Of a stretch of 43,394 nucleotides of DNA, positions 1 to 43,394 are shown one piece after another (position 1 is the stretch's first letter; every line of letters begins with the position of its first letter). Below the pieces are notes generated by a model. That model did no database searches, had not been told where the DNA came from, and was given only the letters and a program-made list of their open reading frames with translations. This DNA is from Beijerinckiaceae bacterium (GTDB taxonomy: Bacteria > Pseudomonadota > Alphaproteobacteria > Rhizobiales > Beijerinckiaceae): positions 1-43,394 of the forward strand of contig JAKONI010000220.1 of assembly GCA_022702015.1 (NCBI GenBank). Direction: 5' to 3'. The translations under genes and the position numbers were made by a program.

Positions 1-1306
1 TGGCGCCGACCGCCGAATTGCCGACGTCGGTGTGCACGGCGTAGGCGAAGTCGATGGGGGTGGCGCCCCGCGGCAGGGCGATGAGGCGCCCCTTGGGGGT
101 GAAGCAGAACACCTGGTCCTGGAACAGCTCGAGCTTCGTGTGCTCCAGAAATTCCTCCGGGCTGTCGCCCTCGGCCAGGAGCTCGATGGTGCGGCGCAGC
201 CACTGATAGGCGCCGCTCTCGGTGGCGAGGTGCGGCGGAACGCCGGTCTCGTCCCGCCCGCTGGCCTCCCGGCCGCTCATGTCCTTGTAGAGGGCGTGGG
301 CCGCGATGCCGTACTCGGCGATCTCGTCCATGGCGGCGGTGCGGATCTGGAGTTCGACGCGCTGGCTTTTCGGGCCGATCACCGTGGTGTGGATCGAGCG
401 GTAATCGTTCTGCTTCGGGGTCGAGATGTAGTCCTTGTAGCGCCCCGGCACCATCGGCCAGCTGGTATGGACGACGCCCAAGGCCGCGTAGCAATCGTCC
501 AGGGCGTTCACGATCACCCGGAAGCCGAAGATGTCCGACAGTTGCTCGAAGGCGAGCGACTTGCGCTCCATCTTCGCCCAGATCGAATAGGGCCGCTTCT
601 GCCGGCCCGTGACCTCGGCCTCGATGCCCCGCGCCGAAAGTTTATCGGAGAGCACCTTCTCGATGTCCTCCACCATCCGGCCGGACTTGGCCGTGAGCCG
701 CAGCAGCCGCTCGGTGATGGTGGCGTAGATCTCGGGTTCGAGGAAGCGGAAGCCGAGGTCTTCCAGCTCCTCGCGCAACTCCTGCATGCCCATGCGGGCG
801 GCGAGCGGCGCGTAGATGTCGAGCGTTTCCTGGGCGATGCGGCGACGCTTGTCGTCGCGCATGTGCTCCAGGGTGCGCATGTTGTGCAGGCGGTCGGCGA
901 GCTTCACGAGGAGCACGCGCACATCCGCCGCGACGGCGAGCAGCAGCTTGCGGAAGTTCTCGCCCTGGGCGGCCTGCTTCGAGACGAGGTCGAGCCGCTT
1001 GAGCTTAGTCAGCCCATCGACCAGGGCGCCGATCTCGTCGCCGAACAGGCGGCGGATCTCATCGAGGGTGGCCGCCGTGTCCTCGACGGTGTCGTGCAGG
1101 ACGGCGGCGATGATCGTCGCGTCGTCGAGGTGAAGGTCGGTGAGGATCGCCGCCACCTCAAGGGGGTGGGCGAAGAAGGGGTCGCCGGAGGCCCGCTTCT
1201 GTGTTCCGTGGGCCTGCATCGCGTAGACGTAGGCGCGGTTGAGCAAATCCTCGTTGGCCGCGGGGTTGTAGCGCTTCACCCGCTCGACAAGTTCGTATTG
1301 GCGCAT
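1..1306 (-). CDS. rsh: Bifunctional (p)ppGpp synthetase/hydrolase, RelA/SpoT homolog (C-terminus cut by window edge)
   Basis: Reverse-strand translation from ATG at 1306: MRQYELVERVKRYNPAANEDLLNRAYVYAMQAHGTQKRASGDPFFAHPLEVAAILTDL...VLHDTVEDT...ADRLHNMRTL (HD domain), then RYKDYISTPKQNDYRSIHTTV (synthetase) and a TGS-like start. Not in the ORF track because it is open at the edge. Confidence 0.95.
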   Translation of the reverse strand, partial: MRQYELVERVKRYNPAANEDLLNRAYVYAMQAHGTQKRASGDPFFAHPLEVAAILTDLHLDDATIIAAVLHDTVEDTAATLDEIRRLFGDEIGALVDGLTKLKRLDLVSKQAAQGENFRKLLLAVAADVRVLLVKLADRLHNMRTLEHMRDDKRRRIAQETLDIYAPLAARMGMQELREELEDLGFRFLEPEIYATITERLLRLTAKSGRMVEDIEKVLSDKLSARGIEAEVTGRQKRPYSIWAKMERKSLAFEQLSDIFGFRVIVNALDDCYAALGVVHTSWPMVPGRYKDYISTPKQNDYRSIHTTVIGPKSQRVELQIRTAAMDEIAEYGIAAHALYKDMSGREASGRDETGVPPHLATESGAYQWLRRTIELLAEGDSPEEFLEHTKLELFQDQVFCFTPKGRLIALPRGATPIDFAYAVHTDVGNSAVGA

Positions 1307-1610
1307 GATCCGCCGGGAAATCGTAGCCTCCTGAACGCCGCACGCGCCGCCGACCGTCCGGGAGTATTCCCGCAATGCGGCGCACAAGGCCAGAGGCAAG
1401 GCGACGCAATCGGCGCCCACCCGGCGTTTTTCCCGTCGCGCCCTTCGTGGGTTCGTGCTGCCCCGCACGCAAAACGACCCAGGGCGGCGCCGCGTACAAT
1501 GCGGGCTGCCCTGGGTTGCGGTGTGTCGGTCACGGTAGAGAAAGGGCGCCCTCCGGCCGTGCGGGACGCCGTCGCGCCCCCGGCCGGTTTCACCCTCGGG
1601 GAGGGGAGGC

Positions 1611-2021
1611 TTACTCGCCCTCTTCGTCGGTCTCGACCGGCGGGGCGAGGTTCTCGAGGCCGCGCAGCAGATCCTCCTCGCTCATGCGATCGAACTGCAC
1701 GCCGGCGTCGTCGCTGGAGGATTGCGGAGCCACGGCGGCGGCGGCGGGCGAGCTCGACAGCAGCGGCACGGCCTCCGCCTCCGGCTCGTCCACCTCGACG
1801 TACTTCTGCAGCGAGTGGATCAGCTGCTCCTTGAGGTCCTCGGCGGTGATGGTGCCGTCGCCGATCTCGCGCAGCGACACGACGGGGTTCTTGTCGCGGT
1901 CGCGGTCCACGGTCAGCGGCGCGCCGGCCGCCAGGAGGCGGGCCCGGTGGCTCGCCAGGAGCACCAGCTCGAAGCGGTTCTCGACCTTTTCGATGCAATC
2001 TTCGACGGTGACGCGCGCCAT
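1611..2021 (-). CDS. rpoZ: DNA-directed RNA polymerase omega subunit
   Basis: [58 protein letters not shown] is typical RpoZ; located just upstream of rsh as in many alphaproteobacteria. Confidence 0.95.
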
Positions 2022-2338
2022 GCCTGACGGCTCCTTCGCGGAACGAAATCTCTCGGGATAGGGCGCGTCTTACACCCGATGCGGTTCCGCAACAAGCTGA
2101 GAGGCTTGCCCCCGCCTCGGGACGTCCCACGGCGACCGCCTTCGCGGCGCAAACCTTCGTTAAGGCCCGCCGCCGACACTCCCCCGCAGCCCCGATGGCG
2201 CTGCCCACAGGTTGCGCGACGCCGCGCCTTTGACGCGGTGCGCCGATCAGGCTACAGACTGAATAAAGTGTTTAAGCAAGAACCGTGCCGGTCCCTGGGC
2301 CGCGCGGCCAACGCAATGTGTGGGAATCGGGGCGTGGT

Positions 2339-3913
2339 ATGAGTCTGCTGCAAAGGCTGGAGGTGCGGCAGGGCCAAGCCCTGGTCATGACGCCTCAGCT
2401 CCTGCAAGCGATCAAGCTTCTCCAGTTATCGCATCTCGATCTCGCGGCCTATGTCGAGGCCGAGTTGGAGCGCAACCCGCTCCTGGAGCGCGCCGAGGCG
2501 GAAGGGCCGGCGCCGCAGGACGCCTCGGAAGCCTCCCCGGGGGGCGAGGACGGCCCGCCGGCCGAGGGTTTCGACGGAACCGATTCGGACTCGTGGTCGG
2601 CCAAGGAGCTGGATCCCGGCCGGGGGGAGATCGAGACGGACGGCGACGCCCGCCTGGACAACGTCTTCCCCGACGAGACGCCGACCCGCCTCCACGAGGG
2701 GGAGGGCGGCGACATGCTGAGCCTGACCCCGGCGCCCTACGGGAATACCGGCGGCAGCTTCGACACGGAGGCCCCGGACTTCGAGGCGACGCTCACCTCC
2801 GAGATCACCCTGCGCGAGCATCTGGCCTCGCAGCTCGACCTCGCCACCCGCGATCCCATGGAGCGGCTGATCGGCGGCTTCCTCATCGATGCGGTGGACG
2901 AGGCGGGCTACCTGCGGGAGACGGTGGAGGACGTGGCCAGCCGGCTCGGGGCGGACCCGGCGGTGGTGGAGCGGATGCTCGCCCTCGTCCAGACCTTCGA
3001 CCCGCCGGGGGTGGCCGCCCGCGACCTCGCCGAATGCCTCGCCATCCAATTGCGCGAGCAGGACCGGTTCGACCCGGCGATGGAGGCTTTGGTCTCCCGC
3101 CTCGACCTCGTGGCCAAGCGCGACTTCACGGCCCTGCGCCGCCTGTGCGGCGTGAACGACGAGGACCTCGTCGATATGCTGGCCGAGATCCGCCGCCTCG
3201 ATCCCAAGCCCGGCCGGGCCTTCGGATCGAGCGCCGTGGAGGTACTGGTGCCGGACGTGTTCGTCCGCGCGGCGCCGGACGGCTCCTGGCTGGTGGAACT
3301 GAACGGCGAGGCCCTGCCCAGGGTGCTGGTCAACCAGAGCTACTATGCCCGGGTCTCGCGCAACGCCAAGGCCGACGGCGACAAGGCGTTCCTCTCCGAG
3401 GCGCTGCAGAACGCCAACTGGCTCACCCGCAGCCTTGAGCAGCGGGCCCGCACTATCCTGAAGGTCGCCACCGAGATCGTCCGCCAGCAGGACGGCTTCT
3501 TCGTCCACGGGGTCGCCCACCTGCGCCCCCTGAACCTGAAGACGGTGGCCGAGGCGATCGGGATGCACGAATCGACCGTCTCCCGCGTCACCTCGAACAA
3601 GGCCATCGGCACCAGCCGGGGCACGCTGGAGATGAAGTACTTCTTCACGGCCGCGATCCCCGGCGCGGCGGGGGGGGCGGCCCATTCCTCGGAGGCCGTC
3701 CGCCACCGGATCAAGCAACTGGTCGACGGCGAGACGGGGGAGACCGTCCTCTCCGACGACGCCCTGGTGCAGAGGCTGCGCGACGAGGGCATCGACATCG
3801 CCCGCCGGACGGTGGCCAAGTACCGCGAATCGCTGCGCATCCCCAGCTCCATCGAGCGGCGGCGGGAATGGTCGGCCCAGGCGGGCCAGCACGCCGCCCT
3901 GGCGATGCGCTGA
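2339..3913 (+). CDS. rpoN: RNA polymerase sigma-54 factor
   Basis: MSLLQRLEVRQGQALVMTPQLLQAIKLLQLSHLDL (region I) and C-terminal RpoN box ARRTVAKYRE. Start chosen at ATG 2339, inside the longer ORF. Confidence 0.96.
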   Translation: MSLLQRLEVRQGQALVMTPQLLQAIKLLQLSHLDLAAYVEAELERNPLLERAEAEGPAPQDASEASPGGEDGPPAEGFDGTDSDSWSAKELDPGRGEIETDGDARLDNVFPDETPTRLHEGEGGDMLSLTPAPYGNTGGSFDTEAPDFEATLTSEITLREHLASQLDLATRDPMERLIGGFLIDAVDEAGYLRETVEDVASRLGADPAVVERMLALVQTFDPPGVAARDLAECLAIQLREQDRFDPAMEALVSRLDLVAKRDFTALRRLCGVNDEDLVDMLAEIRRLDPKPGRAFGSSAVEVLVPDVFVRAAPDGSWLVELNGEALPRVLVNQSYYARVSRNAKADGDKAFLSEALQNANWLTRSLEQRARTILKVATEIVRQQDGFFVHGVAHLRPLNLKTVAEAIGMHESTVSRVTSNKAIGTSRGTLEMKYFFTAAIPGAAGGAAHSSEAVRHRIKQLVDGETGETVLSDDALVQRLRDEGIDIARRTVAKYRESLRIPSSIERRREWSAQAGQHAALAMR

Positions 3914-4008
3914 CGGCCGGGCGCCATCGCGGACGATCGGACGGCTTCGCGCTTGCCTGACGGATGCGTTCGGCCCATGCGTCCCCGCGACCTCGAACGG
4001 ACCCCCCG

Positions 4009-5382
4009 ATGACCGCTTCCCCCCCGTCCCGCAGCCTCACCGCGATCGTCCTCGCCGCCGGCAAGGGCACGCGGATGCGCTCCGACCTGCCGAAGGTGCT
4101 CCACAAGGTCGCCGGGCGGACGATGCTCGGCCACGTGCTCGCGGCGGTCCGCAGCGCGGGGGCGACGCGGATCGGCGTCGTGGCCGAGCCCGGCCGGGCG
4201 GACGTGGCCGCCGAGATCGAGCGGCAGGCCCCCGGGGCCGGGGTCTTTCCGCAGGTGGAGCGCCTGGGCACCGCCCATGCCGTGCTCGCCGCCCGCCCGC
4301 TGCTCGCCGGGACCGGCGACGATGTGATCGTCGCCTTCGGGGACACGCCCCTGGTGACGCCGGAGACCTTCGCCCGGCTGCGCGCCCCGCTCTCCGAAGG
4401 GGCGGCGGTGGCCGTGCTCGCCTTCACCACCGACACGCCCACCGGCTACGGCCGGGTGCTCACCGTTGGGGAGCGTGTCCTGGCGATCCGCGAGGAGAAG
4501 GATGCGAGCGAGGCCGAGCGGCGGGTTTGCCTGTGCAACGCCGGCCTCATGGCCCTGTCGGGCGACCACGCGCTGGCCCTGCTGGAGCGCATCGGCAACG
4601 CCAATGCGGCGGGCGAGTACTACCTGCCCGACGCGGTGGCGCTGGCCGTGGCGGACGGCCTGTCCGTCGCGGTGGTCCCGGTGGAGGAGGCCGAGGCGCA
4701 GGGGGTCAACGACCGGGTGCAACTCGCCGCCGCCGAGGCCGTGGTGCAGGGCCGCCTGCGCCGGGCCGCGCTCCTCGGGGGGGCGACCCTGGTCGCCCCT
4801 GAGACGGTGTTCCTGAGCCACGATACGGTGCTCGGCCGCGACGTGACGGTGGAGCCGCACGTGGTGTTCGGCCCCGGCGTCGTCGTGGCCGACGGCTGCA
4901 CGGTGCGGGCCTATGCCCACCTCACCGAGGTCCGCCTGGAGGCGGGGGTGAAGATCGGCCCCTTCGTGCGGATGCGCGGCGGGGCGGTGCTGGAGACCGG
5001 GGCCGAGATCGGCAACTTCGTGGAACTGAAGAACGCCCGGATGGGGCCCGGCGCCAAGGCCGCCCACCTCACCTATCTCGGGGATGCCGAGATCGGCGCC
5101 AAGGCCAATGTCGGCGCGGGCACCATCACCTGCAATTACGACGGCGTGTTCAAGCACCGCACCACGATCGGTGCGGGGGCCTTCATCGGCTCGAACTCGG
5201 CCCTCGTCGCCCCGGTGAGCATCGGCGCGGGGGCGACGGTCGGGGCGGGCTCGGTCATCACCAAGGACGTGCCGGAGGGCGCGCTGGCGGTGGCCCGGGG
5301 CCATCAGTTGACGAAGCCCGGCCAGGCGGCGGCGATGCGGGCGCGGCTCCAGGCTCTCAAGGAACGCCGGAAGGGCGGCTGA
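4009..5382 (+). CDS. glmU: Bifunctional UDP-N-acetylglucosamine pyrophosphorylase / glucosamine-1-phosphate N-acetyltransferase
   Basis: AIVLAAGKGTRMRSDLPKVLHKVAGRTMLGHVL nucleotidyltransferase motif plus left-handed beta-helix acetyltransferase (NVGAGTITCNYDGVFKHRTTIGAGAFIGSNSALVAPV). Confidence 0.96.
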   Translation: MTASPPSRSLTAIVLAAGKGTRMRSDLPKVLHKVAGRTMLGHVLAAVRSAGATRIGVVAEPGRADVAAEIERQAPGAGVFPQVERLGTAHAVLAARPLLAGTGDDVIVAFGDTPLVTPETFARLRAPLSEGAAVAVLAFTTDTPTGYGRVLTVGERVLAIREEKDASEAERRVCLCNAGLMALSGDHALALLERIGNANAAGEYYLPDAVALAVADGLSVAVVPVEEAEAQGVNDRVQLAAAEAVVQGRLRRAALLGGATLVAPETVFLSHDTVLGRDVTVEPHVVFGPGVVVADGCTVRAYAHLTEVRLEAGVKIGPFVRMRGGAVLETGAEIGNFVELKNARMGPGAKAAHLTYLGDAEIGAKANVGAGTITCNYDGVFKHRTTIGAGAFIGSNSALVAPVSIGAGATVGAGSVITKDVPEGALAVARGHQLTKPGQAAAMRARLQALKERRKGG

Positions 5383-5427
5383 CCCGGCCGCGACGGCGGA
5401 TGACGACACGCGAGGGGGAACATCGAC

Positions 5428-6213
5428 ATGGCCCATGAATTTCGGGTGGTCGAGGGGGGCAAGGGCTCCCTCGGCGACATCGACCGCGAGGCCCTGCGCG
5501 GGGCGCGCATCGACCTCGCCGCCTGCTTCCGCATGGCCGCGCGCTACGGCCTGGAGGAGGGGATCTGCAACCACTTCTCGGCGATGGTGCCGGGGCGGGA
5601 CGACCTGTTCCTCGTGAACCCCTATGGTCTCGCCTTCTGCGAGGTCACGGCGTCGAGCCTCCTCGTCTGCGACTTCCACGGCCGCGTGGTCGAGGGCGAG
5701 GGCCAGCCGGAGGCCACCGCCTTCTTCATCCATGCCCGCCTGCACAAGACCCTGCCCCGGGCCCGGGCGGCGTTCCACACGCACATGCCCTATGCCACGG
5801 CGCTCAGCATGACCGAGGGCGAGCCCCTGGCCTATGCCGGCCAGACGGCGCTCAAGTTCCATGGCCGCACGGCGGTGGACGACGCCTATAACGGCCTCGC
5901 CCTCGACGACGCCGAGGGGGACCGGATCGCCGCGACCCTCGGGGATGCGGACATCGTGTTCCTGCGCAACCACGGTGTGATGGTCACGGGCCCGACCATC
6001 GCCGAAGCCTGGGACGACCTCTATTATCTGGAGCGTGCCGCCGAGGCGCAGGTGAAGGCCCTCTCCACCGGCCGCCGCCTCCTGCCGGTGGATCCCTCCA
6101 TCGCCAAGGCCGCCGCCGCGCAGATGCGCGAGGGCGATCCCGAGAGCGCCCGGCTGCATCTGGCGAGCATCAAGCGGGTGCTCACCCGGGACGGGGAGAA
6201 TTTCGCGGAGTAG
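5428..6213 (+). CDS. Class II aldolase/adducin family protein
   Basis: CNHFSAMVPGRDDLFLVNPYGLAFCEVTASSLLVCD, HTHMPYATALS, NHGVMVTGPTIAEAWDDLYYLERAAEAQ. Confidence 0.9.
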   Translation: MAHEFRVVEGGKGSLGDIDREALRGARIDLAACFRMAARYGLEEGICNHFSAMVPGRDDLFLVNPYGLAFCEVTASSLLVCDFHGRVVEGEGQPEATAFFIHARLHKTLPRARAAFHTHMPYATALSMTEGEPLAYAGQTALKFHGRTAVDDAYNGLALDDAEGDRIAATLGDADIVFLRNHGVMVTGPTIAEAWDDLYYLERAAEAQVKALSTGRRLLPVDPSIAKAAAAQMREGDPESARLHLASIKRVLTRDGENFAE

Positions 6214-6246
6214 CGGCCACCCTTCGGCACGATCCCCCCCCCTCGG

Positions 6247-6356
6247 CCTCAATCCTGAGGTGCCTGGCGCGCCGGGCCCCGAGGGAGGGTTCCCGGTCCC
6301 TCCGCGGTCCCTGGGGGCCGCCTTCGAGGCGGCCCTCGCCGCACCTCAGGATGAGG
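6247..6356. repeat. Intergenic repeat with inverted terminal arms (CCTCA(A)TCCTGAGGTGC ... GCACCTCAGGATGAGG)
   Basis: Left arm 6247-6263 and right arm 6341-6356 are reverse complements apart from one inserted A; one arm plus flanking GGCC.CCTCGAAGG recurs at 43350. Confidence 0.8.
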
Positions 6357-6503
6357 GGACAGGGGATGGAGGGACTTTTCGGTCAGGCTCTCGGGATGAG
6401 GACGGGTTCGGGACAGGCCCCGTGATCCGGGCCGTGCGATGCGGTAACATCGATCGCATATAACAGCCCGGCCCCGGTCGGGCGGACGAATGGAAGTCGG
6501 ATC

Positions 6504-8330
6504 ATGTGCGGCATCGTCGGCATCGTCGGGAGTGACGTGGTAGCGGGACAGGTGGTCGAAGCGCTCCGGCGCCTCGAATACCGGGGCTACGATTCCGCCG
6601 GCATCGCCACCCTGGAGCGGGGCCAGCTTCAGCGCCGCCGCGCCTCGGGCAAGCTCGCCAACCTGGAAGCGAAGCTCATCGAGCAGCCGCTCACCGGCAC
6701 GATCGGCATCGGCCATACCCGCTGGGCGACGCACGGACGGCCGACCGAGGCCAACGCCCACCCGCACGCCACCGCCCGGCTGGCCGTCGTCCATAACGGC
6801 ATTATCGAGAACTTCCGCGAGTTGAAGGCCGAACTGGAGGCCGAGGGCGTCCGCTTCGAGAGCGAGACGGACACCGAGGTCGTCGTCCAGCTCGTCAGCC
6901 GCCTGATGGACGGGGGGAAGGGGCCGGTGGAGGCGGTGGCCACCGCCCTGCCGCGCCTGCGTGGGGCCTTCGCGCTGGGCTTCATCTTCGCGGGCGAGGA
7001 AAATCTCCTGATCGGCGCCCGGCACGGGGCACCGCTGGCCGTCGGCTACGGCCACGGGGCGACCTATCTCGGCTCGGATGCCCTGGCGCTCGCGCCCTTC
7101 ACCGACGCCATCGCCTACCTCGACGAGGGCGACTGGGCGATCCTGACCCGGGAAGGCGCGGAGTTCCGCGACGCCTCCGGGGCCCGGGTGGAGCGGCCGC
7201 GCCAGATCATCGCCACCCAGGCGTTCCGGGTGGACAAGGGCGAGTACCGCCACTTCATGGCCAAGGAGATCCATGAGCAGCCGGAGGTCGTGGGCCGGAC
7301 CCTGGCCCACTACGTCGACCTCGCGGAGGGCCGGGTGGTGCTGCCGGAGGCGCTGCCCTTCGACTTCGCCAAGCTCAGCCGGGTGTACATCACCGCCTGC
7401 GGCACCGCCTTCTATGCCGGCCTCGTCGCCCGCTACTGGTTCGAGCAGATCGCCCGGCTGCCGGTGGAGATCGACGTGGCCTCCGAGGCCCGCTACCGCG
7501 AGGCGCCGCTGGAGCGCGACGGGCTGACCCTCGTCATCTCGCAATCCGGCGAGACCGCCGACACCCTGGCCTCCCTGCGCTATGCGAAGTCTCAGGGGCA
7601 GCACACCCTCAGCGTCGTCAACGTGCCGACCTCGACCATCGCCCGGGAATCCTCGGTGGTGATGCCGACGCTGGCCGGACCCGAGATCGGCGTGGCCTCG
7701 ACCAAGGCGTTCTCCTGCCAGCTCACCGTGCTCCTGTGCCTCGCCATCGCCGCCGGCCGTGCGCGGGGGACCCTCGACGCCGGCGGCGAGCGCCGGCTGA
7801 TCGACGGGCTCATCAAGGCGCCGGGCCTGATGGCCGAGGCCCTGGCCCAGGAGCCGGCCATCGAGGGGCTGTCGCGGGAGGTCGCCAAGGCCCGGGACGT
7901 CCTCTACCTCGGCCGGGGCACGAGCTACCCGATGGCGCTGGAAGGTGCCCTGAAGCTCAAGGAAATCAGCTACATCCACGCCGAGGGCTACGCGGCGGGG
8001 GAGCTGAAGCACGGCCCGATCGCGCTCATCGACGAGAGCGTCCCGGTGATCGTCATCGCCCCGCACGACGCGGTGTTCGAGAAGACGGTCTCCAACATGC
8101 AGGAGGTCGCCGCACGCGGCGGGCGGATCGTCCTCATCGGCGACGCCAAGGGGGCGGCCGAGCACGGGCTCGATACCATGGCGACCTTCACCATGCCGGC
8201 CCTCGATCCGCTGGTGGCCCCCATCGTCTACGCGGTGCCGATCCAGCTCCTCGCCTACCATGTGGCCGTCTTCATGGGGAAGGACGTGGACCAGCCCCGG
8301 AACCTCGCCAAATCCGTCACGGTGGAGTGA
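6504..8330 (+). CDS. glmS: Glutamine--fructose-6-phosphate aminotransferase (isomerizing)
   Basis: MCGIVGIVGSDVVAGQVVEALRRLEYRGYDSAGIA, GHTRWATHGRPTEANAHPH, two SIS domains, C-terminal DQPRNLAKSVTVE. Confidence 0.98.
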   Translation: MCGIVGIVGSDVVAGQVVEALRRLEYRGYDSAGIATLERGQLQRRRASGKLANLEAKLIEQPLTGTIGIGHTRWATHGRPTEANAHPHATARLAVVHNGIIENFRELKAELEAEGVRFESETDTEVVVQLVSRLMDGGKGPVEAVATALPRLRGAFALGFIFAGEENLLIGARHGAPLAVGYGHGATYLGSDALALAPFTDAIAYLDEGDWAILTREGAEFRDASGARVERPRQIIATQAFRVDKGEYRHFMAKEIHEQPEVVGRTLAHYVDLAEGRVVLPEALPFDFAKLSRVYITACGTAFYAGLVARYWFEQIARLPVEIDVASEARYREAPLERDGLTLVISQSGETADTLASLRYAKSQGQHTLSVVNVPTSTIARESSVVMPTLAGPEIGVASTKAFSCQLTVLLCLAIAAGRARGTLDAGGERRLIDGLIKAPGLMAEALAQEPAIEGLSREVAKARDVLYLGRGTSYPMALEGALKLKEISYIHAEGYAAGELKHGPIALIDESVPVIVIAPHDAVFEKTVSNMQEVAARGGRIVLIGDAKGAAEHGLDTMATFTMPALDPLVAPIVYAVPIQLLAYHVAVFMGKDVDQPRNLAKSVTVE

Positions 8331-8461
8331 GCGGGGGCCGTGTCCGGGCGCACTTTTGCAATCTGAACCTGTTTTCGATCAGCGTTTGCAATTGACCGTT
8401 CGGGGAGGCCAGCGCCAAGGTTCGCCGCCGCGCGATCGGCGCGGGTCAACACGGGTCGATC

Positions 8462-9310
8462 ATGCGCCCTGTCCCCCTCCTGTCCGTTCTCATCATGGCC
8501 CTGGCGGCGACGGCGGCCGACGCCCAGCCGGCCCAGCCCGATCCCGGGCGGCCGGCGCCGCGCCGTCCGGTCCATCGGGCCCAAAGTCCCGCCCAGCCCA
8601 TCACCGTCTACGATGCCCGGATCGAGGCGGGCGACCTTCGCCTGTCGGGGTCGATCCGTAAGCCCGGCGCCATCGTGGAGATGGATGGCGACGTCTCGAT
8701 CCAGGCGGACAGCCGTGGCCGCTTCCTGTTCAAGCTGCCCTATCGGTCGTCCACCTGCGTCGTGACCCTCAAGAGCGGCGAGGACGAGCGCGAGGCGACC
8801 ATCGCCAACTGCGCGCCGGAGGGCCCCCCCGGCCCGCCCGGTCCGCAGGGAGCCCCCGGTCCGGCGGGCGAGAGGGGACCTGCGGGCGAGGCCGGTCTCA
8901 AGGGCGAGGCGGGGCCCAAGGGCGAGGCTGGGCCCAAGGGCGAGGCCGGTCTCAAGGGCGATACGGGTCCCAAGGGCGAGCAGGGCCAGCCCGGTGCGAA
9001 GGGCGAGGCAGGATTGCCGGGTCCCCGGGGCGAGCAGGGCGCGAAGGGCGACGCGGGGGCTCCCGGTCCCAGGGGCGAGCCCGGTCAAAGGGGTGAGCCG
9101 GGTCCCGCCGGCCAGCCCGGCGCGGCGACGGTGGCTCTCAGGCGCCTGCGCAAGACCGATTGCGCGGGGGCCTGCGCCGTGACCTGCGAGGGCGAGGAGG
9201 CGATGGTGGCCGCCCGCTGCCTCGGCGCCGGCACCCCGGCCTACGAGGGCGAGGGCGCTTCCTGTCCCTCCGAGGCCACGGGGATCGTGGGCTTCTGCGC
9301 CAAGCCGTAA
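8462..9310 (+). CDS. Secreted collagen-like (Gly-X-Y) repeat protein with Cys-rich C-terminus
   Basis: N-terminal signal-like segment ([22 protein letters not shown]), a carboxypeptidase-regulatory-like beta segment, 34 uninterrupted GXY triplets, then a C-terminal domain with 6 Cys. Confidence 0.85.
8822..9127 (+). repeat. Collagen-like GXY-coding repeat tract (34 triplets), including 18-bp-type near-tandem units ggcgaggc.ggg.ccaag
   Basis: [54 protein letters not shown]...[12 protein letters not shown] counted from the translation. Confidence 0.9.
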
Positions 9311-9320
9311 ATCCGGGTTT

Positions 9321-9415
9321 CCAAAGGGCCGGGCCCTTTGGCGGGTGCAGGGCGGCGCCCTGCGCCTGTCGGGGTCTTACCCCGACACCCCATCGAAGGG
9401 CGTGACGCCCTTCGA
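9321..9415. repeat. Multi-hairpin intergenic repeat (four consecutive inverted repeats)
   Basis: CCAAAGGGCC-g-GGCCCTTTGG (9321-9341), GCAGGGC-ggc-GCCCTGC (9347-9363), GTCGGGG-tctta-CCCCGAC (9368-9386), TCGAAGGGCG-tga-CGCCCTTCGA (9393-9415). Confidence 0.88.
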
Positions 9416-10630
9416 GATCCCCCGGCTTTCCAGCCACGCGAGCATCCCCCCGGCGGCGGCCCGGCCGCCGGCGATGGCCCCCTGAAGCAGGTAGCCCCCC
9501 GTGGGCGCCTCCCAATCCAGCATCTCGCCCGCCACGAACAGGCCGGGCCGGTCCCGCAGCATGGCCTGCCCATCGAGGGAGGACAGGGTGACGCCGCCCG
9601 CCGTGGAGATCGCCCGGTCGAGCCCCATCGTGCCCGTGAGGGTGAGGGGCGTCGCCTTGATGAGGCCGGCCAGGATGGCGGGCTCCGTCGGCAGGGCCGT
9701 GCCCGCCGCCTCGCGCAGCAGCCCGACCGCCACCGGGGCGAGGCCCGCCGCCTTGCGCAGGCGCGCGGAGAGGGAATCCCCCGGCCGGCTCCGGCCGAGG
9801 CGTGCCGCCAGGGAGGAGGCGTCGAGGTCCGGGCGCAAGTCGAGGATCAGCCGGGCGGAGCCTTCGCGGGCGACGGCCTCCCGCAACAGCCGTGACAGGG
9901 CGTAGACGGCGCCGCCCTCAAGGCCCTGCCGCGTCACCACCGCCTCGCCGCGCACCGTCCGGCCGGCGAAGGTCAGCGCCACCCGCTTGAGCGGGGTGCC
10001 GGCATGGCGCTCGCGGAACGTCTCCGACCAATCGAGGGCGAATCCCGCATTGGCGGGGCGCAGGGGCGTCACCCCGACGCCGAGCCCTTCGAGCAGCGGA
10101 ACCCAGGCCCCATCGGAGCCGAGGCGCGGCCAGCTCGCCCCGCCGAGCGCCAGCAGCGTCGCGCCCGCCCGGACGGTGCGCGTCCCCTCGGGCGCCTCGA
10201 AGGTGAGGGTCCCGTCCCCGAGCGCGATGAGGCGGTGGCGCGGGCGGATCGCGACGCCGCGCTCCGTGAGGCGGGCGAGCCACGCGCGCAACAGGGGGGA
10301 CGCCTTGAAGCTCTCCGGGAAGACCCGGCCGCTCGATCCCACGAAGGTCGGCTCGCCGAGCCCCTCGCACCACGCGCGCAGGGCCTCCGGCGGAAAGGCC
10401 CCCACGGCGGCGTCGAGGCTGCCGGCGGGGTGATAGCGGGCGAGGAAGTCCGGGAGGGCCTCGCTATGCGTGAGGTTCAGGCCGCCGCGCCCGGCCATGA
10501 GCAGCTTGCGCCCGAGCGAGGGCATCCGGTCGTAGACCGTCACGGCCCGGCCGGCATCGGCCAGCACCTCGGCCGCCGCGAGCCCGGCCGGCCCGCCCCC
10601 CACCACCGCGATCTCGTGTCCCTCAGCCAT
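9377..10630 (-). CDS. NAD(P)/FAD-dependent oxidoreductase, HI0933/YhiN-like family
   Basis: MAEGHEIAVVGGGPAGLAAAEVLADAGRAVTVYDRMPSLGRKLLMAGRGGLNLTHSE, C-terminal TAGGVTLSSLDGQAMLRDRPGLFVAGEMLDWEAPTGGYLLQGAIAGG. Start set at ATG 10630 rather than ORF start. Confidence 0.92.
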   Translation of the reverse strand: MAEGHEIAVVGGGPAGLAAAEVLADAGRAVTVYDRMPSLGRKLLMAGRGGLNLTHSEALPDFLARYHPAGSLDAAVGAFPPEALRAWCEGLGEPTFVGSSGRVFPESFKASPLLRAWLARLTERGVAIRPRHRLIALGDGTLTFEAPEGTRTVRAGATLLALGGASWPRLGSDGAWVPLLEGLGVGVTPLRPANAGFALDWSETFRERHAGTPLKRVALTFAGRTVRGEAVVTRQGLEGGAVYALSRLLREAVAREGSARLILDLRPDLDASSLAARLGRSRPGDSLSARLRKAAGLAPVAVGLLREAAGTALPTEPAILAGLIKATPLTLTGTMGLDRAISTAGGVTLSSLDGQAMLRDRPGLFVAGEMLDWEAPTGGYLLQGAIAGGRAAAGGMLAWLESRGISKGVTPFDGVSG

Positions 10631-10816
10631 GCCACCGAAGGGCGTGCCGGGCTGGCCTGTGTCAAGCGGGGGTATCGGCCGCCCGCCCTTGATTCGCCGC
10701 CTTCCGCCGCTTACGTCGCGCCTATCGACTGCGGGCCCCTCTGGCGTGCGCTCCTTGAAGCGCGCGTGATGTCGGAGTCGATGCTTTCCTTCCGGAAGGA
10801 TCAACAGGTCCCGCTC

Positions 10817-11848
10817 ATGGTCGATTTTCTATTCGTCGAATGGCTCGGCAAGCCCGTCTGGATGTGGCTGGGCTTCCACGTGCTCATCGCCGCCCTTCTG
10901 GCCTTCGATCTCGGACTGTTGCACCGGGACAAGGAGCATGAGATCGGCGTGCGGGAGAGCCTCCTGCTCACGGCCTTCTACTTCACCCTCGGCATCGCCT
11001 TCGGGGGGTTCATCTGGTGGGAGTTCGGCTGGAACGCCGGGGAGGAGTACGTCACCGGGCTCGTGGTCGAGAAGTCGCTGTCGATGGACAACGTCTTCGT
11101 CATCGCGATGATCCTGACGGGGCTCGGCATCCCCCGCGCCGCGCAGCACCGGGTGCTCCTGTGGGGTATTCTGGCGGCGGTGGTTCTGCGGGGCCTGATG
11201 ATCGGCCTCGGGGCCGCGCTGGTGCATCAGGTCCACTGGATCCTGTCGCTGTTCGCCGCCTTCCTCATCTATGCCGGCCTGAAGATCCTGTTCTCGGGCG
11301 AGGAGCAGCCGGGGAATTTCGGCGAGAGCCGGATAGTCCGCTGGTTCAAGCGCCGCTTCCGGGTGACGCCGGAACTGCACGGGCAGCGCTTCGCCGTGCG
11401 CAAGGCCGATCCCCGCACCGGCCGGAAGGCCCTGTGGTTCACGCCGCTGGCCCTGGCCCTGGTGCTGGTGAACGGCGCCGACGTGATCTTCGCCGTCGAC
11501 AGCGTGCCGGCGATCTTCGCCATCACCACCGACACCTTCATCGTCTACACCTCGAACATCTTCGCGATCCTCGGGCTGCGCGCGCTCTACTTCGCCCTCG
11601 CGGCAATGGTCGATCGCTTCGCCTACCTGAAGACGGCGCTGGCCTTCATCCTGATCTTCATCGGCGCGAAGATCGTGGTGGCGGACACGCTGGGATGGAT
11701 CGACGTGCCGGCCTGGGTGTCCCTGGTGGTCACGCTGGTGCTGCTCGGCGGCGGCGTCGCCTACAGCCTGTGGCGCACCCGGGGCGCGGCCGCGGCGGAG
11801 CCGGACCACGCCCGCGCCGAGCATGAAGCCCGGATCCACCGGGCCTGA
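10817..11848 (+). CDS. TerC/Alx family integral membrane protein
   Basis: MVDFLFVEWLGKPVWMWLGFHVLIAALLAFDLGLLHRDKEHEIGVRESLLLTAFYFTLGIAFGGFIWW; EKSLSMDNVFVIAMIL; GADVIFAVDSVPAIFAITTDTFIVYTSNIFAILGLRALYFAL. Confidence 0.95.
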   Translation: MVDFLFVEWLGKPVWMWLGFHVLIAALLAFDLGLLHRDKEHEIGVRESLLLTAFYFTLGIAFGGFIWWEFGWNAGEEYVTGLVVEKSLSMDNVFVIAMILTGLGIPRAAQHRVLLWGILAAVVLRGLMIGLGAALVHQVHWILSLFAAFLIYAGLKILFSGEEQPGNFGESRIVRWFKRRFRVTPELHGQRFAVRKADPRTGRKALWFTPLALALVLVNGADVIFAVDSVPAIFAITTDTFIVYTSNIFAILGLRALYFALAAMVDRFAYLKTALAFILIFIGAKIVVADTLGWIDVPAWVSLVVTLVLLGGGVAYSLWRTRGAAAAEPDHARAEHEARIHRA

Positions 11849-11852
11849 GGGC

Positions 11853-12611
11853 TCACGCGGCCGGGGGCAGGGCGGCCAGGAGGTCGCGCAGGGTGGTGAT
11901 CGTCGAACTGTCGGCGACGCCATCCACCCGCGCCTGCCGGAAATGGCGCTGGAAGGCGGTGACAACCGCCCCGGTGCGGGTGTCGAAGGTCCCCGTCACC
12001 GGCACGTCGTAGCCGTAGAGGGCGAACATCGCCTGCAACGCCTCCACCGGCTGGCCTGAATCCCCCCTTGCGAAGAAGCGCCCATCGCGCAGGGGGGCAG
12101 CCGGGACGCAATGCCCGAGGCCCGCCTCCGCGAGGCGCAGCCACGGGAAGGTCTCGCCGGGGTCCTCCTTGCGCTCCGGGGCGATGTCGGAATGAGCGAG
12201 GACCCGCTCCGGGGGAATGCCCCACCGCTCCGCGATGTCGCGGCCAAGGGCGATCACCGCCGCGATCTGCGCCTCGGGGTAGGGGGGTAGGCCGCCGGCG
12301 TGGCCGGGATGGACGATCTCGATGCCGATCGATCGCGAGTTGACGTCGGTCACGCCCTTCCACGCCCCGGCCCCCGCATGCCATGCCCGCGCCGCCTCCG
12401 GGACGAGCTGGACGATGCCCCCATCCTCGAAGACGAGGTAATGGGCCGAGACCTCGCCGAGGGGATCGCGCAGCCGTGCCAGGGCCGCCACGCCGCTCTC
12501 CATGCCGGTGTAGTGCAGGATCAGCATGTCCGGCCGGGTCCCCTGCCGGGGGCCATGGTTCGGCGAGGGCGCCACCCGGCGGGCGAGGGGCGTATCGGGG
12601 GTGAGGGTCAT
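11853..12611 (-). CDS. N-acetylmuramoyl-L-alanine amidase (amidase_2 + peptidoglycan-binding domain)
   Basis: LILHYTGMESGVAALARLRDP...VSAHYLVFEDGGIVQLVPEAARAWHAG; SIGIEIVHPGH; VLAHSDIAPERKEDPGETFPW; C-terminal PG-binding repeat. Confidence 0.93.
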   Translation of the reverse strand: MTLTPDTPLARRVAPSPNHGPRQGTRPDMLILHYTGMESGVAALARLRDPLGEVSAHYLVFEDGGIVQLVPEAARAWHAGAGAWKGVTDVNSRSIGIEIVHPGHAGGLPPYPEAQIAAVIALGRDIAERWGIPPERVLAHSDIAPERKEDPGETFPWLRLAEAGLGHCVPAAPLRDGRFFARGDSGQPVEALQAMFALYGYDVPVTGTFDTRTGAVVTAFQRHFRQARVDGVADSSTITTLRDLLAALPPAA

Positions 12612-12657
12612 CGCGAGGGTCCTGCCGTCCGGGTCGGACGTCCAATGAACGGCGTCT

Positions 12658-13413
12658 TCACCGCAGGCCGCGCTCGGCCACGATCAGGTCGTGGGCCGCG
12701 TTGATCGCCGCGAGGCGCTGGCTGGCGATGGCGACCGCCTCGGCGGGGAGGCCCCGGGCCAGCGCCCGGTCGGGGTGGTGCTCGGACACGAGGGCGCGGT
12801 GGCGGGCCTTCACGGCCGCGTCGTCCGCCCCACGGTCGAGGCCGAGGACCTCGTAGGGATCGTTCGGGAGGCGGACGTGCCGGGCGGCGATGGCGCGGAA
12901 CGCCGCCTCGTCGAAGCCGAAGATCCCGGCGACGGATCGCAGGTAGCGCTCCTCCGCCTCATGGATCGCCCCGTCCGCCCCGGCGATCTGGAACAGCCCG
13001 TCGAGGGCGTCCTCCAGCAGGGCGGGTTCGTCCCCGAAGGTCGTGGCGAGCTGGTGGGCGTAGGCCTCGTAGCCGTCGGTGGTGCGCTTGGCGAGGTCGA
13101 ACAGGCGCGTCACGCCGGCCCGCGCGGCGGGCTCCACATGCACCACGCGGCCGAAGGCCTCCACCTCGGAGGGGAGCACCACGCCGTCCGACTTGGCCAT
13201 CTTGGCCGCCAGCGCCACGAGGCCGGTGGTGAAGATCACGTCCCGGGGAGTCGGGCCGAAGGGGGCGCCGACCCGATCGACGAGGAAATGACCCGCGACG
13301 CCGCCGATCAGCCCGCCGAGGGGCCCGCCCACGGCGAGCCCGAGGCCGGCGCCGCCGAGCTTCCCCCAGATCCCGGACCCGCGAGGCGTGGGCGTCCGGC
13401 TGTCCTGATTCAT
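12658..13413 (-). CDS. DnaJ-domain / TerB-like (DjlA-type) protein
   Basis: TerB-like helical region (AKMAKSDGVVLPSEVEAF...GADGAIHEAEERYLRSVAGIFGF) followed by J-domain PYEVLGLDRGADDAAVKARHRALVSEHHPD; N-terminal glycine-rich membrane segment. Confidence 0.9.
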   Translation of the reverse strand: MNQDSRTPTPRGSGIWGKLGGAGLGLAVGGPLGGLIGGVAGHFLVDRVGAPFGPTPRDVIFTTGLVALAAKMAKSDGVVLPSEVEAFGRVVHVEPAARAGVTRLFDLAKRTTDGYEAYAHQLATTFGDEPALLEDALDGLFQIAGADGAIHEAEERYLRSVAGIFGFDEAAFRAIAARHVRLPNDPYEVLGLDRGADDAAVKARHRALVSEHHPDRALARGLPAEAVAIASQRLAAINAAHDLIVAERGLR

Positions 13414-13521
13414 CGGCGGGCTTTGGCGATCGTCCACCGGGATGCCCCGGCCGCCACCGGATAAACCGGCGGAGCCCGGGGCGGAAGGCCCGCGACGCCC
13501 GTCATAGGTGTCCAGTGGGCA

Positions 13522-13593
13522 AGCCCTCCGGCGGGTGCGGGGCGGGGCCCCGCGAATTCCGGGGGCATCGCCCCTCGATCCCACCGGAGGGCT
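13522..13593. repeat. Second copy of multi-hairpin intergenic repeat
   Basis: AGCCCTCCGG (13522-13531) pairs with CCGGAGGGCT (13584-13593), enclosing GCGGGGC-ggg-GCCCCGC and GGGGGC-atcg-CCCC-type hairpins; shares layout cggcgggtgc-[GC hairpin] with the 9321 copy. Confidence 0.75.
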
Positions 13594-13614
13594 CGCCCTT
13601 CGGCATCCTAAGTC

Positions 13615-13884
13615 TTACCGGCAGTACACGTTGCCGTAGGGGTCGCGGTACGTGCCGTAGGGGCAGCGCGGGGCGGTGGAGGCGCCGACGATGGCGCCGC
13701 CGGCGCCGCCGATGGCCGCACCCGCCAGGGCGCCGCCGGCCCGGCCCGTGGCCGCGCCGCCGATGGCCGCGCCCGCCAGCGCGCCGAGGCCAGCGCCGCC
13801 GAGCGCCCGGTCCTCGGGGGTGTTGCAGGCGCCGAGCGAGAGGGCGGCGAGGCCGGCGAGCGCGGCCGCGAGGGTCTTCTTCAT
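13615..13884 (-). CDS. Small glycine-zipper lipoprotein
   Basis: [68 protein letters not shown]; lipobox LGAC. Confidence 0.8.
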   Translation of the reverse strand: MKKTLAAALAGLAALSLGACNTPEDRALGGAGLGALAGAAIGGAATGRAGGALAGAAIGGAGGAIVGASTAPRCPYGTYRDPYGNVYCR

Positions 13885-14080
13885 GTCTCTACAACTCCCT
13901 TGTGCATCCGGGGCGGCTTTTGCCGTTTTGGTGGCGAATCGAGCTTAGCAGCAACCCAACGCGATCCCTACGGCCAAGGTTCCGTGGGGCGAGACAGACC
14001 ATTGCGCCCGCTTCCCCTCCGGCCCTATGCCACGGGCGCGAACGGCAAAGCCCCTTGCCCGCGACAGCTTCGAGGCGACC

Positions 14081-14692
14081 ATGCTGAAAGCCACCACGAT
14101 CGTCCGCCGACCGGCGGTGCGCGCCGACCGCGTCGCCGACACGATCGAACTCGACCATGCCGGACGGACGGCCCCGGCCGCCTCCCTCACCACCTCCGGT
14201 GGTTTGAGCGTCGAGGTCGCCCTGCCCAAGGCCGGGGCGCTCGAGGACGGCGACGCCCTCCGCCTGGAGGATGGCCGGCTCGTCGTCATCCGCGCCGGTG
14301 CGGAGGACCTGTTGGAGGTGCGCGCCGAGAACCCCGCCCGCCTGATGCGCCTCGCGTGGCAACTCGGCGGCAACCACGTTCCCGCCGAGATCGGCGGCGA
14401 CGGGCTGCATGTCCCCGCCTCGCCGGCCACCGCCGAACTGATCCGCGGACAGGGCTGCACCGCCACCCCGGTCCGCCGCGCCTTCCGCCCGGAAAAGATG
14501 GCGCACGACCACAGCAATTGCGGCCATGACCATGGCCACGATCACCACGATCACGGCCATTCGCACGATCATGGTCACGCCCACGACCATGGTCACGCGC
14601 ACGATCATGGCCATTCCCAGGGGCACGACCACGATCGCCACGGCCATTCGCACGATCACGATCACGATCACGGCCACGGGCATGGGCACTGA
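14081..14692 (+). CDS. ureE: Urease accessory protein UreE with long His-rich C-terminal tail
   Basis: [55 protein letters not shown]...[39 protein letters not shown]...; UreE fold signature (LGNRH-like [10 protein letters not shown]). Confidence 0.92.
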
Positions 14693-15470
14693 GGCGGGGC
14701 GGGGGCGCCGGACCGGGATCGCGGCGGCTTTCGCCGGCCTTCTGCTCGCCCCGTCCGCCGAGGCGGCCCCGGACCCGACCCGCGACGTCCTCTGGATGGC
14801 GCTGAAGACCTGCGTCCTGGCCAAGCGGATCGCCAACCGGACCTTCCCGTGCCTGTCGGTCGATCTCGGCGAGGGGGAGAGGCCCGGCACGGCGGTGCTG
14901 CGGGCGCCGGGGGAGTCGACCCATCTCGTCGTCATGCCCACCGACACGGTGAAGGGGCTTGAAGCCTCGTCCCTGCGGGGGCCAAACGGCGCGGCCTATT
15001 GGCGGGCCGCCCTCGCCGCCCGCCACTTCGTGTCCGACGAGCTGAAGGACCGGGTGCCGGAGGGGGAGGTCGCGCTGGCGGTCAACTCCGCCCGGGGGCG
15101 CAGCCAGGACCAACTCCACATCCATCTCGATTGCCTGCGTCCGAAGGTATTGGACGCCCTCGACACCCATGGCCGCGCGGTCGGGGCGGCCTGGAAGCCC
15201 TTCCCGGTGCCCCTGGCGGGGGACCGGTTCCAGGCGATGAGGGTGCGGGCCGCCGAGGCGGAGGCGTTCAACCCCTTCGCGGCGCTGACGCGCCTGCCCG
15301 GCCGCCGGGACCTCACCCGCACGAGCTTCGCCGCCGTCGCGACCCGTCCCGGCGATCCCGAGCCCGGCTACCTCCTGCTGGCCTACCGCGCGCCCATCGC
15401 CAGCGCGGAGGACATCATGGACCACACCTGCGCCCTCGCCACGGCCCGCCGCACCCGTCCGACCGGGTAA
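14682..15470 (+). CDS. CDP-diacylglycerol diphosphatase (Cdh family)
   Basis: Start ATG 14682 overlapping ureE stop gives signal-like [29 protein letters not shown]; body has [40 protein letters not shown] (HIT-type HxH). Confidence 0.87.
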
Positions 15471-15575
15471 CGGAACCCCGGGTCACGGGCCGTCGTGTCG
15501 CCCAGAGGGTCAGCACAGCCGAAGTCTCCGCGCCGCTCAAGCGGAACCATTAGCTTGACGGCACGTTCTGCCGCC

Positions 15576-16064
15576 ATGGAACACTACAAGTCCACCCTCG
15601 CCACGGCAGCGATTGCAGCTTTCGGCCTTCTGGCCGCCGCTCACGTCCTGCATCCGGGCAACTACGAGCGCACGACATACCCGTCGCGGCCCGTCGCGGC
15701 GGTGGCCCTGCAGGACTCGGCCTGGGTGAACCCCCCCTCGGCCCTGCCGGTCGCCGAGGGCACGTCGGCCACGGCGGATCGGATCGCCGCCGCGAAGGCG
15801 GAGCCGGTGCCGGTCGCCTGGACCTCGGCCACGGCGCCCTTGCGGACCGCCGAGGCGAGCCCGGCCCCGGAGCCCCGTCGGAAGGTGGCCCATGCCCGCC
15901 GGCACAAGGTGGCGCCGCGTCAGGCCCGCCTCGCCCAGGCGGATCTCGCCCGCCCGGCATCGCCCCCCGTCGAGGCCGCCCCGGTCGCCCGGAAGGCGCA
16001 GCCGAACCGGATCGACCCGATCGGCGACCTCATCCGCGGCCTGGGCCTCGGCAGCGACAGCTGA
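15576..16064 (+). CDS. Hypothetical protein, single N-terminal membrane segment and Ala/Pro-rich periplasmic region
   Basis: MEHYKSTLATAAIAAFGLLAAAHVLHPGNYERTTYPSRP...RIDPIGDLIRGLGLGSDS; no recognised family. Confidence 0.6.
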   Translation: MEHYKSTLATAAIAAFGLLAAAHVLHPGNYERTTYPSRPVAAVALQDSAWVNPPSALPVAEGTSATADRIAAAKAEPVPVAWTSATAPLRTAEASPAPEPRRKVAHARRHKVAPRQARLAQADLARPASPPVEAAPVARKAQPNRIDPIGDLIRGLGLGSDS

Positions 16065-16086
16065 CCGAAGCCCGGCCCGTCCGGGA

Positions 16087-16953
16087 TCAGCGCTCCAGCC
16101 GGGCGACGAGGCTCGACGTGTCCCAGCGGTTGCCGCCCATCGCCTGCACCTCGGCGTAGAACTGGTCCACCAGGGCCGAGACCGGCAGCTTCGCCCCGTT
16201 GCGACGGGCCTCGTCGAGGAGGATGCCCAGGTCCTTGCGCATCCAATCGACGGCGAAGCCGAAATCGAACTTGCCGGCGTTCATGGTCTTGCCGCGGTTC
16301 TCCATCTGCCAGGAGCCGGCCGCGCCCTTGGCGATCACGTCGAGCACCGCCTCCACATCGAGGCCCGCCCGCTTAGCGAAGTGGACGCCCTCCGAGAGAC
16401 CCTGCACCAATCCGGCGATGCAGATCTGGTTGACCATCTTGGTGAGCTGGCCGGACCCAACCGGCCCCATCAGGCGGCAGGCGCGGGCGTAGGACCCGAT
16501 GGCCTCCTCGACCGTCGCGTAGGTCCCGGCCTCGCCCCCGCACATCACCGTCAGCACGCCGTTCTCGGCGCCCGCCTGACCGCCCGAGACCGGGGCGTCG
16601 ATGAAACCGAATCCCTTCTCCTGCGCGGCGGCGGCGAGTTCCCGGGCCACCTCCGCCGAGGCGGTGGTGTGATCGACGAAGATCGCCCCCGGCGCCATGC
16701 CGGCCAGCGCCCCGTCCTCGCCCAGCACGACACTGCGCAGGTCGTCGTCGTTGCCGACGCAGGCGAAGACGATCTCCGCGCCCCGGACCGCCTCGCGCGG
16801 CGTGGCGGCGTGGGCGCCGCCATGGGTCTTCACCCATGCCTCGGCCTTCGCGCCGGTGCGGTTGTAGACCGTGACGTCGTGCCCCTTCTTGGCGAGGTGG
16901 CCCGCCATCGGGCCGCCCATGACGCCGAGACCCAGAAAAGCGACCTTGGCCAT
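16087..16953 (-). CDS. NAD(P)-dependent 3-hydroxyisobutyrate dehydrogenase / 2-hydroxy-3-oxopropionate reductase family
   Basis: MAKVAFLGLGVMGGPMAGHLAKKGHDVTVYNRT; FIDAPVSGGQAGAENGVLTVMCGG; GSGQLTKMVNQ. Confidence 0.93.
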   Translation of the reverse strand: MAKVAFLGLGVMGGPMAGHLAKKGHDVTVYNRTGAKAEAWVKTHGGAHAATPREAVRGAEIVFACVGNDDDLRSVVLGEDGALAGMAPGAIFVDHTTASAEVARELAAAAQEKGFGFIDAPVSGGQAGAENGVLTVMCGGEAGTYATVEEAIGSYARACRLMGPVGSGQLTKMVNQICIAGLVQGLSEGVHFAKRAGLDVEAVLDVIAKGAAGSWQMENRGKTMNAGKFDFGFAVDWMRKDLGILLDEARRNGAKLPVSALVDQFYAEVQAMGGNRWDTSSLVARLER

Positions 16954-17253
16954 TGTCCCGTCTCCACCCGAACGCCGCCGGTTCCGCCCGCGCGGCCCGC
17001 GATCCCTCCCGCGTCCGGTCCCGGGACCGGCGGGGCGCGACTGACCTATAGCGCAAGGCGCGGGCGACGATACCGCTCCGGGGCCGCCGTATGCAAAATT
17101 CACCGGGGCGGCCGGCGGGCCTACAGCCGCCGCCCGATTGTCCGCGCCCGGTCGCCCGAAGACCTTTGCAGGGCGTGAAATTTCCGGCAGAACGCGGCCA
17201 GATCACAAGGCTCCGTGAGGGCCGTCACCGCCGTGGGCCGGGGAGGCCACGCC

Positions 17254-19311
17254 ATGACCGCTGTGCAGAAGCATGGGCCCTGGGCCCTCGTGGGGGCGCT
17301 CGGCGCCGCCGCCCTCGCCATCGTCGCGACCGAGCGCGGCGAGGCCGTGAACGCCCTCTGGATCGTGGTCGCGGCGGTCTGCGTCTACCTCATCGCGTAT
17401 CGATATTACTCGAAGTTCATCGCCGAGAAGGTGATGAAGCTCGACGGCAACCGCGCCACCCCGGCCCTGCGCCACAACGACGGCCTGGACTACGTTCCCA
17501 CCAACAAGAGCGTGCTGTTCGGCCACCACTTCGCGGCCATCGCGGGCGCCGGCCCGCTGGTCGGCCCGGTGCTGGCGGCGCAGATGGGCTACCTGCCCGG
17601 CATGCTCTGGATCCTGGCGGGCGTGGTGCTCGCTGGCGCGGTGCAAGACTTCGTGGTCCTGTTCGTCTCCATGCGCCGGGACGGGCGCTCGCTGGGCGAA
17701 CTGATCCGCGCCGAACTCGGGGCGGTGCCGGGCGTCATCGCGCTGGTGGGCACCTTCCTCATCATGATCATCCTGCTGGCGGTGCTGGCGCTGATCGTGG
17801 TCAAGGCGCTGGCCGAGAGCCCGTGGGGCACCTTCACGGTGATGTCGACGATCCCGATCGCCATCCTGATGGGCCTCTACACCCGCTACGTCCGCCCCGG
17901 TAAGATCGGCGAGGTGTCGATCCTCGGCTTCGTCCTGCTGATGGCGGCGATCTTCGGGGGCGGCCAGGTGGCCGCGAGCCCGGTCTGGGGCCCGGCCTTC
18001 ACCTTCACCGGCACGCAGCTGTGCTGGATGCTGATCGGCTACGGCTTCGTCGCCTCGGTGCTGCCGGTGTGGCTGCTGCTGGCCCCGCGCGACTACCTCT
18101 CGACCTTCCTCAAGATCGGCACCATCGTCGGGCTGGCGCTTGGCATCGCCGTCGTGGCGCCGCACCTTCAGATGCCGGCCATGACCAAGTTCGTGGACGG
18201 CACCGGCCCGGTCTGGGCGGGCAGCCTGTTCCCGTTCCTGTTCATCACCATCGCCTGCGGCTCGGTCTCGGGCTTCCACGCCCTGATCTCGTCGGGCACC
18301 ACGCCGAAGCTCATCGCCAACGAGCGCGATGCCCGCTTCGTCGGCTACGGCGCGATGCTGATGGAATCCTTCGTGGCGATCATGGCGCTGGTCTCGGCCT
18401 GCGTGATCGATCCCGGCGTGTACTTCACCATGAACTCCCCGGCCGCCCTCGTGGGCACGACGCCGGAGACCGCCGCCGCCGCCGTGACGAAGCTCGGCTT
18501 CTCCACGACCCCGGAGGTCATCACCCAGACCGCCGCCGACGTCGGCGAGCACACCATCATCTCCCGCGCCGGCGGCGCCCCGACGCTCGCCGTCGGCATG
18601 GCGCACATCATCTCCTCCGCCATCGGCGGCAAGGGGATGATGGCCTTCTGGTACCACTTCGCCATCCTGTTCGAGGCGCTGTTCATCCTCACGGCGGTGG
18701 ATGCGGGGACGCGGGCCTGCCGCTTCATGGTGCAGGACCTCGTGGGGCTCGTGGCCCCAAGCTTCAAGAAGACCGATGCCTGGGGCCCGAGCATCGTCGC
18801 CACGGCGATCTCGGTGGGGGCCTGGGGCTACTTCCTCTACCAGGGCGTGACCGACCCGCTGGGCGGCATCAACACCCTGTGGCCGCTCTTCGGCATCTCG
18901 AACCAGATGCTGGCGGCGGTGGCGCTGACCCTCTGCACCGTGGTGATCTTCAAGATGAAGCGCGAGAAATACGCCTTCGTCACCATCATCCCGACGGTGT
19001 GGCTATGCATCTGCACCCTCACGGCGGGCTACCAGAAGATCTTCTCGGCCGACCCGAAGATCGGCTTCCTGGCGCATGCCGACCGGTACGCGACCGCCGC
19101 CGCCGAGGGCAAGCTCCTCGCGCCGGCCAAGAACGCCGGGCAGATGAGCCAGATCATCCTCAACGACCGGATCGACGCGGTGCTGGCCAGCCTGTTCATC
19201 GCCCTCGTCGTGGCGATCGCGGTCTTCGGCGTCATGGCCTGCGCGAAGGCGCTGCGGGCCGACCGCTGGACGGCGCTGGAGACCGACCCGAAGATCGTCC
19301 CCGCGGAGTGA
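17254..19311 (+). CDS. cstA: Carbon starvation protein CstA family (peptide/pyruvate transporter-like)
   Basis: VPTNKSVLFGHHFAAIAGAGPLVGPVLAAQMGYLPGMLWILAGVVLAGAVQDFVVLFVSMRRDGRSLGE; many TM helices; followed by YbdD-like ORF. Confidence 0.96.
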   Translation: MTAVQKHGPWALVGALGAAALAIVATERGEAVNALWIVVAAVCVYLIAYRYYSKFIAEKVMKLDGNRATPALRHNDGLDYVPTNKSVLFGHHFAAIAGAGPLVGPVLAAQMGYLPGMLWILAGVVLAGAVQDFVVLFVSMRRDGRSLGELIRAELGAVPGVIALVGTFLIMIILLAVLALIVVKALAESPWGTFTVMSTIPIAILMGLYTRYVRPGKIGEVSILGFVLLMAAIFGGGQVAASPVWGPAFTFTGTQLCWMLIGYGFVASVLPVWLLLAPRDYLSTFLKIGTIVGLALGIAVVAPHLQMPAMTKFVDGTGPVWAGSLFPFLFITIACGSVSGFHALISSGTTPKLIANERDARFVGYGAMLMESFVAIMALVSACVIDPGVYFTMNSPAALVGTTPETAAAAVTKLGFSTTPEVITQTAADVGEHTIISRAGGAPTLAVGMAHIISSAIGGKGMMAFWYHFAILFEALFILTAVDAGTRACRFMVQDLVGLVAPSFKKTDAWGPSIVATAISVGAWGYFLYQGVTDPLGGINTLWPLFGISNQMLAAVALTLCTVVIFKMKREKYAFVTIIPTVWLCICTLTAGYQKIFSADPKIGFLAHADRYATAAAEGKLLAPAKNAGQMSQIILNDRIDAVLASLFIALVVAIAVFGVMACAKALRADRWTALETDPKIVPAE

Positions 19312-19315
19312 GCCG

Positions 19316-19537
19316 ATGGCCGCGACACAAGGGTTCCGGAGCCAGTTGCGGACGCTGACCAAATGCGTCTGCGACGGCGCCCGGCTGATGGTGGGGCAGG
19401 GGGATTACGGCGTCTATGCCGAGCATATCCGCCGCACCCACCCCGACCGGGAGCCGATGACCGAGACGGAGTTCTTCCGCAACCGGGAGAACGCCCGGTT
19501 CGGCGTGGGCAACACCTCGGGTTTCCGTTGCTGCTGA
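19316..19537 (+). CDS. YbdD/YjiX family small protein (DUF466)
   Basis: 73 aa: VGQGDYGVYAEHIRRTHPDREPMTETEFFRNRENARFGVGNTSGFRCC; 4 bp after cstA stop. Confidence 0.92.
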   Translation: MAATQGFRSQLRTLTKCVCDGARLMVGQGDYGVYAEHIRRTHPDREPMTETEFFRNRENARFGVGNTSGFRCC

Positions 19538-19595
19538 GGGCAAGCTTGACACTCAGGCCCCTCGCCACACCATCTGTGGTCCACGGGAGACCTGT

Positions 19596-20030
19596 ATGAG
19601 CATTTTCCAGGACGCCATCCTCCGCTTCGGCCGGACGATCATGTCCTATGCCGGTGACGCGCTGTTCCTGCAAGCGGCGGTCTCGGCGGCGGCCAACGTC
19701 ATCGTCGCGGACGGGGACGTGGCGGAGGAGGAGATCGAGGCGGCGATCCTCGGCATCCGCTCCAACCCGATCCTCGAGAAATCCTACGACACGCTGCGCG
19801 TCGAGCAGGAGTTGTACGAGGCCATCGCCCGCGCCAAGACCCGGGCGGGGCGGATCGAGAATCTCCGCGCCGCCTCGGCTATCGCCGACCGGCCCATCGA
19901 GCAGCGCCAGGACGTCTTCCTGATCGCCGCCGACGTGGCCGACCTCGGGGGTATCAGCGATGTGGAGCACACGGCGCTGGACGAGATCGCCAACGCGCTG
20001 GACGTGGTGAAGTCGGCCCTGCTGCGGTGA
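19596..20030 (+). CDS. TerB-like tellurite resistance family protein
   Basis: AAANVIVADGDVAEEEIEAAILGIRSNPILEKSYD...DVFLIAADVADLGGISDVEHTALDEIANAL. Confidence 0.8.
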   Translation: MSIFQDAILRFGRTIMSYAGDALFLQAAVSAAANVIVADGDVAEEEIEAAILGIRSNPILEKSYDTLRVEQELYEAIARAKTRAGRIENLRAASAIADRPIEQRQDVFLIAADVADLGGISDVEHTALDEIANALDVVKSALLR

Positions 20031-20163
20031 GGCCGGCGATGTAGTGTTTCCTGGCGGAAACAACTTGGTCCCCCCTGCGGCGTCGCGCGGATGTACCTGG
20101 AGGGCCGGGGCGCCCTAGATCGAATCCGCCACCCGGTTCCACCCCGGTGGGCCGGGAGATCGC

Positions 20164-23100
20164 ATGGGCCTCGTCCTCTACGCCCTCAAGTTCCGCATCA
20201 CGACCTACGTGCTCGCGGTGCTGATGATGCTCGGCGGCATCGGCGCCATCGTCGTCACGCCGAAGGATGTGCTGCCCGTCGTCGACATCCCCGTCGTCGT
20301 GGTGGTCTGGACCTATACCGGCCTGTCCACCCCGGAGATGGAACAGCGCATCACCACCTATGCCGAGTACGGCATTTCCAACAACGTCAACAATATCCGC
20401 CGCATGGAGTCGACCACGCTCCAGGGCACTGCGGTGCAGCGGATCTACTTCGATTCGAGCGTGAGCATCGATCTGGCCATCGCCCAGGTCGTCTCGTCCA
20501 CGAACTCCATCCGCGCGGTGATGCCCACCGGCACCCAGCCGCCGGTGATCGTGCGCTACTCGGCCTCCTCGGTGCCGGTGATCCAGCTCGCCCTGTCCTC
20601 GGCGCGGCAGAGCCTCAACGAGATCTACGATTACGCCCAGTACCGCATCCGCCAGACGCTGGCGCAGGTGCCGGGCTCGACGCTGCCCGCGCCGTTCGGT
20701 GGGGCGCCCCGGCAGATCATGGTCGACCTCGACCTCAACGCCCTCCAGGCGCTGGGCCTGACGCCGCTGGACGTCACCAACGCCATGACGGCGCAGAACC
20801 TCACCGTCCCCTCGGGCCTCTCGAAGATCGGCGAACTGCAATACCCGATCCAGCTCAACGCGACGCCGCCGTCCATCGAGACGCTCAACACCGCCCCGAT
20901 CCGGGTGGTGGCCGGGCAGCCGGTGCTGGTGCGCGACGTGGCCTATGTCCGCGACGGCGGCCCGCCGCAGATCAACGTCGTCCGCTCGGACGGCAGCCAG
21001 GCCGTGCTGATGCAGGTCATCAAGAACGGCAACGCCTCGACGCTGAGCGTGGTCAACAACGTCAAGGCGGCGATGCCGACGATCCACGCCGCCGCCCCCG
21101 AGGGCATGAACATCAAGCTGCTGTTCGACCAATCGGTGTTCGTGTCGAACGCCATCGAGGGCGTGCTGCACGAGGCGGCCATCGCCGCCGCCCTCACCGG
21201 GCTGGCGATCCTGCTGTTCCTCGGCTCGTGGCGCTCCACGGTGGTCGTGCTGATCTCGATCCCCCTCTGCGTGATGACCTCCCTGGCCGTGCTGGCCGCG
21301 CTCGGCGAGACCATCAACGTCATGACCCTGGGCGGGCTGGCGCTGGCGGTGGGCATCCTCGTGGACGACGCCACGGTGGCGATCGAGAACACCTACCGCC
21401 TGTTCGAGGAGGGGGAGGAGTTCCGGGAGAGCGTGGTCCACGGCGCCGCCGGGATCGCCAAGCCGGCCCTGATCTCGACGCTCTCGATCTGCGCCGCGTT
21501 CACCGCCGTCTTCGCCCTCACGGACACGCCGAAATACCTGTTCACCCCGCAGGCGCTCGCGGTCGTCTTCGCGATGCTGACCTCCTACCTCCTGTCACGG
21601 ACCCTGGTGCCCCTGCTGATCGACGTGATCGTCGCGCCGGAATACGCGGCCAAGCATGCCAAGGACCGGAAGGACCGGGATCAGGAGGCCCCCCGCCGGA
21701 CCCGCCTCGGCCGGGCCTTCGGGACGGTCTCGAAGCCGTTCCTGCGCTTCGCCGGATCCTTCCAACGGGGCTTCGAGGACCGGTTCACCCGCTTCCACCG
21801 GGGCTATGTCGGCCTGCTGCACGCCGCCCTGCGCCGCCGGCTCATCACGGCGGCGGTCACGGCCGCCGTCCTGGCGCTCGGGGGCACGCTGTTCCTGTTC
21901 ACCGGCCAGGACTACTTCCCGGACATCGAATCGAGCCAGCTGACGATGCATCTCCGGGCCCGCGCCGGCCTGCGCATCGAGACGACGCAGCAGGTCTTTG
22001 CGGACGTGGAGGACGTGGTGCGGGAGGTGATCCCCGAGGGCGAGATCGAGCAGATCCTCGACAACATCGGCCTGCCCTCGATCAACTACAACTTCGCCTT
22101 CTCGGACGGCTCCTTCGTCTCCTACAACGACGGGCAGATGCTCATCAGCCTGAAGGAGGGTCACGGCTCGGTCGCGGGCTACAAGAAGCGCCTGCGGGCC
22201 GAACTGATGCGGCGCTTCCCCGACCTCACGGTCTATTTCCAGCCGGCGGACATCATCACCCAGATCTTGAACTTCGGCGTCATCACGCCGATCGACGTGC
22301 AGGTCTCCGGGCGCAACAAGGAGAAGAACCTGGAGGTCGCCCAGACCATCGTCCGCCGCCTGCGCGAGACGAAGGGCCTCGTGGACGTACACCTGCAGCA
22401 GATCGTCAACGTTCCGCAATTCTATGTGGACGTCGATCGGCGCCTCGCCTCGGAGCTAGGGCTCACCGAGCAGTCGGTGGCGCAGAACATGAACATCTCC
22501 CTGTCGGGCAGCTATCAGGTCACGCCGAACTTCTGGCCGGACCCCAAGACGGGCATCCCCTACCAGCTCTGGGTGCAGACGCCGGAATACCGCAACAGCT
22601 CCCTCACCGACCTGCGCAACACGCCGCTCTTCGTGCGCGCCGCCGCCACCTCGGGGGCGGGGCCGGGGGTGCTCACCCTCCTGTCGAGCGTGGCGGACCT
22701 CCGGCGGGTGCCGACGCAGACGGTGATCAACCACGTCAACATCCAGCCGACCTACGACATCTTCGCCTCGGTGCAGGACCGCGACCTCGGCTCCGTCGCC
22801 CGGGAGATCGACAAGGTGGTGCAGGAGGAACAGAAGAACCTGAAGGCCCCGGACAAGATCACCGTGCGCGGGCAGATCGAGAGCATGCGCTCGGCCTTCC
22901 TGCGCCTCGGCATCGGGCTCGGCATCGCGCTGATCGCCGTCTACCTGCTGATGGCGGTGAACTACCAGAGTTGGGGCGACCCCTTCGTGGTCATCGCCGC
23001 CCTGCCCATCGCCTTCTGCGGCATCACCACCGGGCTGTTCATCACCGGCACCACATTCTCGATCCCCTCGATCTTCGGGGCGATCATGTCGGTCGGCATC

Positions 23101-23451
23101 GCCTCGGCGAACTCGATCCTGCTCGTCACCTTTGCCAAGGAGCACCGGGAGGCCACCGGGTGCAGCGCCGCGGAAGCCGCCATCGCGGCCGGCGAGACCC
23201 GGCTGCGACCGGTGCTGATGACCGCCTCGGCCATGTTCCTCGGCCTCATCCCCATGGCGCTCGGCACGGGGGAGGGCGGGGAGCAGAACGCGGCGCTGGC
23301 GCGGGCGGTGATGGGCGGCATCGCCTTCGCGACGCCGGCCACGCTGCTGCTGGTGCCCTTCCTCTACACGCTCCTGCGCGGCGGCCCGGCGCAGCCGGTG
23401 GAGGATTACCTGCCGCCGGAGGAGGCGAAGGCGCCTCAGGCGGCGGCCTGA
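20164..23451 (+). CDS. Efflux RND transporter permease subunit (AcrB/HAE1-like)
   Basis: 1095 aa with duplicated RND architecture; [40 protein letters not shown]; late TM block [28 protein letters not shown]. Confidence 0.95.
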
Positions 23452-23452
23452 G
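23435..23452. terminator. Symmetric palindrome at convergent stop codons (RND permease / MCP)
   Basis: CTCAGGC-ggcg-GCCTGAG; contains the TGA of the + gene (23449-23451) and the TGA of the - gene (23436-23438). Confidence 0.5.
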
Positions 23453-24647
23453 CCTCGGCGATCGCCGCCTCGAAGGCCTGGAAGGCGGCGGTTGCCTCGT
23501 CCCAGCGGCTGGCGGGAATATGGGTCAGCATCGCCTTGCACTGGGTGCGGGCCTGGGAGAGGGCGGCCTCCACGGCGGCGGGGAAGGCGGGGTGGGACGC
23601 GATCACGCCCTGGTCGGCCGCCACCGGCCGGGCGCCGATCAGCACCGACGCGAGGCGGCGGCGCCAGACCGCGCAATCGGCGGGCAGGCGGGCCAGCAGG
23701 AGGTCCTTCTCCTCGCCTTGCTGACGGCTGAGGAGGGTCTGGCTCAGATCCTCGATCCGGTCGATCCGGGCGATGGCGTCGCCGATCTCCTGCCCGGCCT
23801 TGCCAGCCCCGGCGGCGACCCGGCCGACGCTGTCGGCGATCTCGCTGGTGGCCTGGATCTGCTGATCGAGGAGGCCGGAGGTCGCGCGCATCTCGGCGGC
23901 GACGGAGGCGACCTTGCCGCTCTCGGTGGCGACGCGGCTGCTCGCCTGGGACATGGCGCTGGAGCCGGCCTTCACGGCCTCCCGGCTCTGGCTCACGGCC
24001 TCCCGCATCGCCGACATCTCGTCCCGTAGGTGCTTGATGCGCTGGTGAATCTCGTCCGTCGCCCGGGCGGTCTGGGCGGAGAGGGCCTTCACCTCGGCGG
24101 CCACCACGGCGAAGCCCCGCCCGGCCGCGCCGGCGCGGGCGGCCTCGATGGTCGCGTTGAGGGCGAGCAGGTTGGTCTGGCCCGAGATGGCCGCGATGGC
24201 CCCGGCCATCTCCTCGATCCGCGCGGCCGCCTGGGAGAACCCGTCCAGCCGGCGGCCGATCTCGTCGGTGCCACCCTCGATCCGGCGCATCCCGTCGGAG
24301 GCCCGGTGAAGGTCCTCGGCGCAGGCGCCGATGCCGCTGCTCGCCGCCTCGGCGCTGTCGGCCACCTCGCCGGACCGGCTCGCGATCTCGCGGGTGGTGG
24401 CGGCCAACTCCTCGGTGGCCGCCGCCATCAGGCGCGCCTGCTCGGCCATGCCCGTGGCATCGTGGGCCATCCAGCCCAGCGAAGTGCCGGCCTCGGAAGC
24501 CGCCGCCGAGAGGCGTCCGGGCAGGGCGATCGCCTCGCGGTCCACGGGCGCGGCAGGCGCCGGAACCACCGGGATTAGCTCCTCGACCGCGGGCGCCGAC
24601 GCGGCGACCTGGACGGGGGGGAACCTTTTCCGGGTGAGCGTGAACAT
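23436..24647 (-). CDS. Soluble methyl-accepting chemotaxis protein (MCP signalling domain; possible degenerate CZB-like C-terminus)
   Basis: [54 protein letters not shown] hairpin signature; no transmembrane segment visible. Confidence 0.92.
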
Positions 24648-24650
24648 AGG

Positions 24651-24682
24651 GTATCCGGCAGTAGGAAAATTTCGCCGGATAC
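24651..24682. promoter_or_regulatory. Inverted repeat immediately upstream of the MCP start codon
   Basis: GTATCCGGC (24651-24659) ... GCCGGATAC (24674-24682), 14-nt spacer; ends 3 nt from the MCP ATG at 24647. Confidence 0.55.
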
Positions 24683-24735
24683 TATTGCAGATTGAATATG
24701 AAGGAGGCGTTCACGCTCGCTCGACGGGAGTGACC

Positions 24736-24761
24736 CCCCGCTCTCCTCGCGGAGAGCGGGG
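24736..24761 (-). terminator. Strong hairpin downstream of rne
   Basis: CCCCGCTCTCC-tcgc-GGAGAGCGGGG, 11-bp perfect stem, 10 bp after the rne stop; no clear U-tract. Confidence 0.6.
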
Positions 24762-24770
24762 AAGGGGCGA

Positions 24771-27764
24771 TCACTCGCCGGTCAGCGCCGCCTTGGTGCG
24801 CGACCACCAGCCCGCCCGCTTCGGACGATCGGGATCGCTCGGCTCGGTCAGGACGACGGCGACCGGCTCGGCCGGGGGCTCGGCCGCCACCGGGGCCACG
24901 GCGGCGGGGGCCTGAGCCGGTGCCGTTTCCTCGGACGGGGATGCCTCCTGGGCCGGCGCGGCGGCCTCGGCGACCTCCGTCGCGGAGACCGGGGTCTCGC
25001 CGACGGGCTCGGCGGCGGGAACGGTCGGGGCGGCCTCGATGGCCTCAAGGGTCTCGGCGCTCACAGGCTCCTCGGAGGAGGGGCTGACCTCGCCCTCCGT
25101 CTCGCCCGCCTGACCCTCGTCGTCGCGGCCACCGGTCCGCTCCGTCCGGCCACGGCCACCCCGGCGCCCGCGCCGACGGCGACGGCCCTTCTCGCCATCA
25201 CCGGCATTGCCCTCGTCGTTGTCGGCCGCGGCGGAGGCGTCGCCGCCCTCGCCGCCCTCGGCGGCGGGGGCCTCGGCGGACTCGTCCTCGCCCTCGTCCT
25301 CACCTTCGTCGGTATCCTGCTCGGAACCGGACTCCCGGGCCTCCTGACCCTCGGAACGCCCGCCCCGGCGGCGACGGCGACGGCGCCGACGACGGCCTTC
25401 GCCATCCTCGCGGGATTCCTCGCGCTCCTCGCCGGAGGTCTCGGCCGCCTCGACCTCCACCTCGGCGACGGCCTCCGTCTCCTCGGTGTCGTCCTCGGCC
25501 TCATCCTCGAACTCCATCGACGGCGAGATCGCCGTGGCGCGCACGCCCGTGACGGGGCCCTCGGCCCGCTGCGCCGGGTCGCCCCGCTCCAGGGCGAAGG
25601 CCGAGGTCGGCGGGAGGCGCTCGTCGGCGACGATGATCACCGTCACGCCGAAGCGCATCTCGATCTCGTGCAGGTGCGCCCGCTTCTGGTTGAGGATGTA
25701 GAGAGCCACCTCCGTCCGCGTGCGCAGCACGAGGTTGTGGCTCGCCGACTTCAGCAGGGTCTCCTCGATGGAGCGCAGGATGTGCAGGGCCACCGAGGCG
25801 GTCGCCCGCACGAAGCCCGAGCCGCCGCAATGCGGGCAGGGCACCGAGGAGGATTCGAGCAGCCCGGTGCGGATGCGCTGGCGGCTCATCTCCATGAGGC
25901 CGAAGGGCGAGATCCGCCCGACCTGGATGCGCGCCCGGTCGTTCTTCAGGCAGTCGTTCAGCTTCTTCTCGACGGCGCGGTTGTTGCGCTTCTCCTCCAT
26001 GTCGATGAAGTCGATGACGATCAGCCCGGCGAGGTCGCGCAGGCGCAGCTGGCGGGCCACCTCCTCGGCGGCCTCCAGGTTCGTCTTGAGGGCGGTGTCC
26101 TCGATGTCGTGCTCCCGGGTGGAGCGGCCCGAGTTCACGTCGATCGAGACCAGGGCCTCGGTCGGGTTGATGACGAGGTAGCCCCCCGACTTCAGGGAGA
26201 TGTGCGTCGAGAACATCGCATCGAGCTGCTGCTCCACCCCGTAGCGGGCGAAGACCGGCGTCGTGTCGCGGTACGGCTTCACGACCTTGGTCTGGTCGGG
26301 CATCAGCATCCGCATGAAGTCCTTGGCCTCGCGGTAGGCGTCCTCGCCCGCCACGAGCACTTCATCGAGATCCTTGTTGTACAGGTCGCGAATCGCCCGC
26401 TTGATGAGCGAGCCCTCTTCGTAGACGAGGCTCGGGGCGATCGAGGACAGGGTCAGCGCCCGCACCGATTCCCACAGGCGCATCAGGTACTCGAAGTCGC
26501 GGGCGATCTCGGGCTTGGAGCGCGAGGCGCCGGCGGTGCGCAGGATGACGCCCATCCCCTCCGGCACGTCCAGATCGGCCACGACCTCCTTCAGGCGCTT
26601 GCGGTCCGCCGCCGAGGTGATCTTGCGGGAGATGCCGCCGCCACGCCCGGTATTGGGCATCAGCACGGAGTAGCGCCCGGCCAGCGACAGGTAGGTGGTG
26701 AGCGCCGCGCCCTTGGTGCCGCGCTCCTCCTTCACCACCTGCACCAGAATGATCTGGCGGCGCTTGATGACATCCTGGATCTTGTAATGACGGCGCGGGG
26801 CGCGGGGGCGCTCCGGGATTTCGCCCAGGGCATCGCCGCCGACCTGGGCGATCTTCGGCTCGGCGTCGGGGTCGTCGGACTCCTCCTCGTCGCCCTCTTC
26901 CTCGTCGCCCTCTTCCTCGTCGTCCTCGTCCTCGTCGTCCTCTTCGTCGCCCTCATCCTCGTCCGACTCGTCGGCGTCGGTCTCGAGGATCTCGACCGAG
27001 GCCTCGACGGGGGTGGCCTCCGCGAAGGGGGCATCCGTCGCGTCGGCGACGTTCGTCAGCTCCTCGGTGACGGCGATTACCGCCTCGGGGGGAACCTCGG
27101 AATCGAGTTCGGTGGAGGCGGCGACGGGCTCGCCGGGGGCGGGCTCGTCCGAGGCCACGGCGCCTTCGCCGGCCTGGGCTTCGCCCCCGGCGTGCCCCTC
27201 GGCCACGTGACCCTCGGACCCGTAGCCCTCTGAGGCTTGGCCCCCTGAGGCTTGGCCCTCGGTGGCGAGTTCCTCGCGCACCGCCTCGGCGTTGTCCGAC
27301 AGGGCGTCGGGCAGCCCGCCGGCCAGGATCTCCTCGCCCTCGACCGCCTGCACGCCCTCGGCGCCGTCCTCGGCGCTCACGGTCTCGTCGCGGCGCGAGC
27401 GGGCCTCCGCCCGGCGACCGCGGGAGCGGCGGGGCGAGCGGCGGCGGCGCTCCTCGCGCTCGCGGTACTCGTCGGCCTCCCGCGCCTCCTCCTCCAGCAG
27501 CGCCTGCCGGTCGGCGAGGGGGATCTGGTAGTAGTCGGGGTGGATCTCGTTGAAGGCCAGGAAGCCGTGGCGGTTGCCGCCGTACTCCACGAAGGCGGCC
27601 TGGAGCGAGGGCTCCACCCGCGTGACCTTGGCGAGGTAGATGTTGCCGCGAAGCTGGCGGCGGCTGGCGGATTCGAAGTCGAACTCCTCGACCTTAGAAC
27701 CTTGGACCGTGACGACCCGGGTCTCCTCCGGGTGCATCGCGTCGATGAGCATCTTGTTGGCCAT
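24771..27764 (-). CDS. rne: Ribonuclease E (Rne/Rng family) with large insertion in S1 domain
   Basis: MANKMLIDAMHPEETRVVTVQGSKVEEFDFESASRRQLRGNIYLAKVTRVEPSLQAAFVEYGGNRHGFLAFNEIHPDYYQIP; GVILRTAG; VDVNSGR; Zn-link CPHCGGSG; C-terminal low-complexity tail. Confidence 0.97.
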   Translation of the reverse strand: MANKMLIDAMHPEETRVVTVQGSKVEEFDFESASRRQLRGNIYLAKVTRVEPSLQAAFVEYGGNRHGFLAFNEIHPDYYQIPLADRQALLEEEAREADEYREREERRRRSPRRSRGRRAEARSRRDETVSAEDGAEGVQAVEGEEILAGGLPDALSDNAEAVREELATEGQASGGQASEGYGSEGHVAEGHAGGEAQAGEGAVASDEPAPGEPVAASTELDSEVPPEAVIAVTEELTNVADATDAPFAEATPVEASVEILETDADESDEDEGDEEDDEDEDDEEEGDEEEGDEEESDDPDAEPKIAQVGGDALGEIPERPRAPRRHYKIQDVIKRRQIILVQVVKEERGTKGAALTTYLSLAGRYSVLMPNTGRGGGISRKITSAADRKRLKEVVADLDVPEGMGVILRTAGASRSKPEIARDFEYLMRLWESVRALTLSSIAPSLVYEEGSLIKRAIRDLYNKDLDEVLVAGEDAYREAKDFMRMLMPDQTKVVKPYRDTTPVFARYGVEQQLDAMFSTHISLKSGGYLVINPTEALVSIDVNSGRSTREHDIEDTALKTNLEAAEEVARQLRLRDLAGLIVIDFIDMEEKRNNRAVEKKLNDCLKNDRARIQVGRISPFGLMEMSRQRIRTGLLESSSVPCPHCGGSGFVRATASVALHILRSIEETLLKSASHNLVLRTRTEVALYILNQKRAHLHEIEMRFGVTVIIVADERLPPTSAFALERGDPAQRAEGPVTGVRATAISPSMEFEDEAEDDTEETEAVAEVEVEAAETSGEEREESREDGEGRRRRRRRRRRGGRSEGQEARESGSEQDTDEGEDEGEDESAEAPAAEGGEGGDASAAADNDEGNAGDGEKGRRRRRGRRGGRGRTERTGGRDDEGQAGETEGEVSPSSEEPVSAETLEAIEAAPTVPAAEPVGETPVSATEVAEAAAPAQEASPSEETAPAQAPAAVAPVAAEPPAEPVAVVLTEPSDPDRPKRAGWWSRTKAALTGE

Positions 27765-28319
27765 GACGAACTCTCGGCATGGCGGCCGACGTCTCGCTCC
27801 GTGCCCGGAGCCCCGGCGGCGCCTCGCCCGACTGCGAAACCGTCGGGCGCGGGGCCGGCCTCGTCACCGAGGCCGCGGGGAAGGGGGATGGGATTGTGCC
27901 GTCAACCGCCGTCTGGCGCCCTGGGCGCCGGGGGTTGAAAATGGCCGGCGGGATGAAGGAAACGGCGCGGCGCGTCGTGCGTGCGCGCGGGGCACGAGCA
28001 GCGGCAAGCGGTGCTGTGCGTCCCTCCATCGTGTGCCGACCTCTCGAAAGCATCTCGACCGGTCAGAAAAGGCCGGCCGTGAAATCCTGGTGCGGCGAAG
28101 ATCGCCGCGTCGTCCGACACCTGTCCGGTCGATCAAGTGGTCCGCCGTCGCCCGGGCGGGTGAAAGCCCCGCTGCGACGCCGCGTCCGCTTTCTCAGTAG
28201 AATTCGGCCGCGTCCACGAGCCGCGGATGCGGCCGGCGGGACCGGAAAGGGGTCGGTATCATTACAAACCGTGGCAGCGGTTTGGCAAGGGCCGCCTGCG
28301 TGATCGAGTCACGCAAACG

Positions 28320-29651
28320 TCACTCCGCCGCCACAAGTTGCGGGACAAGACCATCGAGGGCCGCCGGTTTCGGACCGCCGGTCGCCCAATCCAGCAACTC
28401 GACCGTGTGGACGATGGGGATGGCGGTGCCCTTCCCGATCTGCGTCGCGCAGCCGATGTTGCCGGTGGCGATCACGTCCGGCCGGATCCGCTCGATGTTC
28501 GCGACCTTGCGGGCCCGCAGCTTCCCGGCGATCTCCGGCTGGAGGATGTTGTAGGTCCCCGCCGAGCCGCAGCAGATATGCCCCTCGGGCACGTCCTTCA
28601 CGGTGAAGCCCGCCTTCTTCAGGAGGGCCTTCGGCTCGGTGCGGATGCCCTGGCCGTGCTGCATCGAGCAGGCGGAGTGGTAGGCGACCACGAGGTCGCT
28701 CTCCACCACCGGAGGGATCAGCCCGAGGGTCGCGACGAACTCGGTCACGTCCTTGGCCAGGGCCGAGACCCGGGCCGCCTTCTCCGCGTAGGCGGGGTCG
28801 TCCCGGAACATGAAGCCGTAATCCTTGATCGTCGTGCCGCAGCCGGAGGCGGTGACGAGGATCGCGTCGAGCCCCTTGGCGATCTCGGCGTCCCAGGCAT
28901 CGATCGCCTGCTTGGCGTGGGCGTGGGCGGAATGCTCCTTACCCATGTGGTGGGTGAGCGCCCCGCAGCATCCTTCCTGCGCCTGCACCACCTCGACCCC
29001 GTGGCGGTTGAGGAGGCGGATCGCTGCCTCGTTGAAGTCCGGGCGCAGGACGCTCTGGGCGCAGCCGCGCAGCAGGGCGACGCGCTTCTCCGGGCGCCCC
29101 TGCCGGGGCGGGAAGGTGCCCGGTCGGTTGGTGGGGTTGCGGGCGGGCATGGTGGCGGGGGCGAGGTCCAGCATCGCCGCGAGACGGTTGCCGACCTGAG
29201 GCAGGCGGGCGACGAGGCCCCGGAGCGGCTGACCGAGCTTGGCCGCCCTGAGCGCGAGGCGGAACCGGGCGGGGTAGGGGAGGACGAAGGCGAGGACCGC
29301 CCGCAGCAGCCTGTCGCCCGCCGGCCGTTCGTAGGTCTCCTCGATATGCGCCCGCGCATGATCGACGAGGTGCATGTAGTGCACCCCGGACGGGCAGGTG
29401 GTCATGCAGGACAGGCAGGTGAGGCAGCGGTCGACGTGGCGCACCACCTCGGCGCTCGCCGCCTTGCCCCCCTCCAGCATGTCCTTGATCAGGTAGATCC
29501 GCCCCCTGGGAGAATCGAGCTCGTCGCCGAGCAGCAGGTAGGTCGGGCAGGTCGCGGTGCAGAAGCCGCAATGCACGCAGGTCCGCAGGATCTTCTCCGA
29601 GGCCGCCAGGGCGGGGTCGGCGAGCTGGGCGAGGGTGAAGTTGGTCTGCAC
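28320..29651 (-). CDS. glcF: Glycolate oxidase iron-sulfur subunit
   Basis: GTG start at 29651: (M)QTNFTLAQLADPALAASEKILRTCVHCGFCTATCPTYLLLGDELDSPRGRIYLIKDML...CLTCLSCMTTCPSGVHYMHLVDHAR; cysteine-rich GCCGAL and CCGSAGTY domains. Confidence 0.94.
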   Translation of the reverse strand: MQTNFTLAQLADPALAASEKILRTCVHCGFCTATCPTYLLLGDELDSPRGRIYLIKDMLEGGKAASAEVVRHVDRCLTCLSCMTTCPSGVHYMHLVDHARAHIEETYERPAGDRLLRAVLAFVLPYPARFRLALRAAKLGQPLRGLVARLPQVGNRLAAMLDLAPATMPARNPTNRPGTFPPRQGRPEKRVALLRGCAQSVLRPDFNEAAIRLLNRHGVEVVQAQEGCCGALTHHMGKEHSAHAHAKQAIDAWDAEIAKGLDAILVTASGCGTTIKDYGFMFRDDPAYAEKAARVSALAKDVTEFVATLGLIPPVVESDLVVAYHSACSMQHGQGIRTEPKALLKKAGFTVKDVPEGHICCGSAGTYNILQPEIAGKLRARKVANIERIRPDVIATGNIGCATQIGKGTAIPIVHTVELLDWATGGPKPAALDGLVPQLVAAE

Positions 29652-29704
29652 GGTTCGATCCTGCCTCAAGGCTCTCCGCCCCCTCGCGGGGAGGGGGAAG
29701 ACGG

Positions 29705-30892
29705 TCAAATCCCCGCGTACATCCGGCCGGGGTTGAAGATCGCCGCCGGGTCGTGGGCGGCCTTTATGCCGGCGGTGATCCGCATCAGCGCCTCGGGTTG
29801 CGGCGCGAAGACCGGCACGGCGGCGCGCACCGCGTCGGGGGCCCGCACCAAAGTCGCGTGGCCCCCCTGCGCCCGGACGGCGGCGCGCACCGCCTCCGCT
29901 CCAGCATCGCCCCCGGCGGGCGTCGCCAGCCAGACGAGGCCGCCGGCCCAATCGTAGAACCACCGGGCCGAGGTCTTCGCCGCCACGGCGGCCGTGACCG
30001 CCGGCCCCCGGGACGGAGCCGTCGAGATCCGCCACAGGGCCTCGCCCTGCGGTTCCGCCAGGGGGCCGGCGTCGCGCACGGTCCGCCACAGGGCGGCCCC
30101 GGCCTCGCCCTCCAGGATCTCGGGGGTGCCGTAGCGTTTCAGCAGGCGGCGCAGCTCGCCGAGCCGGTAGGTGATGGAGTCCGAGAAGCCTTCGAGGCGC
30201 ATCAGCGTCCGGGCCTCCGGGGTGCCGAGCCCGGCGGGCAGGTGGGCCGCGCCGGTCAGCTCGAAGGGCGAGCCGAGGGCCGCCGCCAGGGCCTCCACCG
30301 CGCGGGCGTCGTCGAGGCCGGCGAAGACCAGGGTCGCCACCCGCTCGTTGACCGGCAGCACCTTGAAGATCACCTCGGTGAGCAGTCCCAGCGTGCCGTG
30401 GGCGCCGGCCATGAGTTTCACGAGGTCGAGGCCGGTGACGTTCTTCATCACCCGCCCCCCCGACTTGATCGCCTCGCCCCGTCCGTTGACGAAGCGCACG
30501 CCGATGAGGCTGTCGCGGGCGGCGCCGGCATTGATGCGCCGGGGGCCGGAATTGTTGATCGCCGCCACGGCGCCGATGGTGGGCTCGCCGGTGGTGCCGT
30601 AGATCGCGCGGTAATCCACCGGCTCGAAGGTCAGCATCTGGCTGCGGGAGGCCAGCAGCGCCTCCACCTCGGCCAGCGGCGTGCCGGCGCGGGCGCCGAT
30701 CACCATCTCGGCGGGCTCGTAGAGGGTGACGCCGGTGAGGCCCCGCGCGGAGAGGGTCGCCTCGTCCTGCGGCGGGCGGCCGAGCCCCGCCTTCGTGTCG
30801 CCGCCGACGATCCGCAGCCGCTCCGCCCGGCCCGCCGCCGCGCGCACGCGCTCACAGGCCTCCGCCTCCGTCCCGGGCTCGCTGCCGCCCAT
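29705..30892 (-). CDS. glcE: Glycolate oxidase FAD-binding subunit
   Basis: FAD_binding_4-type: EPAEMVIGARAGTPLAEVEALLASRSQMLTFEPVDYRAIYGTTGEPTIGAVAAINNSGPRRINAGAARDSLIGVRFVNGRGEAIKSGGRVMKNVTGLDLVKLMAGAHGTLG. Confidence 0.93.
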   Translation of the reverse strand: MGGSEPGTEAEACERVRAAAGRAERLRIVGGDTKAGLGRPPQDEATLSARGLTGVTLYEPAEMVIGARAGTPLAEVEALLASRSQMLTFEPVDYRAIYGTTGEPTIGAVAAINNSGPRRINAGAARDSLIGVRFVNGRGEAIKSGGRVMKNVTGLDLVKLMAGAHGTLGLLTEVIFKVLPVNERVATLVFAGLDDARAVEALAAALGSPFELTGAAHLPAGLGTPEARTLMRLEGFSDSITYRLGELRRLLKRYGTPEILEGEAGAALWRTVRDAGPLAEPQGEALWRISTAPSRGPAVTAAVAAKTSARWFYDWAGGLVWLATPAGGDAGAEAVRAAVRAQGGHATLVRAPDAVRAAVPVFAPQPEALMRITAGIKAAHDPAAIFNPGRMYAGI

Positions 30893-31139
30893 CGTTCCCC
30901 GCCCCGCGCTCTTTCATTGGTCCAGATCCAGGAAGGGTGTCGCCGGAACCGCCGGAGGTTGCAAGCCGGGCATCCGGCCGCGCCTTTCACCGGGCGGGGT
31001 TTCTCGCATCAAGGTTTGTCCCGCATCCCCAGACATGCTGTCGCGCACGGGAGCGGCGGTGCGCGATGGACGGAAGCGGCCCTCCCATCGCATAAGGGGG
31101 GGCCTTCACACCGTCGGACAGGTCTACCGGGTCGGACTC

Positions 31140-31370
31140 ATGGAGAGAATCGCGGCAAGCATCGCCCAGGTCGCGGCGGAGGCCCTGCTGAGGGCCGGGA
31201 CGGGGCCGAACGGTCAGGTCGTCGACCTCCCCCCGGCGGTGCTGGACGGCCTCAACGCCTGGATCGCCAGCCGGGCCGATCCGAAGCCCACCATCCCGGA
31301 GGCGATCCGCACCGGCATATCCGAGTGGCTCTCGGCCCAGGGCTACCTGCCGGGCGGGGAGGGGGCGTAG
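31140..31370 (+). CDS. Small protein with ribbon-helix-helix-like sequence pattern
   Basis: MERIAASIAQVAAEALLRAGTGPNGQVVDLPPAVLDGLNAWIASRADPKPTIPEAIRTGISEWLSAQGYLPGGEGA; the LPP..LD.LNAWI......PEAIR..ISEWL pattern resembles RHH. Confidence 0.55.
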   Translation: MERIAASIAQVAAEALLRAGTGPNGQVVDLPPAVLDGLNAWIASRADPKPTIPEAIRTGISEWLSAQGYLPGGEGA

Positions 31371-32005
31371 CGGGACAGGAAGAGGGCCACCGCCTCCTCC
31401 ACCCGGGCCGCGATCCGCTCCGCTGTCATCGGCCGCTCCGGCGGGCGCAGGAGGTTGACGACGGTCTCGTTGCCCATCACCGCGCCGATGAACAGGGAGG
31501 CCGCGAGCGCCGGGTCCCCGCCGGTGAAGGCGCCGTCGCGTTCGGCCGCCTTCAGGTAATCCGTCAACCGCCGGCTCGTGCGCTCGGGCCCCGCCGTGAA
31601 CAGGGCCATGCCGAGGGCGGGGTTGCTCACCGTCTCCGTCACCACGATCCGCAGGAGAGCGATCACCTCCGGCCCGCTCATCGCCCGCAGCAGGTTGAGG
31701 CCGAGGTCGCGCAGCACGTCGGGCAGGCCCGCCCCGCTGTCGAAATTCGCGTCGAGGGTGGCGCGCAACTCCTCCGTCCGCGCCAGGACGATCTCGATCA
31801 CGAGGTTGTCCTTGCTGAGGAAATGCCGGTAGAGGGTCTCCTTCGAAGCCCCGGCCTGCTCGGCCACCCGCTGCATCGTCGTCTCGGCGAATCCCTGGCG
31901 CAGCAGGATCCGCTCGGCCACCGCGAGGATTTCCCGCCGACGGCGTTGCCCCCGCGGCACAGGGCGGGTTTGACGCCCGTGGGTGGTATCGTCTCCCGTT
32001 GACAT
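31343..32005 (-). CDS. TetR/AcrR family transcriptional regulator
   Basis: RREILAVAERILLRQGFAETTMQRVAEQAGASKETLYRHFLSKDNLVIEIV HTH signature; divergent from efflux operon. Confidence 0.95.
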   Translation of the reverse strand: MSTGDDTTHGRQTRPVPRGQRRRREILAVAERILLRQGFAETTMQRVAEQAGASKETLYRHFLSKDNLVIEIVLARTEELRATLDANFDSGAGLPDVLRDLGLNLLRAMSGPEVIALLRIVVTETVSNPALGMALFTAGPERTSRRLTDYLKAAERDGAFTGGDPALAASLFIGAVMGNETVVNLLRPPERPMTAERIAARVEEAVALFLSRYAPSPPGR

Positions 32006-32024
32006 CTTCGACGTTGCCCCTCTT

Positions 32025-32050
32025 ATAAGCGTACCTAACGGTTCGCTTAT
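32025..32050. promoter_or_regulatory. Candidate TetR operator (26-bp near-perfect palindrome)
   Basis: ATAAGCGTACC-taac-GGTTCGCTTAT; arms match at 10 of 11 positions; in the tetR/emrA-like divergent intergenic region. Confidence 0.75.
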
Positions 32051-32129
32051 GTCGGTGCAACGGCACCCGGGATGCTGGCCGTTCAGTCCTGCCGCCCTCC
32101 GGCGCAGGGTCAGGATCGAGCAGCCAAGC

Positions 32130-33488
32130 ATGCGTGAGGACGACGAGGCGTTCGGGCAGCGGTCGGGCCGTGGGCGGCCCGCATCCCGGCGCCGGGACTA
32201 CCTCGATCTCGGGGGCGACCGGGACCGCGACGCCCCCGAGGGCGAAGGTCAACCGGAATCCGGGCGGCAGGGCGGAAACGCCCCGAGCCGGGCCTCGGAC
32301 GAGGACCAGGATCACGGCAAGGACCGGGATCGGGGCAAGAGCCAGGGCAAGGCCCAGGATGAGGGCAAGGGCCAGGACCAGAGCCAGGATCAGGGCAAGG
32401 ATCAGGGCGGGGACGACAAGCAGGGCCAGGACGACAGCATGCGGCGGCGCAAGAAGCGCCGGCCCCTCGTCATCGGCATCGCCGCCCTGGTGATCGTCGC
32501 GCTGATCGGCGGCGGGATCTACTATTGGCTCACGACCCGGGGCAAAGCCTCGACGGACGACGCCTACACCGACGGCAACATCGTCAACATCGCGCCGCAG
32601 GTGGCGGGTCAGGTCGTCACCCTCGACGTGACCGACAACCAGTTCGTCCACAAGGGCGACCCGCTGTTCCACATCGACGCCCGGCAATACGTGTTCAGCC
32701 AGGAGCAGGCGCAGGGCCAACTCGACACCACCAAGGCGCAGGCGGCGAGCCAGAAGCTCGGCGTCGAGATCGCCCGGAAGAACTTCCCCGCCGCCTTCGA
32801 ACTGGCCAAGGCCAACCTCGATTCGGCCAAGGCCAACCTGCAACTCCAGCAGTCGAACTACGATCGGCAGAAGAGCCTGCCGAAGCTCGCCACCACCCAG
32901 CAGGAGGTGGACACCACGGCGGCGAACCGGGAGCAGGCCAAGGCCCAGGTGGAGCAGGCCGAGGCGAGGAAGATCCAGGCCGAGCCGGTGAAGCAGAACA
33001 TCGCCCAGTCCGAGGAGCAGGTCAGCCAGACGCAGGGGCAGCTTGAGCAGGCGCAGGGGCGCCTCGACCGGGCGAAGCTCGATGTCGAGTGGGCGGTGGT
33101 GCGCGCGCCGCAGGACGGCTGGGTGACCCGGCGCAACGTCAACGCGGGGGACTACGTCTCCTCGGGCCAGCGGGTGATGTCGCTGGTCACCACCGATGTC
33201 TGGGTGACGGCGAACTTCAAGGAGACGCAGCTCGACGGGATGCGCCCCGGCCAGAAGGTGACGATCGCCATCGACGCCTATCCCGACCTCGACCTGCAAG
33301 GTCACATCGACTCGATCCAGCGTGGCTCCGGCTCGAAGTTTTCCGCCTTCCCGGCGGAGAACGCCACGGGCAACTTCATCAAGATCGTGCAGCGGGTGCC
33401 GGTGAAGATCGTGATCGATTCCGGCCTGAAGAAGGACGAGCCCCTTCCGCTCGGCATCAGCGTCGAGCCCACGGTGATGCTCAAGTGA
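32130..33488 (+). CDS. HlyD/EmrA-type membrane fusion protein with long charged N-terminal tail
   Basis: RRRKKRRPLVIGIAALVIVALIGGGIYYWLTTRGKASTDDAYTDGNIVNIAPQVAGQVVTLDVTDNQFVHKGDPLFHID; C-terminal EPTVMLK. Alternative in-frame start at 32439. Confidence 0.92.
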   Translation: MREDDEAFGQRSGRGRPASRRRDYLDLGGDRDRDAPEGEGQPESGRQGGNAPSRASDEDQDHGKDRDRGKSQGKAQDEGKGQDQSQDQGKDQGGDDKQGQDDSMRRRKKRRPLVIGIAALVIVALIGGGIYYWLTTRGKASTDDAYTDGNIVNIAPQVAGQVVTLDVTDNQFVHKGDPLFHIDARQYVFSQEQAQGQLDTTKAQAASQKLGVEIARKNFPAAFELAKANLDSAKANLQLQQSNYDRQKSLPKLATTQQEVDTTAANREQAKAQVEQAEARKIQAEPVKQNIAQSEEQVSQTQGQLEQAQGRLDRAKLDVEWAVVRAPQDGWVTRRNVNAGDYVSSGQRVMSLVTTDVWVTANFKETQLDGMRPGQKVTIAIDAYPDLDLQGHIDSIQRGSGSKFSAFPAENATGNFIKIVQRVPVKIVIDSGLKKDEPLPLGISVEPTVMLK

Positions 33489-35059
33489 GCGCCGGGGCGG
33501 AACAGACCTGGACGCCGCGCCACAATCCGTGGCTGATCGCGGTCGTCGTGACGATCGCCGCGTTCATGGAGATCCTCGACACCACCATCGTCAACGTGGC
33601 GTTGCCCTACATCGCCGGGTCGCTCGCCGCCTCCAGCGACGAGGCGACCTACACGCTCACCGCCTACCTCGTCGCCAACGGCATCGTGCTCACCATCGCC
33701 GGCTGGCTTTCCGACACGATCGGGCGGAAGCGCTACTTCATCATCTGCATCGGCATGTTCACCGTGTCGTCCCTGCTCTGCGGCTTGTCCCAGAGCCTCG
33801 GGCAGATCATCTTCTTCCGGCTGATGCAGGGCTTCTTCGGCGGCGGCCTCCAGCCGAGCCAGCAGGCGATCATCCTCGACACCTTCCCCCCGGCCAAGCG
33901 CGGGGCCGCCTTCGGCGTCACGGCGGTGGCGACCATCGTCGCCCCGGTGCTGGGGCCGACGCTCGGCGGCTACCTCGTGGAGCACCTCGACTGGCGCTGG
34001 ATCTTCTTCGTCAACGTCCCCGTGGGCATCGTGGCGGTGATCCTCAACGCCATCCTCGTGGAGGACCCGCCGCACGAGCAGGCCAAGAAGAACCGCAAGC
34101 GCGGGATCGACTATATCGGCCTCTCGCTCATCGTCATCGGCATCGGCTGCCTCCAGATCGTGTTCGACCGGGGGGAGGACGACGGCTGGTTCGGCTCGCC
34201 CTTCATCGTCACCATGACCGTCATCGGCGGCCTCGGCGTGTTCTTCGCCATCTGCTGGCTGCTGACGGCGTCGAAGCCGATCATCGATCTCGACGTGTTC
34301 CGCGACAAGAACTTCGCCATCGGCTGCATCCTCATCGGCGCCATGGGCTTCACGCTCTACGCCAGCGCCGTGATCATCCCGCAATTCGCGCAGAACGTGC
34401 TCGGTTATCCGGCCCTGCAATCGGGGTTGATCCTGTCGCCGGGGGGCATGGTGGTGATCGTCCTCATCCCCATCGTCGGGCAGCTGATGAAGGTGGTGCA
34501 GACCCGCTACCTCGTGATGTTCGGCTTCTCGCTGATGGGCGTGGCGCTGATGTATTCGAGCAAGCTCGCCCCCGACATCGACTTCGGCACCCTGGTCTTC
34601 ATGCGCTCCATGCAGACGGCCGCCCTCGGCTTCCTGTTCGTGCCGATCTCCACCATCGCCTACCTGACCCTGCCGCAGAAATACCGCAGCGACGGGGCGG
34701 CCATGTTCTCGATGTTCCGCAACGTGTTCGGCTCGCTCGGCATCTCGCTCTCGACAGCCGCCGTCACCGAGCGGCGGCAGGCGGATCAGGCGCACCTTTC
34801 GAGTTTCATGACGCCGCTCCGGCAGGGCTACAACACCTTCGTCCAGGAGAGCGAGCACACGCTGCGCGCCCTGGGCCGGGCGGCGGGCTCGGTCCATCAG
34901 GAGGCGGTCTCGCACACCTATCAGACGTACATGAAGCAAGCCTCGATCCTCGCCTACGGCAACGTCTTCCAATACACGGCGATCGTCGCCTTCCTCGTGG
35001 TGCCGTTCTGCTTCCTCATCTCGGCCAAGACCGCCAAGGGCGGCGGCGGAGGGCACTGA
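33485..35059 (+). CDS. DHA2 family MFS efflux permease (EmrB/QacA-like)
   Basis: GTG start overlapping the preceding TGA (GTGA); PWLIAVVVTIAAFMEILDTTIVNVALPYIAGSLAASSDEATYTLTAYLVANGIVLTIAGWLSDTIGRKRYF; 14-TM-like. Confidence 0.94.
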   Translation: MSAGAEQTWTPRHNPWLIAVVVTIAAFMEILDTTIVNVALPYIAGSLAASSDEATYTLTAYLVANGIVLTIAGWLSDTIGRKRYFIICIGMFTVSSLLCGLSQSLGQIIFFRLMQGFFGGGLQPSQQAIILDTFPPAKRGAAFGVTAVATIVAPVLGPTLGGYLVEHLDWRWIFFVNVPVGIVAVILNAILVEDPPHEQAKKNRKRGIDYIGLSLIVIGIGCLQIVFDRGEDDGWFGSPFIVTMTVIGGLGVFFAICWLLTASKPIIDLDVFRDKNFAIGCILIGAMGFTLYASAVIIPQFAQNVLGYPALQSGLILSPGGMVVIVLIPIVGQLMKVVQTRYLVMFGFSLMGVALMYSSKLAPDIDFGTLVFMRSMQTAALGFLFVPISTIAYLTLPQKYRSDGAAMFSMFRNVFGSLGISLSTAAVTERRQADQAHLSSFMTPLRQGYNTFVQESEHTLRALGRAAGSVHQEAVSHTYQTYMKQASILAYGNVFQYTAIVAFLVVPFCFLISAKTAKGGGGGH

Positions 35060-35060
35060 C

Positions 35061-36659
35061 ATGGCGATCCGCACCCTCGACCTCATCCTGCCCGGCGCCG
35101 CCCTGCTCGGCCTCTCCGACCTCCTCGGCGGCTGCATCGTCGGGCCGGATTTCGTCCGCCCGGTCCCCGCCGTCACGGCCTCCGCGAGCTATGTGGAGCC
35201 GGCCCCGGGGCGGCCCGTCCGCGCCTCCCTGCCGCTGCTGCACCGCACCACCGAGGCCCCGCCGGACGTGGAATGGTGGCGCGCCTTCCGAGATCCCATC
35301 CTCGACGGGCTGGAGGGCCGGATCGCCGCCCAGAACCTCGACGTGCAGACGGCCGGCGCCCGGTTGCTCCAGAGCCGAGCGCAACTCGGCACCAGTGCCG
35401 CCGCCGCGTTGCCGACCCTCTCGGGCCAAGGTTCGGCCTACCGTCAGCAATTCAGCAAGAACGGCACGATCGGCCTGCTGTCCAACTCCCTCGGCGGCAC
35501 GACCGGGGGCACCGATCCCACGGCGCCCCTCACCAACGGGTTCGAGAGCTACACCCTCGGCTTCGACGCCTCGTGGGAACTCGACCTGTGGGGGCGGGTC
35601 CGCCGCTCGGTGGAATCCGCCCAGGCCCAGGCCGAGGCGGCGGCCGAGCAGCGCCGGGCCGCCCTGGTCTCGGCCCAGGCGGAACTTGCCCGCGATTACG
35701 TCCAGCTGCGCGGCACGCAGGACATGATCCGCATCTACCAGACCTACGTGCGGGTGAATCAGCAGATCCTCGACGTGGTCCGCGTCCGCCAGCAGAAGGG
35801 CCTCGTCACCGGGCTCGACGTGGCGAGCGCCGCCTCGCAGGTGGAGGCGATCCAGGCGCAGATCCCGCAGTTGCAGCAACAGGAGATCCAGCAGGTCAAC
35901 GCGATCTCGCTGCTGCTCGGCGAGCCGCCCCTGGCGCTGGCCCAGGACCTCACCGGGGGCCGGGGTATCCCGCCGGTGCCGCCGAAGGTGCCGGTGGGCA
36001 TTCCCTCCGAGCTGATCCGCCGCCGGCCCGACATCCGCCAGGCCGAGGCGAGCCTCCATGCGGCGGTGGCCGACATCGGCGAGGCCGAGGCCGAGTTCTT
36101 CCCGCGTGTGACCCTCACCGCCAGCCCGACGGTGAACGCGGTCGATCCGCTCAAGGTCTTCCGGGGCTCGTCGCTGCAATACATGAACATCGGCCCCTCC
36201 TTCTCGATCCCGCTGTTCGAGGGGGGGCGGCTGCGGTCGAACCTCGTGTTGCAGCAGGCCCGCCAGCAGGAGGCGGCCATCGCCTACCAGAAGGCCGTGC
36301 TCCAGGGCTGGCACGAGGTCGTCAACGCGCTGGCCTCCCTCCAGGGGGATGCCGGGCGCCGGGCGCGCCTCGCCCGGCAGGTGGGCGACGCCCGCCGGGG
36401 CCTCGACCTCGCCCGCGCCCGCTACACGCAGGGCGTCGAGATCTTCACGACGGTGCTCCAGAACGCGCAGGTGGTGCTCCAGGCCGAGACCAACCTGTCC
36501 CAGGCCACCGCCGGCATGTCCACGGACTTCGTGGCCCTGTCGAAGGCGCTCGGCGGCGGCTGGGAGGGCACCTTCCCGCCCCAGCCCACGCCCCCCGGCC
36601 CGCCGGAGACGGCGCAGGTGCCGGTGGCCGAGATCATCCCCCGGCCGGTGGTGCCGTAG
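35061..36659 (+). CDS. Efflux outer membrane lipoprotein, NodT/OprM family
   Basis: Lipobox LLGGC; CIVGPDFVRPVPAV; EWWRAFRDPILDGLEGRIAAQNLDVQTAGARLLQSRAQLG; GIPSELIRRRPDIRQAEASLHAAVADIGEAEAEFFPRVTL. Confidence 0.95.
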   Translation: MAIRTLDLILPGAALLGLSDLLGGCIVGPDFVRPVPAVTASASYVEPAPGRPVRASLPLLHRTTEAPPDVEWWRAFRDPILDGLEGRIAAQNLDVQTAGARLLQSRAQLGTSAAAALPTLSGQGSAYRQQFSKNGTIGLLSNSLGGTTGGTDPTAPLTNGFESYTLGFDASWELDLWGRVRRSVESAQAQAEAAAEQRRAALVSAQAELARDYVQLRGTQDMIRIYQTYVRVNQQILDVVRVRQQKGLVTGLDVASAASQVEAIQAQIPQLQQQEIQQVNAISLLLGEPPLALAQDLTGGRGIPPVPPKVPVGIPSELIRRRPDIRQAEASLHAAVADIGEAEAEFFPRVTLTASPTVNAVDPLKVFRGSSLQYMNIGPSFSIPLFEGGRLRSNLVLQQARQQEAAIAYQKAVLQGWHEVVNALASLQGDAGRRARLARQVGDARRGLDLARARYTQGVEIFTTVLQNAQVVLQAETNLSQATAGMSTDFVALSKALGGGWEGTFPPQPTPPGPPETAQVPVAEIIPRPVVP

Positions 36660-36800
36660 GGCGTACCCGCTCCGCCGCCCCGGCTCGCCGCGCCCGATGA
36701 CAGGGGTACGGCCGGGGCGAGGGCGCGGGATGTCCACACCCCGCCCTTGAGCCGCCGCACCGGAACGTCCTAAGAACACCGGCCGCCGCCCGGGACCCGG

Positions 36801-38039
36801 ATGCCGAGTTTCCAGTTCGTCCACGCCGCCGACCTTCACCTCGGAAGCCCGCTCACCGGGCTGGCCGGGCGGGATGCCGACCTCGCCCGGCGGCTGGCCG
36901 CGGCGGGGCGTACCGCGTTCGAGGACCTCGTGTCCTTCGCCATCGCGCGGAAGGTCGCCTTCGTCGTGGTGGCGGGGGATATCTACGACGGCGACTGGGC
37001 GGACGCCTCCATCGGGCTGTTCTTCGCCCGGCAGGTCGGGCGCCTCGACCGGGCGGAGATCCCGGTGGTGATGGTGCGCGGCAACCACGACGCCGAGAGC
37101 GTCATCACCAAGTCGATCACCCTGCCGGAGCGCGTCCACCTCTTCCCCGCCAACCGGGCGACGACCCACCGGATCGAGGCGCTGCGCGTGGCGATCCACG
37201 GGCGCAGCTTCCCGAACCGGGCGGTGGAGGAGAACCTCTCGCTCTCCTACCCGGCCGCCGTGCCGGGCTGGTTCAACATCGGGGTGCTGCACACCTCCTG
37301 CACCGGCCACGCCGCGCACGCGACCTACGCCCCGTGCTCGATCCCCGACCTCGCCCGGCGGGGCTACGAGTACTGGGCGCTGGGCCACATCCACGAATAC
37401 CAGGAACTCTCCCGCGACCCGTGGATCGTCTTCCCCGGCAACCTTCAGGGGCGCAGCGTCCGCGAATGCGGCCCCCGGGGCGCCGTGCTGGTCACGGTGG
37501 AGGACGGGCACGTCGCCGGCGTCGAGCGCCACGTCTTCGACCGGGCCCGGTTCGAGCGCCTGTCCGTCGACCTGTCGGAGATCGCCGAGGTGGCCGCCGC
37601 CCATGGGCGGATCGAGGCGGCGCTCCGGCCGCTCGGGGAGGTCGCCGCCTCCCGCCTCGTGCTGGTGCGGGTCCACCTCACGGGGGAGAGCGCCGCCCAC
37701 GACCGGCTCTGCGCCGACCGGGACGACCTCGCCGCCGAGGTCCAGGCCGCCGCCCACCGGGTCCACGAGGAGATCTGGCTGGAGCGGCTGAAGGTCGAGA
37801 CCCGCCGGCCCCGGACGGCCGCGCCCGCCGCCACGGCGACGATCGACCCCACCGCCCTCATGGCCGACCTCGACCGCGACCCGGAGTTCCGCGCCCGCGC
37901 CGAGGCGGCCCTGGCCGAGATCGTCCGGCGGATGCCCTCGGGGGTGGCGGAAGAGGCCGGGATCGAGGGGGAGTTCGAGGCCCTGTGCGCCGAGGCGCAG
38001 GCCCTCGTCCTGGGGCGGCTCTCCGGCCGGACCTGCTGA
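36801..38039 (+). CDS. DNA repair metallophosphoesterase, SbcD/YhaO family
   Basis: FQFVHAADLHLGSPLTGL; VVVAGDIYDGDW; VMVRGNHDAES; LGHIHEYQ; FPGNLQGRSVRECGPRG. Confidence 0.94.
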   Translation: MPSFQFVHAADLHLGSPLTGLAGRDADLARRLAAAGRTAFEDLVSFAIARKVAFVVVAGDIYDGDWADASIGLFFARQVGRLDRAEIPVVMVRGNHDAESVITKSITLPERVHLFPANRATTHRIEALRVAIHGRSFPNRAVEENLSLSYPAAVPGWFNIGVLHTSCTGHAAHATYAPCSIPDLARRGYEYWALGHIHEYQELSRDPWIVFPGNLQGRSVRECGPRGAVLVTVEDGHVAGVERHVFDRARFERLSVDLSEIAEVAAAHGRIEAALRPLGEVAASRLVLVRVHLTGESAAHDRLCADRDDLAAEVQAAAHRVHEEIWLERLKVETRRPRTAAPAATATIDPTALMADLDRDPEFRARAEAALAEIVRRMPSGVAEEAGIEGEFEALCAEAQALVLGRLSGRTC

Positions 38040-38043
38040 GCCG

Positions 38044-41000
38044 ATGCGCCTCCTGACCCTGAACCTCGAACGCTACGGCGCCTTCACCGACCGGGTGCTG
38101 ACCTTCCGGCCGGAGGCGCGGCTGCACGTCGTGCTCGGGCTCAACGAGGCGGGCAAGAGCACCGCGCTCTCCGCCGTGACGGATCTGCTGTTCGGGTTCG
38201 GCAAGACCACCGATTACGCCTTCCTGCACGAGATGCCCGCCTTGCGCGTCGGCGCCGAGATCGTCGGGGCGGACGGGCGGCGCCTCGCCTTCCGCCGCCG
38301 CAAGGGCAATGCCCGCACGCTGATCGACGCCGCCGACGCGCCCCTGCCCGACGACGCCCTCGCCCCCTTCGTCGGGGGCCTGACCCGTCCCGTCTTCTGC
38401 CGCGCCTTCGGCCTCGACGCCGAGGCCCTGCGACGGGGCGGCAAGGAGATGGTCGCCGTGGAGGGGGAGGTCGGCGCCAGCCTGTTCGCGGCGGGCTCGG
38501 GTCTGCGCGGGCTCACCGAGTTGCAGGCGCAGCTCGATGGCGAGGCCGAGGCGATCTTCACCCCGCGCAAGGCCGGGCACCGGAGCTTCTATCAGGCCCT
38601 CGACCGCTGGCAGGACGCCCGCAAGACCGAGCGGGACCTCGGCGTCTCCACCGGCGCGTGGCAGGCCCTCAACGAGGCGATCGCCGCCGCGACCGCCGAC
38701 CTCGACGCCCTGCGGGCCGAGCGCGGCCGCCTCGCCGCCGACCGGGCGCGGCTCGAACGGCTGAAGCGCGTCGGGCCGGTGCTGGCCGAAATCGACGCCC
38801 TGGAGGCGCGATGCGCGGAGGATCCCCTCGCCCGCGAGGCGGAGGCCGCCTGGGTCGCCCGCTTCGGCGAGGCATTGGGGGAGTGCCGGGCCGCGCAGGC
38901 CGAGGCCGTCCGGGCCGGGTCGGCCCTGGCGCGGGCGCGGGCGGAGGTGGAGGCCCTGCCGGTGATGCCGCCCCTGGCGGACCGCGCGGAGGAGATCCTT
39001 GAATCCTTCCGGGGGATCGACCGGTTCGAGAAGGACGGCACCGATCTGACCCGCCTCTTCGGCGAGGCCGAGCGGGCGCAGCAGGCGGTCGACCGGCTCT
39101 GCGCCCGCCTCGGACTGCGCGACCGGGATGCCCTCGGCGAGGCCCTGCCCACCGATGCCGCCCGGGCGCGGATCGAGCGGCTCCTGCGCGAGGGCCGTGC
39201 CCTCGACGCGGCCGAGGCGCAGGCCGTGCGGGAATCCGAACGGGCCCGTGCCGAGCACGAGCGGCTGGTGCGCGAGGCCGAGGCGGCGGGGGCGATCCTC
39301 GATCCGGCCCCCTTGCGCGAGATGCTGCGCCCCTTCGCCCGCCTGCGCGACACGGTGGCCCGCTACCGGGAATACGAGGACGGCATCCGCCGGGCGGGGG
39401 ACCTCCTGCGCGACCGGGCCTCCCGCCTCTCCCCCGCCGTGGGCGATCCGGTCTCCCTGGCGCGGGTTCCGCTGCCGTCGGTGGAGGCCGTCGGCCGGTT
39501 CCAGGGGCTCCTCGACGAGGCGACGCGGGAGCGGGCGCGGGTCGCCGACCGCCTCGCCGCCGCCCGGCGCCGGGTCGCGGAGATCCGCGGGCGGCTCGCC
39601 GAGCGCGAGGCCCAGGGGCCGGTGGCGACGCAGGAGCGCCTGGATGCCGCCCGCGTGGCGCGGGCCGGAGCCTTCGATTCCCTGCGCGCCGCCCTCCTCG
39701 CCGGGGTGGCGGCGGCGCCCGAGGCCGTCGCCGCCTACGAACGGGCCGTGGAGGCCGCCGACCGCCTCGCCGACGCCCGGGCCACCGATGCCACCCGGGT
39801 CGCCGCCCATGCCGCCGACCAGCACCGCCTCGCCGCCGCCCAGGCGGAGGCCGGGGACGAGGAGCAGGCCCTGGCCGCGAGCGAGGCGGACATCGCCGAG
39901 GGACAGGCCGCCTGGGAGGAGGCGTGGCGCGGGGCCGGGATCCGGCCGGCGCCCCCCGTCGAGATGGCCCGCTGGCTCGCGGAGGCGCAGGCGGTGATCG
40001 CCGCCGAGCAGGATCTGGCCGACGAGCGCATCAGCCGGGACAAGCTCGCCGCGCAGATCGCGGAGGCCACCGGGCCCCTGTCCGCCCTCTGCGCCCGGGC
40101 GGGGCTGGAGACGCTGCCGGGGCTCGACCCCATCGCCCGGCTCGACGGGCTGGAGCGCCACCTCGCCGCGCTCGGCACGCGCTGGGAGGCCGCCCGGGAG
40201 GCCACCGGCCGCCTGGGGGCGGCCCGGCAGGCGGCCGAGCGGCAGGAGGCGGCCCTGGCCGAGACCGCCGCCCGGCGCGACGCCTGGCGGCGGGAGTGGC
40301 ACGAGGCGGTGGCCGCCCTCGCCCTGCCCGCCTCCTCCGGGATGGAGGAGGCCGAGAGCGCCCTGGCGGCCTGGCGTGAGGTGCCCCCGGCGCTGGCGCA
40401 GCAGGGCGACCTCGCCCGCCGGGTGAAGGGCCTGCTCCGGGACCGCGACCTGTTCCAGTCCGCCGCCGCCGCCCTGGTCGGCGACCTCGCCCCCGACCTC
40501 GCCGGCATGTCCCCCGGCGCCGGCATCCGCACCCTGCACAACCGCCTGGAGGCGGCGCAGGCGCAGGCCGTCCGGCGGACGGAGCTGACCCGCCTGCGGG
40601 AGGAGGCGGCGCACGCGGCCAAGGAAGCCGCCGAACAGGAAGAGGCCGCGTGGGGGCGCCTCGCGGCACTCGCGGCGGAGCATGGCGCGGAAGCCGACGC
40701 CGCCTCGCTCGACGACCTCGCCACCCTCCATGCCCGCCTCGACCTCCGCGCCGCATTGCGGGCCGACCTCGCCCGGCTGCGGGCGCGGGACCTCGCCACG
40801 GCCGGGGATGGCCTGCCCGAGGCCGAACTGCGCGCCGGCCTCGCCGAGACGCCCCCCGAGGCCATCGAGGCCGGGCTCGCGGCGCTGGCCGCCGAGGCGG
40901 AGGAGATCGAGGACCGCAGCCGGGTCGTCTATTCCGACCGGGAGCAGACCCTGGCCAAGCGGGCGGAGCTCGAAGGGGGGACCGGCGCCGAACTCGCCGT

Positions 41001-41535
41001 GGCGGAACGCAAGGGTGCCGAGGCGCAGATGCAGGACTCCGCTCGCTCCTGGGCGGTGCTGCGCCTGGCCGGGATGATGCTGGGGGCGGGGGTCTCCCGG
41101 CACCGGGCGGGGCAGCAGGACCCCCTCATCACCCGCGCCGGCGCCCTGTTCGGTCGCCTGACCGGCGGCGCCTTCGACGGCCTCGCCCAGAGCTACGACG
41201 AGGCCGACACGCCCCGTCTCGTCGGCCGGCGGGCCTCAGGCGGCCCCGGCGGGGGGCTCGTGGGGATCGAGGCGATGAGCGAGGGCACCCGCGACCAGCT
41301 CTACCTTGCCCTGCGGCTCGCCCACCTGGAGGATTACGCCGGCCGCGCCGAGCCCGCCCCCTTCGTCGGCGACGACCTGTTCCTCACCTTCGACGACGCC
41401 CGCACCGCCCATGGGCTCGAGGCCCTGGCGGAGATCGGCGGCACCGTGCAGCCAATCCTCTTCACCCACCACCGCCACGTCGCCGAGATCGCGCGGGCGC
41501 GGCTCGGTGCGGCGGTGGATGTGCTGACCCTGTAG
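38044..41535 (+). CDS. AAA/SMC-like ATPase, SbcC/YhaN family
   Basis: LNLERYGAFTDRVLTF...LHVVLGLNEAGKSTALSAVTDLLFGFG (Walker A), long coiled coil, C-terminal MSEGTRDQLYLALRLAHLEDY and LFLTFDDARTAHGLEAL. Confidence 0.95.
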   Translation: MRLLTLNLERYGAFTDRVLTFRPEARLHVVLGLNEAGKSTALSAVTDLLFGFGKTTDYAFLHEMPALRVGAEIVGADGRRLAFRRRKGNARTLIDAADAPLPDDALAPFVGGLTRPVFCRAFGLDAEALRRGGKEMVAVEGEVGASLFAAGSGLRGLTELQAQLDGEAEAIFTPRKAGHRSFYQALDRWQDARKTERDLGVSTGAWQALNEAIAAATADLDALRAERGRLAADRARLERLKRVGPVLAEIDALEARCAEDPLAREAEAAWVARFGEALGECRAAQAEAVRAGSALARARAEVEALPVMPPLADRAEEILESFRGIDRFEKDGTDLTRLFGEAERAQQAVDRLCARLGLRDRDALGEALPTDAARARIERLLREGRALDAAEAQAVRESERARAEHERLVREAEAAGAILDPAPLREMLRPFARLRDTVARYREYEDGIRRAGDLLRDRASRLSPAVGDPVSLARVPLPSVEAVGRFQGLLDEATRERARVADRLAAARRRVAEIRGRLAEREAQGPVATQERLDAARVARAGAFDSLRAALLAGVAAAPEAVAAYERAVEAADRLADARATDATRVAAHAADQHRLAAAQAEAGDEEQALAASEADIAEGQAAWEEAWRGAGIRPAPPVEMARWLAEAQAVIAAEQDLADERISRDKLAAQIAEATGPLSALCARAGLETLPGLDPIARLDGLERHLAALGTRWEAAREATGRLGAARQAAERQEAALAETAARRDAWRREWHEAVAALALPASSGMEEAESALAAWREVPPALAQQGDLARRVKGLLRDRDLFQSAAAALVGDLAPDLAGMSPGAGIRTLHNRLEAAQAQAVRRTELTRLREEAAHAAKEAAEQEEAAWGRLAALAAEHGAEADAASLDDLATLHARLDLRAALRADLARLRARDLATAGDGLPEAELRAGLAETPPEAIEAGLAALAAEAEEIEDRSRVVYSDREQTLAKRAELEGGTGAELAVAERKGAEAQMQDSARSWAVLRLAGMMLGAGVSRHRAGQQDPLITRAGALFGRLTGGAFDGLAQSYDEADTPRLVGRRASGGPGGGLVGIEAMSEGTRDQLYLALRLAHLEDYAGRAEPAPFVGDDLFLTFDDARTAHGLEALAEIGGTVQPILFTHHRHVAEIARARLGAAVDVLTL

Positions 41536-41875
41536 GGGAAACTCACGGCCGGACGCTCGTGCCCGGCGTGCGCTCGCCCCACGGATCGCGATTTTTCCGC
41601 AGATGATTTGCCGTATAATTTCTAGTTTTTAGATGTATTGACTCGGAAGCCGGCTCATCAAAACGGGCAACTCGCGATCCAATAGTGCGAGATGCCTTGC
41701 ACGGCGTCACAGAACCTTCAAAAATCAACCCTACATCTGCGGGCGGCTTCAGAGACCGAAGGACGGGTCGCGGCGGTGCGGGGGCACGGCTCCCCACCGT
41801 CGCCGCGCGGGGCCGGCATCCGGGAGGCGAGGGGGGCGAGCCCCGGCGCCACCGCCTGAGGGAAGGTTTCGACAC

Positions 41876-42562
41876 TTGGCACTCGGATTGGACAGCCGGG
41901 ATACCTCCCGGAAGGGGGCGCTCGGCGCGGCCCTCGATCGCGACGGGGTGGCGCGGGCCTATGGCCGCTGGGCGCCGGTCTACGACCTCGTCTTCGGCCC
42001 GGTCTTCGCGCGGGGCCGCAGCCTCGCGGCCGCGGCGGCGGTGAAGGTCGGGGGGCGGGTGCTCGAGGTGGGCGTCGGCACCGGCCTGTCGCTCCCAGCC
42101 TATGCCAAGGCGCGCAGCGTCTTCGGGATCGATATCGCCGCGCCGATGCTGGAGAAGGCCCGGGACCGGGTGGATCGCCTCGGCCTGCGCAACGTCGAGC
42201 GGCTCGCGGTGATGGATGCCGAGCGCCTCGACCTGCCGAACGCCTCCTTCGACGTGGTGGTGGCGCAGTACGTCGTCACCGCCGTGCCGAACCCGGAGGC
42301 GGCGCTCGACGAGTTCGCCCGCGTCCTGCGCCCCGGTGGCGAGATCATCATCACCAGCCGGATCGGCGCCGAGCGCGGCCTGCGCCGGGCCATCGAGCGG
42401 ACCTTGATGCCCCTCACCAGCCGTCTCGGCTGGCGGACGGAGTTCTCCTACGCCCGCTACGCCGACTGGGCGGCCGCCACCCCCGGCATCGTCATCGTGG
42501 AGCGGCGCGCACTGCCCCCCCTCGGGCACTTCTCCCTGATCCGCATGCGCAAGACGGGCTGA
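41876..42562 (+). CDS. Class I SAM methyltransferase, phosphatidylethanolamine N-methyltransferase (PmtA)-like
   Basis: AYGRWAPVYDLVFGPVFARGR; VLEVGVGTGLSLPAYAKARSVFGIDIAAPMLEKAR; DVVVAQYVVTAVPNPEAALDEFARVLRPGGEIIITSRIGAERGLRRAIE. TTG start per ORF track. Confidence 0.85.
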   Translation: MALGLDSRDTSRKGALGAALDRDGVARAYGRWAPVYDLVFGPVFARGRSLAAAAAVKVGGRVLEVGVGTGLSLPAYAKARSVFGIDIAAPMLEKARDRVDRLGLRNVERLAVMDAERLDLPNASFDVVVAQYVVTAVPNPEAALDEFARVLRPGGEIIITSRIGAERGLRRAIERTLMPLTSRLGWRTEFSYARYADWAAATPGIVIVERRALPPLGHFSLIRMRKTG

Positions 42563-42645
42563 CCCGCCCGTCCCCCCGCATCCGGCCGGCGGCCTCCGGG
42601 GGCCGGCGACATCATCGCAGCGACGAGAGAACGGAGTTTCGATCC

Positions 42646-43257
42646 ATGGCCAGCTTCCGGGAGACGCTGCGCATCCAGCGCTGGGACGACCATCGCTACT
42701 ACCACCACAACCTGATCAACCAGAGCCTGCATATGGTCAGCGCCATCTGCTTCCTCGTGGCCTATGTGCTGGCGTTCAAGGACCCGGCCAAGGCGGCCCT
42801 GGTGGGCTGGCTCCTGGCGATGACCAGCCGGCAGGCCGGGCACCTGTTCTTCGAGCCCAAGGGCTACGATCACGTCAACCACGCGACCCACGAGCACAAG
42901 GAGGAGATCAAGGTCGGCTACAACCTGCGGCGCAAGATCGTGCTGCTGGCGATCTGGGTGCTCTCCCCCGCCCCGCTGTACTTCGACCCGACCTTCTTCG
43001 GCCTGCTGAACCCGGCCCAGGACGTCTCCGGCCTCGCGCACAACGTCGGCTGGATCTGGCTGTGGCTGGCCATCGGCGGCCTGCTGTTCCGGGTCGGCCA
43101 GCTCTGCCTCCAGCAGAGCGTGCGGACCGGCGTAGTCTGGGCGGCCAAGATCCTCACCGACCCCTTCCACGACATCAAGCTCTATCACCGGGCGCCGATG
43201 AAGCTCCTCCAGGGTGAGATGATCGACGAGGACGAGCAGGCCGAGCACCACGCCTGA
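42646..43257 (+). CDS. His-rich integral membrane protein, possible DUF962/Mpo1-like
   Basis: RYYHHNLINQSLHMVSAICFLVAYVLAF ... SRQAGHLFFEPKGYDHVNHATHEHKEE ... DPFHDIKLYHRAP; several hydrophobic helices and clustered His. Confidence 0.6.
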   Translation: MASFRETLRIQRWDDHRYYHHNLINQSLHMVSAICFLVAYVLAFKDPAKAALVGWLLAMTSRQAGHLFFEPKGYDHVNHATHEHKEEIKVGYNLRRKIVLLAIWVLSPAPLYFDPTFFGLLNPAQDVSGLAHNVGWIWLWLAIGGLLFRVGQLCLQQSVRTGVVWAAKILTDPFHDIKLYHRAPMKLLQGEMIDEDEQAEHHA

Positions 43258-43349
43258 CGCTTCGCCCCGGCGGAACCGGACGCCCCTTCCCCCGCTCCCC
43301 CTCATCCAGGGAGACTGGCCGGAACAGTCCCATTTCCCCCCGCCCTCGG

Positions 43350-43394
43350 CCTCATCCTGAGGTGCCGCCGCGAAGCGGTGGCCTCGAAGGAGAC
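43350..43394. repeat. Second, window-truncated copy of the CCTCATCCTGAGGTGC intergenic repeat
   Basis: CCTCATCCTGAGGTGC at 43350-43365 followed by GGCCTCGAAGG, matching the reverse complement of the 6247-6356 copy. Confidence 0.75.

Follow-up and report, generated by a model that had tools for sequence, protein, structure and literature searches.

A putative exported collagen-like protein with two uncatalogued folded caps in a Methylobacterium-type genome

In a 43,394-nucleotide stretch of DNA (here, the window) from a Methylobacterium-type assembly (4.6 Mb, 85% complete), we characterized an open reading frame at positions 8462 to 9310 (plus strand), whose 282-residue product belongs, judging from its sequence, with the exported bacterial collagen-like proteins and carries two noncollagenous caps predicted to be folded. 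Collagen-like proteins are already familiar from bacteria; the two cap families found here are listed in neither Pfam nor NCBIfam. Our preferred interpretation, to which we assign a probability of roughly two in three, is that the protein forms an exported homotrimeric rod whose folding is nucleated by the C-terminal cap and which serves at the cell envelope or surface as an adhesin or tether. The host type, Methylobacterium, is a plant-associated genus of methanol-using soil and leaf bacteria. Trimer caps limit the making of recombinant collagen and few bacterial ones have been characterized, and the two families described below could take annotation beyond the label "collagen-like protein."

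Protein layout and collagen tract

The frame, read without gaps, begins with a hydrophobic signal peptide of the Sec/SPase I type (residues 1 to 21; positions 8462 to 8524) that ends in ADA followed by Q, an AxA-Q type junction kept in orthologs, and a reading of the 282 residues found no lipobox. An initial annotation had called the protein secreted; the type I signal peptide speaks for export across the inner membrane, with secretion farther out being putative. Next come a Pro/Ala/Arg-rich linker (residues 22 to 45; positions 8525 to 8596), which varies among orthologs and is the part with the lowest conservation, and a 72-residue beta domain predicted to be Ig-like (the N-cap; residues 46 to 117; positions 8597 to 8812), with cysteines at 99 and 117. 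Three residues separate the N-cap from an unbroken (Gly-X-Y)34 tract (residues 121 to 222; positions 8822 to 9127), and the protein closes with a 60-residue predicted beta domain (the C-cap; residues 223 to 282; positions 9128 to 9307) ahead of a TAA stop codon (positions 9308 to 9310). The C-cap has the six cysteines ascribed to it initially, at positions 234, 238, 242, 253, 268, and 279. Orthologs across the genus share the same architecture, which argues that the frame and its layout are not due to chance; the long minus-strand open frames across the gene were rejected as shadow frames of GC-rich code. Scans for a sigma-70 promoter and a terminator were empty, a result that is uninformative at 71% GC.

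The gene is a core, vertically kept component of Methylobacterium/Methylorubrum. Of 36 genomes from the same genus, 35 yielded ortholog-level matches, the sole exception (G011) having a match at the paralog level only, and in one genome (G007) a stop falls within the N-cap match. Orthologs also occur in 80 named public records from Methylobacterium/Methylorubrum and near relatives; all eight cysteines are invariant in the 79 orthologs with both caps. The N-cap has a mean column identity of 84% (30 orthologs), and comparison with three relatives likewise placed the identity peak there. In the same three comparisons dN/dS was 0.13 to 0.21 for the N-cap, 0.25 to 0.27 for the tract, and 0.23 to 0.26 for the C-cap, values that point to purifying selection on all three parts.

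The initial description of the tract held up: the frame is open, the 34 triplets are uninterrupted and match the Pfam Collagen profile (PF01391; 67.9 bits against a cut-off of 27.2; E = 6e-19), and GEA is the commonest triplet (5 copies), with GPK (3) and GEP (2) also represented. Its assignment to the charged-pair type stands as well, since all 7 lysines occupy the Y position and all 7 are followed by glutamate or aspartate at X (KGE/KGD), where shuffling of the X residues gives an expectation of 2.5 such pairs and none of 5,000 shuffles reached 7. This arrangement stabilizes triple helices that lack hydroxyproline. Across orthologs 554 of 569 Y-position lysines precede E or D, and 81 tracts together hold 570 KG[ED] pairs against 188 ± 9 in shuffles, an excess indicating that charge pairing is kept while the tract sequence turns over. 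A single uninterrupted tract with perfect glycine periodicity was found in 79 of the 80 orthologs.

The near-tandem DNA units noticed at the outset are present within the tract (18/36/54-bp repeats spanning positions 8866 to 8985), with an 18-bp unit repeated 5.4 times at 8884 to 8980 and a 54-bp unit repeated 2.2 times at 8866 to 8985. The variation in length that had been anticipated was also observed between species: in the 79 orthologs with both caps the tract has 31.3 ± 4.6 triplets, equivalent to 27 ± 4 nm, with a range of 18 to 41 triplets (15 to 35 nm). The semivariance of tract length is 5.9 at cap distances below 0.02 and reaches a plateau of about 16 to 28 beyond 0.15; tract lengths thus drift fast between near-identical proteins and yet level off. 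Reviews mention recombinant collagens derived from Methylobacterium (PMC11942810, PMC7248025), and production of one from Methylobacterium sp. is reported (PMC11942810). The title of a 2010 article by Xu et al., cited in PMC3539881, claims triple-helix formation by recombinant bacterial collagen constructs; a Methylobacterium construct is reported to be among them.

The protein has partial counterparts among characterized collagen-like proteins. Streptococcal Scl1 and Scl2 (NCBIfam NF038330 and NF038329) similarly place a Gly-X-Y rod with charge pairs and no hydroxyproline beside a folded cap, but Scl proteins have an N-terminal V trimerization domain and an LPXTG wall anchor, whereas the window protein follows a two-cap plan and its sequence contains no LPXTG. 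Legionella Lcl (NCBIfam NF046116) is likewise an exported Gram-negative protein with a signal peptide, an N-terminal part, a collagen tract, and a C-terminal head, although its N terminus is an amphipathic helix and that of the window protein a predicted Ig-like domain. Assignment to any of these families was rejected, since the profiles matched the tract only and fell far below their cut-offs (NF046116, 67.9 bits against 500, residues 118 to 222; NF038330, 73.9 against 325; NF038329, 63.7 against 400). In the open-access literature that we searched, we found no study of a Methylobacterium collagen-like protein of this layout, and no description of the pair of cap families, of their distribution, or of any bacterial collagen that bears a resistin-like head.

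Two cap families and their predicted folds

Searched alone, without the tract, neither flank of the window protein matched Pfam or NCBIfam, and comparison of the caps with PDB sequences gave no convincing match; the flanks thus did not turn out to be a well-described family, the outcome that would have counted against the initial reading. Isolated, low-complexity-like matches of two C-cap members to Pfam DUF3586 (E = 6e-4) were dropped. We ran AlphaFold2 with the alignments generated in this analysis to obtain monomer models of each cap. The N-cap model is all-beta with seven strands (pLDDT 91.3), and its best PDB fold matches are the bacterial Ig domains of the adhesin SiiE (probability 1.00, TMq 0.67 to 0.76, E = 0.012 to 0.028); Pfam Big_6 also matched weakly in 9 of 30 members (best E = 0.0075). 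The N-cap is accordingly predicted to be an Ig-like beta sandwich, in agreement with the beta-type N-terminal domain first proposed, to which the two further cysteines can now be added.

The C-cap model has six strands (pLDDT 88.7). Among the best 50 PDB fold matches listed for it, ranks 1 to 3 are resistin/RELM-beta and ranks 4 to 16 the PCSK9 V-domain (probability 0.89 to 1.00, TMq 0.55 to 0.80, rmsd down to 1.8 to 2.1, E = 0.08 to 1.8), but these E-values are not significant, the best Foldseek value being 0.08 and none reaching 0.001. No sequence link to resistin or PCSK9 was recovered with Pfam Resistin or PDB sequences. On both grounds we take the resistin-like match as a prediction of fold rather than of homology, and the resemblance may be convergent. 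Nothing clear was found for the C-cap in a viral fold library, and the C-terminal domain of Lcl was not among the best 50 PDB matches listed. In the predicted fold the C-cap would share with resistin and the PCSK9 V-domain a six-stranded, cysteine-rich jelly roll. In resistin such a head is joined to two others through a trimeric coiled coil (PMC8253364), whereas the stalk of the bacterial protein is collagen; the PCSK9 V-domain contains three such subdomains, each with three disulfides and hence six cysteines (PMC3820617).

Profiles built from the caps alone, with no Gly-X-Y sequence, were run against genomes from the order, an N-cap being counted as collagen linked if at least 5 Gly-X-Y triplets follow it and a C-cap if at least 5 precede it. 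With all loci pooled, 118 of 123 distinct N-caps precede a tract and 104 of 107 distinct C-caps have one ahead of them. Three C-caps depart from this rule, namely a frame-broken ortholog and two apparently spurious matches; most of the N-caps that do so seem to be paralogs that have decayed or diverged. The suggestion that the flanks act as trimerization or disulfide caps thereby gains support, both from this near-constant adjacency to Gly-X-Y sequence and from the resistin/PCSK9-V fold predicted for the C-cap. A class-wide search with both profiles (337 genomes each) recovered matches in the own genus only, so that at this sensitivity the cap families look restricted to the order.

Outside the genus the C-cap occurs in 15 proteins from several families of Hyphomicrobiales, in every case directly after a tract (16 to 43 triplets). 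By eye, 14 of the 15 look like small lipoproteins, and the remaining one is cut at a contig end. They resemble the window protein in the position of the C-cap but differ in having a lipobox directly ahead of the tract, no N-cap, and mostly four cysteines rather than six. Most of these relatives lack exactly Cys1 and Cys2, a joint loss which suggests that Cys234 and Cys238 form one disulfide. The modules of PCSK9 have the disulfide pattern 1-6/2-5/3-4, from which the C-cap pattern, to judge by this joint loss, probably differs. A second C-cap-like protein is encoded in the genome of the window itself (L202:1044-1442, minus strand, contig C25); it is likely a lipoprotein, of 132 residues, with 16 Gly-X-Y triplets and a four-cysteine cap.

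The N-cap also recurs in paralogs, several per genome, in Methylobacterium and other families. These have the same predicted Ig-like domain with both cysteines directly before a tract, but differ in the C-terminal part, which may be a disordered Pro/Arg tail, a diverged six-cysteine cap, or larger beta domains. One paralog in the genome of the window (L002:1438-2157, plus strand, contig C249) combines the N-cap and 30 triplets with a disordered tail in place of the C-cap. A separate paralog group (L069, with neighboring loci of the L067/L068 type) joins the N-cap to the diverged six-cysteine cap, with the motif LRVQ..C...C...C....VNGTC...MDESSIYC....ARAIC, and in G007 a paralog of this type has its frame broken between tract and cap.

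Proposed rod and alternative readings

In the mechanism we propose, the type I signal peptide would carry the protein to the periplasm or beyond, where, after disulfide formation, three C-caps would associate through their resistin-like jelly-roll heads. The C-cap trimer would set the register of the chains, and the triple helix would then zip from the C to the N terminus. The resulting rod would be about 29 nm long (34 x 0.86 nm), capped on one side by three Ig-like domains and on the other by a trimeric knob. By analogy with the lipoprotein relatives, whose N terminus is anchored by lipid and whose C-cap lies at the free end, the knob would be the distal, ligand-facing end of a cell envelope or surface tether or adhesin. 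The protein showed neither an outer-membrane anchor nor a secretion signal, which makes surface location an assumption. A knob on a collagen stalk has a Gram-negative precedent in Legionella Lcl, which has a lollipop shape in electron microscopy; its C-terminal head forms a trimer and is believed to initiate folding (PMC11162425).

The choice of folding nucleus can be questioned, as the N-cap might instead be the trimerization domain, in the manner of the Scl V domain, leaving the C-cap as a ligand-binding head only. The N-cap is the most conserved part of the protein, and it joins tracts with many C-terminal parts, including a disordered tail alone. Ig-like domains are usually monomeric, however, while the C-cap is predicted to have a trimer-head fold, and the C-cap lipoproteins presumably fold in the absence of any N-cap. 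We favor the C-cap as the nucleus because it occurs in tract lipoproteins as their sole folded domain, and consider trimerization through the N-cap unlikely.

Less probable still, in our estimation, is that the trimer stays in the periplasm as a strut with a rod length that fits the envelope width, peptidoglycan or the inner membrane being held by one cap and the outer membrane by the other. A signal peptide unaccompanied by an outer-membrane or secretion signal would suit such a role, as would the lipid at one end of the lipoprotein relatives and the leveling of tract length at a mean of 27 ± 4 nm, on the order of a Gram-negative periplasm. Against this, the leveling could arise from a balance of repeat slippage or from helix stability, a range of 15 to 35 nm (18 to 41 triplets) is wide for a strut, and no peptidoglycan-binding domain was recognized in the protein. 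It is also conceivable, and consistent with the absence of hydroxyproline, that the tract fails to fold into a stable triple helix in vivo and simply links two monomeric domains as a flexible, extended spacer. We regard this as very improbable, since a spacer needs neither perfect glycine periodicity (79 of 80 orthologs) nor near-total KGE/KGD pairing; recombinant Methylobacterium sp. collagen has moreover been reported as produced (PMC11942810), and the title of Xu et al. (2010) claims triple helices for such constructs.

The compact, disulfide-rich 60-residue C-cap is likely a minimal nucleation cap, given that it is the only folded domain of the mini-collagen lipoproteins. A resistin-like fold would also link a vertebrate hormone fold to bacteria. 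We raise more tentatively the idea that the C-cap is the founding member of a bacterial family of trimer heads with the resistin fold, repeatedly recruited as the folding nucleus and distal knob of Hyphomicrobiales collagen rods, whether lipid-anchored mini-collagens or secreted, Ig-capped proteins; this goes further than we would presently expect to hold, but if true, bacteria possess the resistin-type arrangement of a head on a trimeric stalk, with collagen as the stalk.

Gene neighborhood

The gene order in the window is rpoN-glmU-aldolase-glmS-collagen-flavoprotein-TerC-AmpD-DjlA-UreE, with rpoN named by eye. Among named records, Methylobacterium sp. J-076 and J-067 come nearest, with N-caps 90% and 85% identical to that of the window protein, and only these two of the 80 records have the same order throughout. 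The TIGR03862 flavoprotein lies beside the collagen gene within the examined flank in 69 of the 80 records. A phage or mobile-gene origin was rejected, as the caps alone have no PHROG match and the neighbors are conserved chromosomal housekeeping genes (glmU, glmS, flavoprotein, TerC). The only viral-contig match to the gene is a Methylobacterium-type copy in an entry catalogued as viral (L203; IMG/VR UViG_2643221835_000002), some 0.7 kb short of the contig end; this copy probably belongs to chromosomal sequence flanking a provirus call.

Most orthologs are oriented divergently to an ImuA-like/ImuB-like mutagenesis pair. The interval between gene and pair contains GTTC-N7-GTTC, a sequence of the alphaproteobacterial LexA-box type that lies about 340 bp ahead of the N-cap codons (for example, L117:5656-5670 and L146:5571-5585, as well as most orthologous loci). 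In the lineage of the window, glmS occupies the position of the ImuA/ImuB-like pair and the GTTC-N7-GTTC box is absent. Farther along the window, the UreE-like protein has a long C-terminal His/Asp-rich tail (HGHDHDH...; positions 14526 to 14692) that is apparently a metal-binding extension.
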